Shown here: in pieces, positions 1 to 64,000 of the stretch
Numbering within the stretch: position 1 is the stretch's first letter
Layout of the letters: every line of letters starts with the position of its first letter
Assembly: GCA_945643635.1 (NCBI GenBank)
Contig: CALZFC010000059.1
Span: forward strand, 1,526,501-1,590,500
Direction of reading: 5' to 3'
DNA from: Allodiplogaster sudhausi
Lineage: Eukaryota > Nematoda > Chromadorea > Rhabditida > Diplogasteridae
DNA: 64,000 nt
The notes under the pieces: model-generated
What the model was told of the DNA's origin: nothing
Seen by the model: the letters and a program-made list of their open reading frames with translations, nothing else
Database searches by the model: none
Translations under genes and position numbers: made by a program

Positions 1-1605
1 GATTTTCAATTAAAATAATCATTTTCATCGAGACAGCGGGGCAAATTCTATAATATGGACATTTCGACAACTTGTTCATCCCAGAGAATATGCCTGTCTT
101 CTTCGCGTTATTCAAGGGAGAGCTTTGTTGCCTAATAATTTATCGCCCAAAGACATATGTATGTAAGTGCAAGGAGAGAGCAAAGAAGGTATAGACCACA
201 GACAGATGAGATAGAGCGTGAGAGGTAATGATAGAGGGATAGAAAGAGAAGGAAAGAGAGAGAGAAAGAATGAAGGGAGACTTCCCATCGATTTCCGCCC
301 TTCTGGTAGTCACACACTACTCCACTCAAGCGGCGACGGCCGTTTCATCTCTTCGCCCCTATGACAGCGAGTTCTAGATTCCCCTAGCAGCATACATCTG
401 CCCCTAATACTAATGAGGATATGTCGATGAACTGCTATGACTTATGTAGTAAGTTACTTTTATATGCTTTTTATATTAGTATATCATATATTTGGATTTG
501 TCAAAGGCTATGAAATAATAAAAATAGAAATATTTCTTGTTTTACAGTGTACTACGCCAATGTCGCCATCTTATGGATAGTGAGAATTCATTAGAAATCT
601 CATCATGAAATCAGTACCACATGCTTCTCAACGAGCGGACGAAGCCTGACCATGAGGCTAGTGTTTTATTATGAGTAATGTCTTTTAAGCTCTTTTTAAA
701 AAAAAGTTTGAAATTTTATTAATAAGCTGTATGGTTTTAAAGTTTACTAGCTATGTTTGGTGCAAAGTCATTACATAAGTACATATATAAACATGGATAC
801 ATATGTACATACTTCCATAGATACATACGTACATACTTCCTATTCGCTCCCTCGCCTCCGCGCTCTCAGCGTTAGAAGCTTATTGAATTTATAGCTTCTC
901 ACTGTCTTAAGCTTAAGACGTTCTACAGCCTACCCGTAATTTTATTTTGCTTGATCTAGTTTCATGTAGTGAGATAAATCTCTGATTCAACTGTCAATGT
1001 CTCTGCTAACCTTGCTGATCATGCCTGTTTTACATTTTTTTCCCGTTTGCGCGTCTCTATTTTCTAAAGACGCTCCAACCGAAAATAACCAGCTCTGCTG
1101 AAGGAGGGGAAATCACTCTTTCAATCACTCTTACCTTATCCTTTTCCTGATATTGATTACTTTAGATGTCAAGCCTGAGACTCGGTTACGTGGACCCGGA
1201 AAATTGTCCGTTCATTTATAGCAATTCGCCGGGAAACATGAAAGGTTTTCTTGAAGATAAAAATTTTCCAGAAGAACTAATAAGTTTAAAAAATTTAAAT
1301 AGTTGAATTTTTTAAAATTATACTCACGTTCAGAACAAAACTCGTTCCATATGAAAACGAATATACATACATATCATCTGAGGTGTATTACAAGCGATTT
1401 GGCTCGAAGCCGCCAAGAGAGCAGGATATCATTCCATTCAGCTCGTGAGCTTTCCTGAATACGGTTAAGTTTTGCAAATACCATTTGCAAGCTTACGTAT
1501 AGAATATTTTTAGCATCGCATAGTGCGCCTACTTATACTCTATAATCAATCAATTAAATTTATCATTGTATCGGGCCGTTTGTGAGATAAAGACCATATT
1601 CCCTG
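1..1605. other. Intergenic, no gene seen
   Basis: AT-rich sequence with short open frames only. A purine-rich patch lies near 200-280. I see no exon-like frame with matching splice sites and no RNA gene. Confidence 0.5.
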
Positions 1606-1737
1606 ACCTCTCTCACTTTCAGTCGCACTCTCTCACTTACTTTTAGTCGCTCTCTCTCTCACTTTCACTCGCTCGCTCTCTCTCACTTTCACTGGCTTTC
1701 TCTCTCTCACTTTCACTCGCTCTCACTCTCTCACTCG
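1606..1737. repeat. (CT)n-rich microsatellite
   Basis: Interrupted CT/CTTT repeat (CTCTCACTTTCACTCGCTC-like units). It produces a Ser/Arg/Glu-rich open frame on the opposite strand that is an artefact of composition. Confidence 0.9.
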
Positions 1738-1829
1738 TATCCCTTAATGAAGTTAACGTTCCAGTCTCCGTGCCCATCTGACATTCGGCTCGATGCAACG
1801 GATAAATTGATAGATTCAGGCACATATTC

Positions 1830-1975
<146 letters not shown>

Positions 1976-2037
1976 TGTAAATGCCTCATGCCAGAGTTTT
2001 TTTTATACTTCTCATGGCTGACTTTGCTATTCTAAGG

Positions 2038-2099
2038 TGGCTACGATGCCGGAAACGGTACGACGTTCACTGGAGTCCTCGGAGCCATTCAGGAGGGTG
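2038..2099 (+). other. Possible orphan exon
   Basis: A 62-base stretch sits between an acceptor-like TTCTAAG and a strong donor GAGG|GTGAGT. It reads in frame as a Gly-rich peptide (YDAGNGTTFTGVLGAIQE). No partner exon is visible nearby and I do not recognise the family. It could be a gene fragment moved by duplication. Confidence 0.22.
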
Positions 2100-2324
2100 A
2101 GTGGAAAGAAGTTATTCACGGTGTTTTTAAAGGTTTTCACGAAAATAATTTCGAATCGCTGCAGATACATTCGAGAGAGAGAGAGAGCGCGAGAGATACG
2201 AAGGAAGGTGCAGGTGCTGCAAACTGAGAAAAAATCGTTGGTATAACGATATTGCCAAGCCTTACCATCAGTCTTGCAATGGTGAGCCAGTGGGGAAGCA
2301 GTCCACGTTGCCAAAGCAAAGGAT

Positions 2325-2410
2325 CATAATCATACTCATAGTCGTCCGTAGTGTATTGTTTTAGCGTTTGACTGGAAATCTTAATATCCCAGGTTCGATG
2401 CCCGGCCGAG
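2325..2410 (+). repeat. tRNA-like (SINE head) fragment
   Basis: A TAGTGTATTG stretch resembles a degenerate A box. Downstream GGTTCGATGCC matches the B-box consensus, at tRNA-like spacing. The sequence resembles the SINE heads at 23.4-24.4 kb. No cloverleaf acceptor stem pairs, so it is not called as a tRNA gene. Confidence 0.4.
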
Positions 2411-2892
2411 AATAGGTGTTTGGAAGTGTGCTCTCTCTCTCAGAGGCGACGGGTGCGTTGCGGTTGTAAGGGGGAGAGAGCAAGGGATTTCATCATTCTA
2501 AGCCTAAGTGTCCGTGAGAGATGGTTTGGTGCGTCTCGATGGTCAAGTGGTTTTTTGGTCAGGCTGGTATTTTTCAATTGTGGTCATTATGGGGCTGGTG
2601 TTGTTCTCCTGGTAAAAGGGAGGGCGGCCAGACCGGCTTGATCCTTCTGTACTTTCTGAGGTCATCGTCATTGACCCTGCATCCTTCCTTTGTAAATGAT
2701 GGATTTTATCCTCCTGTACCTTCTGCATCTCAGGCCGCATGCATGGATCGCGACCTGGAGGCAGGCATCATGTAACCGCATGTGATAAAATAGCTATTAG
2801 ACCAAAAAGTTATCACAGAGATGTTCTAGAATAAATATCAACCATCTATACAATAAAAATTACCAGAATACCAAAGAAATAAATCATTTTGT

Positions 2893-3330
2893 CTAGCACG
2901 CATAAATGTGCAAAACTAGGTAAGTCAAATTATTGATTTTTTCTAGCCCTGTAGTTTATCAATGAAACCAATAAGCTGCTACTAATTATCTGACAGTATA
3001 AAGAAGCAACCCTGAAAATTTCATTAACTTTCATAAACTTTGAAGGAAAATATGTGTGAAAAACCAAAAGTTCACGTTTCTCTGAGCGCCACTGTATGTA
3101 TATCGTCATTGACCCTGCATCCTTCCTTTCGTGGTGTTACTATATATATATATAATGGGCAACTCGGGTGAATTGAGTTATTGATTTTTTCTCGCTCTAT
3201 TGTGGATCTATGAAACAAATATTGTGTAGCTATAGATCTAACACTATGAAGAAGCAGCCCTGAAAATGTCATTAACTTTCATCCACTTTGAAGAAAAATA
3301 TACTTGAAAAACCAAAAGTTGATAGACTTT
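2893..3330 (+). repeat. Two diverged copies of a ~190-bp dispersed repeat
   Basis: The segments about 2893-3100 and 3140-3330 share blocks such as CCTGAAAATTTCATTAAC, TTGATTTTTTCT and AAAACCAAAAGTT in the same order. A third copy lies inside an intron of the UNC-93-like gene at about 6358-6545. The family is unknown; a MITE is plausible. Confidence 0.6.
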
Positions 3331-4301
3331 TTAACGGAACATACATAGATATGTATGTATGCATGTTTCTAGACCTTGCTTTTTCACTTTCAAGAAACAA
3401 ATATTGAATTAAATAACCTCTTTCAGCGCCCTGAAGAGACATGCGGCCCAGAGTTCATCGTGGAGAGGGATTTGGAAAACAACATTCTCATCGGAAAACA
3501 CAAAAGAAGTGAACGGCAGGCCAGTTTTCGCGATAATATTCTTCTGTTGTTCAATTGAGGATTAGAGAAACCACTACCGTGAAAGGTTTCTGTAGAAGAA
3601 GGAGAAGATTGGAAAATAAAGATTATGCGATCAGGCAATTCGAAGATCGGATGAAAACAGCCTGAAAGTAGACCCCATGTGAGGCGTGAAAACGAATAAA
3701 GAATCAACGGGAGGATGGAACAGGAAAGATGAGATTCACAGCAGAAGAAGTTCTATCTGTACTGTAGCTGGCATTCATCTTGATCCTTCTATAAAAAAAA
3801 GTGCTCGGACTCTCTGAAGTTTAGAAATCAGTTTCATTTTGTTCTTTAAGTGATTTATGTAGGTGTGTAACGATTGATGGCACAGTGAACACAATGTTGA
3901 TGAGTTGAAGAAGGATGACTTATTAAGTCATTCTATTATCGTTTATTGAAGAATGAAATGATGCAAGCATACAGCATTTCATTGATTATTTATGCATTAG
4001 CATTATGCATTTTACTTGACCTTTGTGATATCAAATTACAAATTGTACAAACAAGCAAACAAAAAATGGCAGCATATTTCAAAATATGTAAATGTTAGTA
4101 TAGTTGTTGATATGTAGCTTCACCAAGTTGCCGTTATTTCATTGCAATTCCCGTTGACTTTCATAGCCGAGCTTTCCTTCGCTTTTTCATCGGTTCTGAA
4201 TAATAAACATGAGTTTTTTTTCTTATATAGCTTTTCCCGATGCAAGCTCTGCTTTCTCTGTCCCTCTGACCTCTGCACTCTCGTAACTGGCAATTTAAAA
4301 A
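3331..4301. other. Intergenic, no gene seen
   Basis: Short unrelated frames on both strands, no convincing exon. This flanks the 3' end of the UNC-93-like gene, which is transcribed leftwards and stops at 4302. Confidence 0.5.
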
Positions 4302-7300
4302 TCAATTTAGTTCTGAAACATAATTTATTTTTAAGGCAAATAAATATATAAAATGAAAAAATTGCCTAATCTCGCCGGCCGCAATCCAGAAACTGTACGC
4401 GGCGATCACTGAAAGGAGGCCCATGCCGACGGCGTAGTGATAGACAGAAAGCAGCGGCGACAGCACAAAAAGCACGACACCCGCGATCGCCTTAAATGAG
4501 CAAAAAAAAATCACTCTGTTATTGGCGTCTTTTTGCTGACACAAGGGAGCGTGTGCTTTAGAAGACTAGACTTCCAAATTCAGAAAAATATAGATAGATT
4601 ATTGCAAAGTTGCGTGCTTCTTTAACATTATGATCGTAATCCTTCTCTTCATCACCATGCGAATTTTCTCTTCATCACCATGAACTGCATGTAAGACATG
4701 AATAATATGCATAATTGTAAAGCAATGCCGATTACAAAATCCAGAATGTTGTACCTTTTCACAGAATAAATATTTGAAGCGAAAATAAGGTTATAAAAAG
4801 TCTGGCGGAGGGAGAGAGCGAGATGGCTAACATGATAGAATCGAGCGATGGCGAATGACTGGGCGCGAAAAGCGGGCAGGACGAGCGAGCTGATGACTCC
4901 TCGCGTCGTGCCATTCGCGTTGTCGGCCATGCCCATGAGGACGGCGACGCACAAGCAAATCCAACGGCTTAATTTCATATTACTTTGTTTTCTCTCCAAG
5001 ACTGCCTTGATTCATGTGCTGTGACCATAGAAGCTGTGACCACTGGAATGGTCACAGCACAGCACAAACTACAAAGATCATATGTTGGTCATCACACCAC
5101 GCACTCTCATAATAACTAATCAACATACCTCGGCTGGACGAGCAACGGCTTCTCATCGTTCGTCATGTACGTCGACGGCGCGGGCGTCGATGCGAGAAAG
5201 AGAAAGTAGACGAGAAAGTGGACGGAGATGTTGACGAGCAACAGAGGACGGAGGCCAAAGTTGCGGACGCGACCAGACGCCGCCGCAGTGAAAATGCCCA
5301 CTGGACAAGAATGTACAAATGAAGAGGCAGAAATACCCGGAAATGCATCAGTAGGGCCATGAATTTCTGATATTATTCAAGTTAGCCTTGTTTTCAGCCG
5401 TTATTTGGACTACGGGACTCGACACCGCCGTAATGACGATGCCCACTCGAAGAAACAGAAATAATTTAAACGCCCGAAATAGCATTTGTTTTCTAATGCA
5501 ATATAGTTTTGAATTTCATTTTTGTCTGCTTCGCCGGGCGTAATTTGGTCATGCATCACAACGCGCAACGCCATGACGATTTAGATTCAGAGAGAAAAGA
5601 TTTAAAAAAGAAACGGACGAAATAAATGGTTCACTGGAACTCAGGCAAAATTGCTGATTTAGAAAAAGAAACAGAAATTGCCATTGATAATTCATTAATA
5701 AATTTTTAAGAGAGTAATAGAATTCTTTTTTAAAAGAAAATTAACTGATTAGAATGCCGGCGACGGCGAACATGGCATAGTAAGCAGGGAGCATTGTGTC
5801 AGTGCTCAGAGTGTTCGTGAAGACGAGAGAGGTCGGGTAGATCGACAGCCAGAAAGAGTGGAAGGCGCCCATGTACAGGTAGTAAGGCGTAACCAAGAGG
5901 ATTCGACGATGAGACAACGCGCGCAGCATCTTCCCTGAGACAGCAGAACAAAAGTTCGACGGAAAACCATCGAATCATTTTTATTCTGCGATATCATCCT
6001 CATTTAATAATATAATATATTAATTCAATCAATAAGTGGACTTATCTAGAGTAAAAATAACAAAATATTTATTGATTTACTTATACATGGATCGCCCAAT
6101 CAATCGATGGGGAGGGGGAGAAGAAAAAATAGGATGCACATACTCGTCTGCTCGAATAGCCACAGCGGCGGTTCCATGCTCTTGTCGCATTCATCAGCGA
6201 TGCTGTCGTTGACCCGCCGCGTCGGCAGCAACGCGAGCAACGCGGCAGACAGAAGAGACAGACTCGCGAAGGCGCCGAAGAGGATTCTTCAAAGTAAAAG
6301 TTGATTAATAACAATATAAATATATAACAAGAATTTGGAAAAAAGGCAAATATATATTTGTCCAGCATGCCTAAATGTGCTATCCGGGAGATTCTAGATA
6401 ATTCTTTCTTACGATCAATCGTGGTTCAGTGAAACCAATACACCGCTAATTAATGCTTGACTGTATAACTTAAAATCCTGAATATTCCACTAAAATTCTC
6501 CATCTTTAAAAAAAGTTTTGGCCGAAAAGCATAAATTCCGAGTTTTTATGAGTATGTATGTACATACATTAAAATATATAAAATTTTATTTTAAATAAAA
6601 AAGATATAAACCGAATCTCCGCGTCTGAGTAATATCGATATCCACCGTCGGCCAACTCAGCCGCGCCCTCGGCTGCGCTGAAGTTGCTGCAGACTATGTA
6701 GACCAGTCCGCCAAAGAAAATGCTTAAAATAGATAGTTAAAGAATAAAAATTTTTCGCGTATCCAAAAAGGGAACTTTTTTTATCTCCTGCTATATTTTT
6801 TTATACATAATATACTTCATAACAAATGTCCCTTTTTCACAATCAAATGAACTTGCCTTGAGCTCATCGTGGACCACGCAATGGATTGGTTGCGCGAGAT
6901 CGTTCTCCTTGTAGAGAATTCGGCCATGTATTCCGCGAATCCGGTATAATACGCTGTGACATTTTTAGAAGTACTTATTAGCAAATGGATAGAAAGAGAA
7001 GAAAGTTTTAATCAATTACAAATATAAAAATATAAAAAAGGCAAAAAAAGGATTAAATACAAGAGATGGAAGCGCCGATGGCAACGCAGCCGACAAAGTA
7101 AAGAATGCGATGAAGAAAGAGAAAGGTCGCAAGGTAGAAAGCGATCAGAAGGGCGCCGATCACCATTAGCCACTAAAACGGGAAAAGATAGAAAAAATAA
7201 ATAATCTTTTTTACATTTAAATTTAGCGATATATTCATGCTTTATTATTTTTATGCGGATTAAAATAAAATCTAAACAGCGGCTCACTTTTGGTCGAACG

Positions 7301-7849
7301 TAATTAAGGTATGAGGGAGCGAAAAAGGTCGTAATGCATAGCGCTCCGTTGAAGACGGCGAGACTGAACAGGTAGATCATTATTGGTAGCTCTTTTTTGC
7401 TATGTGATTTAAAGAATAATTTTTATAAATTAAAAAGGTTATTGCCAGCATTTGCGTATTTAAAAAAAAAACAAATGAATTATTTCATTGTAGAAAATAC
7501 TCACCCATAGTAGCCATCGTGGCTGCCAAAGTCTTCCGGTCGCCGCTGATGCAGCGAGTGGAGGATTGGCTCGACAACGAAGCTCTCAATGAACAGCGCG
7601 ATCAAGACAGACCACTGCCATCTCCATGCTATATGCCGTCTTCGGGGACTATCAAAGGGGCAGGGGCCAAAAGACTCTTTACCCCCTCCTACGGTCGCCC
7701 GTGCGTACAGAACATGAACATGATAACAAAAGGGGGGAGAACGGAACCTGAATGTCATATCCAATAAACATAAACAGAGAAGCGACTCCAAGGAAGAGGG
7801 CGCAGATCGTCTGGTATCGCGAATCGCTCAATCCATCGAACATGATCAT
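4302..7849 (-). CDS. UNC-93-like multi-pass membrane protein (major-facilitator family)
   Basis: Eleven exons join in phase to 495 residues: 7849-7748, 7614-7505, 7399-7288, 7172-7061, 6953-6857, 6722-6612, 6286-6144, 5934-5746, 5300-5129, 4982-4832 and 4490-4302. The length suits UNC-93/MFSD11 proteins. Recognisable family stretches are GYYG (end of exon 2), YYTGFAEYMAEFS (exon 5), the cytoplasmic linker after LLALLPTRR (exon 7), LYMGAFHSFW (exon 8) and FGLRP (exon 9), with about 11 hydrophobic helices. UNC-93 relatives are membrane proteins that regulate or associate with K+ channels in muscle; the substrate of this paralogue is unknown. Intron 5 has a GC donor (AG|GCAAGT). No signal peptide is needed. 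A decayed copy lies at 33.7-36.1 kb. Family confidence is high; exact ends of exons 10 and 11 are moderate. Confidence 0.85.
6358..6545 (+). repeat. Dispersed repeat copy in an intron
   Basis: Third copy of the family at 2893-3330, inserted in the UNC-93-like gene's sixth intron. The duplicated block at 33.7 kb lacks it, so it either arrived after the duplication or was lost there. Confidence 0.5.
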
Positions 7850-8788
7850 CTATTGCCGAGTAACTGAATACTAATCACATGGTTAGTCATTTGGGATAAG
7901 ATGAAAAAAATTGATGGAAGAAACAGTTGAACGCATTCTAATGCTACATATCCTACACGGTGTTGCCAAGAACAGCATTTATATCTTCATCATAGGGTAC
8001 ACTATTGGCTAGAAGTAGACTATGAACATGAATATGAATTAGCTTGAGAGGCTTATCGTATGACCTAGGCCGGTTGTGCAATATTGAGAAACCAGACACC
8101 CGAAACACCGCGAATCAGGAAGGGGGAGGAAGAGAAAAACCGAGGGAATTCATTATTAAAGGAGCCAAAAAGTGTATTCTTTATCAAGAAGATTTGCCTC
8201 CTTCTTTGCCTGAAGTTAGTCAATCTAAGATATGAACTTGCATATATATGTACATACATATGCACATATGCTTCAAAACTCAACCGCGGCAAACTTTTCG
8301 CGCAATCACAAATCTGCCTTCTAATTCAGCCTGTTACAGTGATTAAAAGTTATTAGTTGTCTTCACATGCCGCTGGTCTTCTTCTGATTTCGCAGCGGCT
8401 GTTGATCAAATCTGTATGTTTATGAAAACAAGACTTCCCCTGTAGGGATTTCAAATGCAAATTCTTCGGATAATTTTTCGCTGTTCATGCGATTCTCTAT
8501 TAATTAATTACATCACCTAAACATTGAAAAACATCCTTTAATCACTGAATATTCGTAATCTTCGTGTTCTATGCTGTCATGGGACACACGAAAACATTTC
8601 TCAAATTTTCTTTTTCAATCGCAAAAATTGTAACATATTTTCTTCCATAAATTCAAGCTGCCATGTATTCATAACTCACAAGCTACACATTTATCTTGGG
8701 AAGCGTTCGAGTGAAGGGAGTGGAGAGCAGGGGGAGGGAGCATATGAATGGGAGCAGGAAGAGAGGGAGGGAGAAAGCGGCAGTTCGT
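7850..8788. other. Spacer between divergent ends, no gene seen
   Basis: Upstream of the UNC-93-like start and downstream of the 8.8-9.96 kb gene, both on the minus strand. A conserved copy exists at 36.1-37.28 kb, including identical stretches near 8560-8690 and 37065-37190. It presumably holds the UNC-93-like promoter; no motif is clear. Confidence 0.5.
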
Positions 8789-9955
8789 CTACGCCTTCAC
8801 CGTCGCCGGAAGGAGGTACTCGATCAGGCCGGCCAGCGTCCACGCCCTGAAGGATATTTATTATTTTATATTTCAAAAAATAAAAAATAAATAAGTCAAA
8901 CTTGTGATCGGCGGCGGTCCTTTGCTTCTTCTCGTTAAGACGGTGGCCGTGCAGAAGACCCTCGGCGTCATCCATCTCCATCGCCGTTTTCGTGTCTGAA
9001 ATCGATTTAGCAACACATCAGTTCGGTTCGCGTTTCTTCAAGAGGATCCGAACCCTCGCTGCTCGGATTGCTGCCGTCAGCATTCTACCACTCGGCCAAG
9101 CAGCACATTCCAAATTCCAACCGTAATCGAAGCGCATCGCCGTCCTTGGTCGCGACCGGCACGGCCTCAATGGCCGCGGCGGCGCCCGGCAACTCGAGCA
9201 CCGTCAGCGGCGGCGAGAAGTCGCGCGAGAGACGAATCGACAGGTCCACGACGCACTCGCGGCGCGTCTCCGTCCCCTTCTCTGCGATCCAGATGCTGCA
9301 AGGGGTCGTTTTCCTTGGAACTTGCTTCCATGTTGGAAGGGAGCGCACCGTAGCTGGGAGAGGTTTGCACGGGTGACCGGAGGCGCGTAGACGGAGACCT
9401 TGTGGGTGTCGAACTGAAAGGGTTGTTATTACATATAATTAGTCTCCGATATTTGATATGATATTGTTTGAACTGTTGAGCTACCGTATACCTCGATTAG
9501 GATTACTGTAGGGCTGTATTTTCGGTGTTACAGTATACCTCGAGGACGCCCATGTTGTCGGAGACGACCGTGATGCGGACTATGGCGTAGGTGCGAGCGC
9601 GGACGATCATCTGAGACGAGTCGAGTTGGACGACCGCCGCCGACGAGGGAACGAGCTGGGAATGGCGAAACACATTTATATATGCTCTTTTGCTTTTGAC
9701 TTTTCACTAGTTTGCACTTCATTTCATCCTGGTGTCGTAAATTTACTGTAGTTTCAATTCTGATTAATTATTTCATCTTATACGCTGATTGTAAGATCAC
9801 CGTCTAGATAAAAGGATGATATCCCTGGATATCTCGATGACGTTCAGTACCTTGACGAGAAAGTCCGAATTCGTCATGTTGCGCAGGACGAGTCGACGTG
9901 ATTCGGGCTCATCAGAGTGCGGGAAGAGGATGAAGGAGATGTTAGAGGCTGCCAT
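8789..9955 (-). CDS. Unrecognised small protein, possible MSP/Ig-like fold and C-terminal hydrophobic tail
   Basis: Six exons can be phased: 9955-9851, 9655-9539, 9413-9349, 9295 to about 9145, 8995-8902 and 8846-8789 (about 195 residues). The N-terminus alternates strand-like stretches (SFILFPHSDEPESRRLVLRN, then TYAIVRITVVSDN) in a way that recalls an MSP or VAP-type beta sandwich, but no diagnostic residues are present. The last exon encodes a hydrophobic WTLAGLIEYLL end. The boundary of exon 4 is unresolved: an inserted tRNA-like unit with flanking direct repeats lies there and no good GT donor is in phase. The intron of only 52 bp between exons 3 and 4 is inferred from phase. A frameshifted second copy is at 37,282-38,456. 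Confidence 0.5.
9005..9115 (-). repeat. tRNA-derived SINE-like insertion
   Basis: On the minus strand TGGCCGAGTGG matches the A-box consensus and GGTTCGGATCC the B box, about 45 bases apart as in tRNAs. The acceptor arms do not pair. The unit lies between direct repeats of CATCGCCGT type at about 8979-8996 and 9136 onwards, suggesting target duplication. The same unit is in the second gene copy at 37.54-37.62 kb, so it predates the segmental duplication. Confidence 0.5.
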
Positions 9956-11026
9956 GGCGGGGAGGAAAGGAGAGCGGAGGGCTAGAAGGGATTAAAGAAT
10001 CAATCATTAGAAAAAAATAATTGAGGTGGGTGAAAAAATAAAGAAATAGGATGCTCATGGACGAGTGAGAGCGTGAAGGGGTGGAATAAAGGAGATGGGA
10101 AAGGGAGGAAAAGATGAAGAGAGAAAAGGAACAAGCCGCTCACCGCAGAAGATGTTAGTCGAACTGCTGAAGAATTCTCCGCTATCGCCTCGTCTCTTCA
10201 GACTTGTTGCGAAATATTGCACTTGTTATTGAATAGGTTATTGAAGAAAAGATCATTATAATTAGCTGCCCTATGCGGAAAGAGTAGACTAAAATAGCGC
10301 AAACTAAAATTTTCATACCGATATCTGACCTTCTCACGTGTCAAATGAAGTTTTTGATAAGGTGAGAAGATTCTGGAAGCAAAGAAAAATGTGCATTTCT
10401 TAAAACAATTCTGACGAATCGAAGAATCTGAATCTGAGGCAGCAAATTTTGCATTAGTTTTCAAACAGATTTTTTTACATTGCTAAAAACAATACTGCCG
10501 TAAAAAACTAAAATTATATATTAATAAGTATAAAACATTCGAGGCCAGGTGTTGCGAAGCCATTTCCAAAAGGAAATTGATTTAATTCTTTTCTGGAAAA
10601 CAATTAAAATTCCCTTTTGACTTTCTGTTCTTTTTTGTAAATAATTATTTCGTATTATGTTTGCTATGATTTCAACCGCTTTCTATTTCTATTTCGATTA
10701 AAGTGTACATTTTCTAGAAGGATTGGAAGTTTCTGGAATGTAAAATATTAATGCAAATTAAATATTTTTAACTGCTTCTTGTCGACTTCACGTAATAAGT
10801 GCTTCGAAGTGCAATTTCAAAAGTTTCGAGGGGAAAATAAAGCATGTAAATTGCTTTTGAATTTGGTGATTTGCACCGATTTCTATCGTTCTCACGTTGA
10901 AAGTGCTTTTCTGGATCTTTATCGAAGTTTCTAGAAGGAAAAGGGAGTATGCAAATGAGGTTTTCGGAGAGTTTAAAAGGGGTTTTTCAGCCCATTTCCC
11001 ATCATTCCCGTTTTCGCTCTCATAGG
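9956..11026. other. Spacer upstream of the DM9 gene, no gene seen
   Basis: Lies between divergently transcribed genes (left one -, right one +), so it may hold both promoters. The segment to about 10,773 is duplicated at 38.46-39.23 kb. I see no clear TATA or initiator. Confidence 0.5.
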
Positions 11027-11151
11027 ATGCCTGCTGCAGTTCAAGAGGACTCCTGGGCTTTCCAGCCCATCGGCTCGCCTTTCCCGGATAAGCCGGTGAA
11101 TTTCCCTTCCCTCACTTCCTCTCCATACTCTCTCGCCCACCCAATTATCTT

Positions 11152-11189
<38 letters not shown>

Positions 11190-13236
11190 TTCTCCGTCTC
11201 TACTAGTTGATGGCCTTATTGTTAGTCCCTCTTATCTTCTTTTAACCCAACTCAATTTATTTCTCTTTTCATTATCTATTCCTCCCCTTCTTCAGCCTTG
11301 TCATTAATACGTTTTCATTTTTCCATTAACTTAATCCTTAATTTACCTAATCTTTTGCCCTTAACAGGTCCGCGTGCCCGGCCAGCAGAACATGTACGTG
11401 GCGCTGTGGTACAAGCACGGCAAACCAGTGCATGGACGCGCCTGGAGTGACAACGGCGTCGTCGAGTGCTCCATCCCGTACTCCAAGGTAGATCGGGGCT
11501 TTGAGTCTCTAGCTCTTTGCTCTTCCAAACGATCTGCATCAGGAGGAATTGTCCAGCGAATTTTGATCATCTCGAAATAGCTATGTAAAACTGGAGGTCT
11601 AAAATGATACTATCTTTGCCAGGTCGAGCTTACCGGCAAGAAGGATCTCGGCGGCCAGATTCAGGTGCTCACGTTCGATGGCAGCTACGAGACCAAGGGA
11701 TTCTGGTGGGTTTTGAACCGATTATGCTTCTGTTAATACTAAGGAAAACTTCTTCGAGTTAAATAGGGGTAATAGCTTAAAAATCTTCAAATTCAAGGTA
11801 CGAATGGCTGCCGATCCCTACGAAGAACGAGGACAAGAAGCACCTCGAACTCGTTCGCTGCGGCAACTCGGTGCCCATCATCATGCGCAGCAAGGTCGAG
11901 TCGAACGATCAATTCACTAATCTAGGCAAAATTAGGAGAACAAATGAACATCAATAAGTGATAAACTAATGGAAGAACATCATCGAAAAAAAACTAATTG
12001 CAGGAGGGCAAAGATCTCGTGGGCTACTACGACCTCTCCACGGACATTGCGATGATCAGCTACGACGGAAAATCGGAACAGAAGGCTGGCGGAGAGACCA
12101 AGGTCAGAGAGCGCCTTTTCAGGAATCTGCGAGAAGTTTTGGGAAGAAGTCTGAAAGGGTTTCAAAAAGAAGTTCGAATGAAGGCGAAAGGAATATTAAT
12201 TAATTAATGAGCTCAAAAAAAACTTTCAGACCCTCCTCGCGCCCTTCCGCAATCTGCTGCCGCCGCCGACCGGCGTCAAGATCTACGATGACGTCTGGGT
12301 CGACCTCAAGTACCGCGACGCATTCCCGAGCCTTCCTGTCCTGGTTAGAGACAGTATAAATTTTGAGAATTATATTCAGTTAAAATCAAAAAAAAATTAA
12401 AATAAAACAATATTTTCAGGCTGACAATCGCGAGCTGCGCACCCCTGGCGGCGGCTCGATGAAGCAGTACGTCGCGCTGTGGTACAAGCACGGCGAGCCG
12501 GTCTTCGGACGCGCCTACCCGGACGACGCGGGCAAGGTCAGCCAGAGCTAGCAGATTCCTTCAGTCGTTTCAAACATCAAATGAGTGGTTGCTCCGAAAC
12601 AACTATTGCCCATCTTTCCAGGTCATGGCCAACTTTGCCATCAACGGCCAGGAGAATGCGGGCGGAGAGATTGGCTCCTTCCAGATGATCACGCTTCCAC
12701 TTCCCGGCAACGTGCGATTATCAATATTATTTTTATTATTTATTATAATAAAAAATATTATTTGGTTTGATTTTAAAAAAATACTACGTCAAAATTCGCT
12801 TTTTTTTCAGCAGGGCCTCGACTACAAGTGGCAGCCTTTCTCGGATGCGAAGGCGGGCGCTGGCGGCTATCAGGTCAATCTATATTGTTTTATTGAGGCT
12901 TGAGCAGAACTTTGATTCGATGGCGTTTATAAAACAAACTTTAAATCCTTAGAAAACAATAGTTATATCGAAAGTTTCTCCAGATTGTCCACGTCGGCGA
13001 CTCAGTGCCGTGCATTCTGGCCGATGGCGCAGGCGAAATTCTCGGCAATCTCAACATGGCCAAGGAGGTCGCTACTGCTGGCCTTGGCGGCAAGGAAAAG
13101 GTTTGACAAATAATTAATAAATAAAGTAAATATTTAATTATTTGAATATATTAAGCAAAAAGTAAATAAGTTATTTCAGAAGATTGTCGGCCCTGCTTGT
13201 GGCGCTCTGCTGGTCCTGACCAAGCGCAAGATCTAA
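11027..13236 (+). CDS. DM9 repeat (DUF3421) protein
   Basis: Eleven phased exons give 341 residues: 11027-11095, 11368-11487, 11623-11705, 11798-11894, 12004-12102, 12230-12343, 12420-12536, 12622-12711, 12811-12873, 12984-13100 and 13180-13236. Acceptors are mostly TTTTCAG. Two DM9 pairs are visible. The first halves carry the hallmark [15 protein letters not shown] (exon 2) and [15 protein letters not shown] (exon 7); the second halves carry [11 protein letters not shown] (exon 4) and [10 protein letters not shown] (exon 10). DM9 proteins are cytosolic, bind mannose-type glycans in molluscs and are linked to innate responses in insects. No signal peptide is present. The function in this worm is unknown. 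A copy lacking exons 1-7 lies at 39.23-39.82 kb. Confidence 0.88.
11153..11196. repeat. (CT)n tract in the first intron of the DM9 gene
   Basis: About 18 near-perfect CT units in intron 1. Confidence 0.9.
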
Positions 13237-15238
13237 CCAGCACTGCTTCTAAGCTTCCTTTCCCCTTTCCCCTTTCCCTATGCCATAGTCCCCACTTTCC
13301 ATGAAGATAAATCTTTCCACGATAAATCCATGAAGCATTCCCGTTTGTTGTAGTCTTTTTCACATTATCAGATCAGCGTGCAATTGAATGAATAGAAATG
13401 TGTTTTATAATTCGCATTCTCAACACAAACCTCCTGAAAGATCAAGAATTTTGAAAGTTGAAATTACTGTTAGATGGAAATACTTACCATGTTTCTTTCT
13501 TCTTATGCAAATCACATCCTGTAAGCTTTTTCTACATTGCCGTTTTCACTTAATAAATGCGCCAGAACGATGGTTTCTCATCTTATTTCATGCCATGCAA
13601 ATTGAGAATCATATGAAAACTTGAAGAAGAGTGTTCATGAATCACTTTTTCAGTACTGCCACAGAAACTATTGTGCATGCCCAACTCGCCTCGTATACCC
13701 ATTCTTTCCTGCTACTTTCAAGCAGTTCGCTTCTTCGTCCCTTCGGAAGGAGACTCATGGTTTTTTTCATCCATAAACCGCACTGTCGAGGTCTTTCCTA
13801 GCTCTCAAACGAATATTCTCTTCCGTCATCACTTCCGTGTGAAGCTCCACATAGCAACAAGCTATTCGAAAGTCAAAAGCTTCATCCAATGCAAAGCTCC
13901 ATTCAGTGAGACGACAAGGAGACAATTATGGTCAAAAGGACACGACGACTGGCGCATTTGCATGAATCTACAAACGAAGGATAGACGAGCAAAACTTCAT
14001 TTTCTGTCCGCTGCTCAAGAAGAACGGTGGCGAGTAAAGCGAGCCATTTTCGGACTGAAGAGAACAGGTGAACAGGAAATGTGAAGAGTGAGGCAGCCGG
14101 CTTTTAAACGATTTTTTTTTGCACATCTTGGACATGACATTTGCAAAAGAATGGAGCTTACGACCATTTTTGCGAAACAGAAAAAAACTTATTTCTTTCC
14201 AGCGACATTTCCATTACTTTTTAAAACTATCTTTAAAACGTTAGCAACTTTTTTCTTCGCGAAAGGACGGGTAAATGCACTTATCGCTTCATTAATCGTG
14301 CCCTTATGTCACATTTTCATAATTTCACAACAATTATTAGTAACCTCCTTTGTATTATAAATTTGGTGTCCGAAAAGCGCAAAAAAAATTCTACTCCTTA
14401 TTGCTCTGCCGAATTCTCATTTTGTTTTCTCTTCCCTCCGGCCTGAGCAGATTCGCTTTTCTTGCCGCAAAAAACTGCGTCGTTTTTCAAGCTCAGCTGA
14501 TGAATTATCATTCCGGGGAAAGTGACAATTGAAGAAATTGAAAATGATATTATTGATGTAAATCTCCATGCACTTTCTTTGCACTATGCGGTATCCTCCT
14601 TCTTCCTCTCATTCCCATTCTGATCCACTGTCACTTCATCACTCTTCACCCGCGTCGAGTGGTCGACTCTTCTTGCGTCGCTGCTTCTGCTAAGCTTTCC
14701 TCAACATGTTCGTCTACGTAACCCTTGCTTACCATTAGCAAAATAATATCACCCCACCATGATTCCCCCTCTGCTGCCCTTTTCTTTTTCTCATACATCA
14801 GAATTCCATTCCATAACGATTATTCAGAGAAACGTTAAAACATTTTGTAGAAAAAAAGCACGCAATCGAAATCAGAGCAGGAAACTCTGTCTCATTATTT
14901 GGCTGAAAAAAGCTTCAGCTATTTCAAGATGTTATCGATCTATATCCATTCTCATGAAACGTGGATTCGAAGAAAAAAGTTTTCTCATCATCAAAGTGCA
15001 AATTCAAATAATTCTATTTTATCCTCTGACTGATAATGCATGAAATGACTATTTCATTTCATGCAATTTCTTGAACGAGGAGCGGCTGAAATAGTGTAAA
15101 AAGCTGGAGGAGAGCACTCATTGTCAGTTCAAAGCTCTTAAATCAGTTCTTTCAGCTGGGTCTTTTGAAGAAACTCCCCTTTTCTATGATTTCGTTCGAC
15201 TCTCTCCCTCTTCATCTCTCTTCTCATTTCTCTCGCAG
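13237..15238. other. Spacer containing a dispersed repeat, no gene seen
   Basis: A 137-codon plus-strand frame at 13,671-14,084 overlaps a repeat also present at 60.93-61.83 kb, so it is not called as a gene. The remainder is AT-rich with no exon signals. Confidence 0.5.
13665..14010 (+). repeat. Dispersed repeat, copy without MITE insertion
   Basis: Matches about 60,930-60,989 and then 61,495-61,830 in order and orientation, at roughly 75 percent by eye. Shared blocks include AGCTATTCGAAAGT, CGAAGGATAGA and TCATTTTCT. It is the empty-site counterpart of the 60,990-61,494 MITE. Confidence 0.65.
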
Positions 15239-16496
15239 GACTTCGGCAGTGCTTGGTCGCGTCTGGGAGCAGGCCTGGACGACGACGGAAACGATGCGTC
15301 GTTGCGTTGTGCTGGCCGGAGATGCCGTCGTTGACCTCCCGGCCCAGGTCAAGATTAAGGCAGTGCCCCGAGTTCAGGGGTACTGCCTTAATCTTACAAA
15401 TTGTACAAACTTGGCCGAAATCAAGGCTGGGCCTGCCGGTGGTCACCAGTGGCGGTTACCAATTTGGCTCTGCATCAAGTACGGTGCATCAAAAGACTGG
15501 GTTGCGGTGATATAGAAGAACGATTGTCGCCCGTTAATATATCACCATAGCATCTGAAAATTCATAAGACAATAAAACGGTTGGCCATGGGATACCTTGA
15601 AAGGTATTACGGTAGAACATTTGGCAAATTGCCAAGACTGATTTATTTCTTGCAGACGACAGGTGCCATCGAGCGAGCGCGTGATTTTGCGGAGCCGGCC
15701 GCGCTCGATCTCAAGGACTATGTAGCTTCTTTTTCACTCCTCTCACTCCCTCTTTCTACTCTCTCTCACTTTCCAACACACTCTCACTCTCTCTCTCTCT
15801 CAGGTGTCCAAAGCGTGCGACTACATGTCTGCGGTGGCCGCGTTCTCCGAAGACGACCGCATTGCCATCGTCGAGCTCTACTTCGGCCTGGCTGTCAGTG
15901 GCGCTACTTTCCCCCTTTTTCTCTCTCTCTACCCAACCATCGCTCTCCCTCCCGCTCTCTTTCTTTCTCTCTCTCTACTCTCTGCTCCTCTCTCTCTCTA
16001 TCTCTGCAGGTCTCTCTGGTCGGCCTCAGCCTCGGGGAGATGTTGTTTGCCTCTCCGGCCACATCATGGCTCCGGTCCATCTTCCTCTCGCCTTCCGTTG
16101 CTCTCCTCCTCGTCGGCCTTCTGCTTGCTCGCTTCTTCTACCATCTCAAGAAGAAAGGTCCTGATTTCGACTGCCTCTAAAACGGAAAGCCATTCTCTGC
16201 TGTCCTCTCTCCATTCAATCTCTCCCTCTCTCTCTCTCCCTCTTCTCTCACTCCTTCTTCTCTCTCTCCCTCTTCTCTCTCTCCTTCTTCTCTCTCTCCC
16301 TCTTCTCTCCCTCTTCCTCTCTCTCACTTTCTCTCTCTCTTCCAGTGATCAAGGACGGCCACGACCGTCGCACTGCCCTTGTGCGAACTTCGTTCCTTCT
16401 CGGAGTCTCCTCTTCTGCCCTCTCCTCCGGAGATCTCCTGGCCCCTACGCCCGCACTCGCTGCCATCGCGCCATTCACTCTGGCCTTTCTCGTCAG

Positions 16497-16536
<40 letters not shown>

Positions 16537-17330
16537 TTCTTTCTCTCTCTCCATTTTCTCTCTTTCTCTCTCTCCTTCTGTCTCTCCCTTTCTTTCTTCT
16601 ATATCAACCCCTCTCATAACGTATCTCCCTCATAATCCATTTGTAGATTGACGGCCAGGCCATCGGTAAGATCAATGGCCGTGCCGCTGTTCTCTAGCTC
16701 ACCGCCATGGCCGGTCTCCTGTCCGTGCTCGGTAGCTGACGATGATACAGATGGGGAAAAGAGGGAAAGAGAAGGAGAGAGAGGGGGAGAGAAGATGAGA
16801 GAGCGAGTCAGACAGAGAGGGTGGGAGAGAGGGAGAGGGAGCGAGAGGGCGAGAGAGTGAGAGCGAGGTAGAGGGAAAGAGAGACAGCTCGCTCTCCTTT
16901 CAGCATGCGTCATTGGCCTCGGCCACAACTCGAGTGCTCTTCTCTTCTCCTCTCTCCACATCGCGTTCCTCTGCGTTCACTTCCAGGTTTTTTCAAATGA
17001 TTCAGTATGACTGTTTGTTGTATTTTTGGATAGGGAAGCAAAATATTTAATCTCCAGTAATTAAAACGTTTTATCCAGATTGTCTGCGCTGCTCTCGAGG
17101 AGAAGAACTCAAATCGTCTACACGGTCATTCTGGTCGTCGCTCAGGTGGCACCATCTTTAAAAAATAATTTTTATGAAATTCCTTCCATTTTCAGCTGAT
17201 GATCTCTACGCTCTTCACGGCGCGTCGCTCTTCTGGCCAACTTCAGCCGAGTTAGGCTCAACTCCCAAACTTCTTGCGCGCCTTCGATTTTATAAATAAA
17301 AAAATAATTTTATTGATGAACGGATCGCAG
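15239..17330 (+). pseudogene. Multi-pass membrane protein gene, probably damaged; weak resemblance to Bax-inhibitor-1 type proteins
   Basis: Exon-like blocks phase together across CT-rich introns: about 15,656-15,721, 15,804-15,893, 16,010-16,158, 16,346-16,493, 16,648-16,732, 16,904-16,985, 17,081-17,145 and 17,197 onwards. They encode several hydrophobic helices (SPSVALLLVGLLLARFFYHL; APTPALAAIAPFTLAFL; SALLFSSLHIAFLCV). The order of a TSFLLGVSS segment, a later LLSVLGS helix and an ALEEKN stretch recalls BI-1/TMBIM6 proteins, but the match is weak. The fifth block has an in-frame TAG (16,696), and a +1 shift near 17,110 would swap a hydrophobic IVYTVILVVAQ for a hydrophilic frame. An upstream block at 15,240-15,347 ends in a good donor but its frame is uncertain. 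Confidence 0.35.
15722..16647 (+). repeat. CT-repeat introns
   Basis: The introns at about 15,722-15,803, 15,894-16,009, 16,159-16,345 and 16,494-16,647 are almost wholly CTCTCT or CTTTCT on the coding strand and end directly in CAG or TAG acceptors. Long Ser/Leu/Pro frames read through them are artefacts. Confidence 0.8.
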
Positions 17331-18705
17331 TCTCCATCCTTGGCAGTTTCGTGTATGTATTTGAGGGTATCTGAACAAACTAGTAGAGGATTAGAAAGAT
17401 ATGTTTATATGAATGGAAGAAAGTGATGTCAGTTCAAAAAAAGGAGATGCCAATCGACGTCTATAATGTAGAATCAGCAGAGAATTGTGAGGAAGAGGAA
17501 GCTGGCATCAATTTTCTCAATAAAAAAACATAACGACGATAATGGGGTGGAGAGCGAGTGAATATGTCGACGAATTGTTATGGTCATTAAAAGAGAAATT
17601 AGATTTTCAAATACATTGGTCGTTCGATAAATATCAAAAGGCCAAAACATATACATACATGGTTGACTTTTTGCGAAGAATCACCTCCCAAAGCTTCTTT
17701 TATTTTATTTTCCTCTTACGATTAGAACCAGAGTTATTTTATGTTCTGACCATTCTCTTGCGAGATACATACTTCGCAGTTAGATACAGTGATGGGTAAA
17801 CATCAAGATTAACAATGAGAATGTCATTTCTCTTCCCTCTTCCCTTTCCCTGTTTTTATTTGCTCCACACTGATATCATGACGTGGTATTACATGTACTT
17901 GAATATGTACATCTTATTTTGATGTATGCATGAATAAACAATAAGTTTTTTTGGAGCGTCTTTTTCACGTGTATGAATTAATGAAACGTATTAAAGGAGG
18001 GCGATCACCGAATGTAAGATTTCAAATTGCCGCGGCGCTTCGCACTCTCGGCGGATTTGTGCAAACTGCCGAAATAGAGAAGTGTCCCTACTCTTAAGGC
18101 GAACGCGGCAAATGTACATGCATTAATCATTTTTCCTTGAACTAGCGTTTGCCGGATTGGCCCAGCGTTTACTGTCATTTCTCTCTGCTAATATTTGCGA
18201 ATCTATGCACATATCTGAGGACGCCTGAGTCCACTCATCACTATATTTTATCAGTGATGTATTCAGTATGATAATGGAGAAAAAGTATACTTGAAATAAG
18301 ATTTTTTTTAAATCAGTTGCAAATAATTCTTCAAAGAAAGACAAACATGCACATTCTCTTGGCCTTTTGGCTTCATCAAGAAGCCTCAGGCATGTGATTG
18401 TTCAAAATTTATGACCTTCCTTCGGTCTCGCTCAGATCTACTTTAATGATCCCATGACTTTTCGTCTATATATTCACTCTCACCCCGCCCACTATCGTTG
18501 TTCTGCTGTTCAACCAAGAAATTTGGCGTGGCAGTCAGATTCCTCTTCCTCTATTCCCTTTTATTTCTACATTATGGAGGACTCGTGTTCTCCGTTTTAT
18601 ATTTTACGAAACCGCACCTCTTTCTTGTTGAAACAAATATAGGTTTTTAAAAGACACTGCTAATTTTTTTCAGATACTCAAATTGATCGAAAGTGTGTTC
18701 TGTTC
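17331..18705. other. Spacer, source of copies found at 32.5-33.6 kb
   Basis: No gene seen. 17,340-17,545 recurs inverted and as a hairpin at 32.54-32.80 kb; 18,120-18,560 recurs in the same orientation at 33.17-33.60 kb. A TTAAAGGAGGGCGATCACC end like that of the 60,990 MITE starts at 17,991. Confidence 0.55.
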
Positions 18706-19353
18706 ATGAACCTGTTATGTGCCACTGTCTTGGCCTTCCTTCTGACGGTTCTGAATGGGACTCAGTTCAATCTACAGCAGTGCACTGGTAAAGCAAGATT
18801 CTTGCTTCCTATATATTCTTTTTTTTACTACACAGATAAGTGTAAAAATAATATTCATATACCCATATACATATGATTTTTTGCGAATACTAAGTATATA
18901 CTTAAAATCCCACGTGCGCTATTTAAAATGCACTGTAAATAAAGAAAAGCCCCAATGTTTCACGAATCCTGAGACTAATTCGGCTTCTAAATTTCTTTAG
19001 ATTTATGCTCGAACACAGTGGACATTTGCGATAGAGCTTGGATCACGTCGACATCAGACATTGGAAAGTCTTGTGAGGTGCGTGTCTTGCTCTCCTTGAA
19101 AGCGAACGATGTCACTTGGATTCTATCTTTGAAAATTAAAAACTCGTTCTCGGTAAATATTATTTTAATTTATTTTCTCTTCATTAAGACTACAAAGAAG
19201 CCAACAACCAAATCGACAACGACACCAAAGACTACCAAAAGGACCCGAAAGCCGATCCAACGTCCTTTTTACATTATTTTATCGAGTCGCTGCCTTTTTC
19301 TCGACTTTTTTTTCGGCAATCCTATCATCAACATGTGCAATCCTTGTAGTTAA
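18706..19353 (+). CDS. Small secreted Cys/Thr-rich protein
   Basis: Three phased exons (18,706-18,787; 19,001-19,077; 19,189-19,353) encode 107 residues. The start begins a clear signal peptide (MNLLCATVLAFLLTVLNG). Exon 2 adds three spaced cysteines (DLCSNTVDICDRAW... KSCE). Exon 3 opens with a Thr/Lys/Pro linker likely to be O-glycosylated and ends with three more cysteines. A TTTTTTCAG acceptor at 18,673 lies 32 bases before the ATG and could be a spliced-leader or 5'UTR site. No family is recognised; short secreted proteins of this shape are common in nematodes. The signal-peptide exon recurs at 32.83 kb and the 3' end at about 29.40-29.46 kb. Confidence 0.6.
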
Positions 19354-19618
19354 AGGGGCATGTGCATCTAATTTGTGAGAAGAATGCAAGAATGCCTCGC
19401 TTTTCAGCAACAAGACCGAAATGCGTGCCGCTTCCCTTTACGACAACAAATCCGTTCCAAAATAAATACGGAGAATTGTAAGAAAATAATTCAGTCTTTA
19501 TCAGTGAACGCAAATGATTTAATGACATTTACATATCAATACATACATATATATACATATGTATGTATATATGTACAATATATATATACATGCATACGTA
19601 TATATATATATGTATATA

Positions 19619-19630
19619 TTTTGATATATA

Positions 19631-19679
<49 letters not shown>

Positions 19680-19709
19680 ATATATGCATATTTACACACA
19701 CACACACAC

Positions 19710-19778
<69 letters not shown>
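19619..19778. repeat. (TA)n microsatellite at the left end of the foldback
   Basis: TA tract with TACATA interruptions and a short (CA)n run at 19,694-19,710. The foldback terminus CAGTGATGTACC begins immediately after it. Confidence 0.95.
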
Positions 19779-19781
<3 letters not shown>

Positions 19782-20959
19782 TGATGTACCGCCAAAGTGG
19801 CCGATTTATACCGCAGCGCGCGCAATGTTCCAAATGGTACGCAAGAAATATCTCGGCGTACAGGCCACCAAATAAAGAGATCTATACCTTGTTCGAATCC
19901 CCATTCTCTTCCACACACAGCACAAAATGTCTTAAAAAGTAAATTTCAGCTTTATTTCATAAAATAAATCAAGTGGTAAATGCAGTAAAAGCTCAATTTG
20001 AGTTTTCACCACCACACTTTACACCGAAATACACCGAATAAACGACACTTCGGCATCATAAAACCAAGCAGCATTTTCGAAAATTTAGCTGTGTTTTTGA
20101 TAGTTTCGTTGTTCTATTTGGGGTTTCTTTTATCTTCGTTCGACGTTTATGTGATATAGAATCCAGTATCACCTGAAATGTTTAGAAACAACTTTGGACC
20201 AAAGTGCTTATTCTTCGTGGAAGCGAAGTGTATTTAATTCCATTGAGGTTTAAAGTAGCTGAGTTGACGCTACTTCCTCGACGCTTCGTGTGCTAGGGAA
20301 GCGCGGCACGGCTTCCCCGTGGATTCGCGCTGCTCACGGTTTGCTACCTTGCTGCCTTGCTGCATTTCTTGTTGTTGTTTTTTTTCTTTTAAACTCCAAT
20401 TGACGTTTCCTATGGTAGTTTTTACTCGCTGCTACTATGCTGAATGAGCCTTTTGCGCTTTCTTAACAAAAATGTATTGCTGCATGAATAGATTTGTTTC
20501 ACCCAGTGCTGAACAAGGCTTTCTTTCAAAAGTGTATTGCTGTATGAATAGGATTGTTTCGCCCTGTGCTGAACAGATCGGTGCATGCGCCGGGATGAAC
20601 TGCCCCTCCCATCCTACTCAAATGTCCATTTTTCCAATAAAAATGTTTTTTTTAACCAAAAAAGGCATTTATTCCCGGCTGGAGTCCTACCTTGTTCAGC
20701 ACTGGTTTCGCCACCACGATGTGGAGTTGATGATATAACATCATGGTTAAAGGATATTAGCCCAATCATGAATTTTTTTTTTAATTTCCTTGTTGCCGTG
20801 TTCAGCTGCAGCGAAAATGATGGATGGCTAGGCCCGGCATCGAATGCCGCCGAGAAAAGTGAACCCGAACGGCGCGGCCCAACTGTTTGCACCGACAAAC
20901 TTGTCGTCAGTCGTCACTTTTAAAAAAAATTAAAATATTCCTTAAATCGAACTCATGGA

Positions 20960-21609
20960 AAGTGCCGAGCATTCTTTTTTCGGTTTACTGTACACTGGAT
21001 AGTTTGGTATATTTGCTTACGGTAGGTATTCAAGCGGTATATAAGTTTGATTGCGTTTATTTAAAGCTAATAAGAAAGGTAAAATGCTATCGCGATTGTA
21101 ACTTATTCGTTATCAATGTGCCATTTGAATACCATTTATTAATTTCTTGAATTATTTCTCAGATTGCTCTTTTTGAAGGATCACCTCCAGTGCCGATTGC
21201 ATGGAGGTCGTAGCCGGCCCAGCCAGACATGTGTGGCCAGACTCGCCTCGATTGGGCACACAAACTACCGTTAGTCCCGACATTTCTTTTTTTAAATCAC
21301 ATCGCAAGGTTATGGGTAATCTTCACAAACCATAGAACTCCTAGAACTCGTCTCTCTCTCTCTCTCTCTCTCTCTCTTCTTATCTCTTCCTCCACCTTTT
21401 CTCCCTCATGGTTGGAATACCTTGAAAGAATTCAACAAAAGCCGCCCTCATGGGATGCAACAATCGCCTAAAATTAAATTCATTGCCTAGTGCTCTTTCT
21501 ATCTCTTCTCTCTCTCCCTCTCTCTCTCTGTGTTTTTTTCTTCTTTCTGCTAAATGCTCGCTGGCTTTTATGTCGCTCTTTCTCTATCCTCTCTCTTTCT
21601 TGCTCTCTC

Positions 21610-21646
<37 letters not shown>

Positions 21647-22130
21647 TTCCCCTCTTTCTTTTCAGTACTTTTAACCCCACTTGTTTGTCTATTTTGTAGT
21701 TGCGGATTATTGCAGTGATTGCAGCCTATTTATTATGGGTATATTATTTTTTAAATAACAATATTTTTCTAATGGTTACTTCTAGAATTGCTATTAAACC
21801 TTTTCATCTAGCAAAACTCTTGAAAACGCCTTTGCCTGTTTTTAGTATAATTTTTCTTCAATATCTAATATGTGCTATGCACGGGAAAAATGAAACATGA
21901 AAACGTTCATATTTTGATATTTTGTTAATAGAATGCCTTCTAGACTGAATACTAGATTATTTTTATAGTTGCCCATAGCTTATTTCTTCTCTGTCAGGCT
22001 GGTTCCGCTTCGGAGGACGCTGATGACTCGGCAACTGCAGCTTCACAAGAGTCCTAATTCCCTACCTCTGCCCATCTCTCTCTCCCAATCTGCCTGCCTC
22101 TCTCTCCTTCTCGCCCAACACTCTGCAAAT
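20960..22130 (+). repeat. Left-arm tandem unit A with exon-like blocks
   Basis: Unit A matches the next unit (about 22,130-22,990) block by block: a TTTATTTAAAGCTAATAAGA stretch, then EVVAGPA-type coding (21,200) against EVVVGPS (22,430), then a GTCAGGCTGG acceptor block (22,000 against 22,860). One frame of the last block reads AGSASEDADDSATAASQES followed by a stop at 22,056. The protein family is not recognised. Confidence 0.45.
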
Positions 22131-22990
22131 GGCTGACAAATTACTGGTATGTCCTTTGGTTTTAACTTAAACTGATCCTTAAAGTATACTTATTGAAGAT
22201 ATTAAACATTCACTTTCGAAGGTTTACTGTACTGTGTTCTTGATTACTGTATTTCCAACGGGACATAAGTTTATTTACTTTTATTTGAAGCTAAATAAGA
22301 AAGGCAGAATACTAGAGCGATTATCACTTATTCGTTATGACTCTTTAATTTCAATTGCAATATTTTTTTCTTAAGTGAGTTCTCTGATTGATTTTTTGAA
22401 GGGTCGCTTCCGGTCTTGCCAAGGAGGTCGTAGTCGGCCCCAGCCAAGGAATCTGGACATCTGATCGCCTCGCAAACTACCGTTAGTCTTCATATTTTGT
22501 ATAAAAAAAAAAATCGTCCTTTATCATAACTCTTCGCAATCGTTCCCTTTGCCTGATTTTACTTTTTTTTTCTCGTCAATACTATATTTTACGGAAATTC
22601 AATCAAAACATTCTTATGGTTTCTTTAGTGTTCTGAATTAGCCTAACTTTTTGCTTGGTCCAAAATTCGAGCCAATTTTTTTGTCTAATAAGTTGCCTAG
22701 TAAGATTTGTTTGCCCAATAAGTCAAAAATATGTCCTTATTATGAGGATTTCAATCAACTACAAAATGCTGCTTGTTTGGCTCGAGGTTCTACACTAGCA
22801 TTATTAGGCTAATTCTGAAATACCTTATTGTAAGTGCACTTTACTTATTCCTTGAATGTCAGGCTGGCTCGCTTCAAGACGCTGACCACGTGGCACATGC
22901 AGCTCGGCAAGGGCCCTTCTTCTCTTCCCCTCCCCATCTCTCTGTTCCACCCTGGTTCTCTCTCTCTCTCTCTCTCTCTCGCTGTCCATG
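22131..22990 (+). repeat. Left-arm tandem unit B with exon-like blocks
   Basis: Starts with ATGGCTGACAAATTACTG and a good GTATGT donor (22,131-22,152). This is followed by an exon-like block with KEVVVGPSQGIW, then a CAGGCTGG block decayed by frameshift. Both units recur inverted in the right arm. They may be decayed copies of one captured gene. Confidence 0.35.
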
Positions 22991-23278
22991 ACGGATAACT
23001 GTATGATAAGAAATGTGGTCCATAGTATTTCTGTGTGTTCCTTGTTTTTGCTTCTTAAGTGAATTGATAAAGCTTCTAGATTAATAGAGAGGCAAGCGGT
23101 GTTGAACAGACTGAAAAGGAAAGAAGTAAAGGAAAAAAACATGGAAGAGATAAATCATAATAGGTAGAGAAAGCAAAATAGAGGGCGAGAAGAGAGCTAC
23201 TGAACATGTAGCTGGAAGAATGGGGAAGAGGAGCGAGGTTGCACTTGGAGGAGAAGCTGATGGTGAGCAGGGGAAGCA

Positions 23279-23338
23279 GGAGGAGAAATTAAAGAGCAAG
23301 ACATGATATTTGTCGTGCTCTTTAATTTCTCCTCCAAG
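23279..23338. repeat. Perfect 20-bp-arm hairpin in the spacer
   Basis: GGAGGAGAAATTAAAGAGCA is followed about 18 bases later by its exact reverse complement. It sits next to a SINE head on the minus strand. Confidence 0.8.
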
Positions 23339-23379
23339 GACATTCCAAACTGAAATTATGTGAAATTTTTCACGCAAAA

Positions 23380-23640
23380 GCGGATTTCACGAGTTGGCCC
23401 CGAACCCTCATTGCTTGGGCACCACTGTGAGGCGCTAACCTGCACACTACACGCCCGCTTATCTTAGGTGTCACTGGCTGGACACGTGCTCAGAGAACCT
23501 GCCTGCTCAGTTGTATAGGAATCACCCTCTAAAGCCAAATAGCATTCACCACACTGGAGCATGATTTCCGCCGTGACTCCGTCAGCAGCAAGGCGCTCAC
23601 CCGCACACCGCACACGCATTCTTACCTTAGATTATCTCCT
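23380..23640 (-). repeat. Two tRNA-derived SINE heads
   Basis: On the minus strand, a TAGTGTGCAGG A-box-like stretch and GGGTTCGGGGCC B-box-like stretch lie at about 23,390-23,455. A second copy of the GTGTGCGGGTGAGCGCC kind is at 23,575-23,640. Both continue into a GCGTGAAA..TTTCACA tail block shared with the plus-strand copies. Confidence 0.6.
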
Positions 23641-23644
23641 AACT

Positions 23645-23730
23645 TGAACTCGTGCTCTCTCTCTCTCTCTCTCGCTGTCTCTCTCTCTCTCTCTCTGTTT
23701 CTCTCTCTACTCTCTCTCTCTCTCAATCTT
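23645..23730. repeat. (CT)n microsatellite
   Basis: Interrupted CT tract in the foldback spacer. Confidence 0.9.
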
Positions 23731-24004
23731 GTTTCTAACTCTTTCCCTCTTTCCTTTTCTGTCCGTTCAACACCGCTTGTCTTACTGTGTACATAGTTGT
23801 GAAGTGTGTAGGGTAGAGAAGCAGAGGTGTTACTGAAGCACATTTCCAAACACTCGAAATCGAAATAGTTCAGAAAATAATTCTCTTAAACGTCGTCGTC
23901 ATTCCCAGGACAAAATCAAGGATTCGGAAGATAATATCTTTGAGCAATATATCCTAGAGAAGGCCTGTAATGGCAAGAATTTTGAGCTGACAACGAGAAG
24001 TCAA

Positions 24005-24136
24005 TCAATGAAATTGAGAGAGAGAGGGAGAGAGAGAGAGAGAAGAGAGAAATTGAGAGAGAGAGGGAGAGAGAGAGAGAGAAAGAGAGAAATTGAGAGA
24101 GAGAGAGGGAGAGAGAGAGAGAGAGAAAGAGAGAGT
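24005..24136. repeat. (GA)n microsatellite
   Basis: Interrupted GA tract with a repeated AATTGAGAGAGAGAGGGAG unit; roughly the reverse complement of the tract at 23.65 kb. Confidence 0.9.
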
Positions 24137-24147
24137 TAGGAGATAAC

Positions 24148-24430
24148 CTAAGATAAGGTAAACATGAGTGTGCGATGTGCGGGTGAGCGCCTAGCTCCAT
24201 GTGTAGTTAGCAGGGGGGTTCGAGTTCGCACGTGTCAGTTGCTTCTGCGTGAAAGTTCTCAGCCAGAAAAGGGTTTCCGTGTTCAGCTTGCCTGGGACGA
24301 CACGCAAATGTGAGTGATTAGTGTGCTGGTTAGCGTCTCATTGTGGTGCGCAGAGGGCCAGGGTTCGAGGTCGACTCGTTAAAGTCGCTTTTGCGTGAAA
24401 GATTTCACAGAATGTCCTTGGATTGCATAA
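24148..24430 (+). repeat. Two tRNA-derived SINE heads
   Basis: Copies at about 24,160-24,260 and 24,315-24,430. The second is clearest: TAGTGTGCTGG (A box), GGGTTCGAGGTC (B box), then TTTTGCGTGAAAGATTTCAC as a shared tail. They are inverted relative to the 23.4-23.6 kb copies. Confidence 0.65.
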
Positions 24431-27123
24431 TCATGACGCGCTCTTAAATTCTACGATAGCTTCCTCTGCACCGTTTCTCTTTCAAGTCGAACCTCTGCTT
24501 CGCTCCTCTTCCCAGTCTTCTAGCTAAGCTAGATGTTCAGTAGCCGTCGGCTCTCCCTCTCCCTCCATTTTGCTTTCTCTTCCTATCATGCTAGCCTGAC
24601 ATTCAAGGAATAAGTAAAGTGCACACAATAAGGTATTTCAGAATTAGCCTAATAATGCTAGTGTAGAAACTCGAGCCAAACTAGGAGCATTTTGTAATTT
24701 GGATTAAAATCCTCATAATAAGGAAATATTTTTGACTTATTGGGCAAACAAATCTTACTAGGCAACATAGTAGACAAAAAAAATCGGCTCGAATTTCGAC
24801 CAAACAAACAGTTAGGCTAATTCTGAAAACCAGAGCAACCATAAGAATGTTTTGGTCGCATTTCCGTAAAAATAACAAAAACTGGTATGTATTCTAATAT
24901 AATCTTGAAGAGGAAAAAGTAAAATCAGGCAAAGGGAACGATTACGAAGAGTTATGATAAAGGACGATTTTTTTTAAATACAAAATGTGAAGACTAACGG
25001 TAGTTTGCGAGGCGATCAGATGTCCAGATTCCTTGGCTGGGGCCGACTACGACCTCCTTGGCAAGACCGGAAGCGACCCTTCAAAAAATCAATCAGAGAA
25101 CTCACTTAAGAAAAAAATATTGCAATTGAAATTAAAGAGTCATAACGAATAAGTGATAATCGCTCTAGTATTCTGCCTTTCTTATTTAGCTTCAAATAAA
25201 AGTAAATAAACTTATGTCCCGTTGGAAATACTGTAATCAAGAACACAGTACAGTAAACCTTCGCAAGTGAATGTTTAATATCTTCAATAAGTATACTTTA
25301 AGGATCAGTTTAAGTTAAAACCAAAGGACATACCAGTAATTTGTCAGCCATTTGCAGAGTGTTGGGCGAGAAGGAGAGAGAGGCAGGCAGATTGGGAGAG
25401 AGAGATGGGCAGAGGTAGGGAATTAGGACTCTTGTGAAGCTGCAGTTGCCGAGTCATCAGCGTCCTCCGAAGCGGAACCAGCCTGACAGAGAAGAAATAA
25501 GCTATGGGCAACTATAAAAATAATCTAGTATTCAGTCTAGAAGGCATTCTATTAACAAAATATCAAAATATGAACGTTTTCATGTTTCATTTTTCCCGTG
25601 CATAGCACATATTAGATATTGAAGAAAAATTATACTAAAAACAGGCAAAGGCGTTTTCAAGAGTTTTGCTAGATGAAAAGGTTTAATAAGAAACTTTAGA
25701 TGTAAGTTATGCTGATATGATTTGTGAAGATAACCCATAATTTAAATACCTTGTGATGTGATCAACAAAGAAAAAAGAAACGTCGGGACTAACGGTAGTT
25801 TGTGTGCCCAATCGAGGCGAGTCTGGCCGCGATGTGCACATGTCTGGCTGGGCCGGCTACGACCTCCTTGTAATCGGCAAACTGGAGACGATCCTTCAAA
25901 AAGAGCAATCTGAGAAATAATTAAAGGATTAGTAAATGGTATTCAATTGATACATTCATAACGAATATGTAGCAATCGCGCTAGCATTCTACCTTTCTTA
26001 TTTAGCTTCAAATATACGCAAACAAAGTTATATTCCGCATGAATACCTACCGTAATACAATCTACGGTATATCCTGTATACAGTAACCCGGCAAAAATGG
26101 TCAGAATTGTGGATGAGTTTGATATAGGAACATTTTAATTTAAAGTGTGACGACTGACAAGCAGTTTGCAAAGGCAAACAGTTTGGCCGAGCAGCTCGGG
26201 TGCACTTGCTTCGACGCAACTTCGAAGAAGGACATATCCAAGCGTCATTTCTGCAGCAGCACGGATACCTGAACACGATGACAAGAAATTAAAGTCGCTC
26301 ATCACCGGGCTAACATCTTTTAATCATGGCAATATATCCACTATTGTAGTGGAAAACAAATATATTCTTATAGCAATCCCACCCCAAATTTTTCAGAAAT
26401 TTTTTTTAGCTGAAATCCAGTCCAGCTGCGTTTCTTATTACATGGAAAATAATACAAGATTCGTTGGTCATTCTTTTTCGGAAGCAATATGTAAAAGTGA
26501 TGTTTACTTTCGAGTAATACGAGGATGAAGTTTTGTTTAACATGGCACATGGTTAGAATAGGATAAAACATCTTAACTCGAAAGAAAGGATACATTTGTG
26601 CCCCCCGCATAAAACAACCTGAACAAAATGAGTGTATTCCCATTTTTCGCGAAAATTACTTCCAGCATGATGATTGTAACAATGGAAAATTCAGTCCACG
26701 CATCATATAACGCCTCTTGAGTGAAATTCATGAAAAAAGATTCCTGTAAATCTTGGGGGTACCAACAAATCTGTACTCCAGTAATATATTTTTGAAATAA
26801 AGTTCGAGCACAACTGCAGAGTGGAAATGGCGGCGAAGCACATAAAATACACTTCGCTTACTTGAAGAACATTTGTATAAACGGATCTATTCATCCCGCA
26901 ATACATTTTAGAAATAAATTTTGAACAAGAGCTAATTGAAAGCTTTCATAGGCCAGCTCATTCAACATAGTCCCATTGTTTGTTATGGGGGGTATCAATT
27001 GGAGCAAAGCATTAGAAACAAAGCAACAAGAACTGAAATAGAAAGCAACAAACCTTGAGCAGAATCGTCCTTGAAGACTGCCGCCGCCCTTCCCAAGCCA
27101 AACGGAGCAGAGTGGAAGCCGCG

Positions 27124-27990
27124 CAGGGATGATCAAAGCGGGCCGAGCCCGGGCCGGCCCGTTGCTAATTTGGCGGGCCCGGGCCCGGCCCGGGCCCATA
27201 TCTGGAAATACGGGCCCGGCCCGGCCCGTTTACCCTACAGGCCCGGCCCGGCCCGGCCCGCTTACCCCATAGGCCCGGCCCGGCCCGGCCCGCGTTTAAA
27301 ACTTAGGCCCGAGCTCAGCCCGGGCCCTGAACATGATGATGCAAGAAGCAATTAGAGCCCCAAAAATTCGCCACACACCCTTTTCGTTGTTGTTTTTCCT
27401 ATTGTTTTGTTTTAAAACATTATATTTAGTCATGGATGAGCCCGACGTAGAATTAGTCGAGCTCAGCGACAGGCCATCGACTTGGCAACCCACTGTAGTT
27501 GTTGGAGTAGATGAGGAAGACGATGATACTGACAACTCGTAATAAAATCGCTAGTTGTATTTCAGCATTAGAATCCTGTCTGTCTCTCTTCCCTTTTCTG
27601 CAGCTCATTTTTATTTACAAAATCTATAACCACAGTTTTTATATTGACGAGTTGCTTGTTGGCTAACATATTTTTCCAGTTGTTGATTTCATTGACTACT
27701 CGTATCTCAATTGCTACTTGCATTTCAGAATTACAGTCTTTATCTGTCTTTAAGCCGATAAAAATAACGTGTTAAAATAAGATTCCAAGCGAACGAGAAT
27801 TTTCTGCTTTTTCTCCAGCTCAAGAAAGCAGGCCCGCAAGTATGCAGGGCCCGGCCCGCAAAGAAGTTCATGGGCCCGGGCCCGGCCCGCCTGCATATTT
27901 TTACCCTCGGCCCGGCCCGGGCCGGGCCCGCAATTTGAAGGGCCCGGCCCGCTTGCCCCACGGGCCCGGGCCTGGTTTTGACCATCCCTG
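27124..27990. mobile_element. Non-autonomous hAT-type element (867 bp)
   Basis: Termini are CAGGGATGATCAAAGC on the left and the inverted CAGGGATGGTCAAAAC on the right. The flanking 8-bp duplications AAGCCGCG and AATCCGCG differ at one base. Subterminal regions (27,140-27,310 and 27,835-27,970) are GGCCCGGCCCG arrays, common in hAT MITEs. It lies in the right foldback arm and is absent from the left arm. A 36-codon acidic frame begins MDEPDVELVELSD at 27,432; it could be a transposase remnant. Confidence 0.8.
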
Positions 27991-28812
27991 AATCCGCGTC
28001 AAAGCAGCCGCTCAGAGCCTCAATTTAATGGCAATAAAACATACTTCACACACTCGAAGGACATTGTATCAACTAAACAAATTAATTGTTCCCGCTATGA
28101 ATTTTTGAAAGAAATTTCGAACAAAACTACGTTTAAATAAGCCCCAGCATTTAGCATAGCTTCAGTGATTAATCATAGATGTAATAAATATCAACAATAA
28201 CTGAAATAGAACGCAGCCATGCGAATCGTCTCTGCAGTCAGCCTCCGCCATTCCCAATCGACAAAGAGCAGAGTAACAGCGTAGTTGACCAAGTCGCTCT
28301 AAGCCTCAATAGAATGGCAATAAACTACTCTTCGAGTATTCGAAGAATCAAGCATGGTCGTGGCAACAAGATATTAAAATATCACATCAACAGGTCCCCG
28401 AAGGTGGTTCCAAACATTCCGGGCGTTACTAGCGTTGTATCAAATAATAATCTTAAGAAATCAGACAAAACCCCAACAGGAACAACGAAACTATCAAAAA
28501 CACAGCTAACTTTTCGAAAATGCTGCTTGGTTTTATGATGCCGAAGTGTCGTTTATTCGGTGTATTTCGGTGTAAAGTGTGGTGGTGAAAACTCAAATTG
28601 AGCTTTTACTGCATTTACCACTTGATTTATTTTATGAAATAAAGTTGAAATTTACTTTTTAAGACATTTTGTGCTGTGTGTGGAAGAGAATGGGGATTCA
28701 AATAAGGTATAGATCTCTTTATTTCGTGACCTGTACGCCGAGATATTTCTTGCGTACCATTTGGAACATTGCGCTCGCTGCGGTACAAATCGGCCACTTT
28801 GGCGGTACATCA

Positions 28813-29000
<188 letters not shown>

Positions 29001-29396
29001 ATATATATATTCTCACTGAAACATTCTATCTCTGCCGCCGTAGTAAAGTGTCGTGTTTTCGGGTGAGAACACTGGGGAATGTAACTGAGCTGACAGTGCC
29101 TAATCCTCCTCAAACACACTCTCTCTATGCGCGATCTGCGCCAGTCCCTCCAGAATCCGAGGTTTTGGCTGAGCGTAGAATTTCAGATGAATGTAAGAAC
29201 TCGGCTGAATGGAGAGAGAGAGTATGCAATGATGAGATACCTACTCTGAGCTTCTTTCACACTATGGCCATCGTGTGACAGTTGTCCGGAAATTTCGCTC
29301 CCGACCTGCTCTAAATAATGAAACATTTGTAATCTCCACATGGACGCATAAATGTAGCTTTCATGAAATTTTCAAATATGCGTTTCACCTCAAACT

Positions 29397-29520
29397 ATTT
29401 TTTTCTGTCGACTTTTTTTGGGTATGCTGTCATCAACATCAGCAATCATTGCAATTATAGGTTCAAACTGATTAGAATAGCATGTGAGAACAATGCCTGC
29501 ATTGCTTCACTTTGCAGCGA
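29397..29520 (+). pseudogene. Copy of the 3' end of the 18.7-kb secreted gene
   Basis: TTTTTTCTGTCGACTTTTTTT, TCATCAACAT and AATCATTGCAATTATAGG align with 19,290-19,360, and the match continues weakly to GCATGTGAG. The frame is not conserved. It lies in direct orientation on the far side of the foldback. Confidence 0.5.
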
Positions 29521-29549
29521 CACCTCTGAGTTGCAAGTCACCTGCCGCG

Positions 29550-31524
29550 CGATTAATCTTACGTTCTGTCAATGACATGTCGTCGACAGACAGTCACGAC
29601 CGTTTTTGGTCATGACCACGTCGAGGACAGGTCGTGACCAGCTCATGACCATGGTCATGAACACGGTCATGACCATTCTTTGCATTTCCCAATGTTAGAA
29701 TGGCGCGAATGCCATCTGGATTAATGCCTAATGGATTAATTATTCTTTCTTGCACGCACATTCCCATTAAGGATTCAGCCGTGCTTTTAATCTTGATTAA
29801 AATGGTGCCAGTTTCATAAAAAAAATTGATGAACGTTTCAGCAAAAGTTGCTTTAGGTTTTGGAGTGAAAGATGATACAACTTTTCATTCTTTTTCTTTT
29901 AACAAGGGAGTCTTCGGAGCAGCTTTTTTCATGTGCTATTTGTTGGACTACAATTTTTCGGTTTTGTAATCCATGAACAACAACTTATTGATACCGCTAG
30001 GAGAGGCAGAGAGAGAGGGAGATTGAGAGAGAGAGACGGAGACAGAGAGATAGAGAGGAAGAGACAGCGATAGAGAGAGAGAGAGACAGATAGAGAGAGA
30101 GGGCGAGAGAGAAAGAGAGAGAGTGATGAAGACTTAACATCCTGCACGTTTCTAATCATGATCCATCCAAACAGTCTTCACGAATGCACCGCAGTCTTAA
30201 TAGCTGGCTTGCTTGGCTGCTGCCAATCTACTGTGTTGCAAACATTCCGGACACCTAGAAGGAATGCAGTCTCTCCGGGATGATCACGTCTGCTTCAAAC
30301 TTTCTAGTCACCGGAATTACGTCGGTGCTGCATCGGCTTTGGCCAAGCGTTCTCGTTTTGGAAGCAAGTCATTAAGGAACAAGGAATTTATTCAATTAAC
30401 AAACATGAGATCAACCAACTAGTAATAACAACCATTAGGTAACAAGAGAAGCTTTACGATCAAAACTACAGTACCCATCTCTAGTCAGTTAACACAAACA
30501 TTATCGATGTGATCGGTTCTATCGATGTGATCGGTTCTTCATCTTCTTCCTCCTTTCCAGCAACACCTCATGCAGATAGCCCTGTTCTTGAGCACGATTC
30601 ACGGTCGAATAGTCCTGAGCAGAGAATCTCGGTTACTGTATCGAATGGGAGAGGACACTGTGCACCGTAACGTTGATGGATGTCGAAGCATTACTAAGGT
30701 AATGAGGTAGAGGAACTGGCGGAAGATCTGCGTCGAGCGGTACACGGACAGCGAGCGGCTTGCCCTGCTTAAGACGAAAGCTAATTTCATCATGCATTGG
30801 AAATACTTCATCATTCATATTGGAAGGAAGGCGGTAGGAATAAAAAAAAAATGCTTATGCCGTGGATCAGAAATGAATCGAGTAGAATACGAACAAGTCA
30901 AGCTTTGCATTTGAGAAAATCATGGTGCTACAACAACCTATAAGCGTAAGCGCAGATAACCTGAATTTTTTGGCGGCGGCAGCGGGCGCCATTCAGACTT
31001 TCGCGGAGCAATGGTGATTGTTGGTCGCCTGAGAGTGCGGGCGACGACATCCTGTTAAAATGAAGTACAAATAACTTGGTGATAACAAAAATTAAGCTGC
31101 AAAACAACAACACTCAAGAAGATTTAAGACTGCTAGCTGGCTGACAAATGAAATTCATCCCGCGCAAAGCGCTTTTAAAAATTACGGTATAAAGTGAACA
31201 TTGGGTCACACATTCAGTTGAAATGATGAATTAGGTCATGACCCACGGTCATATCCATGAGCGTGTCGCTCTGCATCTCTCACAAATGTGTACTATCTCG
31301 CTTTGGTCATGACCATGGGTGGCACCCGAGTGGACATGACCACCAAATTATTACTCTGCGGTCATGACCGTGTCAATGACACATGCTGGACAGGTCGCGA
31401 CCCATGTGTATTAAGATAGGCGGTTTTGTTTTCTGTCATTGACAGGAGTCAATGACATACAAATTGGTCATGACTGTGAGTCGACGACATGTCATTGACA
31501 CAAAGTAAGATTAATCGCGCGGCT
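29550..31524. mobile_element. DNA element with long inverted ends rich in GGTCATGACC palindromes
   Basis: The left end reads GCCGCGCGATTAATCTTAC, followed by GTCAATGACATGTCGTCGAC. The right end at 31,459-31,524 is the inverted match with few changes. Both subterminal zones (29,590-29,680 and 31,225-31,470) contain repeated GGTCATGACC and TGTCATTGACA palindromes. The interior includes a (GA)n run at 30,000-30,123 and a GATGTGATCGGTTCTATC duplication near 30,510. No transposase or convincing target duplication was found. Confidence 0.6.
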
Positions 31525-32008
31525 GAAGTACGACCTCGATATACTTCAGCAACCCCACCACAAGCGTAAGCAAATGCTTCATTGTTCATAATCGCATTCT
31601 GAATGCAATGAGTGTACACATATGTATGCTTCATCTGTTACAGACTAGTGGACACGGTCTATCCGGGCGGTTATTGCACGATAGCTGCACCCGGTTCCTA
31701 TATATCGATGACGTGCCACGACCATGCTCCTGGTGTCAGAAAGCAACATAACTCATGGGACTGATTAGTTTACAAATAGTGATCATCGATTGGACTGATC
31801 TCGATTAATTGAATTCTTTAAAAGAAGAATTATGAATGATAATTGTAGAAAAGATAATTGATTTAAATAACTTAAGAAAAATTTTGAGACAAATTTTGTT
31901 GATTTGAATAGATCAATGAAAGATTTGTTGTATTATTTTAAGATGATTTATGGTATGTACTTACATGTATGTATAAGAAGCTAAGAAAACTCTTTTTTTC
32001 TTGTTTAG

Positions 32009-32179
32009 ATCTTCTTTTTGTACGACGGCTCGACTTGGACTAATACGAAATGGGGTCGCTTAGTTTGCGACGACACGGGAGACGGATTCTGGCACCTCAA
32101 CATCGTGTATGGCCCAGATGGCGCGAGTATTCCACATAACCTGTCTTACACGTGCTGCTACCCGGCAAAGAGGGGTTAA
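32009..32179 (+). other. Possible terminal exon of a secreted protein
   Basis: After a TTTTTTTCTTGTTTAG acceptor the frame stays open for 56 codons to TAA. It reads YDGSTWTNTKWGRLVCDDTG and then FWHLNIVYGPDG, with a Cys-Cys pair near the end. Spacing of Trp and Cys resembles nematode secreted modules, but no family is assigned. A GACGATCACCGAAAG MITE-like block follows at 32,187. Confidence 0.3.
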
Positions 32180-32540
32180 TTCAAGAATGACGATCACCGA
32201 AAGTTGCCGCGTTCACCCTCGGAGTAGGGACTATTTCGCATTTAAGATGTGGCATCATAATCAAATAAATGCAATTCCACGTCATGACATCAGTGCAGAC
32301 TAAATGAAAGCGGAGAAAGGGAAGGAGAGAAATGAATTTCTCATTGATAATCTGACATTCGCTGATCACTGTATCTAATCAGTATCTCTCAGAACTCAAA
32401 ATAATTCTCGTTCTAAAAGTAAAAGAAATGAAAGAATCAATGGCAAGCAGGGATGCAAGTTGGCCCAACTTTTTTGGGCCCGGCCGGCCCTTAGGGCCTA
32501 AAAGCTCGGCCCGGCCCGGCCCTCAGTTTTAGGGCCTATC

Positions 32541-32655
32541 AGATTTCTCGATTGAAAAAAACATAACGACGATATTGGGGCTGGAGCGAGTGAAAATGAA
32601 AAATTCACTCGCTCCTGCCCCAATATCGTCGTTATGTTTTTCAATCGAGAAATCT
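32541..32655. repeat. Long near-perfect hairpin
   Basis: Arms of about 50 bases, AGATTTCTCGATTG... against ...CAATCGAGAAATCT, enclose a 9-10 base AT-rich loop at about 32,596-32,604. One arm corresponds to 17,500-17,545. It resembles a recent inverted duplication or a miRNA-type foldback. Confidence 0.8.
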
Positions 32656-32832
32656 GATGCCAGCTTCCTCTCCCTCAAAATTCCCGCTGTTTCTACATAA
32701 TAGACGTCGATTGGCATCTACGTTGTTTTTAACTGACATCACTTCCTTCCTCATACAAACATATCTTTCTAATCCTCTAATAGTTTGTTCAGATACCCTC
32801 AAGTACATACAAGTGTATATCGAAGCTTGTTC

Positions 32833-32928
32833 ATGAACCTTTTATGTGTCACTGTCTTCGCCTTCCTTCTCACGGTTCTGAACGGAACAAAGTTCAGTAA
32901 AGAGAAGGGTTCAAACAGACAAACGTAA
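32833..32928 (+). pseudogene. Copy of the signal-peptide exon of the 18.7-kb secreted gene
   Basis: MNLLCVTVFAFLLTVLNGT matches the 18,706 exon with two or three changes, but the frame reads through the former donor to a stop at 32,926 after about 31 codons. No downstream exons are present. Confidence 0.6.
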
Positions 32929-33712
32929 AGAGAAGGGTGAAGAGAAGAGAAGAAAACAAAGTTCAGTGGAGAGAAGCATCGCATGAGAACAGGACGTTCG
33001 CTGGCACGAAACTGCCAGGGACTGCCGAAGGAATCGAATAATGGAGACTGCGTTCCGGGACATCAATTCAATTACTGAGAAATTTGAATAAAGTTAAACA
33101 TTTCGACATAAATTTTATTATTATATTTTCCCTTGAGTAATGTTGACACTTCTTCATTATGCACTGTACTCCGTGTGAAGTGGTATCACTTATCTATTTA
33201 TGCATTCACAAGTTGACCCAGTGTTTACTTTCATTTCTCACTGCTAAAATTGGCATTTTTATTGCGAATCTATCTGAGGAAGCCGGAGTCCACTCATCAC
33301 AGCATTTCATCTGTGGTGTATTTAATATGATAATGGAGAAAAAATATGCTGGCTCTAAAAGAAAAAGACAGTTGCAGATGATTCTTCGAAAAAAGTCAAA
33401 TATGTACGTTCTCTTTCCCTTTTGGCTTCATCTAGCAGCCTCAGGCATGTGATTGTTTAAAATTTATGACTTTCCTTCCGTAGATCTACTTTAATGATCC
33501 ATAACGTTTCGTTTATATATTAACTCTCACCCCGCCCACTGTCGTCTTTCTGCTGTTCATCCAAGAAATTTGGCGTGGTATCAGATTCCTCTTCGCCACT
33601 ATTAAAGTTTAGCATCTCACATGCCAACAGTCGTCCTGATTGTTCGATATTGTGTGCAAATTATGCCCTAGCGGGCCTGTGGCCCGGCCCGTGGTCCTGG
33701 GAAGTTGGGCCT

Positions 33713-36119
33713 TGAATTTCTGATTTTATTAATGTTAGCCTTGTTTGCGGCCGTTATTTGTTCTACGGGACTCGACACCGCAGTAATGACGATGCCCACT
33801 CGAAGAATCAGAAATACCCGTGACAAAATAATTCACCGCCCGGAACAGTTTTTGTTTCTTATGCGATAGGGTTGTAAATTTTGAATTTCGTTTTTGGCGG
33901 CTTCACCGGGAGTAATTTGTTCATACATCATAACGCGCAACGCCATGACGATATAGATTCTGAAACAAAAGATAAAAAAAACGGACGAACTAAATGGTTC
34001 ACTGGAACTCAGGCAAAATTTATGATTTAAAGAAAACCAAAATTGGCCTTGATAATTCATAAATAAATTTAAAGAGTAATAGACTTCTTTTTTAAAAGGA
34101 AATTAACTGGTTAGAATGCCGGCGACGGCGAACATGGCATAGAAAGCAGGGAGCATTGTGTAGGTGCTGAGAGTGTTCGTAAAGGCGAGAGACGTCGGGT
34201 AGATCGACAGCCAGAAAGAGTGGAAGGCGCCCATATAGAGGTAGTAAGGCGTAACCAAGAGGATTCGACGATGAGTCAACGCGCGCAGCATCATCCCTGA
34301 GAAAGCAGAACAAGCGATCGACGATACAAAATATCGAGAAAAAAATATGTAACTGCGAATGCAGCCATAAATTTGTAATAAAATTACCAAATTAGTTCAA
34401 CGTTGCCAGGTCGATGCTGTCGGCTATCACTAACTCACTAACAAAGCGCAAGCCATACATATGTAAGTTATTCTCCGTAGAGCTCTTTTAATATAGATTA
34501 AAAGAAAAAAAAACAACAAAAAACTAGATGAATTAGAAAATAAAAAAGGAGACGAAGAAGAAAAAAAGAGCCAGCACGTACGAGTCTGCTCGAAAATCAC
34601 AAGCGGCGGTTCCTTTCTCTTGTCGCATTCATCGGCGATGCTTTCGTTGACGCGCCGCGTCGGCAGCAACGCGAGCAACGCGGCAGACAGAAGAGACAGA
34701 CTCGCGAAGGCGCCGAAGAGAATTCTTCAAAATAAACGTTGATAAATAATTTTTGAAAAATATTGATATCACAAGAATTTTGAAAAATACAAAAATTTAT
34801 GAGTAAGTAGTAGATCAAGAGATTTAAAAAATATATATGTACATTAAATTATTAAACAAATTTATTGTGAATAAAACGAACAAAACCGAATCCCCGCGTC
34901 TGAGTAGTATCAATATCCACCGTCGGCCAACTCTGCCGTGCTATCGGCTATGCTGAAGCTGCTGCAGACGATGTAAACAATACCGCCGAAGAAAATGCTA
35001 AAACTAGATAGTTAAAGAATATAACTTTTTTGCGTACACAAAAAAGCGAACTTTTTTATCTCCTAAAATATTCCTTTATACATAATATATTTCATAATAA
35101 ATGTCCCTTTTTCACTTGCCTAGAGTTCATCGTGGACCACGCAATGGATTGGTTGCGTGAGATCGTTCTCCTCGTAGAGAGTTCGGCCATGTATTCCGCG
35201 TATCCGGTGTAATACGCTGTGACATTTTTAGAATTACTTATTAGCATATGAATAGAAAAAGAAGAAAATTTTAATCAATTACAAATATAAAAAATATAAA
35301 AAAAAGACAAAATAAAGATGAAATACAAGAGTTGGAAGCGCCGATGGCAATGCAGCCGACAAAGTAAAGAATGCGATGAAGAAATAGAAAGGTCGCAAGG
35401 TAGAAAGCGATCAGAAGAGCGCCGATCTCCATCAGCCACTAAAACGGGAAAAGATACGAAAATTTTTTAAATTTTTTACCTTAAAATTTAGCCGGACATT
35501 CATATTTTATTATTTTGTGCTGATTAAAATAAAATATAAACAGTGACTCACTTTTGGTCGAACGTAATTAAGGTATGACGGAGCGGAAAAGGTCGTAATG
35601 CATAGCGCTCCGTTGAAGACGGCGAGACTGAAAACAGGTAGATCATTATGGGTAGCCCTTTTTTGCTATATAATTTAAAGAATAATTTTTAGAAATAAAA
35701 AAAAGATGTTGTTACCAGTAAATAAGAACCAGTGCTTTACGTGTTTATAAAAAAGCTAATTAACTATTTCATTGCAGAGAATGCTCACCCATAGTAGCCA
35801 TCGTGGCTAAAAAACTCTTCCGGTCGCCGTTGATGCAGCGAGTGAAGGATTGGCTCGACTACGAAGCTCTCAATGAACAGCGCGGTAAAGACAGGGCACC
35901 GCCATCTAGACGTTATATGCCGTCTCCGGGGACTATCAAAGTGGCAGGGGCCACTTTGCCCCTCCCCCGGTCGCCCGTGGGCGCAGAACATGAACATGAT
36001 AACATAAGGAGGGAGAATGGAACCTGAATGTCATATCCAATAAACATAATCAGAGAAGCGATTCCAAGGAAGAGGGTGCAGATTGTCTGGTAGCTCGAAT
36101 CGCTCAATCCATCGAACAT
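33713..36119 (-). pseudogene. Truncated, frameshifted copy of the UNC-93-like gene
   Basis: Exons 1-8 equivalents are recognisable from the ATG at 36,119 (MFDGLSDSSYQTIC) down to about 34,112. Exons 9-11 are absent because homology stops in intron 8 at 33,713. Two further lesions: the exon-2 acceptor CAG is CGG near 35,899, and exon 3 carries a 2-base insertion at 35,631-35,634 (GACTGAAAACAGG against GACTGAACAGG). The exon-5 GC donor is retained. The lesions argue against a full-length product. Confidence 0.8.
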
Positions 36120-36538
36120 GATCGTCTATTGCAGAGTGACTGAATAAAAATCGCATGGATAGTCATTTAGGATGAGGATAAAACAATGGATGGAAGAAAG
36201 AGTTGAACGCATTCTATTTCTATCCTACTCGTTGTTGCCAAGCACAGCATTTATAGCCCCATCATAGGGCACACTATTGGCTAGAAGAATACTTGAACAT
36301 GAATATGAATTAGCTTGAGAGGCTTATCGAATGACATAGGCCGGTTGTGCAATATTGAGAAACGAGCCACCCGACAGACCGCGAATCTCGGGTGAGGAAG
36401 TGGGGAGGGAGAGAAAACCCGAGGGAACTCATTATTAGAAGAGCCAAAACCAAAATTTTTATTCTGTATCAAGAAGAATTGCCTCCTTCTTAGTCTGAAG
36501 TTGTTCAATCTAAGTTATGAACTTGCCTATACATACAT

Positions 36539-36561
36539 ATGTACATACATACATACATACA

Positions 36562-36592
<31 letters not shown>
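36539..36592. repeat. (CATA)n microsatellite
   Basis: ACATACATACAT run absent from the first block copy at 8,250, so it expanded after duplication. Confidence 0.9.
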
Positions 36593-37281
36593 GTTTCAAA
36601 CCTCAACAGCGACAAACTTTTCGCGCAATCACAAATCTGCTTTCGAACTCCGCCTGTAACAAGGATTAAAAGAAATTATTTGCAGTCTTCAGAAGCCGCT
36701 GGTTTTCTTCCGATTTCGTAGTGGCTGTTAGGCCGTACGTTTATCAAAAAATAAGACTGATAAAGTATTAAGAGAAACATTAGGCTAAAAAGGTTTAAAT
36801 GGAGATTACGACAATTTAAACGAGGCCTCTGTCGAATAAATAATGGTTGCGTTTTCGCCTCATTTGGGCAGGCTGAGGTATGATTAGACTATTAATTCCC
36901 CTGGGTTAGGATTTCAAATGCAATTTTTCGGATATTTTTTCGCTGTTCATGCGTTTCTGTATTAATTTAAGTCGAACCAGTTTAATTAATTACATCTCCC
37001 AAACATCGAAAAGATGAGTTTACCACTCCTTTAATCACTGAACATTCGTAATCTTCGTGTTCTATGCTGTCATGGGACACACGAAAACATTTCTCAAATT
37101 TTCTTTTTCAATCGCAAAAATTGTAACATATTTTCTTCCATAAATTCAAGCTGCCATGTATTCATAACTCACAAGCTACACATTTATCTAGGGTAGCGTT
37201 CGAATGAAGGGAGTGGACAGCACTGAGAGGGAGCATATGAAGGGGAGGAGGAGGAGAGGGAGGGAGAAAGCGGCAGTTCGT

Positions 37282-38456
37282 CTACGCCTTCCCCGTCCCA
37301 GGAAGAAGGTACTCGATCAGGCCGGCCAGCGTCCACGACCTGAAGGATATTTATTAATATTATATTTCATAAATAAAAAAATATATATATATAAAAATTC
37401 AAACTTGTGATCGTCGGCGGCCTTTTGCTTCCTGTCGTTGAGATGGTGGCCGTGCAGAAGACCCTCGGCGTCTTCCATCTCCATCGCCGTTTTCGTGTCT
37501 GAAAACTACCGATCGAGTATGCAACGCATCCGTTCCCATGTCTTCAAGAGGATCCAAAAACTCGATGCTCGGAATATGGCTGACAGCACGCTACCACTCG
37601 GCCAAGCAGCACATTCCAAATCCCAACCGTGATCGAAGCGCATCGCCGTCTTGGTGTCCACGTCGAGAGCGCCGTCCTTGGTCGCGACCGGCACGGCCTC
37701 AATGGCCGCGGCGGCGCCCGGCAACTCGAGCACCGTCAGAGGCGGCGAGAAGTCGCGCGAGAGACGAATCGACAGGTCCACGACGCACTCGCCTTCTCTG
37801 CGATCCAGGAGCTGCAAGGGGTCGCTTTCCTTGGAACTTGCTTCCATTTTTGTACGGAGCGCACCGAAGCTGGGAGAGGTTCGCACGGGTGATGGGACGC
37901 GCGAAGACGGAGACCTTGTGGGTGTCGAACTGAAAGGGTTGTTATTACATATAATTAGTCTATATGATATGGTTCGAACTGTTGAGCTACCGTATACCTC
38001 GAACAGGATTACTGTAAGGGTGTATTTTCGGTGTTACAGTATACCTCGAGGACGCCCATGTTGTCGGAGACCACCGTGATGCGGACGATGGCGTAGGCGC
38101 GAGCGCGGACGATCATCCGAGACGAGTCGAGCTGGACGACCGCCGCCGACGAGGGAACGAGCTGAGAATGGCGAAGCACATTTATTTATGCACTTCTTGC
38201 TTTTGACTTTGCACTAGTTTTGTACTTCATTTCATCCTGGTGTCGCTAATTTACTGTAGTTTCAATTCTGATTAATTATTTCAGCTTATAGGCTGATTGT
38301 AAGATATCCGTCTATATAAAGGGATGATATCTCAGGGATGAATTTCAGTACCTTGACGAGAAAGTCCGAATTCGTCATGTTGCGCAGGACGAGTCGACGT
38401 GATTCGGGCTCATCCGAGTGCGGGAAGAGGATGAAGGAGATGTTAGAGGCAGCCAT
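37282..38456 (-). pseudogene. Frameshifted copy of the 8.8-9.96 kb gene
   Basis: The ATG at 38,456 and the first three exons are intact. In the fourth, a 16-base stretch present in the first copy near 9,265-9,280 is missing, which shifts the frame. The tRNA-like insertion is here at about 37,540-37,625, with better preserved flanking repeats (CATCGCCGTTTTCGTGTC at 37,481 and CATCGCCGTCTTGGTGTC at 37,641). Confidence 0.6.
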
Positions 38457-39229
38457 TACGAGAAGAGAGAGTAGGGCTATAAGGGATTTAAGAATCAATG
38501 ATTGGAAAAAAAATAATCGAGGTGGGTGGAACAATAAAGTAGGATGCTCATGGACGTGTGAGAGCGTGAAGGGGTGGAATAAGGGAGAGGGGAAAGGGAG
38601 GAAAAGATGGAGAGAGAACAGGAGACAAGCCGCTCACCGCAGGAGATGTTAGTCGAACTGCTGAAGAATTCTCCGTTGCGGCCTCGTCTCTTCAGATTCC
38701 TTTCGAAATATTGCACTTGTAATTGAATAGGCAATTAACGAAAAGAGCATTATGAATAGCTGCCCTATGTGCAATGGGCCGAAATATCGCGTAAACTAAA
38801 ATTTTCATACCGATGTCTGAACTTGTCACGTTCTGGAAGCAAAGAAAAATGTGCATTTCTTAAAACATTTCTGACGAATCAAAGAACCTGAATCAGAAGC
38901 AGCAAATTTCTTATTAATTTTCAAACAGATTTTCCTATATTGCTTAAACGAAACTGATGTGGAAAACAAAAATTAGATATAAATAAGTTTAAAACATTCG
39001 AGGACATGTGTTGCGAAGAATATTCCAAAAAAATTGATTAAATTCTTTTTTGGACAACAAATAAAATTCCCTTTTGCTTTTTCGTTCTTTTTTGTTAAAT
39101 CATTATTTCGTAATATTTTTGCCCTGACTTCAACCGCTTTCCATTCTTATTACGATTAAAGTGTACACTTGCTAGAAGTATTGGAAGTTTCTGGAATGTA
39201 AAAGATTAATGCAAATTAAATATTTTTAA

Positions 39230-39820
39230 CTTTGCCATCAATGGCCAGGAGAATGCGGGCGGAGAGATTGGCTCCTTCCAGATGATCACGCTTCCACCGC
39301 CCGGCAACGTGCGATTATCAATATAATTTTTTTAATATACATTATATTTAAAAATATTATTTGGTTTGATTATTTTAAAAAATTTATGAAAAAATATAAA
39401 GACAAAATTCACTTCTTTTCTTTTCAGCAGCGCCTCGACTACAAGTGGCAGCCCTTCTCGGATGCGAAGGCGGGCGCTGGCGGCTATCAGGTCGACCTGT
39501 TTTGTTTTCTTGAGGCTTGAACAGAACTTTGATTCGATGGCGTTTATAAAACAAACTTTAAAACTTCAGAAAACAATAGTTATATCGAAAGATTCTCAGA
39601 TCGTCCACGTTGGCGACTCGGTGCCGTGCATCTTGGCTGATTACGCAGGCGAGGTTCTCGGCAATCTCAACATGGCCAAGGAGGTCGCGACCGCCGGCCT
39701 CGGCGGCAAGGAAAAGGTTTGATTAATAATTAATTAAATAAATGAATCAATAATTTATTTCAGAAAATTGTCGGCCCTGCTTGTGGCGCTCTTCTTGTGC
39801 TGGCCAAGCGTAAGATCTAG
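39230..39820 (+). pseudogene. 5'-truncated copy of the DM9 gene
   Basis: Begins inside exon 8 ([12 protein letters not shown]) at a deletion junction and retains exons 8-11 in frame to TAG at 39,820, with intact splice sites. Exons 1-7, the start codon and the original promoter-proximal sequence are gone. It encodes only the last DM9 pair ([18 protein letters not shown]). Confidence 0.85.
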
Positions 39821-40837
39821 CCAGCTCTGCTTCTGAATTCCCTTCCCCATTCCCTGTGCCATGATCCCACTTTTAACCACGATAAATCCATGAAGCATTC
39901 CCGTTTGTTATTGCCTTTTTTGACATTAACAGCTCAGCGTGCAATTGTATGAATAGAAAAGTGTTATCCAATTTGCATTCTCGACACAAAACTCCTGAAA
40001 GAACACGAATTAATCAAGCACAGGCTTGCATTAAAAACAATTTATCAGAATATAGAAAGCAAGCTGTTTCTATCACTTGCCGTGATCGACACAAGATGGA
40101 GTGCTACTTCATGATTTCATGATCTCCTAGATATTCGCCTCAGATCGGGAACCTTCTCTAAGCGAAGACCTTCTCTAGGCGAACCTGCTTATGTATTGTT
40201 CAAATCGAAATAATAATTCAGTTTTCAAATCTATTTTTGTTCTGCTAATTGCAGCAGTATGTATCTATTATGGATTTAAACGGTGCAATCGCAATTCTCT
40301 AAACTAGTAATGAATGCTGTCGCTTTCTTTGATCTCAGCGAAGTTCCCACAGTTCCCCTACAACCATGATAAATGAGTGAACAATTCCCTTTGTTATCGG
40401 CTTCACGCCCTCATTCTTTATTCCCGGGCCACGGATCTCCACCTCCCTGTTTATCGTTCCCTTGTCTCTCTTCTTCGTAAATTTTTTTCCAGAAAACGAG
40501 CATGAAAGAGGAGATGACCAAGACACTCCGCTCTTGCGTCAGTTAGCTCGAAAGAATTCTGCTCGAATAAGGGCATTCAATAATTCTATATAAAAAGAGC
40601 ATTCCTGCAGACATTCCACAATTCCGCGACATTGCTTAGTCATTGTAAAGGTTTTGTTGGAATAAACATACTTATGTCGACTGAGCACAGTTCACTATAA
40701 AGAAATTTTCAGTTGGTGAAAAAAAATCAAAAAAAAATCCGAAGTTTGAGCAATATTATGGAGCTATGAGATGAAAAGACATTAATTTACGATCGACAAT
40801 ATGTTTTTTTGTTAGTTTCCAAAACATTGCAAAACTT

Positions 40838-40912
40838 TGCCCCAACCGGGCATCGAACCCGGACCTCTTGCGTGGAAGGTTGGAGATTGAGTACTAAGTG
40901 CAAATACCCAAA
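40838..40912 (-). repeat. tRNA-Gly(TCC)-like pseudogene
   Basis: On the minus strand the 3' half is tRNA-like: loop CTTCCAC with anticodon TCC, B box GGTTCGATGCC inside a paired T arm (CCGGG/CCCGG), and 3' acceptor TTGGGGC. The 5' half has no GCCCCAA partner and no A box. Probably a truncated tRNA gene or SINE. Confidence 0.45.
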
Positions 40913-41349
40913 ATACATACCCTTCGATTTTTTTATAGTTGGCTAGCTTTGTAGCAAATTTAATGGGTTTTCTTTCTATGAACAGCTTACCTACCCCGCG
41001 GAGGCTTTTCGGCCTGAAAACCCCGAAAAACCATCTTAAAAAATGTATTTTTGCGATTTCTGCAGCTTTAAAGTTTTTTCACAAAAAAGTCACCGAGATC
41101 TTTTTAAAGAGGATTTCAAGATCTATGGACTGCAAAAAAACAGATTTCAAAAATATTAAGAAATGACTGATTTATGGGCATGTGTATTTTAGAACAAAAA
41201 TACAGCTAACTCGAACAGAAATTTTTTTTCGAGTTCAAAACTATACGTTTTGAAGAGCATGTCGAGTTGTACAAATGGTCTAGTTTTCAGCAATTTTAAA
41301 AATCAAAAATTTCCTAGTACAGGGTGCAGATCGAGCCTTACAGATAGGC

Positions 41350-41438
41350 TGTCTTAAATATGATTGTATCATTTAGTAAATATTATTCTTACAATTTATA
41401 TTAATAAACTTTTCCTTAAGAGCTAGAAATAATTAATG
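41350..41438 (+). repeat. Direct repeat, left copy (partner at 56,667-56,762)
   Basis: Shares AAATATGATTGTATCATTTA, then ATATTATTCTTACAATTT and GAGCTAGAAATAA, with the right copy. The pair brackets the older envelope remnant and may be LTR relics or an unrelated dispersed repeat. Confidence 0.5.
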
Positions 41439-42860
41439 TTTATTTCCACGCCCGGGAATTAATTTGTATTCATAATTTTTATTCACACCTGCCAATTGGT
41501 CTCGCACAATATGACGATGGGTGCTTCCGAAAAAGCCACAACAAAGAAGGAACCAGTCCGAAGCTATCCCTCTTGTCAACCAGGGGAGCATTCTTCCGAC
41601 TTATCTAGCAAGAATAGGCAAACTACGAACTTCAAAAACAGTTCTGTCCACGGCTATCGTTTCTGTCATAATCTCTCAGACACAAGGACAGTCGGAAATG
41701 CGCTCTCTTCAGCTAAAAGCGCTCCCACCAACGCCGCCAACTGTGGTTGCGTGCCAATCTACTCGCTTTATCTCTGCCGATATGCGATCCTGTGCAATCT
41801 TTAAAAACAATTAACTACGTTGTAGTATTTCCCAAGTCTCATCTTTCAAAGCCACACCAGGAAACACGAATTGTTCCCGCATCTCATTCAATCTTATATC
41901 TTACTTCGATATTCACATCGAAATTATCGATATGTATGTACATATCTCTCATGTGTCCCGTCTACACATTTTATTACTATCGCACGCATTGCACATAGCA
42001 AACGCTGTCATCAAGCTGGCTCATGCACTTCTGATCTATGTGCACGCATATCTGCTGATACAAATGATTTGAAGGAATTGTATCATGTTCAGCAATTCCC
42101 GGGAATCACATCTTGCCGCGAATCTTGCGGCGGATTCAGCTGCTGATGTTTTTATTCACATTCAGGTTGCTTTTTTGTCAAAGAGTGTCAATATCCACTC
42201 GATGATGCCATCTATGCTACCTCATCTTGTCACGAATGGCTCCCTGAATATCAAATTCGGGTTTCTTTTCACCACCCCGGACAATCTAGATCTAAATCTC
42301 GAATTATGCATCTTACCCACCATGCAGATGAAACGTGGAATATGCTGACTTTCTCTTCATCTACCTTCAATATCTTTCCTAATCCACTATTTCAAAGACA
42401 TTTTTGAAATTATTGAAAGGAAGCGCAACCGCGATGTTGCCCGAATCTTATCTAATTCCTTTGCAATGCACCAATTACTGGAGTCTTGCACGACTAAATC
42501 GATCTGTAGCTGCACTTCCGCAGTGGACGCTCCACAGCGCAACTGTGAGAGATACAGCTTGCAAACATATCTACAATCTGACTGTCTATTGCCTTTATCT
42601 TATACAAATCTCAAGTTCGAGGTTGATCCAGAAAATAATCTAAAAATTCATGCCAGACCCTCGTCACTGGATGGAAATATCTTGCTGCAAATATAAGGAA
42701 AGATTAATAAATCCTCTCTTGTTCATGATCTCACTTGCAGCCCACAGGTATCAGAAGTGAGAGGATGTTATAGTTGTGACTATGGGGCACGGGCGAACAT
42801 CTCTTGCATATCTAGCATGCCAGCACATGTACATCTGCACTGCCTATCTTTCTCCTATCT

Positions 42861-42864
42861 AATT
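42861..42864. repeat. Target-site duplication AATT, left
   Basis: AATT directly precedes the 5' LTR and recurs at 54,765-54,768 directly after the 3' LTR. Confidence 0.85.
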
Positions 42865-43175
42865 TGTTACGGCGGGGAGAGCGCAGTGGCCCCGCCCCCT
42901 ACGGGGAGAGGGGGCCACTCGGGAAGCTGCCGGGAGTGGGAGAGAAAACACCTCCACAGGGCGGCTGGCAGCTTCCCCCCGCCATGGATCTTCCCCCCTC
43001 TCTCTCTCTATCTAAGTCCAATCTCATGTTGATAAGGATGCGAGTAAAGTAAGCAATAAATATGTCACTAAGAAGTCCAAGAGTAAGAACGTAAAAGGGG
43101 AGATCCGGGGCGACAGAACTACACACATACATTCCCCACGGCCGGCTCACACTCCACCGGAGAGCAGGCTTGACA
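42865..43175 (+). repeat. 5' LTR (311 bp)
   Basis: Begins TGTTACGG and ends TTGACA (TG...CA ends). By eye it is identical over its full length to 54,454-54,764. It contains a GC-rich stem (GTGGCCCCGCCCCCTACGGG) and an AATAAA at about 43,055 that could serve polyadenylation. Confidence 0.95.
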
Positions 43176-43185
43176 TGGAGGTCCC
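43176..43185 (+). promoter_or_regulatory. Primer binding site, tRNA-Gln type
   Basis: TGGAGGTCCC begins at the base after the 5' LTR. Its complement GGGACCTCCA fits the 3' end of a nematode tRNA-Gln. Only the first ten bases match well. Confidence 0.6.
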
Positions 43186-45177
43186 GGGTTGCACGACGAC
43201 AACGGAGACGTCCGCCGTCAGTCGTGCATGATCTTTCAAGCTGAGGTCCGTTTTATCTTTGACATTAAATAAGCCGGAATAACACTTTTTGCCGCACTTG
43301 ACTAACACCCTCCTTTCATTATCAGAAAACAAAAATCCCGAATACCCGGCTCGGAGAACGTTTAATATAATTTTTTTTCCTTCCTTTTCTTTATCGTTAC
43401 TCCGTTTCCATTCTCGTTTTTTTTTAAAGGTATTATTGTCATTAGTCATACCGCGGCATTTCTTGGTTGCGAGGAACCCACGCGCTCACCCCCCTCATGA
43501 AAAGAAAAAAGTGAGAATGAAATGAGAAAAGCAAGATTTATGTATGCACATACTTGCGATCGCGGCATCCAAAAGTAGCGCGTGCGGGCAACTAAGCAAA
43601 AGGGGGGTCAAAAAGAGAATAAAAAGAAGACGAATAATAAGGCATGTCTCTTAATAATGAATTTATTCAACATGCCAAGGCGAGCTCGCACAAGATGATT
43701 TTTTCCACCCGCTCTAGCGTGAAGTGAGGCATAGGGGCAGATAATTAAAATTAGCGCGCGCATATTTAATATCATTTTCTCTCTATTTTATTAGAGCCTT
43801 CTTCCCAAAGAGCCCGTAGGAAAAACCACAAACGCCGCATTCACTGTATAATTCGGGTACCCAGGGTTCCTCACCCCAGCTTCAGAATTTTCGCACCATC
43901 TCACCTGCTACACCACCAGAACTCCATGTGGGTATGAATGTATGTACATATTTATAAATAATATCTTTAAAAGCTGCCAGCCCCCCCTCCCTCTCAACTC
44001 CCGGAGCGCCCGGAACTTAGTATAATTTATTCTCTTTTAATGAATTCCATCTTTCATTCAATCATTGTCTTTTCTGTTTGTTAAATAATCCTATTTCCCG
44101 ATTTTAAGAGAGCAGGAGACACACCATTCTCGCAGTATTTGTCATTTCACGCTGCATAAATCACTAATGTATTCAAAAACTCCAAGCGCGAATTTCTTTT
44201 ATCTAAATCTGTGTTTCACTTACATTTCTTTTATTCTGTCCTCCTCCGCAATTTCTCTCTTAATTCACCAGAAATAGAAAAATCCAATACATTTCTATTA
44301 CACCATTTCTATTCACCGATTTTCTCGCCGCTCCTCACTCTCTCTCTCGTTCGCTCTCTCTCTCTTGCTCTCTCTCTATATCTCTCTATCTTTCTGTGAA
44401 CGCAATCCTATGATCACCCGACTTCTGTTCTCTATTATTCGGCATTCCGACTATAGTCGAACGATGGCGCCGGCTGACGCAAACGCGGCCATCCTCAGAA
44501 CAGCTCAGCTCACAAACACCTCGGCCTGCCGCCTGTTTTCAAGAAGTAGAACGCCAACTGCCGCAGGCGCTCATTTCTTTCTTTCTTTCTCGCCCTACTT
44601 ATTCGTGAACACTCTCTCCTCTCCATCGCGTAACAGAGTCCTACCGCAAACTCACCCAGACACATGTCACATTCCCGAGAAACTAAAGCTGCCGAAAATA
44701 CTCGAGACAGCCGCTCCAAAGACACGCAACCCGTGACCACTAGGCGAGTGAGAGAAAGAAGCAGAGAAAGAAACAGAGAAAGAAGAAAATCACTGGAAGA
44801 CACAGAGAAAAAGACACTTCCGGTGTATGCTGGCCGAGAGATAAGAACAAAAGTTATCTTCAAAAAACAAGATGAGAGAAAAGACAGAGAAGAGAAGAAA
44901 GCACAGAGAACAGAGACAAAACTGATATGCATATACTCGCGTACATATGTACATCAGCAAAAAGGAGAAAAAGACAACCACGGTTTATATAAGATATTGG
45001 TATATACATATACTAATATGTACACACAGAAAGAGACTCGCTGCGCTTTGAATTTTTGTTTTACAACACGCGTCCATCCGCGTCGAGAATAATTATGCCG
45101 TCCGCGTGCACCCGCGTAGACAGCCAAGTTTTTATTACTTGAAGGTTCCACAGCATACAGAGTACGACTCACTGACG
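43186..45177 (+). other. Long retroelement leader
   Basis: About 2 kb separate the primer site from the likely Gag start. It includes a 142-codon Arg/Glu/Lys-rich frame (44,664-45,092) that may be accidental, since the sequence there is AGAGAAAG-rich. The leader may contain packaging signals or splice donors; none is obvious. Confidence 0.5.
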
Positions 45178-48100
45178 ATGGCGCCGGCAAAAAGCACCAC
45201 CAACGCGGTAGTCCAGCAGCAGATTCTTCGATCACTGCGAGCACTGCCGCCAAAATACGACCCGAAGGCCGAGTCAATCAACGAATTCTGCATCCGATTC
45301 AACGACTACATGACGCTGAATGAGCTCAGCGAAGCCGACGCGATCAACATTCTCGCGTGTCTACTGCCGACGGAAATCCGCCGCGTCTACAACAAGATCG
45401 ATAGAGGCATCCTGGGAGGAGGCCAGCTGATCCCGGTGATAGAAGCGCTTATCCAAGCGCTGAAGGAACCGGAGTTCACAACGGTGGCGAGGTCAAAGCT
45501 ATCAACCCTCCGCCAAGGAACAGCTACTGTGGAGGACTTCGCCAGACAGGTGAACCGTCTCATCGATGATGCCTACCCAACTCAACGCACGCGGGAAAAC
45601 GACGAAATGAAGAAAAGCCAACTCGTCAACGGCCTTAGAAACAACATCAAAAAAGGCGTACTACGAGCGAACCCTTCATCCTTCACTGAAGCAATCCAAG
45701 CAGCAAAGTTTGAAGAAGCCATCGCGGAACTAGACGACGACTTGGTACAGCGAATCAACAATCTTCAACTCTCGCACAGGGAGCCGCAAGAGCCTGCCCC
45801 CGAGGTCAACTTTATGAGGCAATTCCAGCGCTCATACCCAGACAATCGTGGCGGACACTATGGCTCTAGCTCCTGGTCAGGCAACTACAATGCCAGACGA
45901 GGATTTCGAAGTGCTCCACCGTTCCGCGGACGAGGCCAATACAGAGGAAGACCAGGTGAATACAATGACAGATCCCGAGATCGAGACAGATACAACAACC
46001 AGTCAGACAGATACCAGCATGACAATCCCCGATCTCGCTCACGATCGCAGCCAAGACAGGACAATTGGCGAGGTGGAAGAGGACGTGGAGGCCGCGGGCC
46101 TCGAGCCGTCCACTTCATAACAATCATGGCAATGCTGATCGGTTTTCTGGCACCATTCACCATCGCAGAACAATTTCACGACTGCGCATCTGCCACAGGC
46201 GGGCTGCTGGTTCGTATGACCACAGAGCAGCCCTGTGAAGCAACCGAAAACGAACGTATACTGGAAACTACCGTCAGTCTCTTCACTCAGAACCGTTCCC
46301 TCTCTGACGCCAGAGCAACCCTTTGCCTTATCCGAGAATTCCAGGTATGCACGACGTCTGCCTTCTTCATCTATAAGGTAGAGTCGAACATGACCAAGAT
46401 CAGAACCGCCACGTACGCTGAATGTGTGAACGCCAGGAGAACATTCCAGTGGAAAAACAAGGCACTCAGACGAATTTCTCAAGATGTGGCAGCCACAGAC
46501 AGGCCCCCAGCACCTTCGAACAAGTTCTGGGGTGAAACATGCATTACCGACGAAGTCTTCTACCTAGAAGACGCCCCGATCACGGTGATTCAAGAGGAAC
46601 AGATCTTGACGCCATTGATGCTGAACACAAAGGATTGCACTGTTCAAGACGGATTCTGCAAAGGAAATAACCACATCATCATTTGGTCTCCAGAAGAACT
46701 CAAAACGGAGCCGTGTAGCCACATACCACTGATTACCACACGAGCACTGGTGGGAAAAACTCGTATCCTGGTCGACACCGCACATATTTCACTGACTTTG
46801 GACCCGAAGAAACAGGAAAAACGTGAATGCTTCAAACACCTGCCTCACCTCACCACAACCGGGGTGATCGTCACTTTCCCCGAACTGCACCCAGAAATAA
46901 ACATTTCCGAGTACTTCGACGCTACCGAAGAGGTGGCAGAGCAAATGCTTCTTCGACCCAGACGCGCAATCAGCGACGACATATTCCACAGAAGTATTCT
47001 GCGCGACCTCGGACTGCCGGCAAGACAGTCACAGCAGCAGACCAGAACATGGACGCAGCCAACAGCGCCACCAGCAAAACCAACAGAGCCAACTACAACT
47101 ACGTGGAAGCCCACGACAACGACAACCGCCGCGCCAGAAACAACAAAGAATCCAATAAAGTCAGAGTCGGAAGTAGCTTCGACAACAACTCAGAAACCGG
47201 CAACAACTACGGCAGCCCCGACAACTACATGGATACCCCCAATCGTCCACAGAACGGACGAAACCACTACAAAGACTCCGACCACAACAGGGAGACCGAT
47301 AACCAGGCCGACTACGTCAGAAGTTCCGTCTACAGCAATAATTACATCGACAACAACCAGGCCGAATACGACAAAAATGCCATCCACAACGACAACTACT
47401 TCGACAACCGCCAAGCCCACCACTACAGAAATACCGTACACAACGACAACTACAATGAAGCCTGTCCCAGCAACCGAGCCTCCCGTGATAACAACAATAA
47501 CGCGTAAACCGACCACATCAACCGAGATGCCAACCACTACAAGCACGCGGGTGACGACAACAGAAACGCCGAATACCACCTCGGCAACGACAACGACAAC
47601 TCAGAAGCCGGGCGCGCCAAATAAATCGTCCCCGACAACCGAATTGCTCTCTCCAACAAAGCAGGCACCGACAACAACACAGGAACCAGTCACGATTCCT
47701 ACACCAACAACGACAGGAAAGACAAGTACGACGACGGAGCCGGATTCCCTCGTGGAAACGACATCGTCAGCAAAACCGGATGAGACCGCTCTCACCCTCA
47801 CCGACAAAAAAGAGGAAATGTCGGAAAACACACCGTTCCCCTATAGAGTACTTCCGCCATTACCACTGACGGCCCCAGCGCCAACGCCTACAGGAATTGT
47901 GAATCCATCACGGCAACAAGCCCAACCGAATCCTGAAAGAGCATTTGTACTCCCTCGAGAAACAACCAGAACCGAACCAATGCCTGCCCTCACCGCACTG
48001 CAGACCCACCATGCATACGATCAGCTGCCAATCAAGCTGAAGGCGCAGATTACAAATGAAACACTCCAAGCAGAAGTTAACTACATGCAACAGACGTACG

Positions 48101-51100
48101 ACCACCAAGAAAACACGCGAAGGAATTACACCCACTCAGGGGTAAACATGAAGGTCAACTTTGCTGCACAGCACATCCAAAGCGATATGCTGAAGAACTA
48201 TCAGCAACTCTCCGCGTCAATCTGCGCAAATGAAAATATGGCAGTACGCACTTTCCGTGCCATCGCATGGATCGACGCTACAGTCGCCATCAGATCACTC
48301 ATGAACCGAAGAGACATCATCGCCCGGTTCGTCGGCGAGGATATTCTGATAATCTCAAAGTGCAGAACAATCGAAGTGAACGAAGTAAAGCGCAGCAAGA
48401 ACGTCAACGGAACCTGCTATGCGCTCACACCAGTCACAACCAGCGATAACAAAACATTTTTCGCCATACCCGGAACCCGCGACGTCATCGAAAGTTCACC
48501 CACCATCTCATGCGAAAAGGTCACAGAAGACATCTGGCCTTTGAATGGAACATACGTGCATGGAGAGGAGGCAAAACCAGTCAACGTTACCCTTCTTCCA
48601 AATTTCTACTCGCATAACAAGCTGACGCTCACGGAAGTAGACATCACTAGTGGCGATATTTTCGACCATGCGAAGGGATCATCCTTTCCGCTGCAACTGG
48701 CCATCACGTATGGCTCCTTCCTGCTGTCAATGAGAACCCAGAGTTCGAGACTCATTCACGGAATCAGTGAATCAGAATTCACGGAACTAACAGGATCGAA
48801 TGTACCGAAGTTCAACATCGATATTCCCAAAATATTCGAACACATCCGAGGATTCTGGGAAAACATAACCGACCACATCGTGACAATACTTATGAAATTG
48901 TCACTCCCACTGGCGCTCGTAATCATCATCATCCTTCTTGCGATCGCCATCAAATTCACAGTCCTGTCCTACATCATGAAACTCTTCCAAAGTGCACCAA
49001 GAGTGAAGGTCAACTTCGTTCGCGGAGGACAACAGGACACAGGTGAGCCTGACGTTGAAATGCAAGAGATAAGAAGATCCACTTGCCCTCCACCATCGGC
49101 ACCTTCGATTCCGGCAAGGAAACGATCAACTACACTCTCATACTCAGTGCCGTACCCAGAAGAAACAGTCTTCACCTACTTGCACGTGAACAATGTGAAT
49201 GCCGTCACAGGTCGGAAACTACCACACATTCCGATCACCGTCTCTGACCGTGCTACAGTAGCACTTCTAGACACTGGCGCAAATGTGTCATATATTCGAG
49301 AATCCTTCGCACGGCAAGCTGGACTCAAAATGAAGCCAACGACTACTTCTTCAAAAACGGCGAACAATTCCAGCATCAAATTCACCGGCGAATGTTCAGC
49401 CCAAATTCGCATAGGAAATAACATTGTGAACCACACGCTGCTGGTCTCTCCCGACAATGATTGTCCCGCGGCAGCACTCGTGGGATTCGACATTGTTCGA
49501 GTTCTCGCGAAACAAGACATTCTGACGACTTTCATGGAAAATGAAGCCATCATCGGCGACTCGAGAATTCCACTTCTCTCTTCACCTGATGCAGTCTACA
49601 AACAGAAATCACAGCAAGTATGTGCACTCAAGACACTCCGAGACTACTGCATTGAACCAAATGAAGAAAAAGCCGTTTTCATCGCACTGCCTGAAAACAG
49701 AATGACACACGACGAAATAGCCATTTACAATATCAGCTGCCACGACGAAATCAAGCACCTCGAGTTTCAACCGTTCCTCTGCCAAAGCCCCCGCGAACTG
49801 ACTCAAGTGATAGTCAAAAACATTAGCGGCCAACCGGTAATGCTGAAACAAGGAGCTCAAATCGCTGCAGCAACGACAATTGAATCCTCCACCGCTGAAT
49901 ACATCCCACCAGAAGCCGATTGGGAAAGCCGTCTACCGCAGGTACAACCGGACGACGACAAAAACCTGACCGAAATCGTCCAAGTCGACTACAAGCATCT
50001 GCAGCCGAAGGAAACAAAGAAACTTCGCGAACTGATTATGAAACACAGAGATGCTTTCCAATTGAATGAAAACCTGGGCCACTACCGAGGCCCCATCAAA
50101 CATCACATCCAACTCAGAAGAGATGCAAGGCTCCCAGCTCCAGTGATTCGACACATCCCTATGGGAAAGCAAGAAGAGGTGGATCGCCAGGTCGAGATGT
50201 TGCTCAGACAAAACGTCATCCGCGAGAGCACATCAACGGTGCTCTCTGCTCCGGTCCTAACCCGAAAAAAGGACTCAACCTGGCGGTTCACGGTGGATTA
50301 CCGCCCGATCAATGCAATCACGGAGCCAGAACCTATTGCCCTGCCAACCACAGACGAACTGTTGCTCGAAACAGCCGGAGCAAAATATTTCACAACGCTT
50401 GATCTCTTCTCGGGGTTCTTTCAAATCGAGCTCAGAGAGGAAGATCGACACCTGACCGCTTTCCGCACTCCATCGGGAATCTACGAATTCAACCGACTCC
50501 CAATGGGACTGTGCGGAGCTCCAGCAACTTTCCAACGGGCAATGCAACTCATCAGAAAGGAGACAGGGAACGTGATCTCCGTCTACCTCGATGACATCCT
50601 CATCGTGTCACCCACGTTCAAGGAGCATATGGAAAAGCTCGAGAAGGCACTGAAGGCCATCGAGAAATTCGGTCTAAAACTGAGCCCGCGCAAATGCAAA
50701 TTCGCATCGCCATCAGTCCAATACTTGGGATTCGTCATCAACGCGAACGGTCTCCAACCAAACCCGGACAAGATCACAGTCATCAAGGAATATCCAGCCC
50801 CGAAGAACCAGAAGGGCGTGCAAGTATTCCTGGGAATGGTCAACTACTTCAGACGTTTCATCCCGCAATACGCCGAAGTGATTGCGCCACTGACGCGCCT
50901 CACTGGAAACGTGCCGTTCAAATGGGAAAAGGAAGAGAACGACGCTTTTGAAATAGCCAAAACACTCATGACAACAGCTCCTGTACTAGCAAACCCAATG
51001 AGGGGTACGCCGTTCATTATTGAAACGGATGCAAGCGGCATCGCAATCGCCGCCGTACTCTTGCAAGAACAGGAAGGCCGTCTCCATCCACTCGCGTTCG

Positions 51101-52887
51101 CCAGCAGAAAACTGAAGGACGCCGAGCGCCGATACGTCGCTCTCGAAACGGAGGCCCTAGCAATCGTTTGGGCAATCAAGGCGTTTCGCCAGTACATCTA
51201 CGGAACACCGACAAGAATCGTCACAGACCACCGACCGTTGGTGTCGCTACTAAAACGAAAAGACCTGGAAGGCCGTCTATTAAAATATCAGATGACAATC
51301 CAGGGCGAAGACATCAAGATCGAGTTTCGCGCGGGACGATTCAATTCAGTCCCCGACGCCCTCTCTCGATACTTGAAAGACGAAATCGCCGAGCCAAGAG
51401 AACGATCGCCAAGGAAACCAACCGAACAGAACGCCAAGCAAGTGGAAGAAGACGCGCTGCACGTCAACGTAATCGAGCTCGACAAAATCAAGAAAGCACA
51501 ACAGAACAGCTCATGGATGAATGAGCTCATCAAACGCATCGGAACGACACCGGATGCACGATTCATCATCGAGAACGACATACTCTACGAAGTCAACGCC
51601 GATACAAAGGACACAGTCATCCTGCTTCCGCGCGAGAGCAACATCATCGCGACCGTCATTGCTCATTTTCATGAGAAGACGTGTGCGCATGCAGGAACAA
51701 GACGCACAGCTGCCGCCATAAAACAACGATTCAAATGGCGCGGAATGGCAGCAGATATCGCGACATACATCCGCACCTGCGAAAGCTGCCAGAAACTCAA
51801 ATCTCTGCCCAGAGACCACGGAATGGAACCACTCGGTTCATTCGACGTCCCGAGAGCGCCGATGGAAAGGGTACACCTCGATATAGCGGGCCCGCTACCA
51901 GAAACAGACCGAGGGTATCAATACATCGCGCTCTTCATCGACGCGTTCTCCAAATTCACAATCGCCGAGCCAATTCCGGACCAAACCTCGAAATCAATTA
52001 TCGAGGTTTTCCTCAAGCGAGTGTGCTACGTCCATGGCACACCTCGCCAACTCATCACAGACAGAGGAACTAATCTCCTCTCTGCCGAGTTCGAGGAGAC
52101 TCTGCAAGCTCTCGGCATCGAACACACGACGTCTACACCGTATAGACATCGAGCAAATGGTCAGGCAGAGCGAGCAATCCGAACCCTGCAAGAAGCAATG
52201 GCTCCCAGAGTGAACAAACGACAGAACGACTGGGATCTGGTGATAGCGAACACCGTCTTCGCTATCAACGCTCTGCAAAACACGACGATCCAGAAGTCAC
52301 CCTTTTTCGTCATGTACGGCCGAGAGCCGATTCTGCCGGAAGACAACGAGCTATGCAAACCAACGACCGGCTTGCAAAAAGATATGAGAAGATTTGAAAA
52401 AGAAATTCGCCAGCGACAAAGCGACTGCTGGAAAGCAGTCAGGAAGCACATTGAGGACGCACAGGAGACGCAGGTCGAACACTACAATCGACGCCACAAC
52501 TCTCACACGCGCCGCATTGACGACGGAGACGAGGTTCTACTGAGAGGAGCCCCACGCGCCAACAAACTGGCAGACAGATCAGCACGTCCCGTCCGTGTCG
52601 TAAGAACGGACGGGAGCAAGGTCTACGTCGAAGTGCGACCGGGACACGAGGTCGCCTGGCACAAAGACAATGTGAGAAGATTCCACCGCCGAGAAGAAGA
52701 AGAAGAAGACGACGAAAACGAGCAGCGACAAGCAGACAAAATCACCATAACCGTGCCCCGAAAGAAGAAGCCGACAAGAGACATCATCATCGACCCGCCG
52801 ACGCCGCAGACGCAGCCGCCGACATACTCGAAACGAGGGAATCGAATGATCAAGAAGACGAGGAACGACGATTTTTTATATTATTAA
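45178..52887 (+). CDS. Gag-Env-Protease-RT-RNaseH-Integrase polyprotein
   Basis: Start chosen at 45,178 (MAPAKSTT) as the likely Gag start; the frame is open from 45,106. It has 2,569 residues. Order: capsid-like Gag 1-230; Arg/Gly-rich nucleic-acid-binding segment without CCHC knuckles to about 310; hydrophobic internal signal 314-333; Cys-containing glycoprotein ectodomain; RPRR at 593-596; Thr/Pro mucin-like stalk about 622-865; second ectodomain with NGT/NKT-type glycosylation sites; membrane anchor 1242-1266; protease LLDTGA (Asp 1365); RT with YLDD at 1803-1806; RNase H ETDAS (Asp 1951); integrase HHCC zinc motif 2163-2204 and DD35E triad Asp 2235, Asp 2295, Glu 2331; GPY/F-like and acidic tail. 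All catalytic residues are present. Whether it is made whole or by splicing is unknown. Confidence 0.93.
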   Translation: MAPAKSTTNAVVQQQILRSLRALPPKYDPKAESINEFCIRFNDYMTLNELSEADAINILACLLPTEIRRVYNKIDRGILGGGQLIPVIEALIQALKEPEFTTVARSKLSTLRQGTATVEDFARQVNRLIDDAYPTQRTRENDEMKKSQLVNGLRNNIKKGVLRANPSSFTEAIQAAKFEEAIAELDDDLVQRINNLQLSHREPQEPAPEVNFMRQFQRSYPDNRGGHYGSSSWSGNYNARRGFRSAPPFRGRGQYRGRPGEYNDRSRDRDRYNNQSDRYQHDNPRSRSRSQPRQDNWRGGRGRGGRGPRAVHFITIMAMLIGFLAPFTIAEQFHDCASATGGLLVRMTTEQPCEATENERILETTVSLFTQNRSLSDARATLCLIREFQVCTTSAFFIYKVESNMTKIRTATYAECVNARRTFQWKNKALRRISQDVAATDRPPAPSNKFWGETCITDEVFYLEDAPITVIQEEQILTPLMLNTKDCTVQDGFCKGNNHIIIWSPEELKTEPCSHIPLITTRALVGKTRILVDTAHISLTLDPKKQEKRECFKHLPHLTTTGVIVTFPELHPEINISEYFDATEEVAEQMLLRPRRAISDDIFHRSILRDLGLPARQSQQQTRTWTQPTAPPAKPTEPTTTTWKPTTTTTAAPETTKNPIKSESEVASTTTQKPATTTAAPTTTWIPPIVHRTDETTTKTPTTTGRPITRPTTSEVPSTAIITSTTTRPNTTKMPSTTTTTSTTAKPTTTEIPYTTTTTMKPVPATEPPVITTITRKPTTSTEMPTTTSTRVTTTETPNTTSATTTTTQKPGAPNKSSPTTELLSPTKQAPTTTQEPVTIPTPTTTGKTSTTTEPDSLVETTSSAKPDETALTLTDKKEEMSENTPFPYRVLPPLPLTAPAPTPTGIVNPSRQQAQPNPERAFVLPRETTRTEPMPALTALQTHHAYDQLPIKLKAQITNETLQAEVNYMQQTYDHQENTRRNYTHSGVNMKVNFAAQHIQSDMLKNYQQLSASICANENMAVRTFRAIAWIDATVAIRSLMNRRDIIARFVGEDILIISKCRTIEVNEVKRSKNVNGTCYALTPVTTSDNKTFFAIPGTRDVIESSPTISCEKVTEDIWPLNGTYVHGEEAKPVNVTLLPNFYSHNKLTLTEVDITSGDIFDHAKGSSFPLQLAITYGSFLLSMRTQSSRLIHGISESEFTELTGSNVPKFNIDIPKIFEHIRGFWENITDHIVTILMKLSLPLALVIIIILLAIAIKFTVLSYIMKLFQSAPRVKVNFVRGGQQDTGEPDVEMQEIRRSTCPPPSAPSIPARKRSTTLSYSVPYPEETVFTYLHVNNVNAVTGRKLPHIPITVSDRATVALLDTGANVSYIRESFARQAGLKMKPTTTSSKTANNSSIKFTGECSAQIRIGNNIVNHTLLVSPDNDCPAAALVGFDIVRVLAKQDILTTFMENEAIIGDSRIPLLSSPDAVYKQKSQQVCALKTLRDYCIEPNEEKAVFIALPENRMTHDEIAIYNISCHDEIKHLEFQPFLCQSPRELTQVIVKNISGQPVMLKQGAQIAAATTIESSTAEYIPPEADWESRLPQVQPDDDKNLTEIVQVDYKHLQPKETKKLRELIMKHRDAFQLNENLGHYRGPIKHHIQLRRDARLPAPVIRHIPMGKQEEVDRQVEMLLRQNVIRESTSTVLSAPVLTRKKDSTWRFTVDYRPINAITEPEPIALPTTDELLLETAGAKYFTTLDLFSGFFQIELREEDRHLTAFRTPSGIYEFNRLPMGLCGAPATFQRAMQLIRKETGNVISVYLDDILIVSPTFKEHMEKLEKALKAIEKFGLKLSPRKCKFASPSVQYLGFVINANGLQPNPDKITVIKEYPAPKNQKGVQVFLGMVNYFRRFIPQYAEVIAPLTRLTGNVPFKWEKEENDAFEIAKTLMTTAPVLANPMRGTPFIIETDASGIAIAAVLLQEQEGRLHPLAFASRKLKDAERRYVALETEALAIVWAIKAFRQYIYGTPTRIVTDHRPLVSLLKRKDLEGRLLKYQMTIQGEDIKIEFRAGRFNSVPDALSRYLKDEIAEPRERSPRKPTEQNAKQVEEDALHVNVIELDKIKKAQQNSSWMNELIKRIGTTPDARFIIENDILYEVNADTKDTVILLPRESNIIATVIAHFHEKTCAHAGTRRTAAAIKQRFKWRGMAADIATYIRTCESCQKLKSLPRDHGMEPLGSFDVPRAPMERVHLDIAGPLPETDRGYQYIALFIDAFSKFTIAEPIPDQTSKSIIEVFLKRVCYVHGTPRQLITDRGTNLLSAEFEETLQALGIEHTTSTPYRHRANGQAERAIRTLQEAMAPRVNKRQNDWDLVIANTVFAINALQNTTIQKSPFFVMYGREPILPEDNELCKPTTGLQKDMRRFEKEIRQRQSDCWKAVRKHIEDAQETQVEHYNRRHNSHTRRIDDGDEVLLRGAPRANKLADRSARPVRVVRTDGSKVYVEVRPGHEVAWHKDNVRRFHRREEEEEDDENEQRQADKITITVPRKKKPTRDIIIDPPTPQTQPPTYSKRGNRMIKKTRNDDFLYY

Positions 52888-53786
52888 ACCACACTAGAAC
52901 AATAAAGTAGAAATATACTAGAAATAGTGGTCCCTCAGGAAAAAATTTTAATTCAAGTAATACGTTTACCGTTGCAAGATAATTTTGAAAATAGTATAAA
53001 ATTAGACTTAATAGATTTTTTTTGATATGTATCAACACATATTCTCTGTCAATCCCCTTTCTTTTTCTTTCCTTATTCGATTCCTTTCCCGGTGGCATAC
53101 TAACAACTCTGCTTCTTTCTTTCTCCCCGATTCAATCGCACAATCTCTGCTTATCCTTTGCTCCCATACTCTTCTCCTCTATCTTTATCCTTCTCTATTC
53201 TCCACTCTCTCCACCCTCTCCACTCCCCACCATCTCCAGCAGTCACCGGCAACGCCAAAGCTCCATCGACATCCTCGCGCCGTATCGCAAAGCCGCCCGC
53301 AGTGATCTGAATTAATCAGACAAGAGGTCATCGTTTCTCGCATCATTCTCCTCTTCTCATACGCACTCTCGCGCTTGTCATACGCGAGCTTACAACAACC
53401 CTCCCGCGGATATCATCACACCCTATCACAATCTGCCATTCTCCTCTCTCCGGATCACACTCTCTCAGCAAGGCTAACAAATGTCTCTCTAATTCGCTTC
53501 TCCCCTTGCCCAGCCCGACTCTCGCTGACGGCACCAACAAAGAAAGCGAACCCAGGCTTATTAATTAGCCTACCCATGCCCTGCATACCAAGAAACGGCG
53601 CAAGATGCAGAGAAAGGAGAGGAGGTTAGAAGCAAGACCCAAGACTCCTCCTCCGGATAGCTGCCAGATCACAGGAGAACCAGTCGCCTTGAGCGGACGC
53701 GTTTACCGTTTTCTTATCTACTCCTTTATCTCCTTCTATCAACAGGCCGTCTAACCTATCCTCCATTCTGCTTCAGATTCCGCAGA
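52888..53786 (+). other. Retroelement region between integrase and 3' ORF
   Basis: No convincing gene; pyrimidine-rich text 53,030-53,250. A CTTCAG acceptor at about 53,768-53,776, just before the downstream ATG, could receive a spliced transcript. Confidence 0.5.
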
Positions 53787-54116
53787 ATGAACATGAATAC
53801 CGAGAACAGGGCCCTCCGAGAGAGGGTCAAGGAACTGGAACGGCAACTCGCCGTGAAGGACGACGCGATCGAATACCGAGAGGAGAGCTCTAATGACATG
53901 TGCTACCGCTTGGCCGCCGTGCGAGAGGGCGAACGAACCTTGGAAGAGCGGACGGTCGAGCTCACAAGCCAAGTGGAAAAGATGCGCCTCGCAGCGATAA
54001 GGAATGAACGCGAGAACAAGCTGCGAGTGGAGGATCTGAAACGCCGCCTGGCGAAAGAGGAAGAGAAAAGGAAGGCCGCACAAAGCCAAGTCCTTCATCT
54101 GAGGAACCCTTCCTAA
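53787..54116 (+). CDS. Retroelement 3' accessory ORF, coiled-coil protein
   Basis: A 109-residue frame with continuous heptad character: RALRERVKELERQLAVKDD near the start, LTSQVEKMRLAAIR in the middle and LRVEDLKRRLAKEEEKRKAA near the end. It is highly charged, with no signal peptide or membrane segment. It occupies the position between pol and the 3' LTR where env or small regulatory ORFs usually lie. Acceptor-like AG dinucleotides just upstream (TTCAG, CGCAG) suggest expression from a spliced mRNA. No known accessory family is recognised. Confidence 0.65.
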   Translation: MNMNTENRALRERVKELERQLAVKDDAIEYREESSNDMCYRLAAVREGERTLEERTVELTSQVEKMRLAAIRNERENKLRVEDLKRRLAKEEEKRKAAQSQVLHLRNPS

Positions 54117-54442
54117 GGAGGTGCCATCATTATCTCCCTCTATTCTCCCTCCAGCCGCTATCATGACTCCCCACCCTCTTTCATAATCACATTCTCTCAC
54201 CCGATTTTTTTTCTTCTCTCGTTTTCAATCTAATCCGCCCACTCTCTCAGTCTCTCCTTTCTTTTTTTTCTTTCTCAAAGTTCTTCGTAATTTTTCTTTC
54301 TCTCTCCTTCCCGGCGCTTCGGAAAGTTTTTTTTGTTGTGCGTTCGTGTGAAAGTAGAAGTAGATACTAGGCCGATTTTTTTTTTGTTTTTTTTCAAATA
54401 TCGCTCTATCTCTAGTAGTAGAATGAGGGACCATTCATATTA

Positions 54443-54453
54443 AGTAGGGGGGA
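54443..54453 (+). promoter_or_regulatory. Polypurine tract
   Basis: AGTAGGGGGGA lies directly before the 3' LTR, the expected plus-strand primer site. Confidence 0.8.
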
Positions 54454-54764
54454 TGTTACGGCGGGGAGAGCGCAGTGGCCCCGCCCCCTACGGGGAGAGG
54501 GGGCCACTCGGGAAGCTGCCGGGAGTGGGAGAGAAAACACCTCCACAGGGCGGCTGGCAGCTTCCCCCCGCCATGGATCTTCCCCCCTCTCTCTCTCTAT
54601 CTAAGTCCAATCTCATGTTGATAAGGATGCGAGTAAAGTAAGCAATAAATATGTCACTAAGAAGTCCAAGAGTAAGAACGTAAAAGGGGAGATCCGGGGC
54701 GACAGAACTACACACATACATTCCCCACGGCCGGCTCACACTCCACCGGAGAGCAGGCTTGACA
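54454..54764 (+). repeat. 3' LTR (311 bp)
   Basis: By eye identical to the 5' LTR, including the reading frames that cross it. Followed by the AATT duplication at 54,765-54,768. Confidence 0.95.
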
Positions 54765-55132
54765 AATTCCCTGTGACTCTTCCAATAAGCAGTTCATGCT
54801 TCGTATCTCTGCATCTACTGCCAACTATTCCGAGTATTGCTCACTAAAATGTGCCGTCAACACGGAATCTACTGTTATGCTAGCAGGGCACTTACAATTC
54901 ATGTGCCCTCATCAATCATCTGGATCTATTTCACCGTCCTCATCGACGATGAATAATTGGGAATTTAATTTACCGGATATCTATCACATTCTCTCTTCAA
55001 TCGTATCTTATCCTTTTTTCCTGGCTGGAGCCCTCCTTATCTTCATTATTCTAATCATTATCTTAGTCGGCTACCTATCTCCAGAATTACTTTGTCTCTT
55101 TCTCACTCTGCGTAATCGCGTGAAAAGAGACT

Positions 55133-56556
55133 AAAAATATCTACTTATGTATCTAATTGGAATCTACGAAAAGGACCACATACGATCTACTCTTTTATTA
55201 AAATTAAAATTCTATATCTTTTTACAGATACAATGAGAATATATCTTATAACTACAGTTTCCAGATGCCCGGATGGCTCCGACAAGTCAGAGGCCGATCG
55301 CGCGGCCTGCCACGGTAATGAGAGGGCGCATCTCGTACGCTGAAGCCACCAGGCCCCGCGCCCCTCCATCTTTCAATCTGACGGCCACAGTGGCACGTCC
55401 CACATCTTCTGTAACCATCTATCGACTTCTGCCAAATTTGACTCACCTGCTTTTGAATAAAATTGTACAGACAGACAACGACGTCTGTATTGCTATCACC
55501 GACAAATAATTAATGCATGTACGGACAGCCGCGTTCACCTTGGGAGTTCACTTTAAAGAAAATTGGTTTTCCCTTTCGTGGTCCGGAGGGTACTCTGAAG
55601 TGCCTTTTTAATTGTTAATAAATAAGAAATCAAACATGATTTTCCGTACATATGTCGTCTGGAGTGGATCGCACCTGACATGGTGTTTTTAAGGTGTTCA
55701 ATTTGGCAATTTTATTCTCGTGTTTATCTTCACATGAAGGCTAATCTCTTCGCCTATCCAAGTCTTGTGATCTTCTTTTATTATGTGTACCTTTTTGTAC
55801 TTCTCAAACCTCATTCCCACGCCACATTCTTCTATTTGTTTTGCACTCTTTTTCCTTGTACAGATGTGATTATCAAATAGCTCTTTATCCTCAAGGAAAT
55901 CGACGTACGCAGACAGTCGAAAAGGATGCGGTTAGATCGGATGAACTGGAATCATCAAAGTCAAGTATAGTAGGGGCCAAACCACATGCAAGTCACATCA
56001 TCCAAAATAAGGCGAAAATGGAGACTCAAAACAGAATATCATTTTTATAAGAGAGAACCACGTGGGCTTGTTCAGAGAACTATTCGTGAAAACACAATTC
56101 GATTTGCATGAGAATAGCAAAAAAAAAAGTTAGTTACCGGTTAATTAGAAGACAATGGGGTGCAAAAGTGTAAAAAATAATTAGCCAGCATGGCGAAAGA
56201 GGGATGAAGAAATTAGAGTAATTGTGTGAGAAGCAACAGCAATTAGACTATTAAGTTGGAGAAGCTCCAGCTGAAGGTCTGAAGCATTTCATTGTAAAGT
56301 CCATTCGGCCTTCTCGTCAAGTCATCTCTCGTCATAAATACGAGATCTTCTTCCAACTTCAATGGCAGCATACACCTGCCACTCTTATCAATGACGTCAT
56401 CGACAATCACTCTCCAGTTTAGTTAGTTACTACCTCATCCTTGTCGGATTAAACAGGAGTAATTGTTGAAATGTTAATACTAATTTTCTTTCTTCTGTAT
56501 AGTAAGTACTCTCTCTCTCTCTTATCTTATCTCTAATATATCTCAATCCTTTGCAG
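55133..56556. other. Spacer with a possible LDL-receptor class A fragment
   Basis: Mostly non-coding. At 55,262-55,346 a frame reads RCPDGSDKSEADRAAC, close to the calcium-binding half of an LDLa module, then stops. No splice partner is visible. A short CT run lies at 56,512-56,523. Confidence 0.35.
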
Positions 56557-56659
56557 TGTTAGCCAGCGCCAACCTCCGCAAAAGCCCAGTTCTCATTCTG
56601 GATGAGGCGACCGCGGACATTAATATCAACACGGATTCGCTTATCCAGAGGGCCATCAG
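56557..56659 (+). pseudogene. Isolated ABC-transporter (ABCC-type) exon
   Basis: A TTTGCAG acceptor and an AG|GTAAGT donor flank 103 bases encoding LRKSPVLILDEATADINIDT and then DSLIQRAIR. VLILDEATADIN is the Walker B and D-loop of an MRP-like nucleotide-binding domain. The preceding signature motif and the following H-loop exon are absent from the window, so this is a fragment or one exon of a rearranged gene. Confidence 0.6.
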
Positions 56660-56666
56660 GTAAGTA

Positions 56667-56762
56667 AATGCTATTAAATATGATTGTATCATTTAGTAGA
56701 TATTATTCTTACAATTTCTATTAAGGAAGTTTTCCTTATGAGCTAGAAATAAATAACGTTTA
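56667..56762 (+). repeat. Direct repeat, right copy (partner at 41,350-41,438)
   Basis: About 90 percent identical by eye to the left copy, 15 kb away. It starts a few bases after the ABC exon donor. Confidence 0.5.
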
Positions 56763-57022
56763 TGCTTTTTTTCTCTTACTTGCATTAGAAATTTCAAGTA
56801 TTTCTTTAGAATAAAGTAAATAAAATATTTATTTAACAATTTAAATACATTCTTAAATCAATTCGGACAACTCTTCTTCTCTTATTTTTTAAACCTACAT
56901 GTTATTTACTTAAAAAAATTAAATGCAATTTGTGAATCAACATTATTTATTTAATCTCTCAATAATTCTCGTTCTTTTTCAACTTCTGAAGGGGTGCTGC
57001 CACCTCGCCTTACCGGTCAACC

Positions 57023-57412
57023 ATGGCACTCCAGTCCAATGCTACAGCTCTCATCCGTCATCAGTCGCCATCCCCCCTTGTCCGATTCCCGCCCCAAGAA
57101 GAGGAAGAGGCAATCAGGCAAGCTGCCCATGCCCTTCGTCTACGCCCTGTGATCGCAATACACCCCACTTTTCCCGAAGTCGTCTTCATCATCGACGTGG
57201 AGCCCCGAGTTACGCTGGGAGGGCCATTCGCCCGAGCCCTACTCAGGACGATCTTCCGCCGATGCCCCGTGGGTGTCATTGGCGCCCACAAAATGGAAAG
57301 AGTAGGCGGAGTAGCCCAGCAATGGCTGCTGACAAAGGAACGCCTCGATTCGTGTGTCGCGAAGCCGCCAGGCCTCAGGGTCGTCCTGTCTGGCAGTACC
57401 ACCCGCTGGTGA
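57023..57412 (+). CDS. Unrecognised 129-residue ORF
   Basis: The frame opens after a CTTCTGAAG acceptor and reads MALQSNATALIRHQ, then VVFIIDVEPRVTLGGPFARA and QQWLLTKERLDSC. Base composition is more GC-rich than the surroundings, as in other coding exons here. An overlapping minus-strand frame of similar size looks less protein-like. No motif is identified; it could be the end of a spliced gene whose earlier exons are missing. Confidence 0.35.
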   Translation: MALQSNATALIRHQSPSPLVRFPPQEEEEAIRQAAHALRLRPVIAIHPTFPEVVFIIDVEPRVTLGGPFARALLRTIFRRCPVGVIGAHKMERVGGVAQQWLLTKERLDSCVAKPPGLRVVLSGSTTRW

Positions 57413-58184
57413 TCTCGCGAGGAGAAAACCTCCACTCCGTGGAAACTTTAATAGTGGCTAGGGAACTCTTCCCCGGTTTCCAGGGAAATAACGCGATTCC
57501 ACTCAATGGCGGCACCGCGATGCGGAACATGCCACTACCATCTCCATCATGGCTTTGAATCATCATGTCAATCGTATAAATTGTTGAAAAAAATAAATAC
57601 AATTTTGTCCAATGAGTTCAACAACAGAATCAAGAAAAAAATCGTATAGTTAGTAATTACCTTTCCCATCAAGGGAAAGGATCTGAAAAACATATCAATT
57701 AGCCTCCCGCGGAGCTCGTAAGAGAGCAGGAGAGAAACAGACAAAAGAGGGCGGAGCAATTAGCAAGCTAGCTCGCACCTTGGCTATGTTTAGTATAGGT
57801 CCTCTGGCTATCTGAAGAGTGGTCAAATGAATTTTTCTCTCATTTCTTCACTTTTTCATTTTAACTTTCGAGCTTAAACTTTTAATCAAGAAGATATACG
57901 CATATATTTATGATTCGTCACGTAGTCCCTCAATAGTGTCTTAAAACAGAATGTTTTAAAAGTAAGGTATAACGAAATCTCTCGTCATCTCATATTTGTT
58001 ACGTTTAACCCTTTTTAACTTTTCCTTTTTAAAACTTTTAAAATTATAACGGCCTGTTCTATTTTAAAATTTTAAATATGTTTGAACAATAGTATTTTTC
58101 AACAGGGTGCTTTATCGCATGCGGATCATAGTGATGAGGGGAAAGAGAAGCTGGAGAGGGGCGGGGCTTCGGGAGTGACTGTTC
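57413..58184. other. Spacer, no gene seen
   Basis: AT-rich except for the 3' flank of the MSP-domain gene, which is transcribed leftwards and stops at 58,185. Confidence 0.5.
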
Positions 58185-60192
58185 TTACGTCTTGTCGATG
58201 AGGAAGGGCACTGTGATGGTCTGCTTGCCGGTCGGGCCCTGGCGAGCGCAGGTCGTCTTGGCGCTCTGTAAAAAATGTGGATATAATTTAAATTTAAATT
58301 TATTTATTTTTTTAATTTAATTAATATTTTAACCGGAGAAGAAATTCATGAGAAAAAACCTTGTCAGCATCGGTCGACTCGTAGAAGACAATGACGATCT
58401 TGTCCTGGTTCATTGTTTCCAGCACGCGGTCCACCTTCAATGAAGAATAGGAATTGGCTTGACTCGATTGAAGCATTGAAATTTAAACTTTAATTTAAAA
58501 TTAAAATTACATAATTTAATTAAAGATAAATATTAAAAATGAGGAGAGACCACTGACCCTAATCTCGCCTCCAGCACCCGGCTGGATGAAAGAGAAGACT
58601 GGGTTGACTTGGTACGCAGCGTTATTCGAGCACTTCACCTTCACAGATACACGGACCGGCGAATTGTTCGTGAGCTGGGAATTTTTTTGTTGTTGATATG
58701 AGTATAAATTGTAACGATAAAACATTGCTCGTGGAAAAGGATTTTTAAATATTTTTTGTGCATAGATATCTTGTTTACCTTAACGACCCGCATTCCCTTC
58801 TCCTTTGTCCACTTGATCTCGGTGGGCTCGGCCACGAATGGCTTCTCGGCTGGCTTTTCGGCTGGCTTCTCGGCTGGCTTTTCGGCTGGCTTTTCAGCTG
58901 GCTTCTCCGCTGGCTTCGCGCCCTCGCTTACCTTCTTCTCCTTAAAATATTTTGCCGTTAAAAAATTTTTATTTTTGCAAACAATTTTATGAAATTTTTT
59001 TAAAATGAAATAATCAAAAACAATACTAAAATTTATTTACTGGAGCTGCAGGCATCTCCTTCTTGGACTTGGCTGCCTCCTTCTTGGACTGGGCTCCTTC
59101 CTTCTTTGCCTCTCCCTCTTCTCCTTTCTCTTTTTCCTTTCCTCCCTCCTTCTTCGACTCTTTGTCCTTTCCTCCTTCCTTCTTCGACTCCTTATCCTTT
59201 CCTCCTTCCTTCTTCGACTCCTTATCCTTTCCTCCTTCCTTCTTCGACTCCTTATCCTTTCCTCCTTCCTTCTTAGAGTTACCTCCCTCCTTCTTGGCCT
59301 CTCCCTCCTCGCCCTCCTCTCCCTTCTCTTTGTCTTCCTTCTGCTTCATCGATGCCTTTTCCTGCGTCGACTGCTTGTTTTTCTCACTTTTCTTGCTTTT
59401 GTCGGCCTTTCCGCTCTTCGCGCTCTTTTCCGGCGTTTCTGAATAAAAAAAAATTGATTGGAAATATTATGTGTACTATACATATATCATCTTTTGCAAG
59501 AGTGCGTATATTTTCATGTAACAGTTTTTAACCCACCTTTCTCATCTTCCTTCTCTTCTTTATCCTTTCCCGCCTCCTTCTCCTCTTCCTTCTTCTCAGC
59601 CTCATTTCCCTCCTCTTTCTTCTCGTCGTCCTCTTTCTTCTCATCCTCTTCCTTCTTCTCTTCTCCCTCTTCCTTCTCCTTTCCTTTCTTCTCTTCTCCC
59701 TCTTCCTTCTTCTCCTCTTTTCCCTTATCTTTCTTCTCTTCCTTCTCTTTCTTCTTCTCCTCTTTTCCCTCTTCCTTCTTCTCCTGTTTTGCCTCTTCCT
59801 TCTTCTCTTCCTTTGCCTCTTCCTTCTTCTCCTCCTTCACTTCAGCCACTTTGGCAGCTGCGGGGGCTGCCTTCGAAGGGGGCGGAGCCGGATTCTTGGG
59901 GGGCGGGACCCCCTTCGCAACGGCCGCCTTCTTCTTCTTCTGAAATGCTTATATTGTTGGGCTATAATTTTGTATTCAAAATAATGATTGTTTTGTAAAA
60001 GAAAAATAATATGTGTATTTAAACTTTTATTGTTCAAGTGTAGAATCCAAGAAAACAATTTCTTCTTCAGAATCTGCAATTTCAACACTGCGAGATCTTC
60101 CTTACACAGCATGAAACGAGAGTGAGGATAGCGAAGAGAGAGGCCACGTGAAGAAGAAAAGGAGCGAGGAACGACGTGGGAAACAGCGCCAT
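58185..60192 (-). CDS. MSP-domain protein with N-terminal hydrophobic anchor and long Lys/Glu arrays
   Basis: Seven phased exons (60,192-60,106; 59,939-59,537; 59,438-59,041; 58,940-58,779; 58,674-58,558; 58,434-58,360; 58,265-58,185) give 440 residues. Exon 1 encodes a signal or anchor segment (SFLAPFLLHVASLFAILTLV). Exons 2 and 3 are about 260 residues of EEKKEEAK-type and KKEGGKDKES repeats. Exon 4 has a PAEK array and then PTEIKWTKEKGMRVVK, which starts an MSP domain. LTNNSPVRVSVKVKCSNN and FIQPGAGGEIRV carry the MSP core. Nematode MSP-domain proteins act in sperm motility; others are membrane-tethered VAP relatives. A TTTGCAG site nine bases before the ATG fits spliced-leader addition. 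The combination with charged arrays is unusual. Confidence 0.82.
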
Positions 60193-60929
60193 GGCCAATC
60201 CTGCAAATTTAAATGATTTTTTTTTCATAACAAATATCGATGCCCTCCTTACAATCGGCCCTATTCAAATTGAATTTAATTGAATTTAGTTTTTTTGCGC
60301 AAGATTGAAATAAAGGAGGCGGGAGATCAGGGTTTCAAATTCTAGGTTTTTTTTGTATTAAAAATAAAATCATTAACATTTTTTCTTGTTATTTTACAAG
60401 ATAAACATAGTGACATGCCGTGCAAGAGCGCGAGAAGGCAGAGAGATTGAGAGAGGGCAGAGAGATGTAGAGAGGGCAGAGAGATAGAGAGCGAGGGTAA
60501 GGGTGAGAGGGAGAGCAGAGAGAAATGAAGGGAGGGAGGGAGGGAGATTGCGCGGTTTTCAGTCTTCAACCTGATTGCGCGTAGATTGCGTCGAATGGAG
60601 CTCCGGCCAACTTCGGCCGCTGATCGAAGTGGAAATGACCTAGAAAAGGCGAAATCGAACACATCGACTTAACTTGGCACTTATTTTGAACTTGCACTTC
60701 AAAAGATTGTGAAACTTTAAAGTTCACTTTGAATAGAGGACAATGTACATATATTTCAGGAACACAAGTTATGATTATGCGGAAATTATGAAATTGTTCG
60801 ATTTGATCGCGTTTGCCATTGTGAGTCATCGTAAGGTCTTGCTCTTACCCTTGCTCTACTTTTTGGAATTAACAACATGCTTGAGATCATCTCCACTAAG
60901 CTGAAGGAAACGAACTCTGAACTGGCTCT
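60193..60929. other. Spacer, no gene seen
   Basis: Upstream of the MSP-domain gene. Contains an interrupted purine-rich GAGAGA run at 60,420-60,550. Confidence 0.5.
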
Positions 60930-61830
60930 CATCAATGAAGCTATTGTGTTTGCCAAACGAGTACTCTCATTCTTTCTTGCAACTTTTAAAGAAGGGCGAT
61001 CACCGAAAAACTGCAATTGTATGTTCAAACGTGCAAAGGTTTCAAACGGAAGTCCATTTAATTACTCAAAATATTACGGTAGACAGGGAAGCTAAAGTAG
61101 CGCTTGTTTCGAAAAAGCAGTTTCTTTTTCGAAGCGGTATGTTATTGCTCGTTTACTAATTTGATACTGTTTTACCTAAAATTCTTTAGTTTACTCAAGA
61201 AAATTCACATAAGAAAGGTGGTAAAGCATAAGCCAAAAAATGTCTTGAAATATTTGTAAATTTAATCTTCCCGGGATGGGTACGTGGCCGTTAATCTACC
61301 ATCGAGTGCCATTTTTGCACTGACACCAATCACAAATTCATTCAAAATTTGTACTTTCAAGTATCTTATACTTGAATATGGAACCTTTTTTGTGCTTTTT
61401 CATTTGCTTTTTCTTTTTCCTCATGCCCGAGACTATTCGAAAATAGCTAAGATGTTTCATAAATCGGCAATGACTTTTCGGTGATCGCCCTCCTTTAAGC
61501 AGCTCGTTTCTTCTTCCCTTTGTAAGGAGGCTCATAGTATATTTTTCATTCATAAACCGAACTGCCGAGTACTTTCCTCGCGTCAAGCCGAATAGTCTCT
61601 TTGACAACATTTCTGAGTGAAGCAATACATAGCAACCAGCTATTCGAAAGTTTAAAGCAAATGCTTCATTCAGTGAGAGAAACGAATAGGAGATATTTTT
61701 GTCAAACGAAGATGACACGACGACTATTGAATATGTATGGATCTACATACTACATACGAAGGATAGATGGGCAATACATATTTCATTTTCTCTCCGCTGC
61801 CATATTTTTCTCCCCTATTACACTTGACGA
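60930..61830 (+). repeat. Dispersed repeat split by a MITE
   Basis: Outer parts 60,930-60,989 and 61,495-61,830 match 13,665-14,010 continuously; the middle 505 bases are foreign (see MITE). Confidence 0.65.
60990..61494. mobile_element. TTAA-target MITE (505 bp)
   Basis: Inverted ends AGAAGGGCGATCACCGAAAA and AGGAGGGCGATCACCGAAAA are flanked by TTAA at 60,986-60,989 and 61,495-61,498. TTAA is the target of piggyBac-type elements, but these ends do not start with the usual CC(C/T), so the superfamily is left open. Similar ends occur at 17,991 and, degenerate, at 32,187. Confidence 0.75.
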
Positions 61831-62086
61831 CATCAATTTCATGTCGGTTCTTCCGGTTGTCAGGAGAGTTGAATTGTGGACAAGCAAAAAAAGGAATCTC
61901 ACAATAGGCCATTTCGTTTGGATCTCTCCTATGTGAAATGTTGGTGGCAGGACGAATGCCCTCTGTTACCCTCGACAACTTCTTCATCTTATTTCTTCTC
62001 CTCTCACATTGCTCAGTTTAGAGTTTCACTTGTTCATCTTGTTTACGGGAATGGGATGATAATGTAGGTTTTGATACAATAAAGAG
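61831..62086. other. Spacer, no gene seen
   Basis: May contain the promoter or earlier exons of the PAN/TSP1 gene; nothing convincing. Confidence 0.4.
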
Positions 62087-63286
62087 ATGAAAGCCATTTC
62101 GATGCAGTTGGCGTGCGAGTACGAGGAGGACTCGCAGTCGACTGAGCTGAGACCGCGACTGCGTCTCCTCGGAACGCCTACGACGCTTTCAGAGTGCACG
62201 GCCGAGTGCGACAAGGTTTGCAGCATCCTTCAGCAGTAAATACGCTAATCTTATGACATTTAATTATAACTTTAAAAAACAGCCGTTTATTCAGCTGGCG
62301 GACTGTTTGGCGGTAGCCTTCGACCTCTCAAGCGCCCGTTGTGCTCTGCTCGGAAGCGTCTTTAACCACTCGTGCCGACCTCAGCCACTCCACATCAAGC
62401 CGGCCTCATGCACCACCGGAGAAAATCTTGTATGAGAATAAAGATATATAAATATATTTAACTATATGTATATATTGTATATTACATTGTTGACGCCAGT
62501 TTGATACCACTTTCAGACTCATGAATGCTGCCCGGACGGCGGTGTGTGGTCCGAGTGGACGACCCTTCCAAACAGCCCCTAGGGGCCTTCTGCCTCGTGC
62601 CTATCGAAAGATGACAACTGCGACTGCAAGTATGAAAAAAAATTCTTTGAGTTATAATAGTAATAATAATAATAACCATCATAATAATGATAATGATAAT
62701 AATAATTATTATTATATTCTCGCGCCAAAATTGAAGGGGCGAAGCGACCAAGGATGACGTGCCATGTGAACGCGCCATGTGTCCCTACAATCCCAACAAT
62801 AAAACGTTATCGTGCTGCGTCGGCCTCAATAAAGTGATCAATTACAACACCAAAATCTTCTTCTGCGGCATCGAAAACATCGAAAAACGAAAGGATCCTC
62901 CCATCGGATGCTGCCTTCCCAGTATGGTTTGCAAATAATTGGACGGCACAAGCCATAAACCTGATTCGCCCATCTATCAATTCGAAATATTGTTGGAATC
63001 CGGCTTTCCACTTGACCTGTCCGCCTTACAGATAGCGACGAGCACTGGAGCGAGTGGGGCGTGTGGAGGCCGTGTATAAATAATGCGCAGGAGCGTCTTC
63101 GCACCTGCGCCGGCGAAGGATACAACTGCACCTGCAGGCATGCCAATATTCCTTTTACTTTTTTTTACAGTTAAAAGCCTGGTTTAAGTTCAAGAAAACA
63201 ATTTCTTTTTTTTTCTGCGTTTTCTGAAGTAAAGTAACCTCCGTCTCCACTACAGTGGCAGCAATACGGATTCGCAGAAGTGCTAA
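62087..63286 (+). pseudogene. PAN/apple plus two thrombospondin type-1 repeats, internal stop
   Basis: Six blocks phase: 62,087-62,215; 62,283-62,429; 62,517-62,629; 62,737-62,921; 63,032-63,137; 63,256-63,286 (about 236 codons). Exons 1-2 show a PAN/apple pattern (CTAECD... FIQLADCLAVAFDLSSARC). Exons 3-4 form a TSP1 repeat (GVWSEWTTL, CDCKGEATKDDVPCERAMC) followed by a Cys-rich unit. Exons 5-6 form a second (HWSEWGVWRPC, RTCAGEGYNCTC, ending SDQ-like SQKC and stop). A TAG at 62,580-62,582 interrupts the first TSP1 repeat in an otherwise matching frame, so the gene is either broken or has a sequence error. The last intron has a GC donor (AG|GCATGC). Extracellular by domain content, though no signal peptide is present at this start, so earlier exons may be missing. 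Confidence 0.6.
62651..62714. repeat. (AAT)n microsatellite in an intron
   Basis: TAATAATAAT run with variants, within the third intron of the PAN/TSP1 gene. Confidence 0.9.
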
Positions 63287-63825
63287 TCTTCACCAAAGTT
63301 AATAGAGGAATCCGCTCCACGAACTATCGCTGTACTCAAATAGAACTTGATAGAATCCCTATTTGTGAGTTTGACCTTAAATCTTAATACTCTGCACGTT
63401 TTTGATATTATTTGTAGCTGATGGGTAAAAGGGAAAACATACATATATTTGTATGCACTGTAAACCTTACACGTCGCCATATAACGTTTCTGTGCAATCT
63501 CTTTTTACTTTTCTGGGGCCACGATGTTGCTCTGATAAATTTTTTTGAAAATGCGAGAATTTCGAAAAATGGCAAGAATTCGTGTTTGTCTGACATGATT
63601 GAAACTCGGATTGGGACAAACCAAATTTGTCATGATTGTATACGGTTCTGAAGATAAAAAGACAGAGCAAGAGAGAGAGAGAGAGTGAGAGAAGAGAGAG
63701 AAAGAAACAAATCTTCGGGTGTATGTATATAGAATTTATGAGCAACACATATGTATGTATGTATGTACATAATAACGACGAAAAAATTCAGTGGGTTTGG
63801 AGTTGTGGAGAAGTAGCGACGGCGG

Positions 63826-63826
<1 letters not shown>
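63287..63826. other. Spacer, no gene seen
   Basis: Purine-rich run at 63,660-63,710 and a GTAT repeat at 63,749-63,770; no gene. Confidence 0.5.

Positions 63827-63868
<42 letters not shown>
63827..63868. repeat. (CT)n microsatellite
   Basis: About 20 uninterrupted CT units. Confidence 0.95.
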
Positions 63869-63871
<3 letters not shown>

Positions 63872-63968
63872 AAAGGGGCGAGGCTCAAGCAGATCTGCGA
63901 CGCGCCACTATTGGTTACGACGATGTCGAGTTTGGCGCCGCCCGGCCAGGGGTGGTAGTCTTTATTTT
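63872..63968 (-). other. Possible exon of a secreted or carbohydrate-binding protein
   Basis: On the minus strand an AAATAAAG acceptor-like site precedes DYHPWPGGAKLDIVVTNSGA and then SQICLSLAPFD. The W-GG...TNSG...C pattern is loosely like a CBM2/expansin-associated module. Truncated by the microsatellite; no partner exon is seen. Assignment is weak. Confidence 0.22.
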
Positions 63969-64000
63969 CAAAAGTTTAAGGCAAATGTAAGGCTCCATTA

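What the first reader, a model, noticed from the sequence alone, without database searches (positions are those of the whole stretch)
45178..52887. Retroelement polyprotein with an envelope-like region between Gag and Pol
Seen directly: one stop-free frame runs from Gag through a signal-like segment, an ectodomain with an RPRR site, a mucin-like stalk and a membrane anchor, then into protease, RT, RNase H and a DD35E integrase. Known: retroviruses and env-bearing gypsy or BEL elements place env after pol and express it from a spliced mRNA. Inference: this lineage either makes a membrane-spanning Gag-Env-Pol precursor or uses splicing within the frame. Text such as the CYALTP...FFAIPGTR...C spacing loosely recalls chuvirus-type glycoproteins, but that is a guess.
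Basis: partly seen in the sequence, partly recalled or inferred. Interest (0 to 1): 0.88.

Follow-up and report, generated by a model that had tools for sequence, protein, structure and literature searches.

The report
Retroelement with envelope before polymerase
A young virus-like jumping element in a nematode genome encodes its coat protein, a herpesvirus- or chuvirus-like membrane-fusion protein and its copying enzymes in one unbroken reading frame, with the fusion protein in the middle instead of at the end, which suggests a retrovirus-like element that builds its particles from a single membrane-threaded precursor.

Summary
A young LTR element (42865-54764; identical 311-bp LTRs, AATT flanks) has one stop-free frame (45052-52887): Gag, signal segment, ectodomain, mucin-like stalk, anchor, protease, RT, RNase H, DD35E integrase. 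The middle is an envelope relative: Pfam Monjiviricetes (chuvirus-type) fusion glycoprotein, E 2.4e-17; a three-family profile of its C-terminal half finds herpesvirus glycoprotein B in the PDB (50 of 51 rows, 12 at E <= 0.001, best 2.9e-7). Pol is Ty3-like. It is no private insertion: 33 places in this genome were examined, and in 31 of 31 holding all modules the order is gag-env-protease, down to 27-32% identity in env. All 14 Env cysteines are invariant across three families. Where divergence is informative, env is under purifying selection like gag and pol. One strongylid nematode protein has env-anchor-protease-RNase H. ICTV places metavirid Env downstream of integrase, so the position is unusual. 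Likely mechanism, inferred: a flavivirus-like, ER-threaded Gag-Env-Pol polyprotein; splicing or trans-splicing remains possible. No RNA or protein data were available. Prior description is not excluded: four of ten paper searches failed.

The parts
42865..43175 (+). 5' LTR, 311 bp, TG...CA
   Evidence: identical to the 3' LTR, AATT on both outer sides
43176..43193 (+). probable primer-binding site (TGG at once after the LTR)
   Evidence: by reading; the tRNA was not identified
45178..46110 (+). Gag, ending in an Arg/Gly-rich tail without a CCHC zinc finger
   Evidence: PF03732 E 6.2e-5, PF19259 E 0.0035, both under cut-off; reading
46111..46167 (+). internal signal-like segment joining Gag to Env; Met-Ala at 46126
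   Evidence: hydropathy; cleavage place by eye; Met-Ala shared by F1, F2, F6, not by L013
46168..46965 (+). Env N-terminal ectodomain, ten cysteines, RPRR at 46954-46965
   Evidence: conserved in F1, F2, F6; no Pfam match; RPRR
47029..47810 (+). mucin-like Ser/Thr/Pro-rich stalk, with 54-bp repeats at 47301-47462
   Evidence: composition, repeats; ends approximate
48061..48909 (+). Env C-terminal ectodomain, gB / chuvirus-type; Pfam match 48142-48570
   Evidence: PF24664 E 2.4e-17; profile to herpesvirus gB
48910..48966 (+). Env transmembrane anchor
   Evidence: mean hydropathy 3.05
48967..49227 (+). cytosolic linker from Env to protease, with conserved AP[RK][VL]x[VI]NFVR in F1, F2, F4; strict donor-like site at 49041
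49228..49494 (+). aspartic protease (DTGA)
   Evidence: PF13650 E 2.3e-10
50263..50739 (+). reverse transcriptase (YLDD)
   Evidence: PF00078; nearest solved RT is Ty3
51007..51303 (+). RNase H
   Evidence: PF17917 E 1.7e-34
51646..52146 (+). integrase, zinc domain and DD35E core
   Evidence: PF17921, PF00665; D-35-E by reading
53787..54116 (+). 109-aa coiled-coil-like ORF between pol and 3' LTR
   Evidence: a 142-aa counterpart in two F2 copies
54454..54764 (+). 3' LTR, 311 bp, preceded by a purine tract

Best explanation
This is a young Ty3/gypsy-type retroelement of a nematode that carries a class III (chuvirus / herpesvirus-gB-type) envelope glycoprotein between Gag and Pol in one open frame. 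Most likely its genomic RNA is translated into a Gag-Env-Pol precursor threaded through the ER: Gag is made in the cytosol, the internal signal segment starts translocation, the Env ectodomain enters the lumen, and the Env anchor stops transfer so that protease, RT and integrase are cytosolic again. Signal peptidase would part Gag from Env, furin-type proteases would cut Env where such a site exists, and the element's own protease would free Pol. Capsids would thus form beside membranes that hold Env, giving enveloped particles or cell-to-cell transfer. Shown: gene order, homology, selection, recurrence. Inferred: translation as one chain, topology, cleavages, particles, fusion activity.
For: One open frame across both junctions in the window and in F2 and F6 copies. 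Env homology. 14 of 14 Env cysteines of the window invariant in the four-row alignment of F1, F2 and two F6. Selection: F2-F4 envN dN/dS 0.03 with gag 0.03; F2-F5 envC 0.09 with gag 0.10; window-L019 envC 0.11 with RT 0.11 and protease 0.12. Conserved residues at both joints while silent sites change: pN 0.26-0.42, pS 0.62-0.84 in 7 comparisons. Basic flanks on the cytosolic side of signal and anchor, by reading. A single-frame polyprotein holding Env exists in another family (Atlas virus).
Against: No RNA or protein data. In window, F2 and F6 (not L013) a Met-Ala opens the signal segment, which would suit a separate Env message. One strict donor lies just after the Env anchor in the window. 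A 1:1:1 Gag:Env:Pol output would be unusual. The N-terminal half has no homology of its own. The furin-type site is missing in F6. The joint residues could be conserved only as the ends of Gag and of Env. Three F6 copies share an Env deletion with a frame change, so Env may not be needed for every round of copying.
Confidence: 0.6

Rival explanations
1. Separate messages. Gag or Gag-Env-Pol comes from genomic RNA, while Env (or Env-Pol) comes from a cis-spliced or SL1 trans-spliced mRNA starting at the Met at 46126, perhaps spliced out of Pol at the donor at 49041.
For: The host has SL1. Met-Ala is shared by window, F2 and F6. One strict donor at 49041 and an acceptor-like site ending at 53776, before the 3' ORF. 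Cer1 of C. elegans makes a spliced mRNA (passages).
Against: No strict donor or acceptor in the F2 and F6 pieces scanned; by my estimate about 1.5 such donors are expected by chance in 11.9 kb. L013 has Val (GTT) in place of the Met. No stop at either joint in the intact copies, although stops there would be harmless under this reading.
Confidence: 0.27
2. The middle region is a membrane protein with another job (for example anchoring Gag and Pol, or fusing germ cells) and not the envelope of a particle.
For: No particle has been shown. The N-terminal half is unmatched. Env-deleted copies occur at three places.
Against: Homology to viral fusion glycoproteins, a furin-type site in F1 and F2, invariant cysteines.
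Confidence: 0.1
3. A private insertion or an assembly error has put env between gag and pol in this copy.
For: None found; some of the examined places may be alternative haplotypes of one insertion (not tested).
Against: 31 of 31 places with all modules have the order, in families as far apart as 27-32% identity in env; a Cylicocyclus nassatus protein has env-anchor-protease-RNase H.
Confidence: 0.01

Closest known systems
Atlas virus, hookworm endogenous belpaovirus (PMC9094657; passages seen)
   Same: Nematode LTR element with 100% identical LTRs and a single stop-free polyprotein that includes a viral-type Env
   Different: Order Gag-Pol-Env with Env last; class II phlebovirus-like Env; BEL/Pao pol
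Anakin, mosquito BEL-Pao element with chuvirus glycoprotein (PMC7642597; passages seen)
   Same: Retroelement that took a chuvirus-type glycoprotein
   Different: Pao pol, mosquito host. The passages seen do not state the place of the glycoprotein; for Roo, Tas and Cer-7 they say downstream of the polyprotein
Errantiviruses / env-bearing Metaviridae (ICTV profile PMC7879559; passages seen)
   Same: Ty3/gypsy pol with an Env
   Different: Env is encoded downstream of the integrase
Cer1 of C. elegans (PMC3315495, PMC10309623; passages seen)
   Same: Nematode Gypsy/Ty3 element with one long frame and no stop between gag and pol
   Different: Described as a Gag- and Pol-containing polyprotein; the passages seen mention no Env in it
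Nematode Mavericks with a putative fusogen (meeting report PMC10680173; one passage seen)
   Same: Nematode mobile element carrying a viral-type fusogen
   Different: DNA transposon, no RT; fold class not stated in the passage
Flaviviruses and hepatitis C-type viruses (recalled, no call)
   Same: Works like: capsid, envelope, protease, polymerase in one ER-threaded chain with an internal signal after the capsid
   Different: No relation of the proteins; analogy of layout only

Membership tests
Metaviridae (Ty3/gypsy), by pol | Pol order protease-RT-RNase H-integrase between TG...CA LTRs | tested here: met
Metaviridae (Ty3/gypsy), by pol | RT nearest to Ty3 among solved RTs | tested here: met
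   Ty3 4.8e-79 and 6.9e-79; next 2.9e-51, then 8e-38 and weaker (60 of 205 rows shown); integrase: Ty3 7.9e-24, foamy virus 3.1e-17. A tree with named reference elements was not possible
Env-bearing Metaviridae as described by ICTV (Errantivirus type) | Env, where present, downstream of integrase | tested here: not met
   Env lies between Gag and protease; ICTV wording. Hence not filed as an errantivirus
Class III fusion glycoproteins (gB / chuvirus type) | Sequence homology of the ectodomain | tested here: met
   C-terminal half only; N-terminal half no match
Class III fusion glycoproteins (gB / chuvirus type) | Trimeric class III fold with fusion loops | tested here: inconclusive
   AlphaFold2 mean pLDDT 32 and 38
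Belpaoviridae (BEL/Pao) | BEL/Pao-type RT | tested here: inconclusive
   RT matches Ty3 strongly, but no BEL/Pao reference was compared
Retroviridae in the working sense | Enveloped, infectious particles | not testable with these tools
   needs protein and particle work

The most novel reading that the evidence does not exclude
An old lineage of nematode Ty3/gypsy elements uses a flavivirus-like layout, capsid-envelope-protease-polymerase in one ER-threaded polyprotein, with Gag tethered to the Env leader so that capsid, fusion protein and enzymes are delivered together to one membrane: a way of building an enveloped reverse-transcribing particle that I know from no other Ortervirales.
Probability: 0.42. 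Interest if true: 0.86.

Novelty: new variant of a known kind. Interest (0 to 1): 0.72.

Why it matters
Capture of env is how retrotransposons become retrovirus-like, and ICTV describes metavirid Env as lying downstream of integrase. A lineage in which env sits between gag and pol, in one frame, kept over great divergence, shows a second architecture and makes Env expression without splicing directly testable. It also adds a Ty3/gypsy lineage to the holders of chuvirus-type glycoproteins; a 2023 survey of arthropod Jingchuvirales glycoproteins reported no clear evidence of capture by Gypsy elements (passage, PMC10084718).

Tried and rejected
Single-sequence PDB search of the middle region: 0 hits; only profiles of several families reached gB. 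AlphaFold2 with two rows and with one: mean pLDDT 32 and 38, so no fold search was run. Viral contigs: 54 pattern matches, no relative confirmed. Protein database: one hit, P0005, at E <= 0.001 among the 7961 candidates scored; a second search aimed at the C-terminal half found none among 3168. Strict splice-site scan: one donor and two acceptor places in the window element, none in the F2 and F6 pieces; rejected as proof of splicing. The shared Met-Ala as proof of a separate Env start is weakened by L013.

dN/dS: of 75 locus-by-region slots (15 loci, 5 regions) 8 pieces with stops were dropped before counting and some were absent. Recent pairs rest on few changes and scatter: window-L003 envC 1.17 (5 changes), window-L006 envC 0.71, L015-L018 RT 1.49 and protease 0.80, window-L002 gag 0.46. 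L009-L014 gag is 0.61. Many distant pairs, F1-F6 among them, are saturated at silent sites. One search used wrong frames for two pieces and is replaced; one search failed. In one search one linker comparison (window-L015) was dropped because my slice was out of frame.

the family label that it prints is wrong and not used; its open-frame test is lenient and passes L003, L032 and L033, which have a break elsewhere. Places may include alternative haplotypes of one insertion (some listed places are identical, e.g. C10 and C242). Only the best candidates are scored in genome searches, so copy numbers are lower bounds. In the RT tree rows are 114-191 aa long, and the tool warns of long branches.

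Papers: six searches were answered, two of them with nothing; four timed out. In the listings (titles and starts of abstracts) I saw no env between gag and pol. Not in print is not claimed; Repbase was not available. Troyka (first of five parts read) and sORF2 of insect elements (passages) were considered: Troyka has CG...CG ends, and sORF2 is a short protein mostly upstream of gag.

Full report
What is there. The window holds a complete LTR element, 42865-54764. Its LTRs are 311 bp, identical, start TG and end CA, and AATT flanks both outer sides, so the insertion is young. One frame is free of stops from 45052 to 52887 (2611 codons); the window has only one other frame of 250 codons or more. 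Read in pieces it gives Gag with an Arg/Gly-rich tail, a hydrophobic segment, a cysteine-rich ectodomain with RPRR, a Ser/Thr/Pro-rich stalk, a second ectodomain part, a strong anchor, protease, RT, RNase H and integrase. The host is a nematode: SL1 leader 1821 exact matches, reversed control 0.

Is the middle an envelope protein? Pfam names it Monjiviricetes_fusion (PF24664): E 2.4e-17 in the window (F1), 2.4e-12 in family F2, 3e-13 in family F6, all above the curated cut-off, each with a glycoprotein B match under its cut-off. A profile of the C-terminal half from F1, F2 and F6 finds 51 PDB rows at E up to 10; 50 are herpesvirus gB (rows labelled ORF8, GP110 and BALF4 I recall as gB), 12 at E <= 0.001, best 2.9e-7 over profile positions 44-217 of 346. 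The whole region finds 14 rows, gB in each, best 0.0029. The single window sequence finds none, and the N-terminal half, with ten cysteines, has no Pfam match at E <= 1. The 14 cysteines of the window's Env are invariant in the alignment of F1, F2 and two F6. Predicted structures were too poor to use.

Is the order general? Searches of the window's own genome with Env and with protease-RT gave 71 and 82 matches, both lower bounds. I fetched pieces of 32 further places: five F1, two F1b, five F2, one F4 (L013), one F5 (L021) and 18 F6. With the window, 33 were examined. In 31 of 31 that hold all modules the order is gag, envN, envC, protease. The other two, L004 and L005, share an internal deletion that takes out the Env anchor, protease and RT. 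Eleven of 33 keep one open frame through all three junctions by a lenient test, in F1, F2 and F6; the rest carry stops, shifts or deletions. Some places may be alternative haplotypes; this was not tested. The 14 F6-type protease-RT places that I fetched have Env in each (14 of 14). F6 is far from F1: identity 0.28 in envN, 0.32 in envC, 0.46 in RT.

Elements without env there. Six more distant gypsy places of the same genome (L037-L041, L049) gave no env match in the fetched pieces; three that I read (L037, L038, L040) run from Gag with a CCHC finger straight into protease. Their 3' parts were not fetched, so an env after pol is not excluded. An RT tree of 17 rows (13 with env, 4 without) puts the env-bearing rows on one side of a 100/100 branch, with a long-branch warning. 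Outside this genome, the only hit is a predicted Cylicocyclus nassatus protein with a mucin-like stretch, PF24664 (E 4.6e-5, under its cut-off), an anchor by eye, protease and RNase H in this order, without an RT match.

Is it under selection? Where divergence is informative, yes. F2 against F4: envN dN/dS 0.03, gag 0.03, protease 0.13, silent sites near saturation. F2 against F5: envC 0.09, gag 0.10. Window against L019: envC 0.11, protease 0.12, RT 0.11, gag 0.05, envN 0.30. Very recent pairs scatter, some above 0.7 and two above 1 on few changes.

How does it work? The signal-like segment follows a basic Gag tail and the anchor is followed by basic residues, so Gag and Pol would lie in the cytosol and Env in the lumen. 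Residues at the joints are conserved while silent sites change (PRxVHF[IL]T and AP[RK][VL]x[VI]NFVR in F1, F2, F4; pN 0.26-0.42, pS 0.62-0.84 in 7 comparisons), although this could also reflect only the ends of Gag and Env. In the second reading Env has its own message. For it: Met-Ala in F1, F2, F6 and one strict donor at 49041 in the window. Against it: Val at that Met in F4, and no strict donor in the F2 and F6 pieces. I prefer the first at about 2 to 1. The layout would be that of flaviviruses (recalled), by analogy only. A Gag tail without zinc finger joined to an Env leader also recalls foamy viruses (recalled, untested).

Results against a vital Env. Three F6 places (L030, L031, L035) share a deletion in Env with a change of frame, and L004/L005 share a deletion of anchor and half of Pol; such copies may have been spread with help from intact ones, or Env is not needed for each round.

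What is known? [quoted passage not shown] Single-frame elements with Env exist: Atlas virus is one 2828-residue Gag-Pol-Env chain, but Env is last, class II, and pol is BEL/Pao. Chuvirus-type glycoproteins are known in mosquito BEL-Pao elements (Anakin); a 2023 survey saw no clear capture by Gypsy. Nematode Mavericks carry a putative fusogen. Cer1 has a single gag-pol frame. So the parts are of known kinds and their order is the new variant. I cannot say that it is unpublished: six paper searches were answered, four timed out, and Repbase is not held.

Verdict.

Noticed in passing
window 53787-54116; L023 1257-1682: A coiled-coil-like ORF lies between pol and the 3' LTR (109 aa), where env is usual; two F2 copies have a 142-aa counterpart, the two F6 copies looked at show none.
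   Followed up: partly
window 43176-45177: Leader of 2 kb with two short ORFs (44410-44733, 44664-45089); the start ATGGCGCCGGC occurs at 44464 and again at Gag's ATG, 45178.
   Followed up: no
L004, L005: Two places share one internal deletion (window 48796 to 51540) with a 16-nt overlap at the joint; a spread deletion derivative, or two haplotypes of one insertion.
   Followed up: partly
L030, L031, L035: Three F6 places share a deletion between Env halves with overlapping frames for Gag-EnvN and EnvC-Pol.
   Followed up: partly
L019, L020: Both F1b places have about 0.6 kb extra in the mucin-like stalk and a broken frame.
   Followed up: no
G000:C1:10148768-10204176: Many SL1 leader copies, often about 460 bp apart, in runs of alternating orientation near the end of this contig.
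   Followed up: no
window 15726-16619: The only other frame of 250 codons or more in the window (297 codons, + strand).
   Followed up: no
P0005 residues about 1370-1458: The Cylicocyclus protein ends in cysteine-rich, CCHC-like repeats unlike the window's integrase end, perhaps a fused gene model.
   Followed up: no
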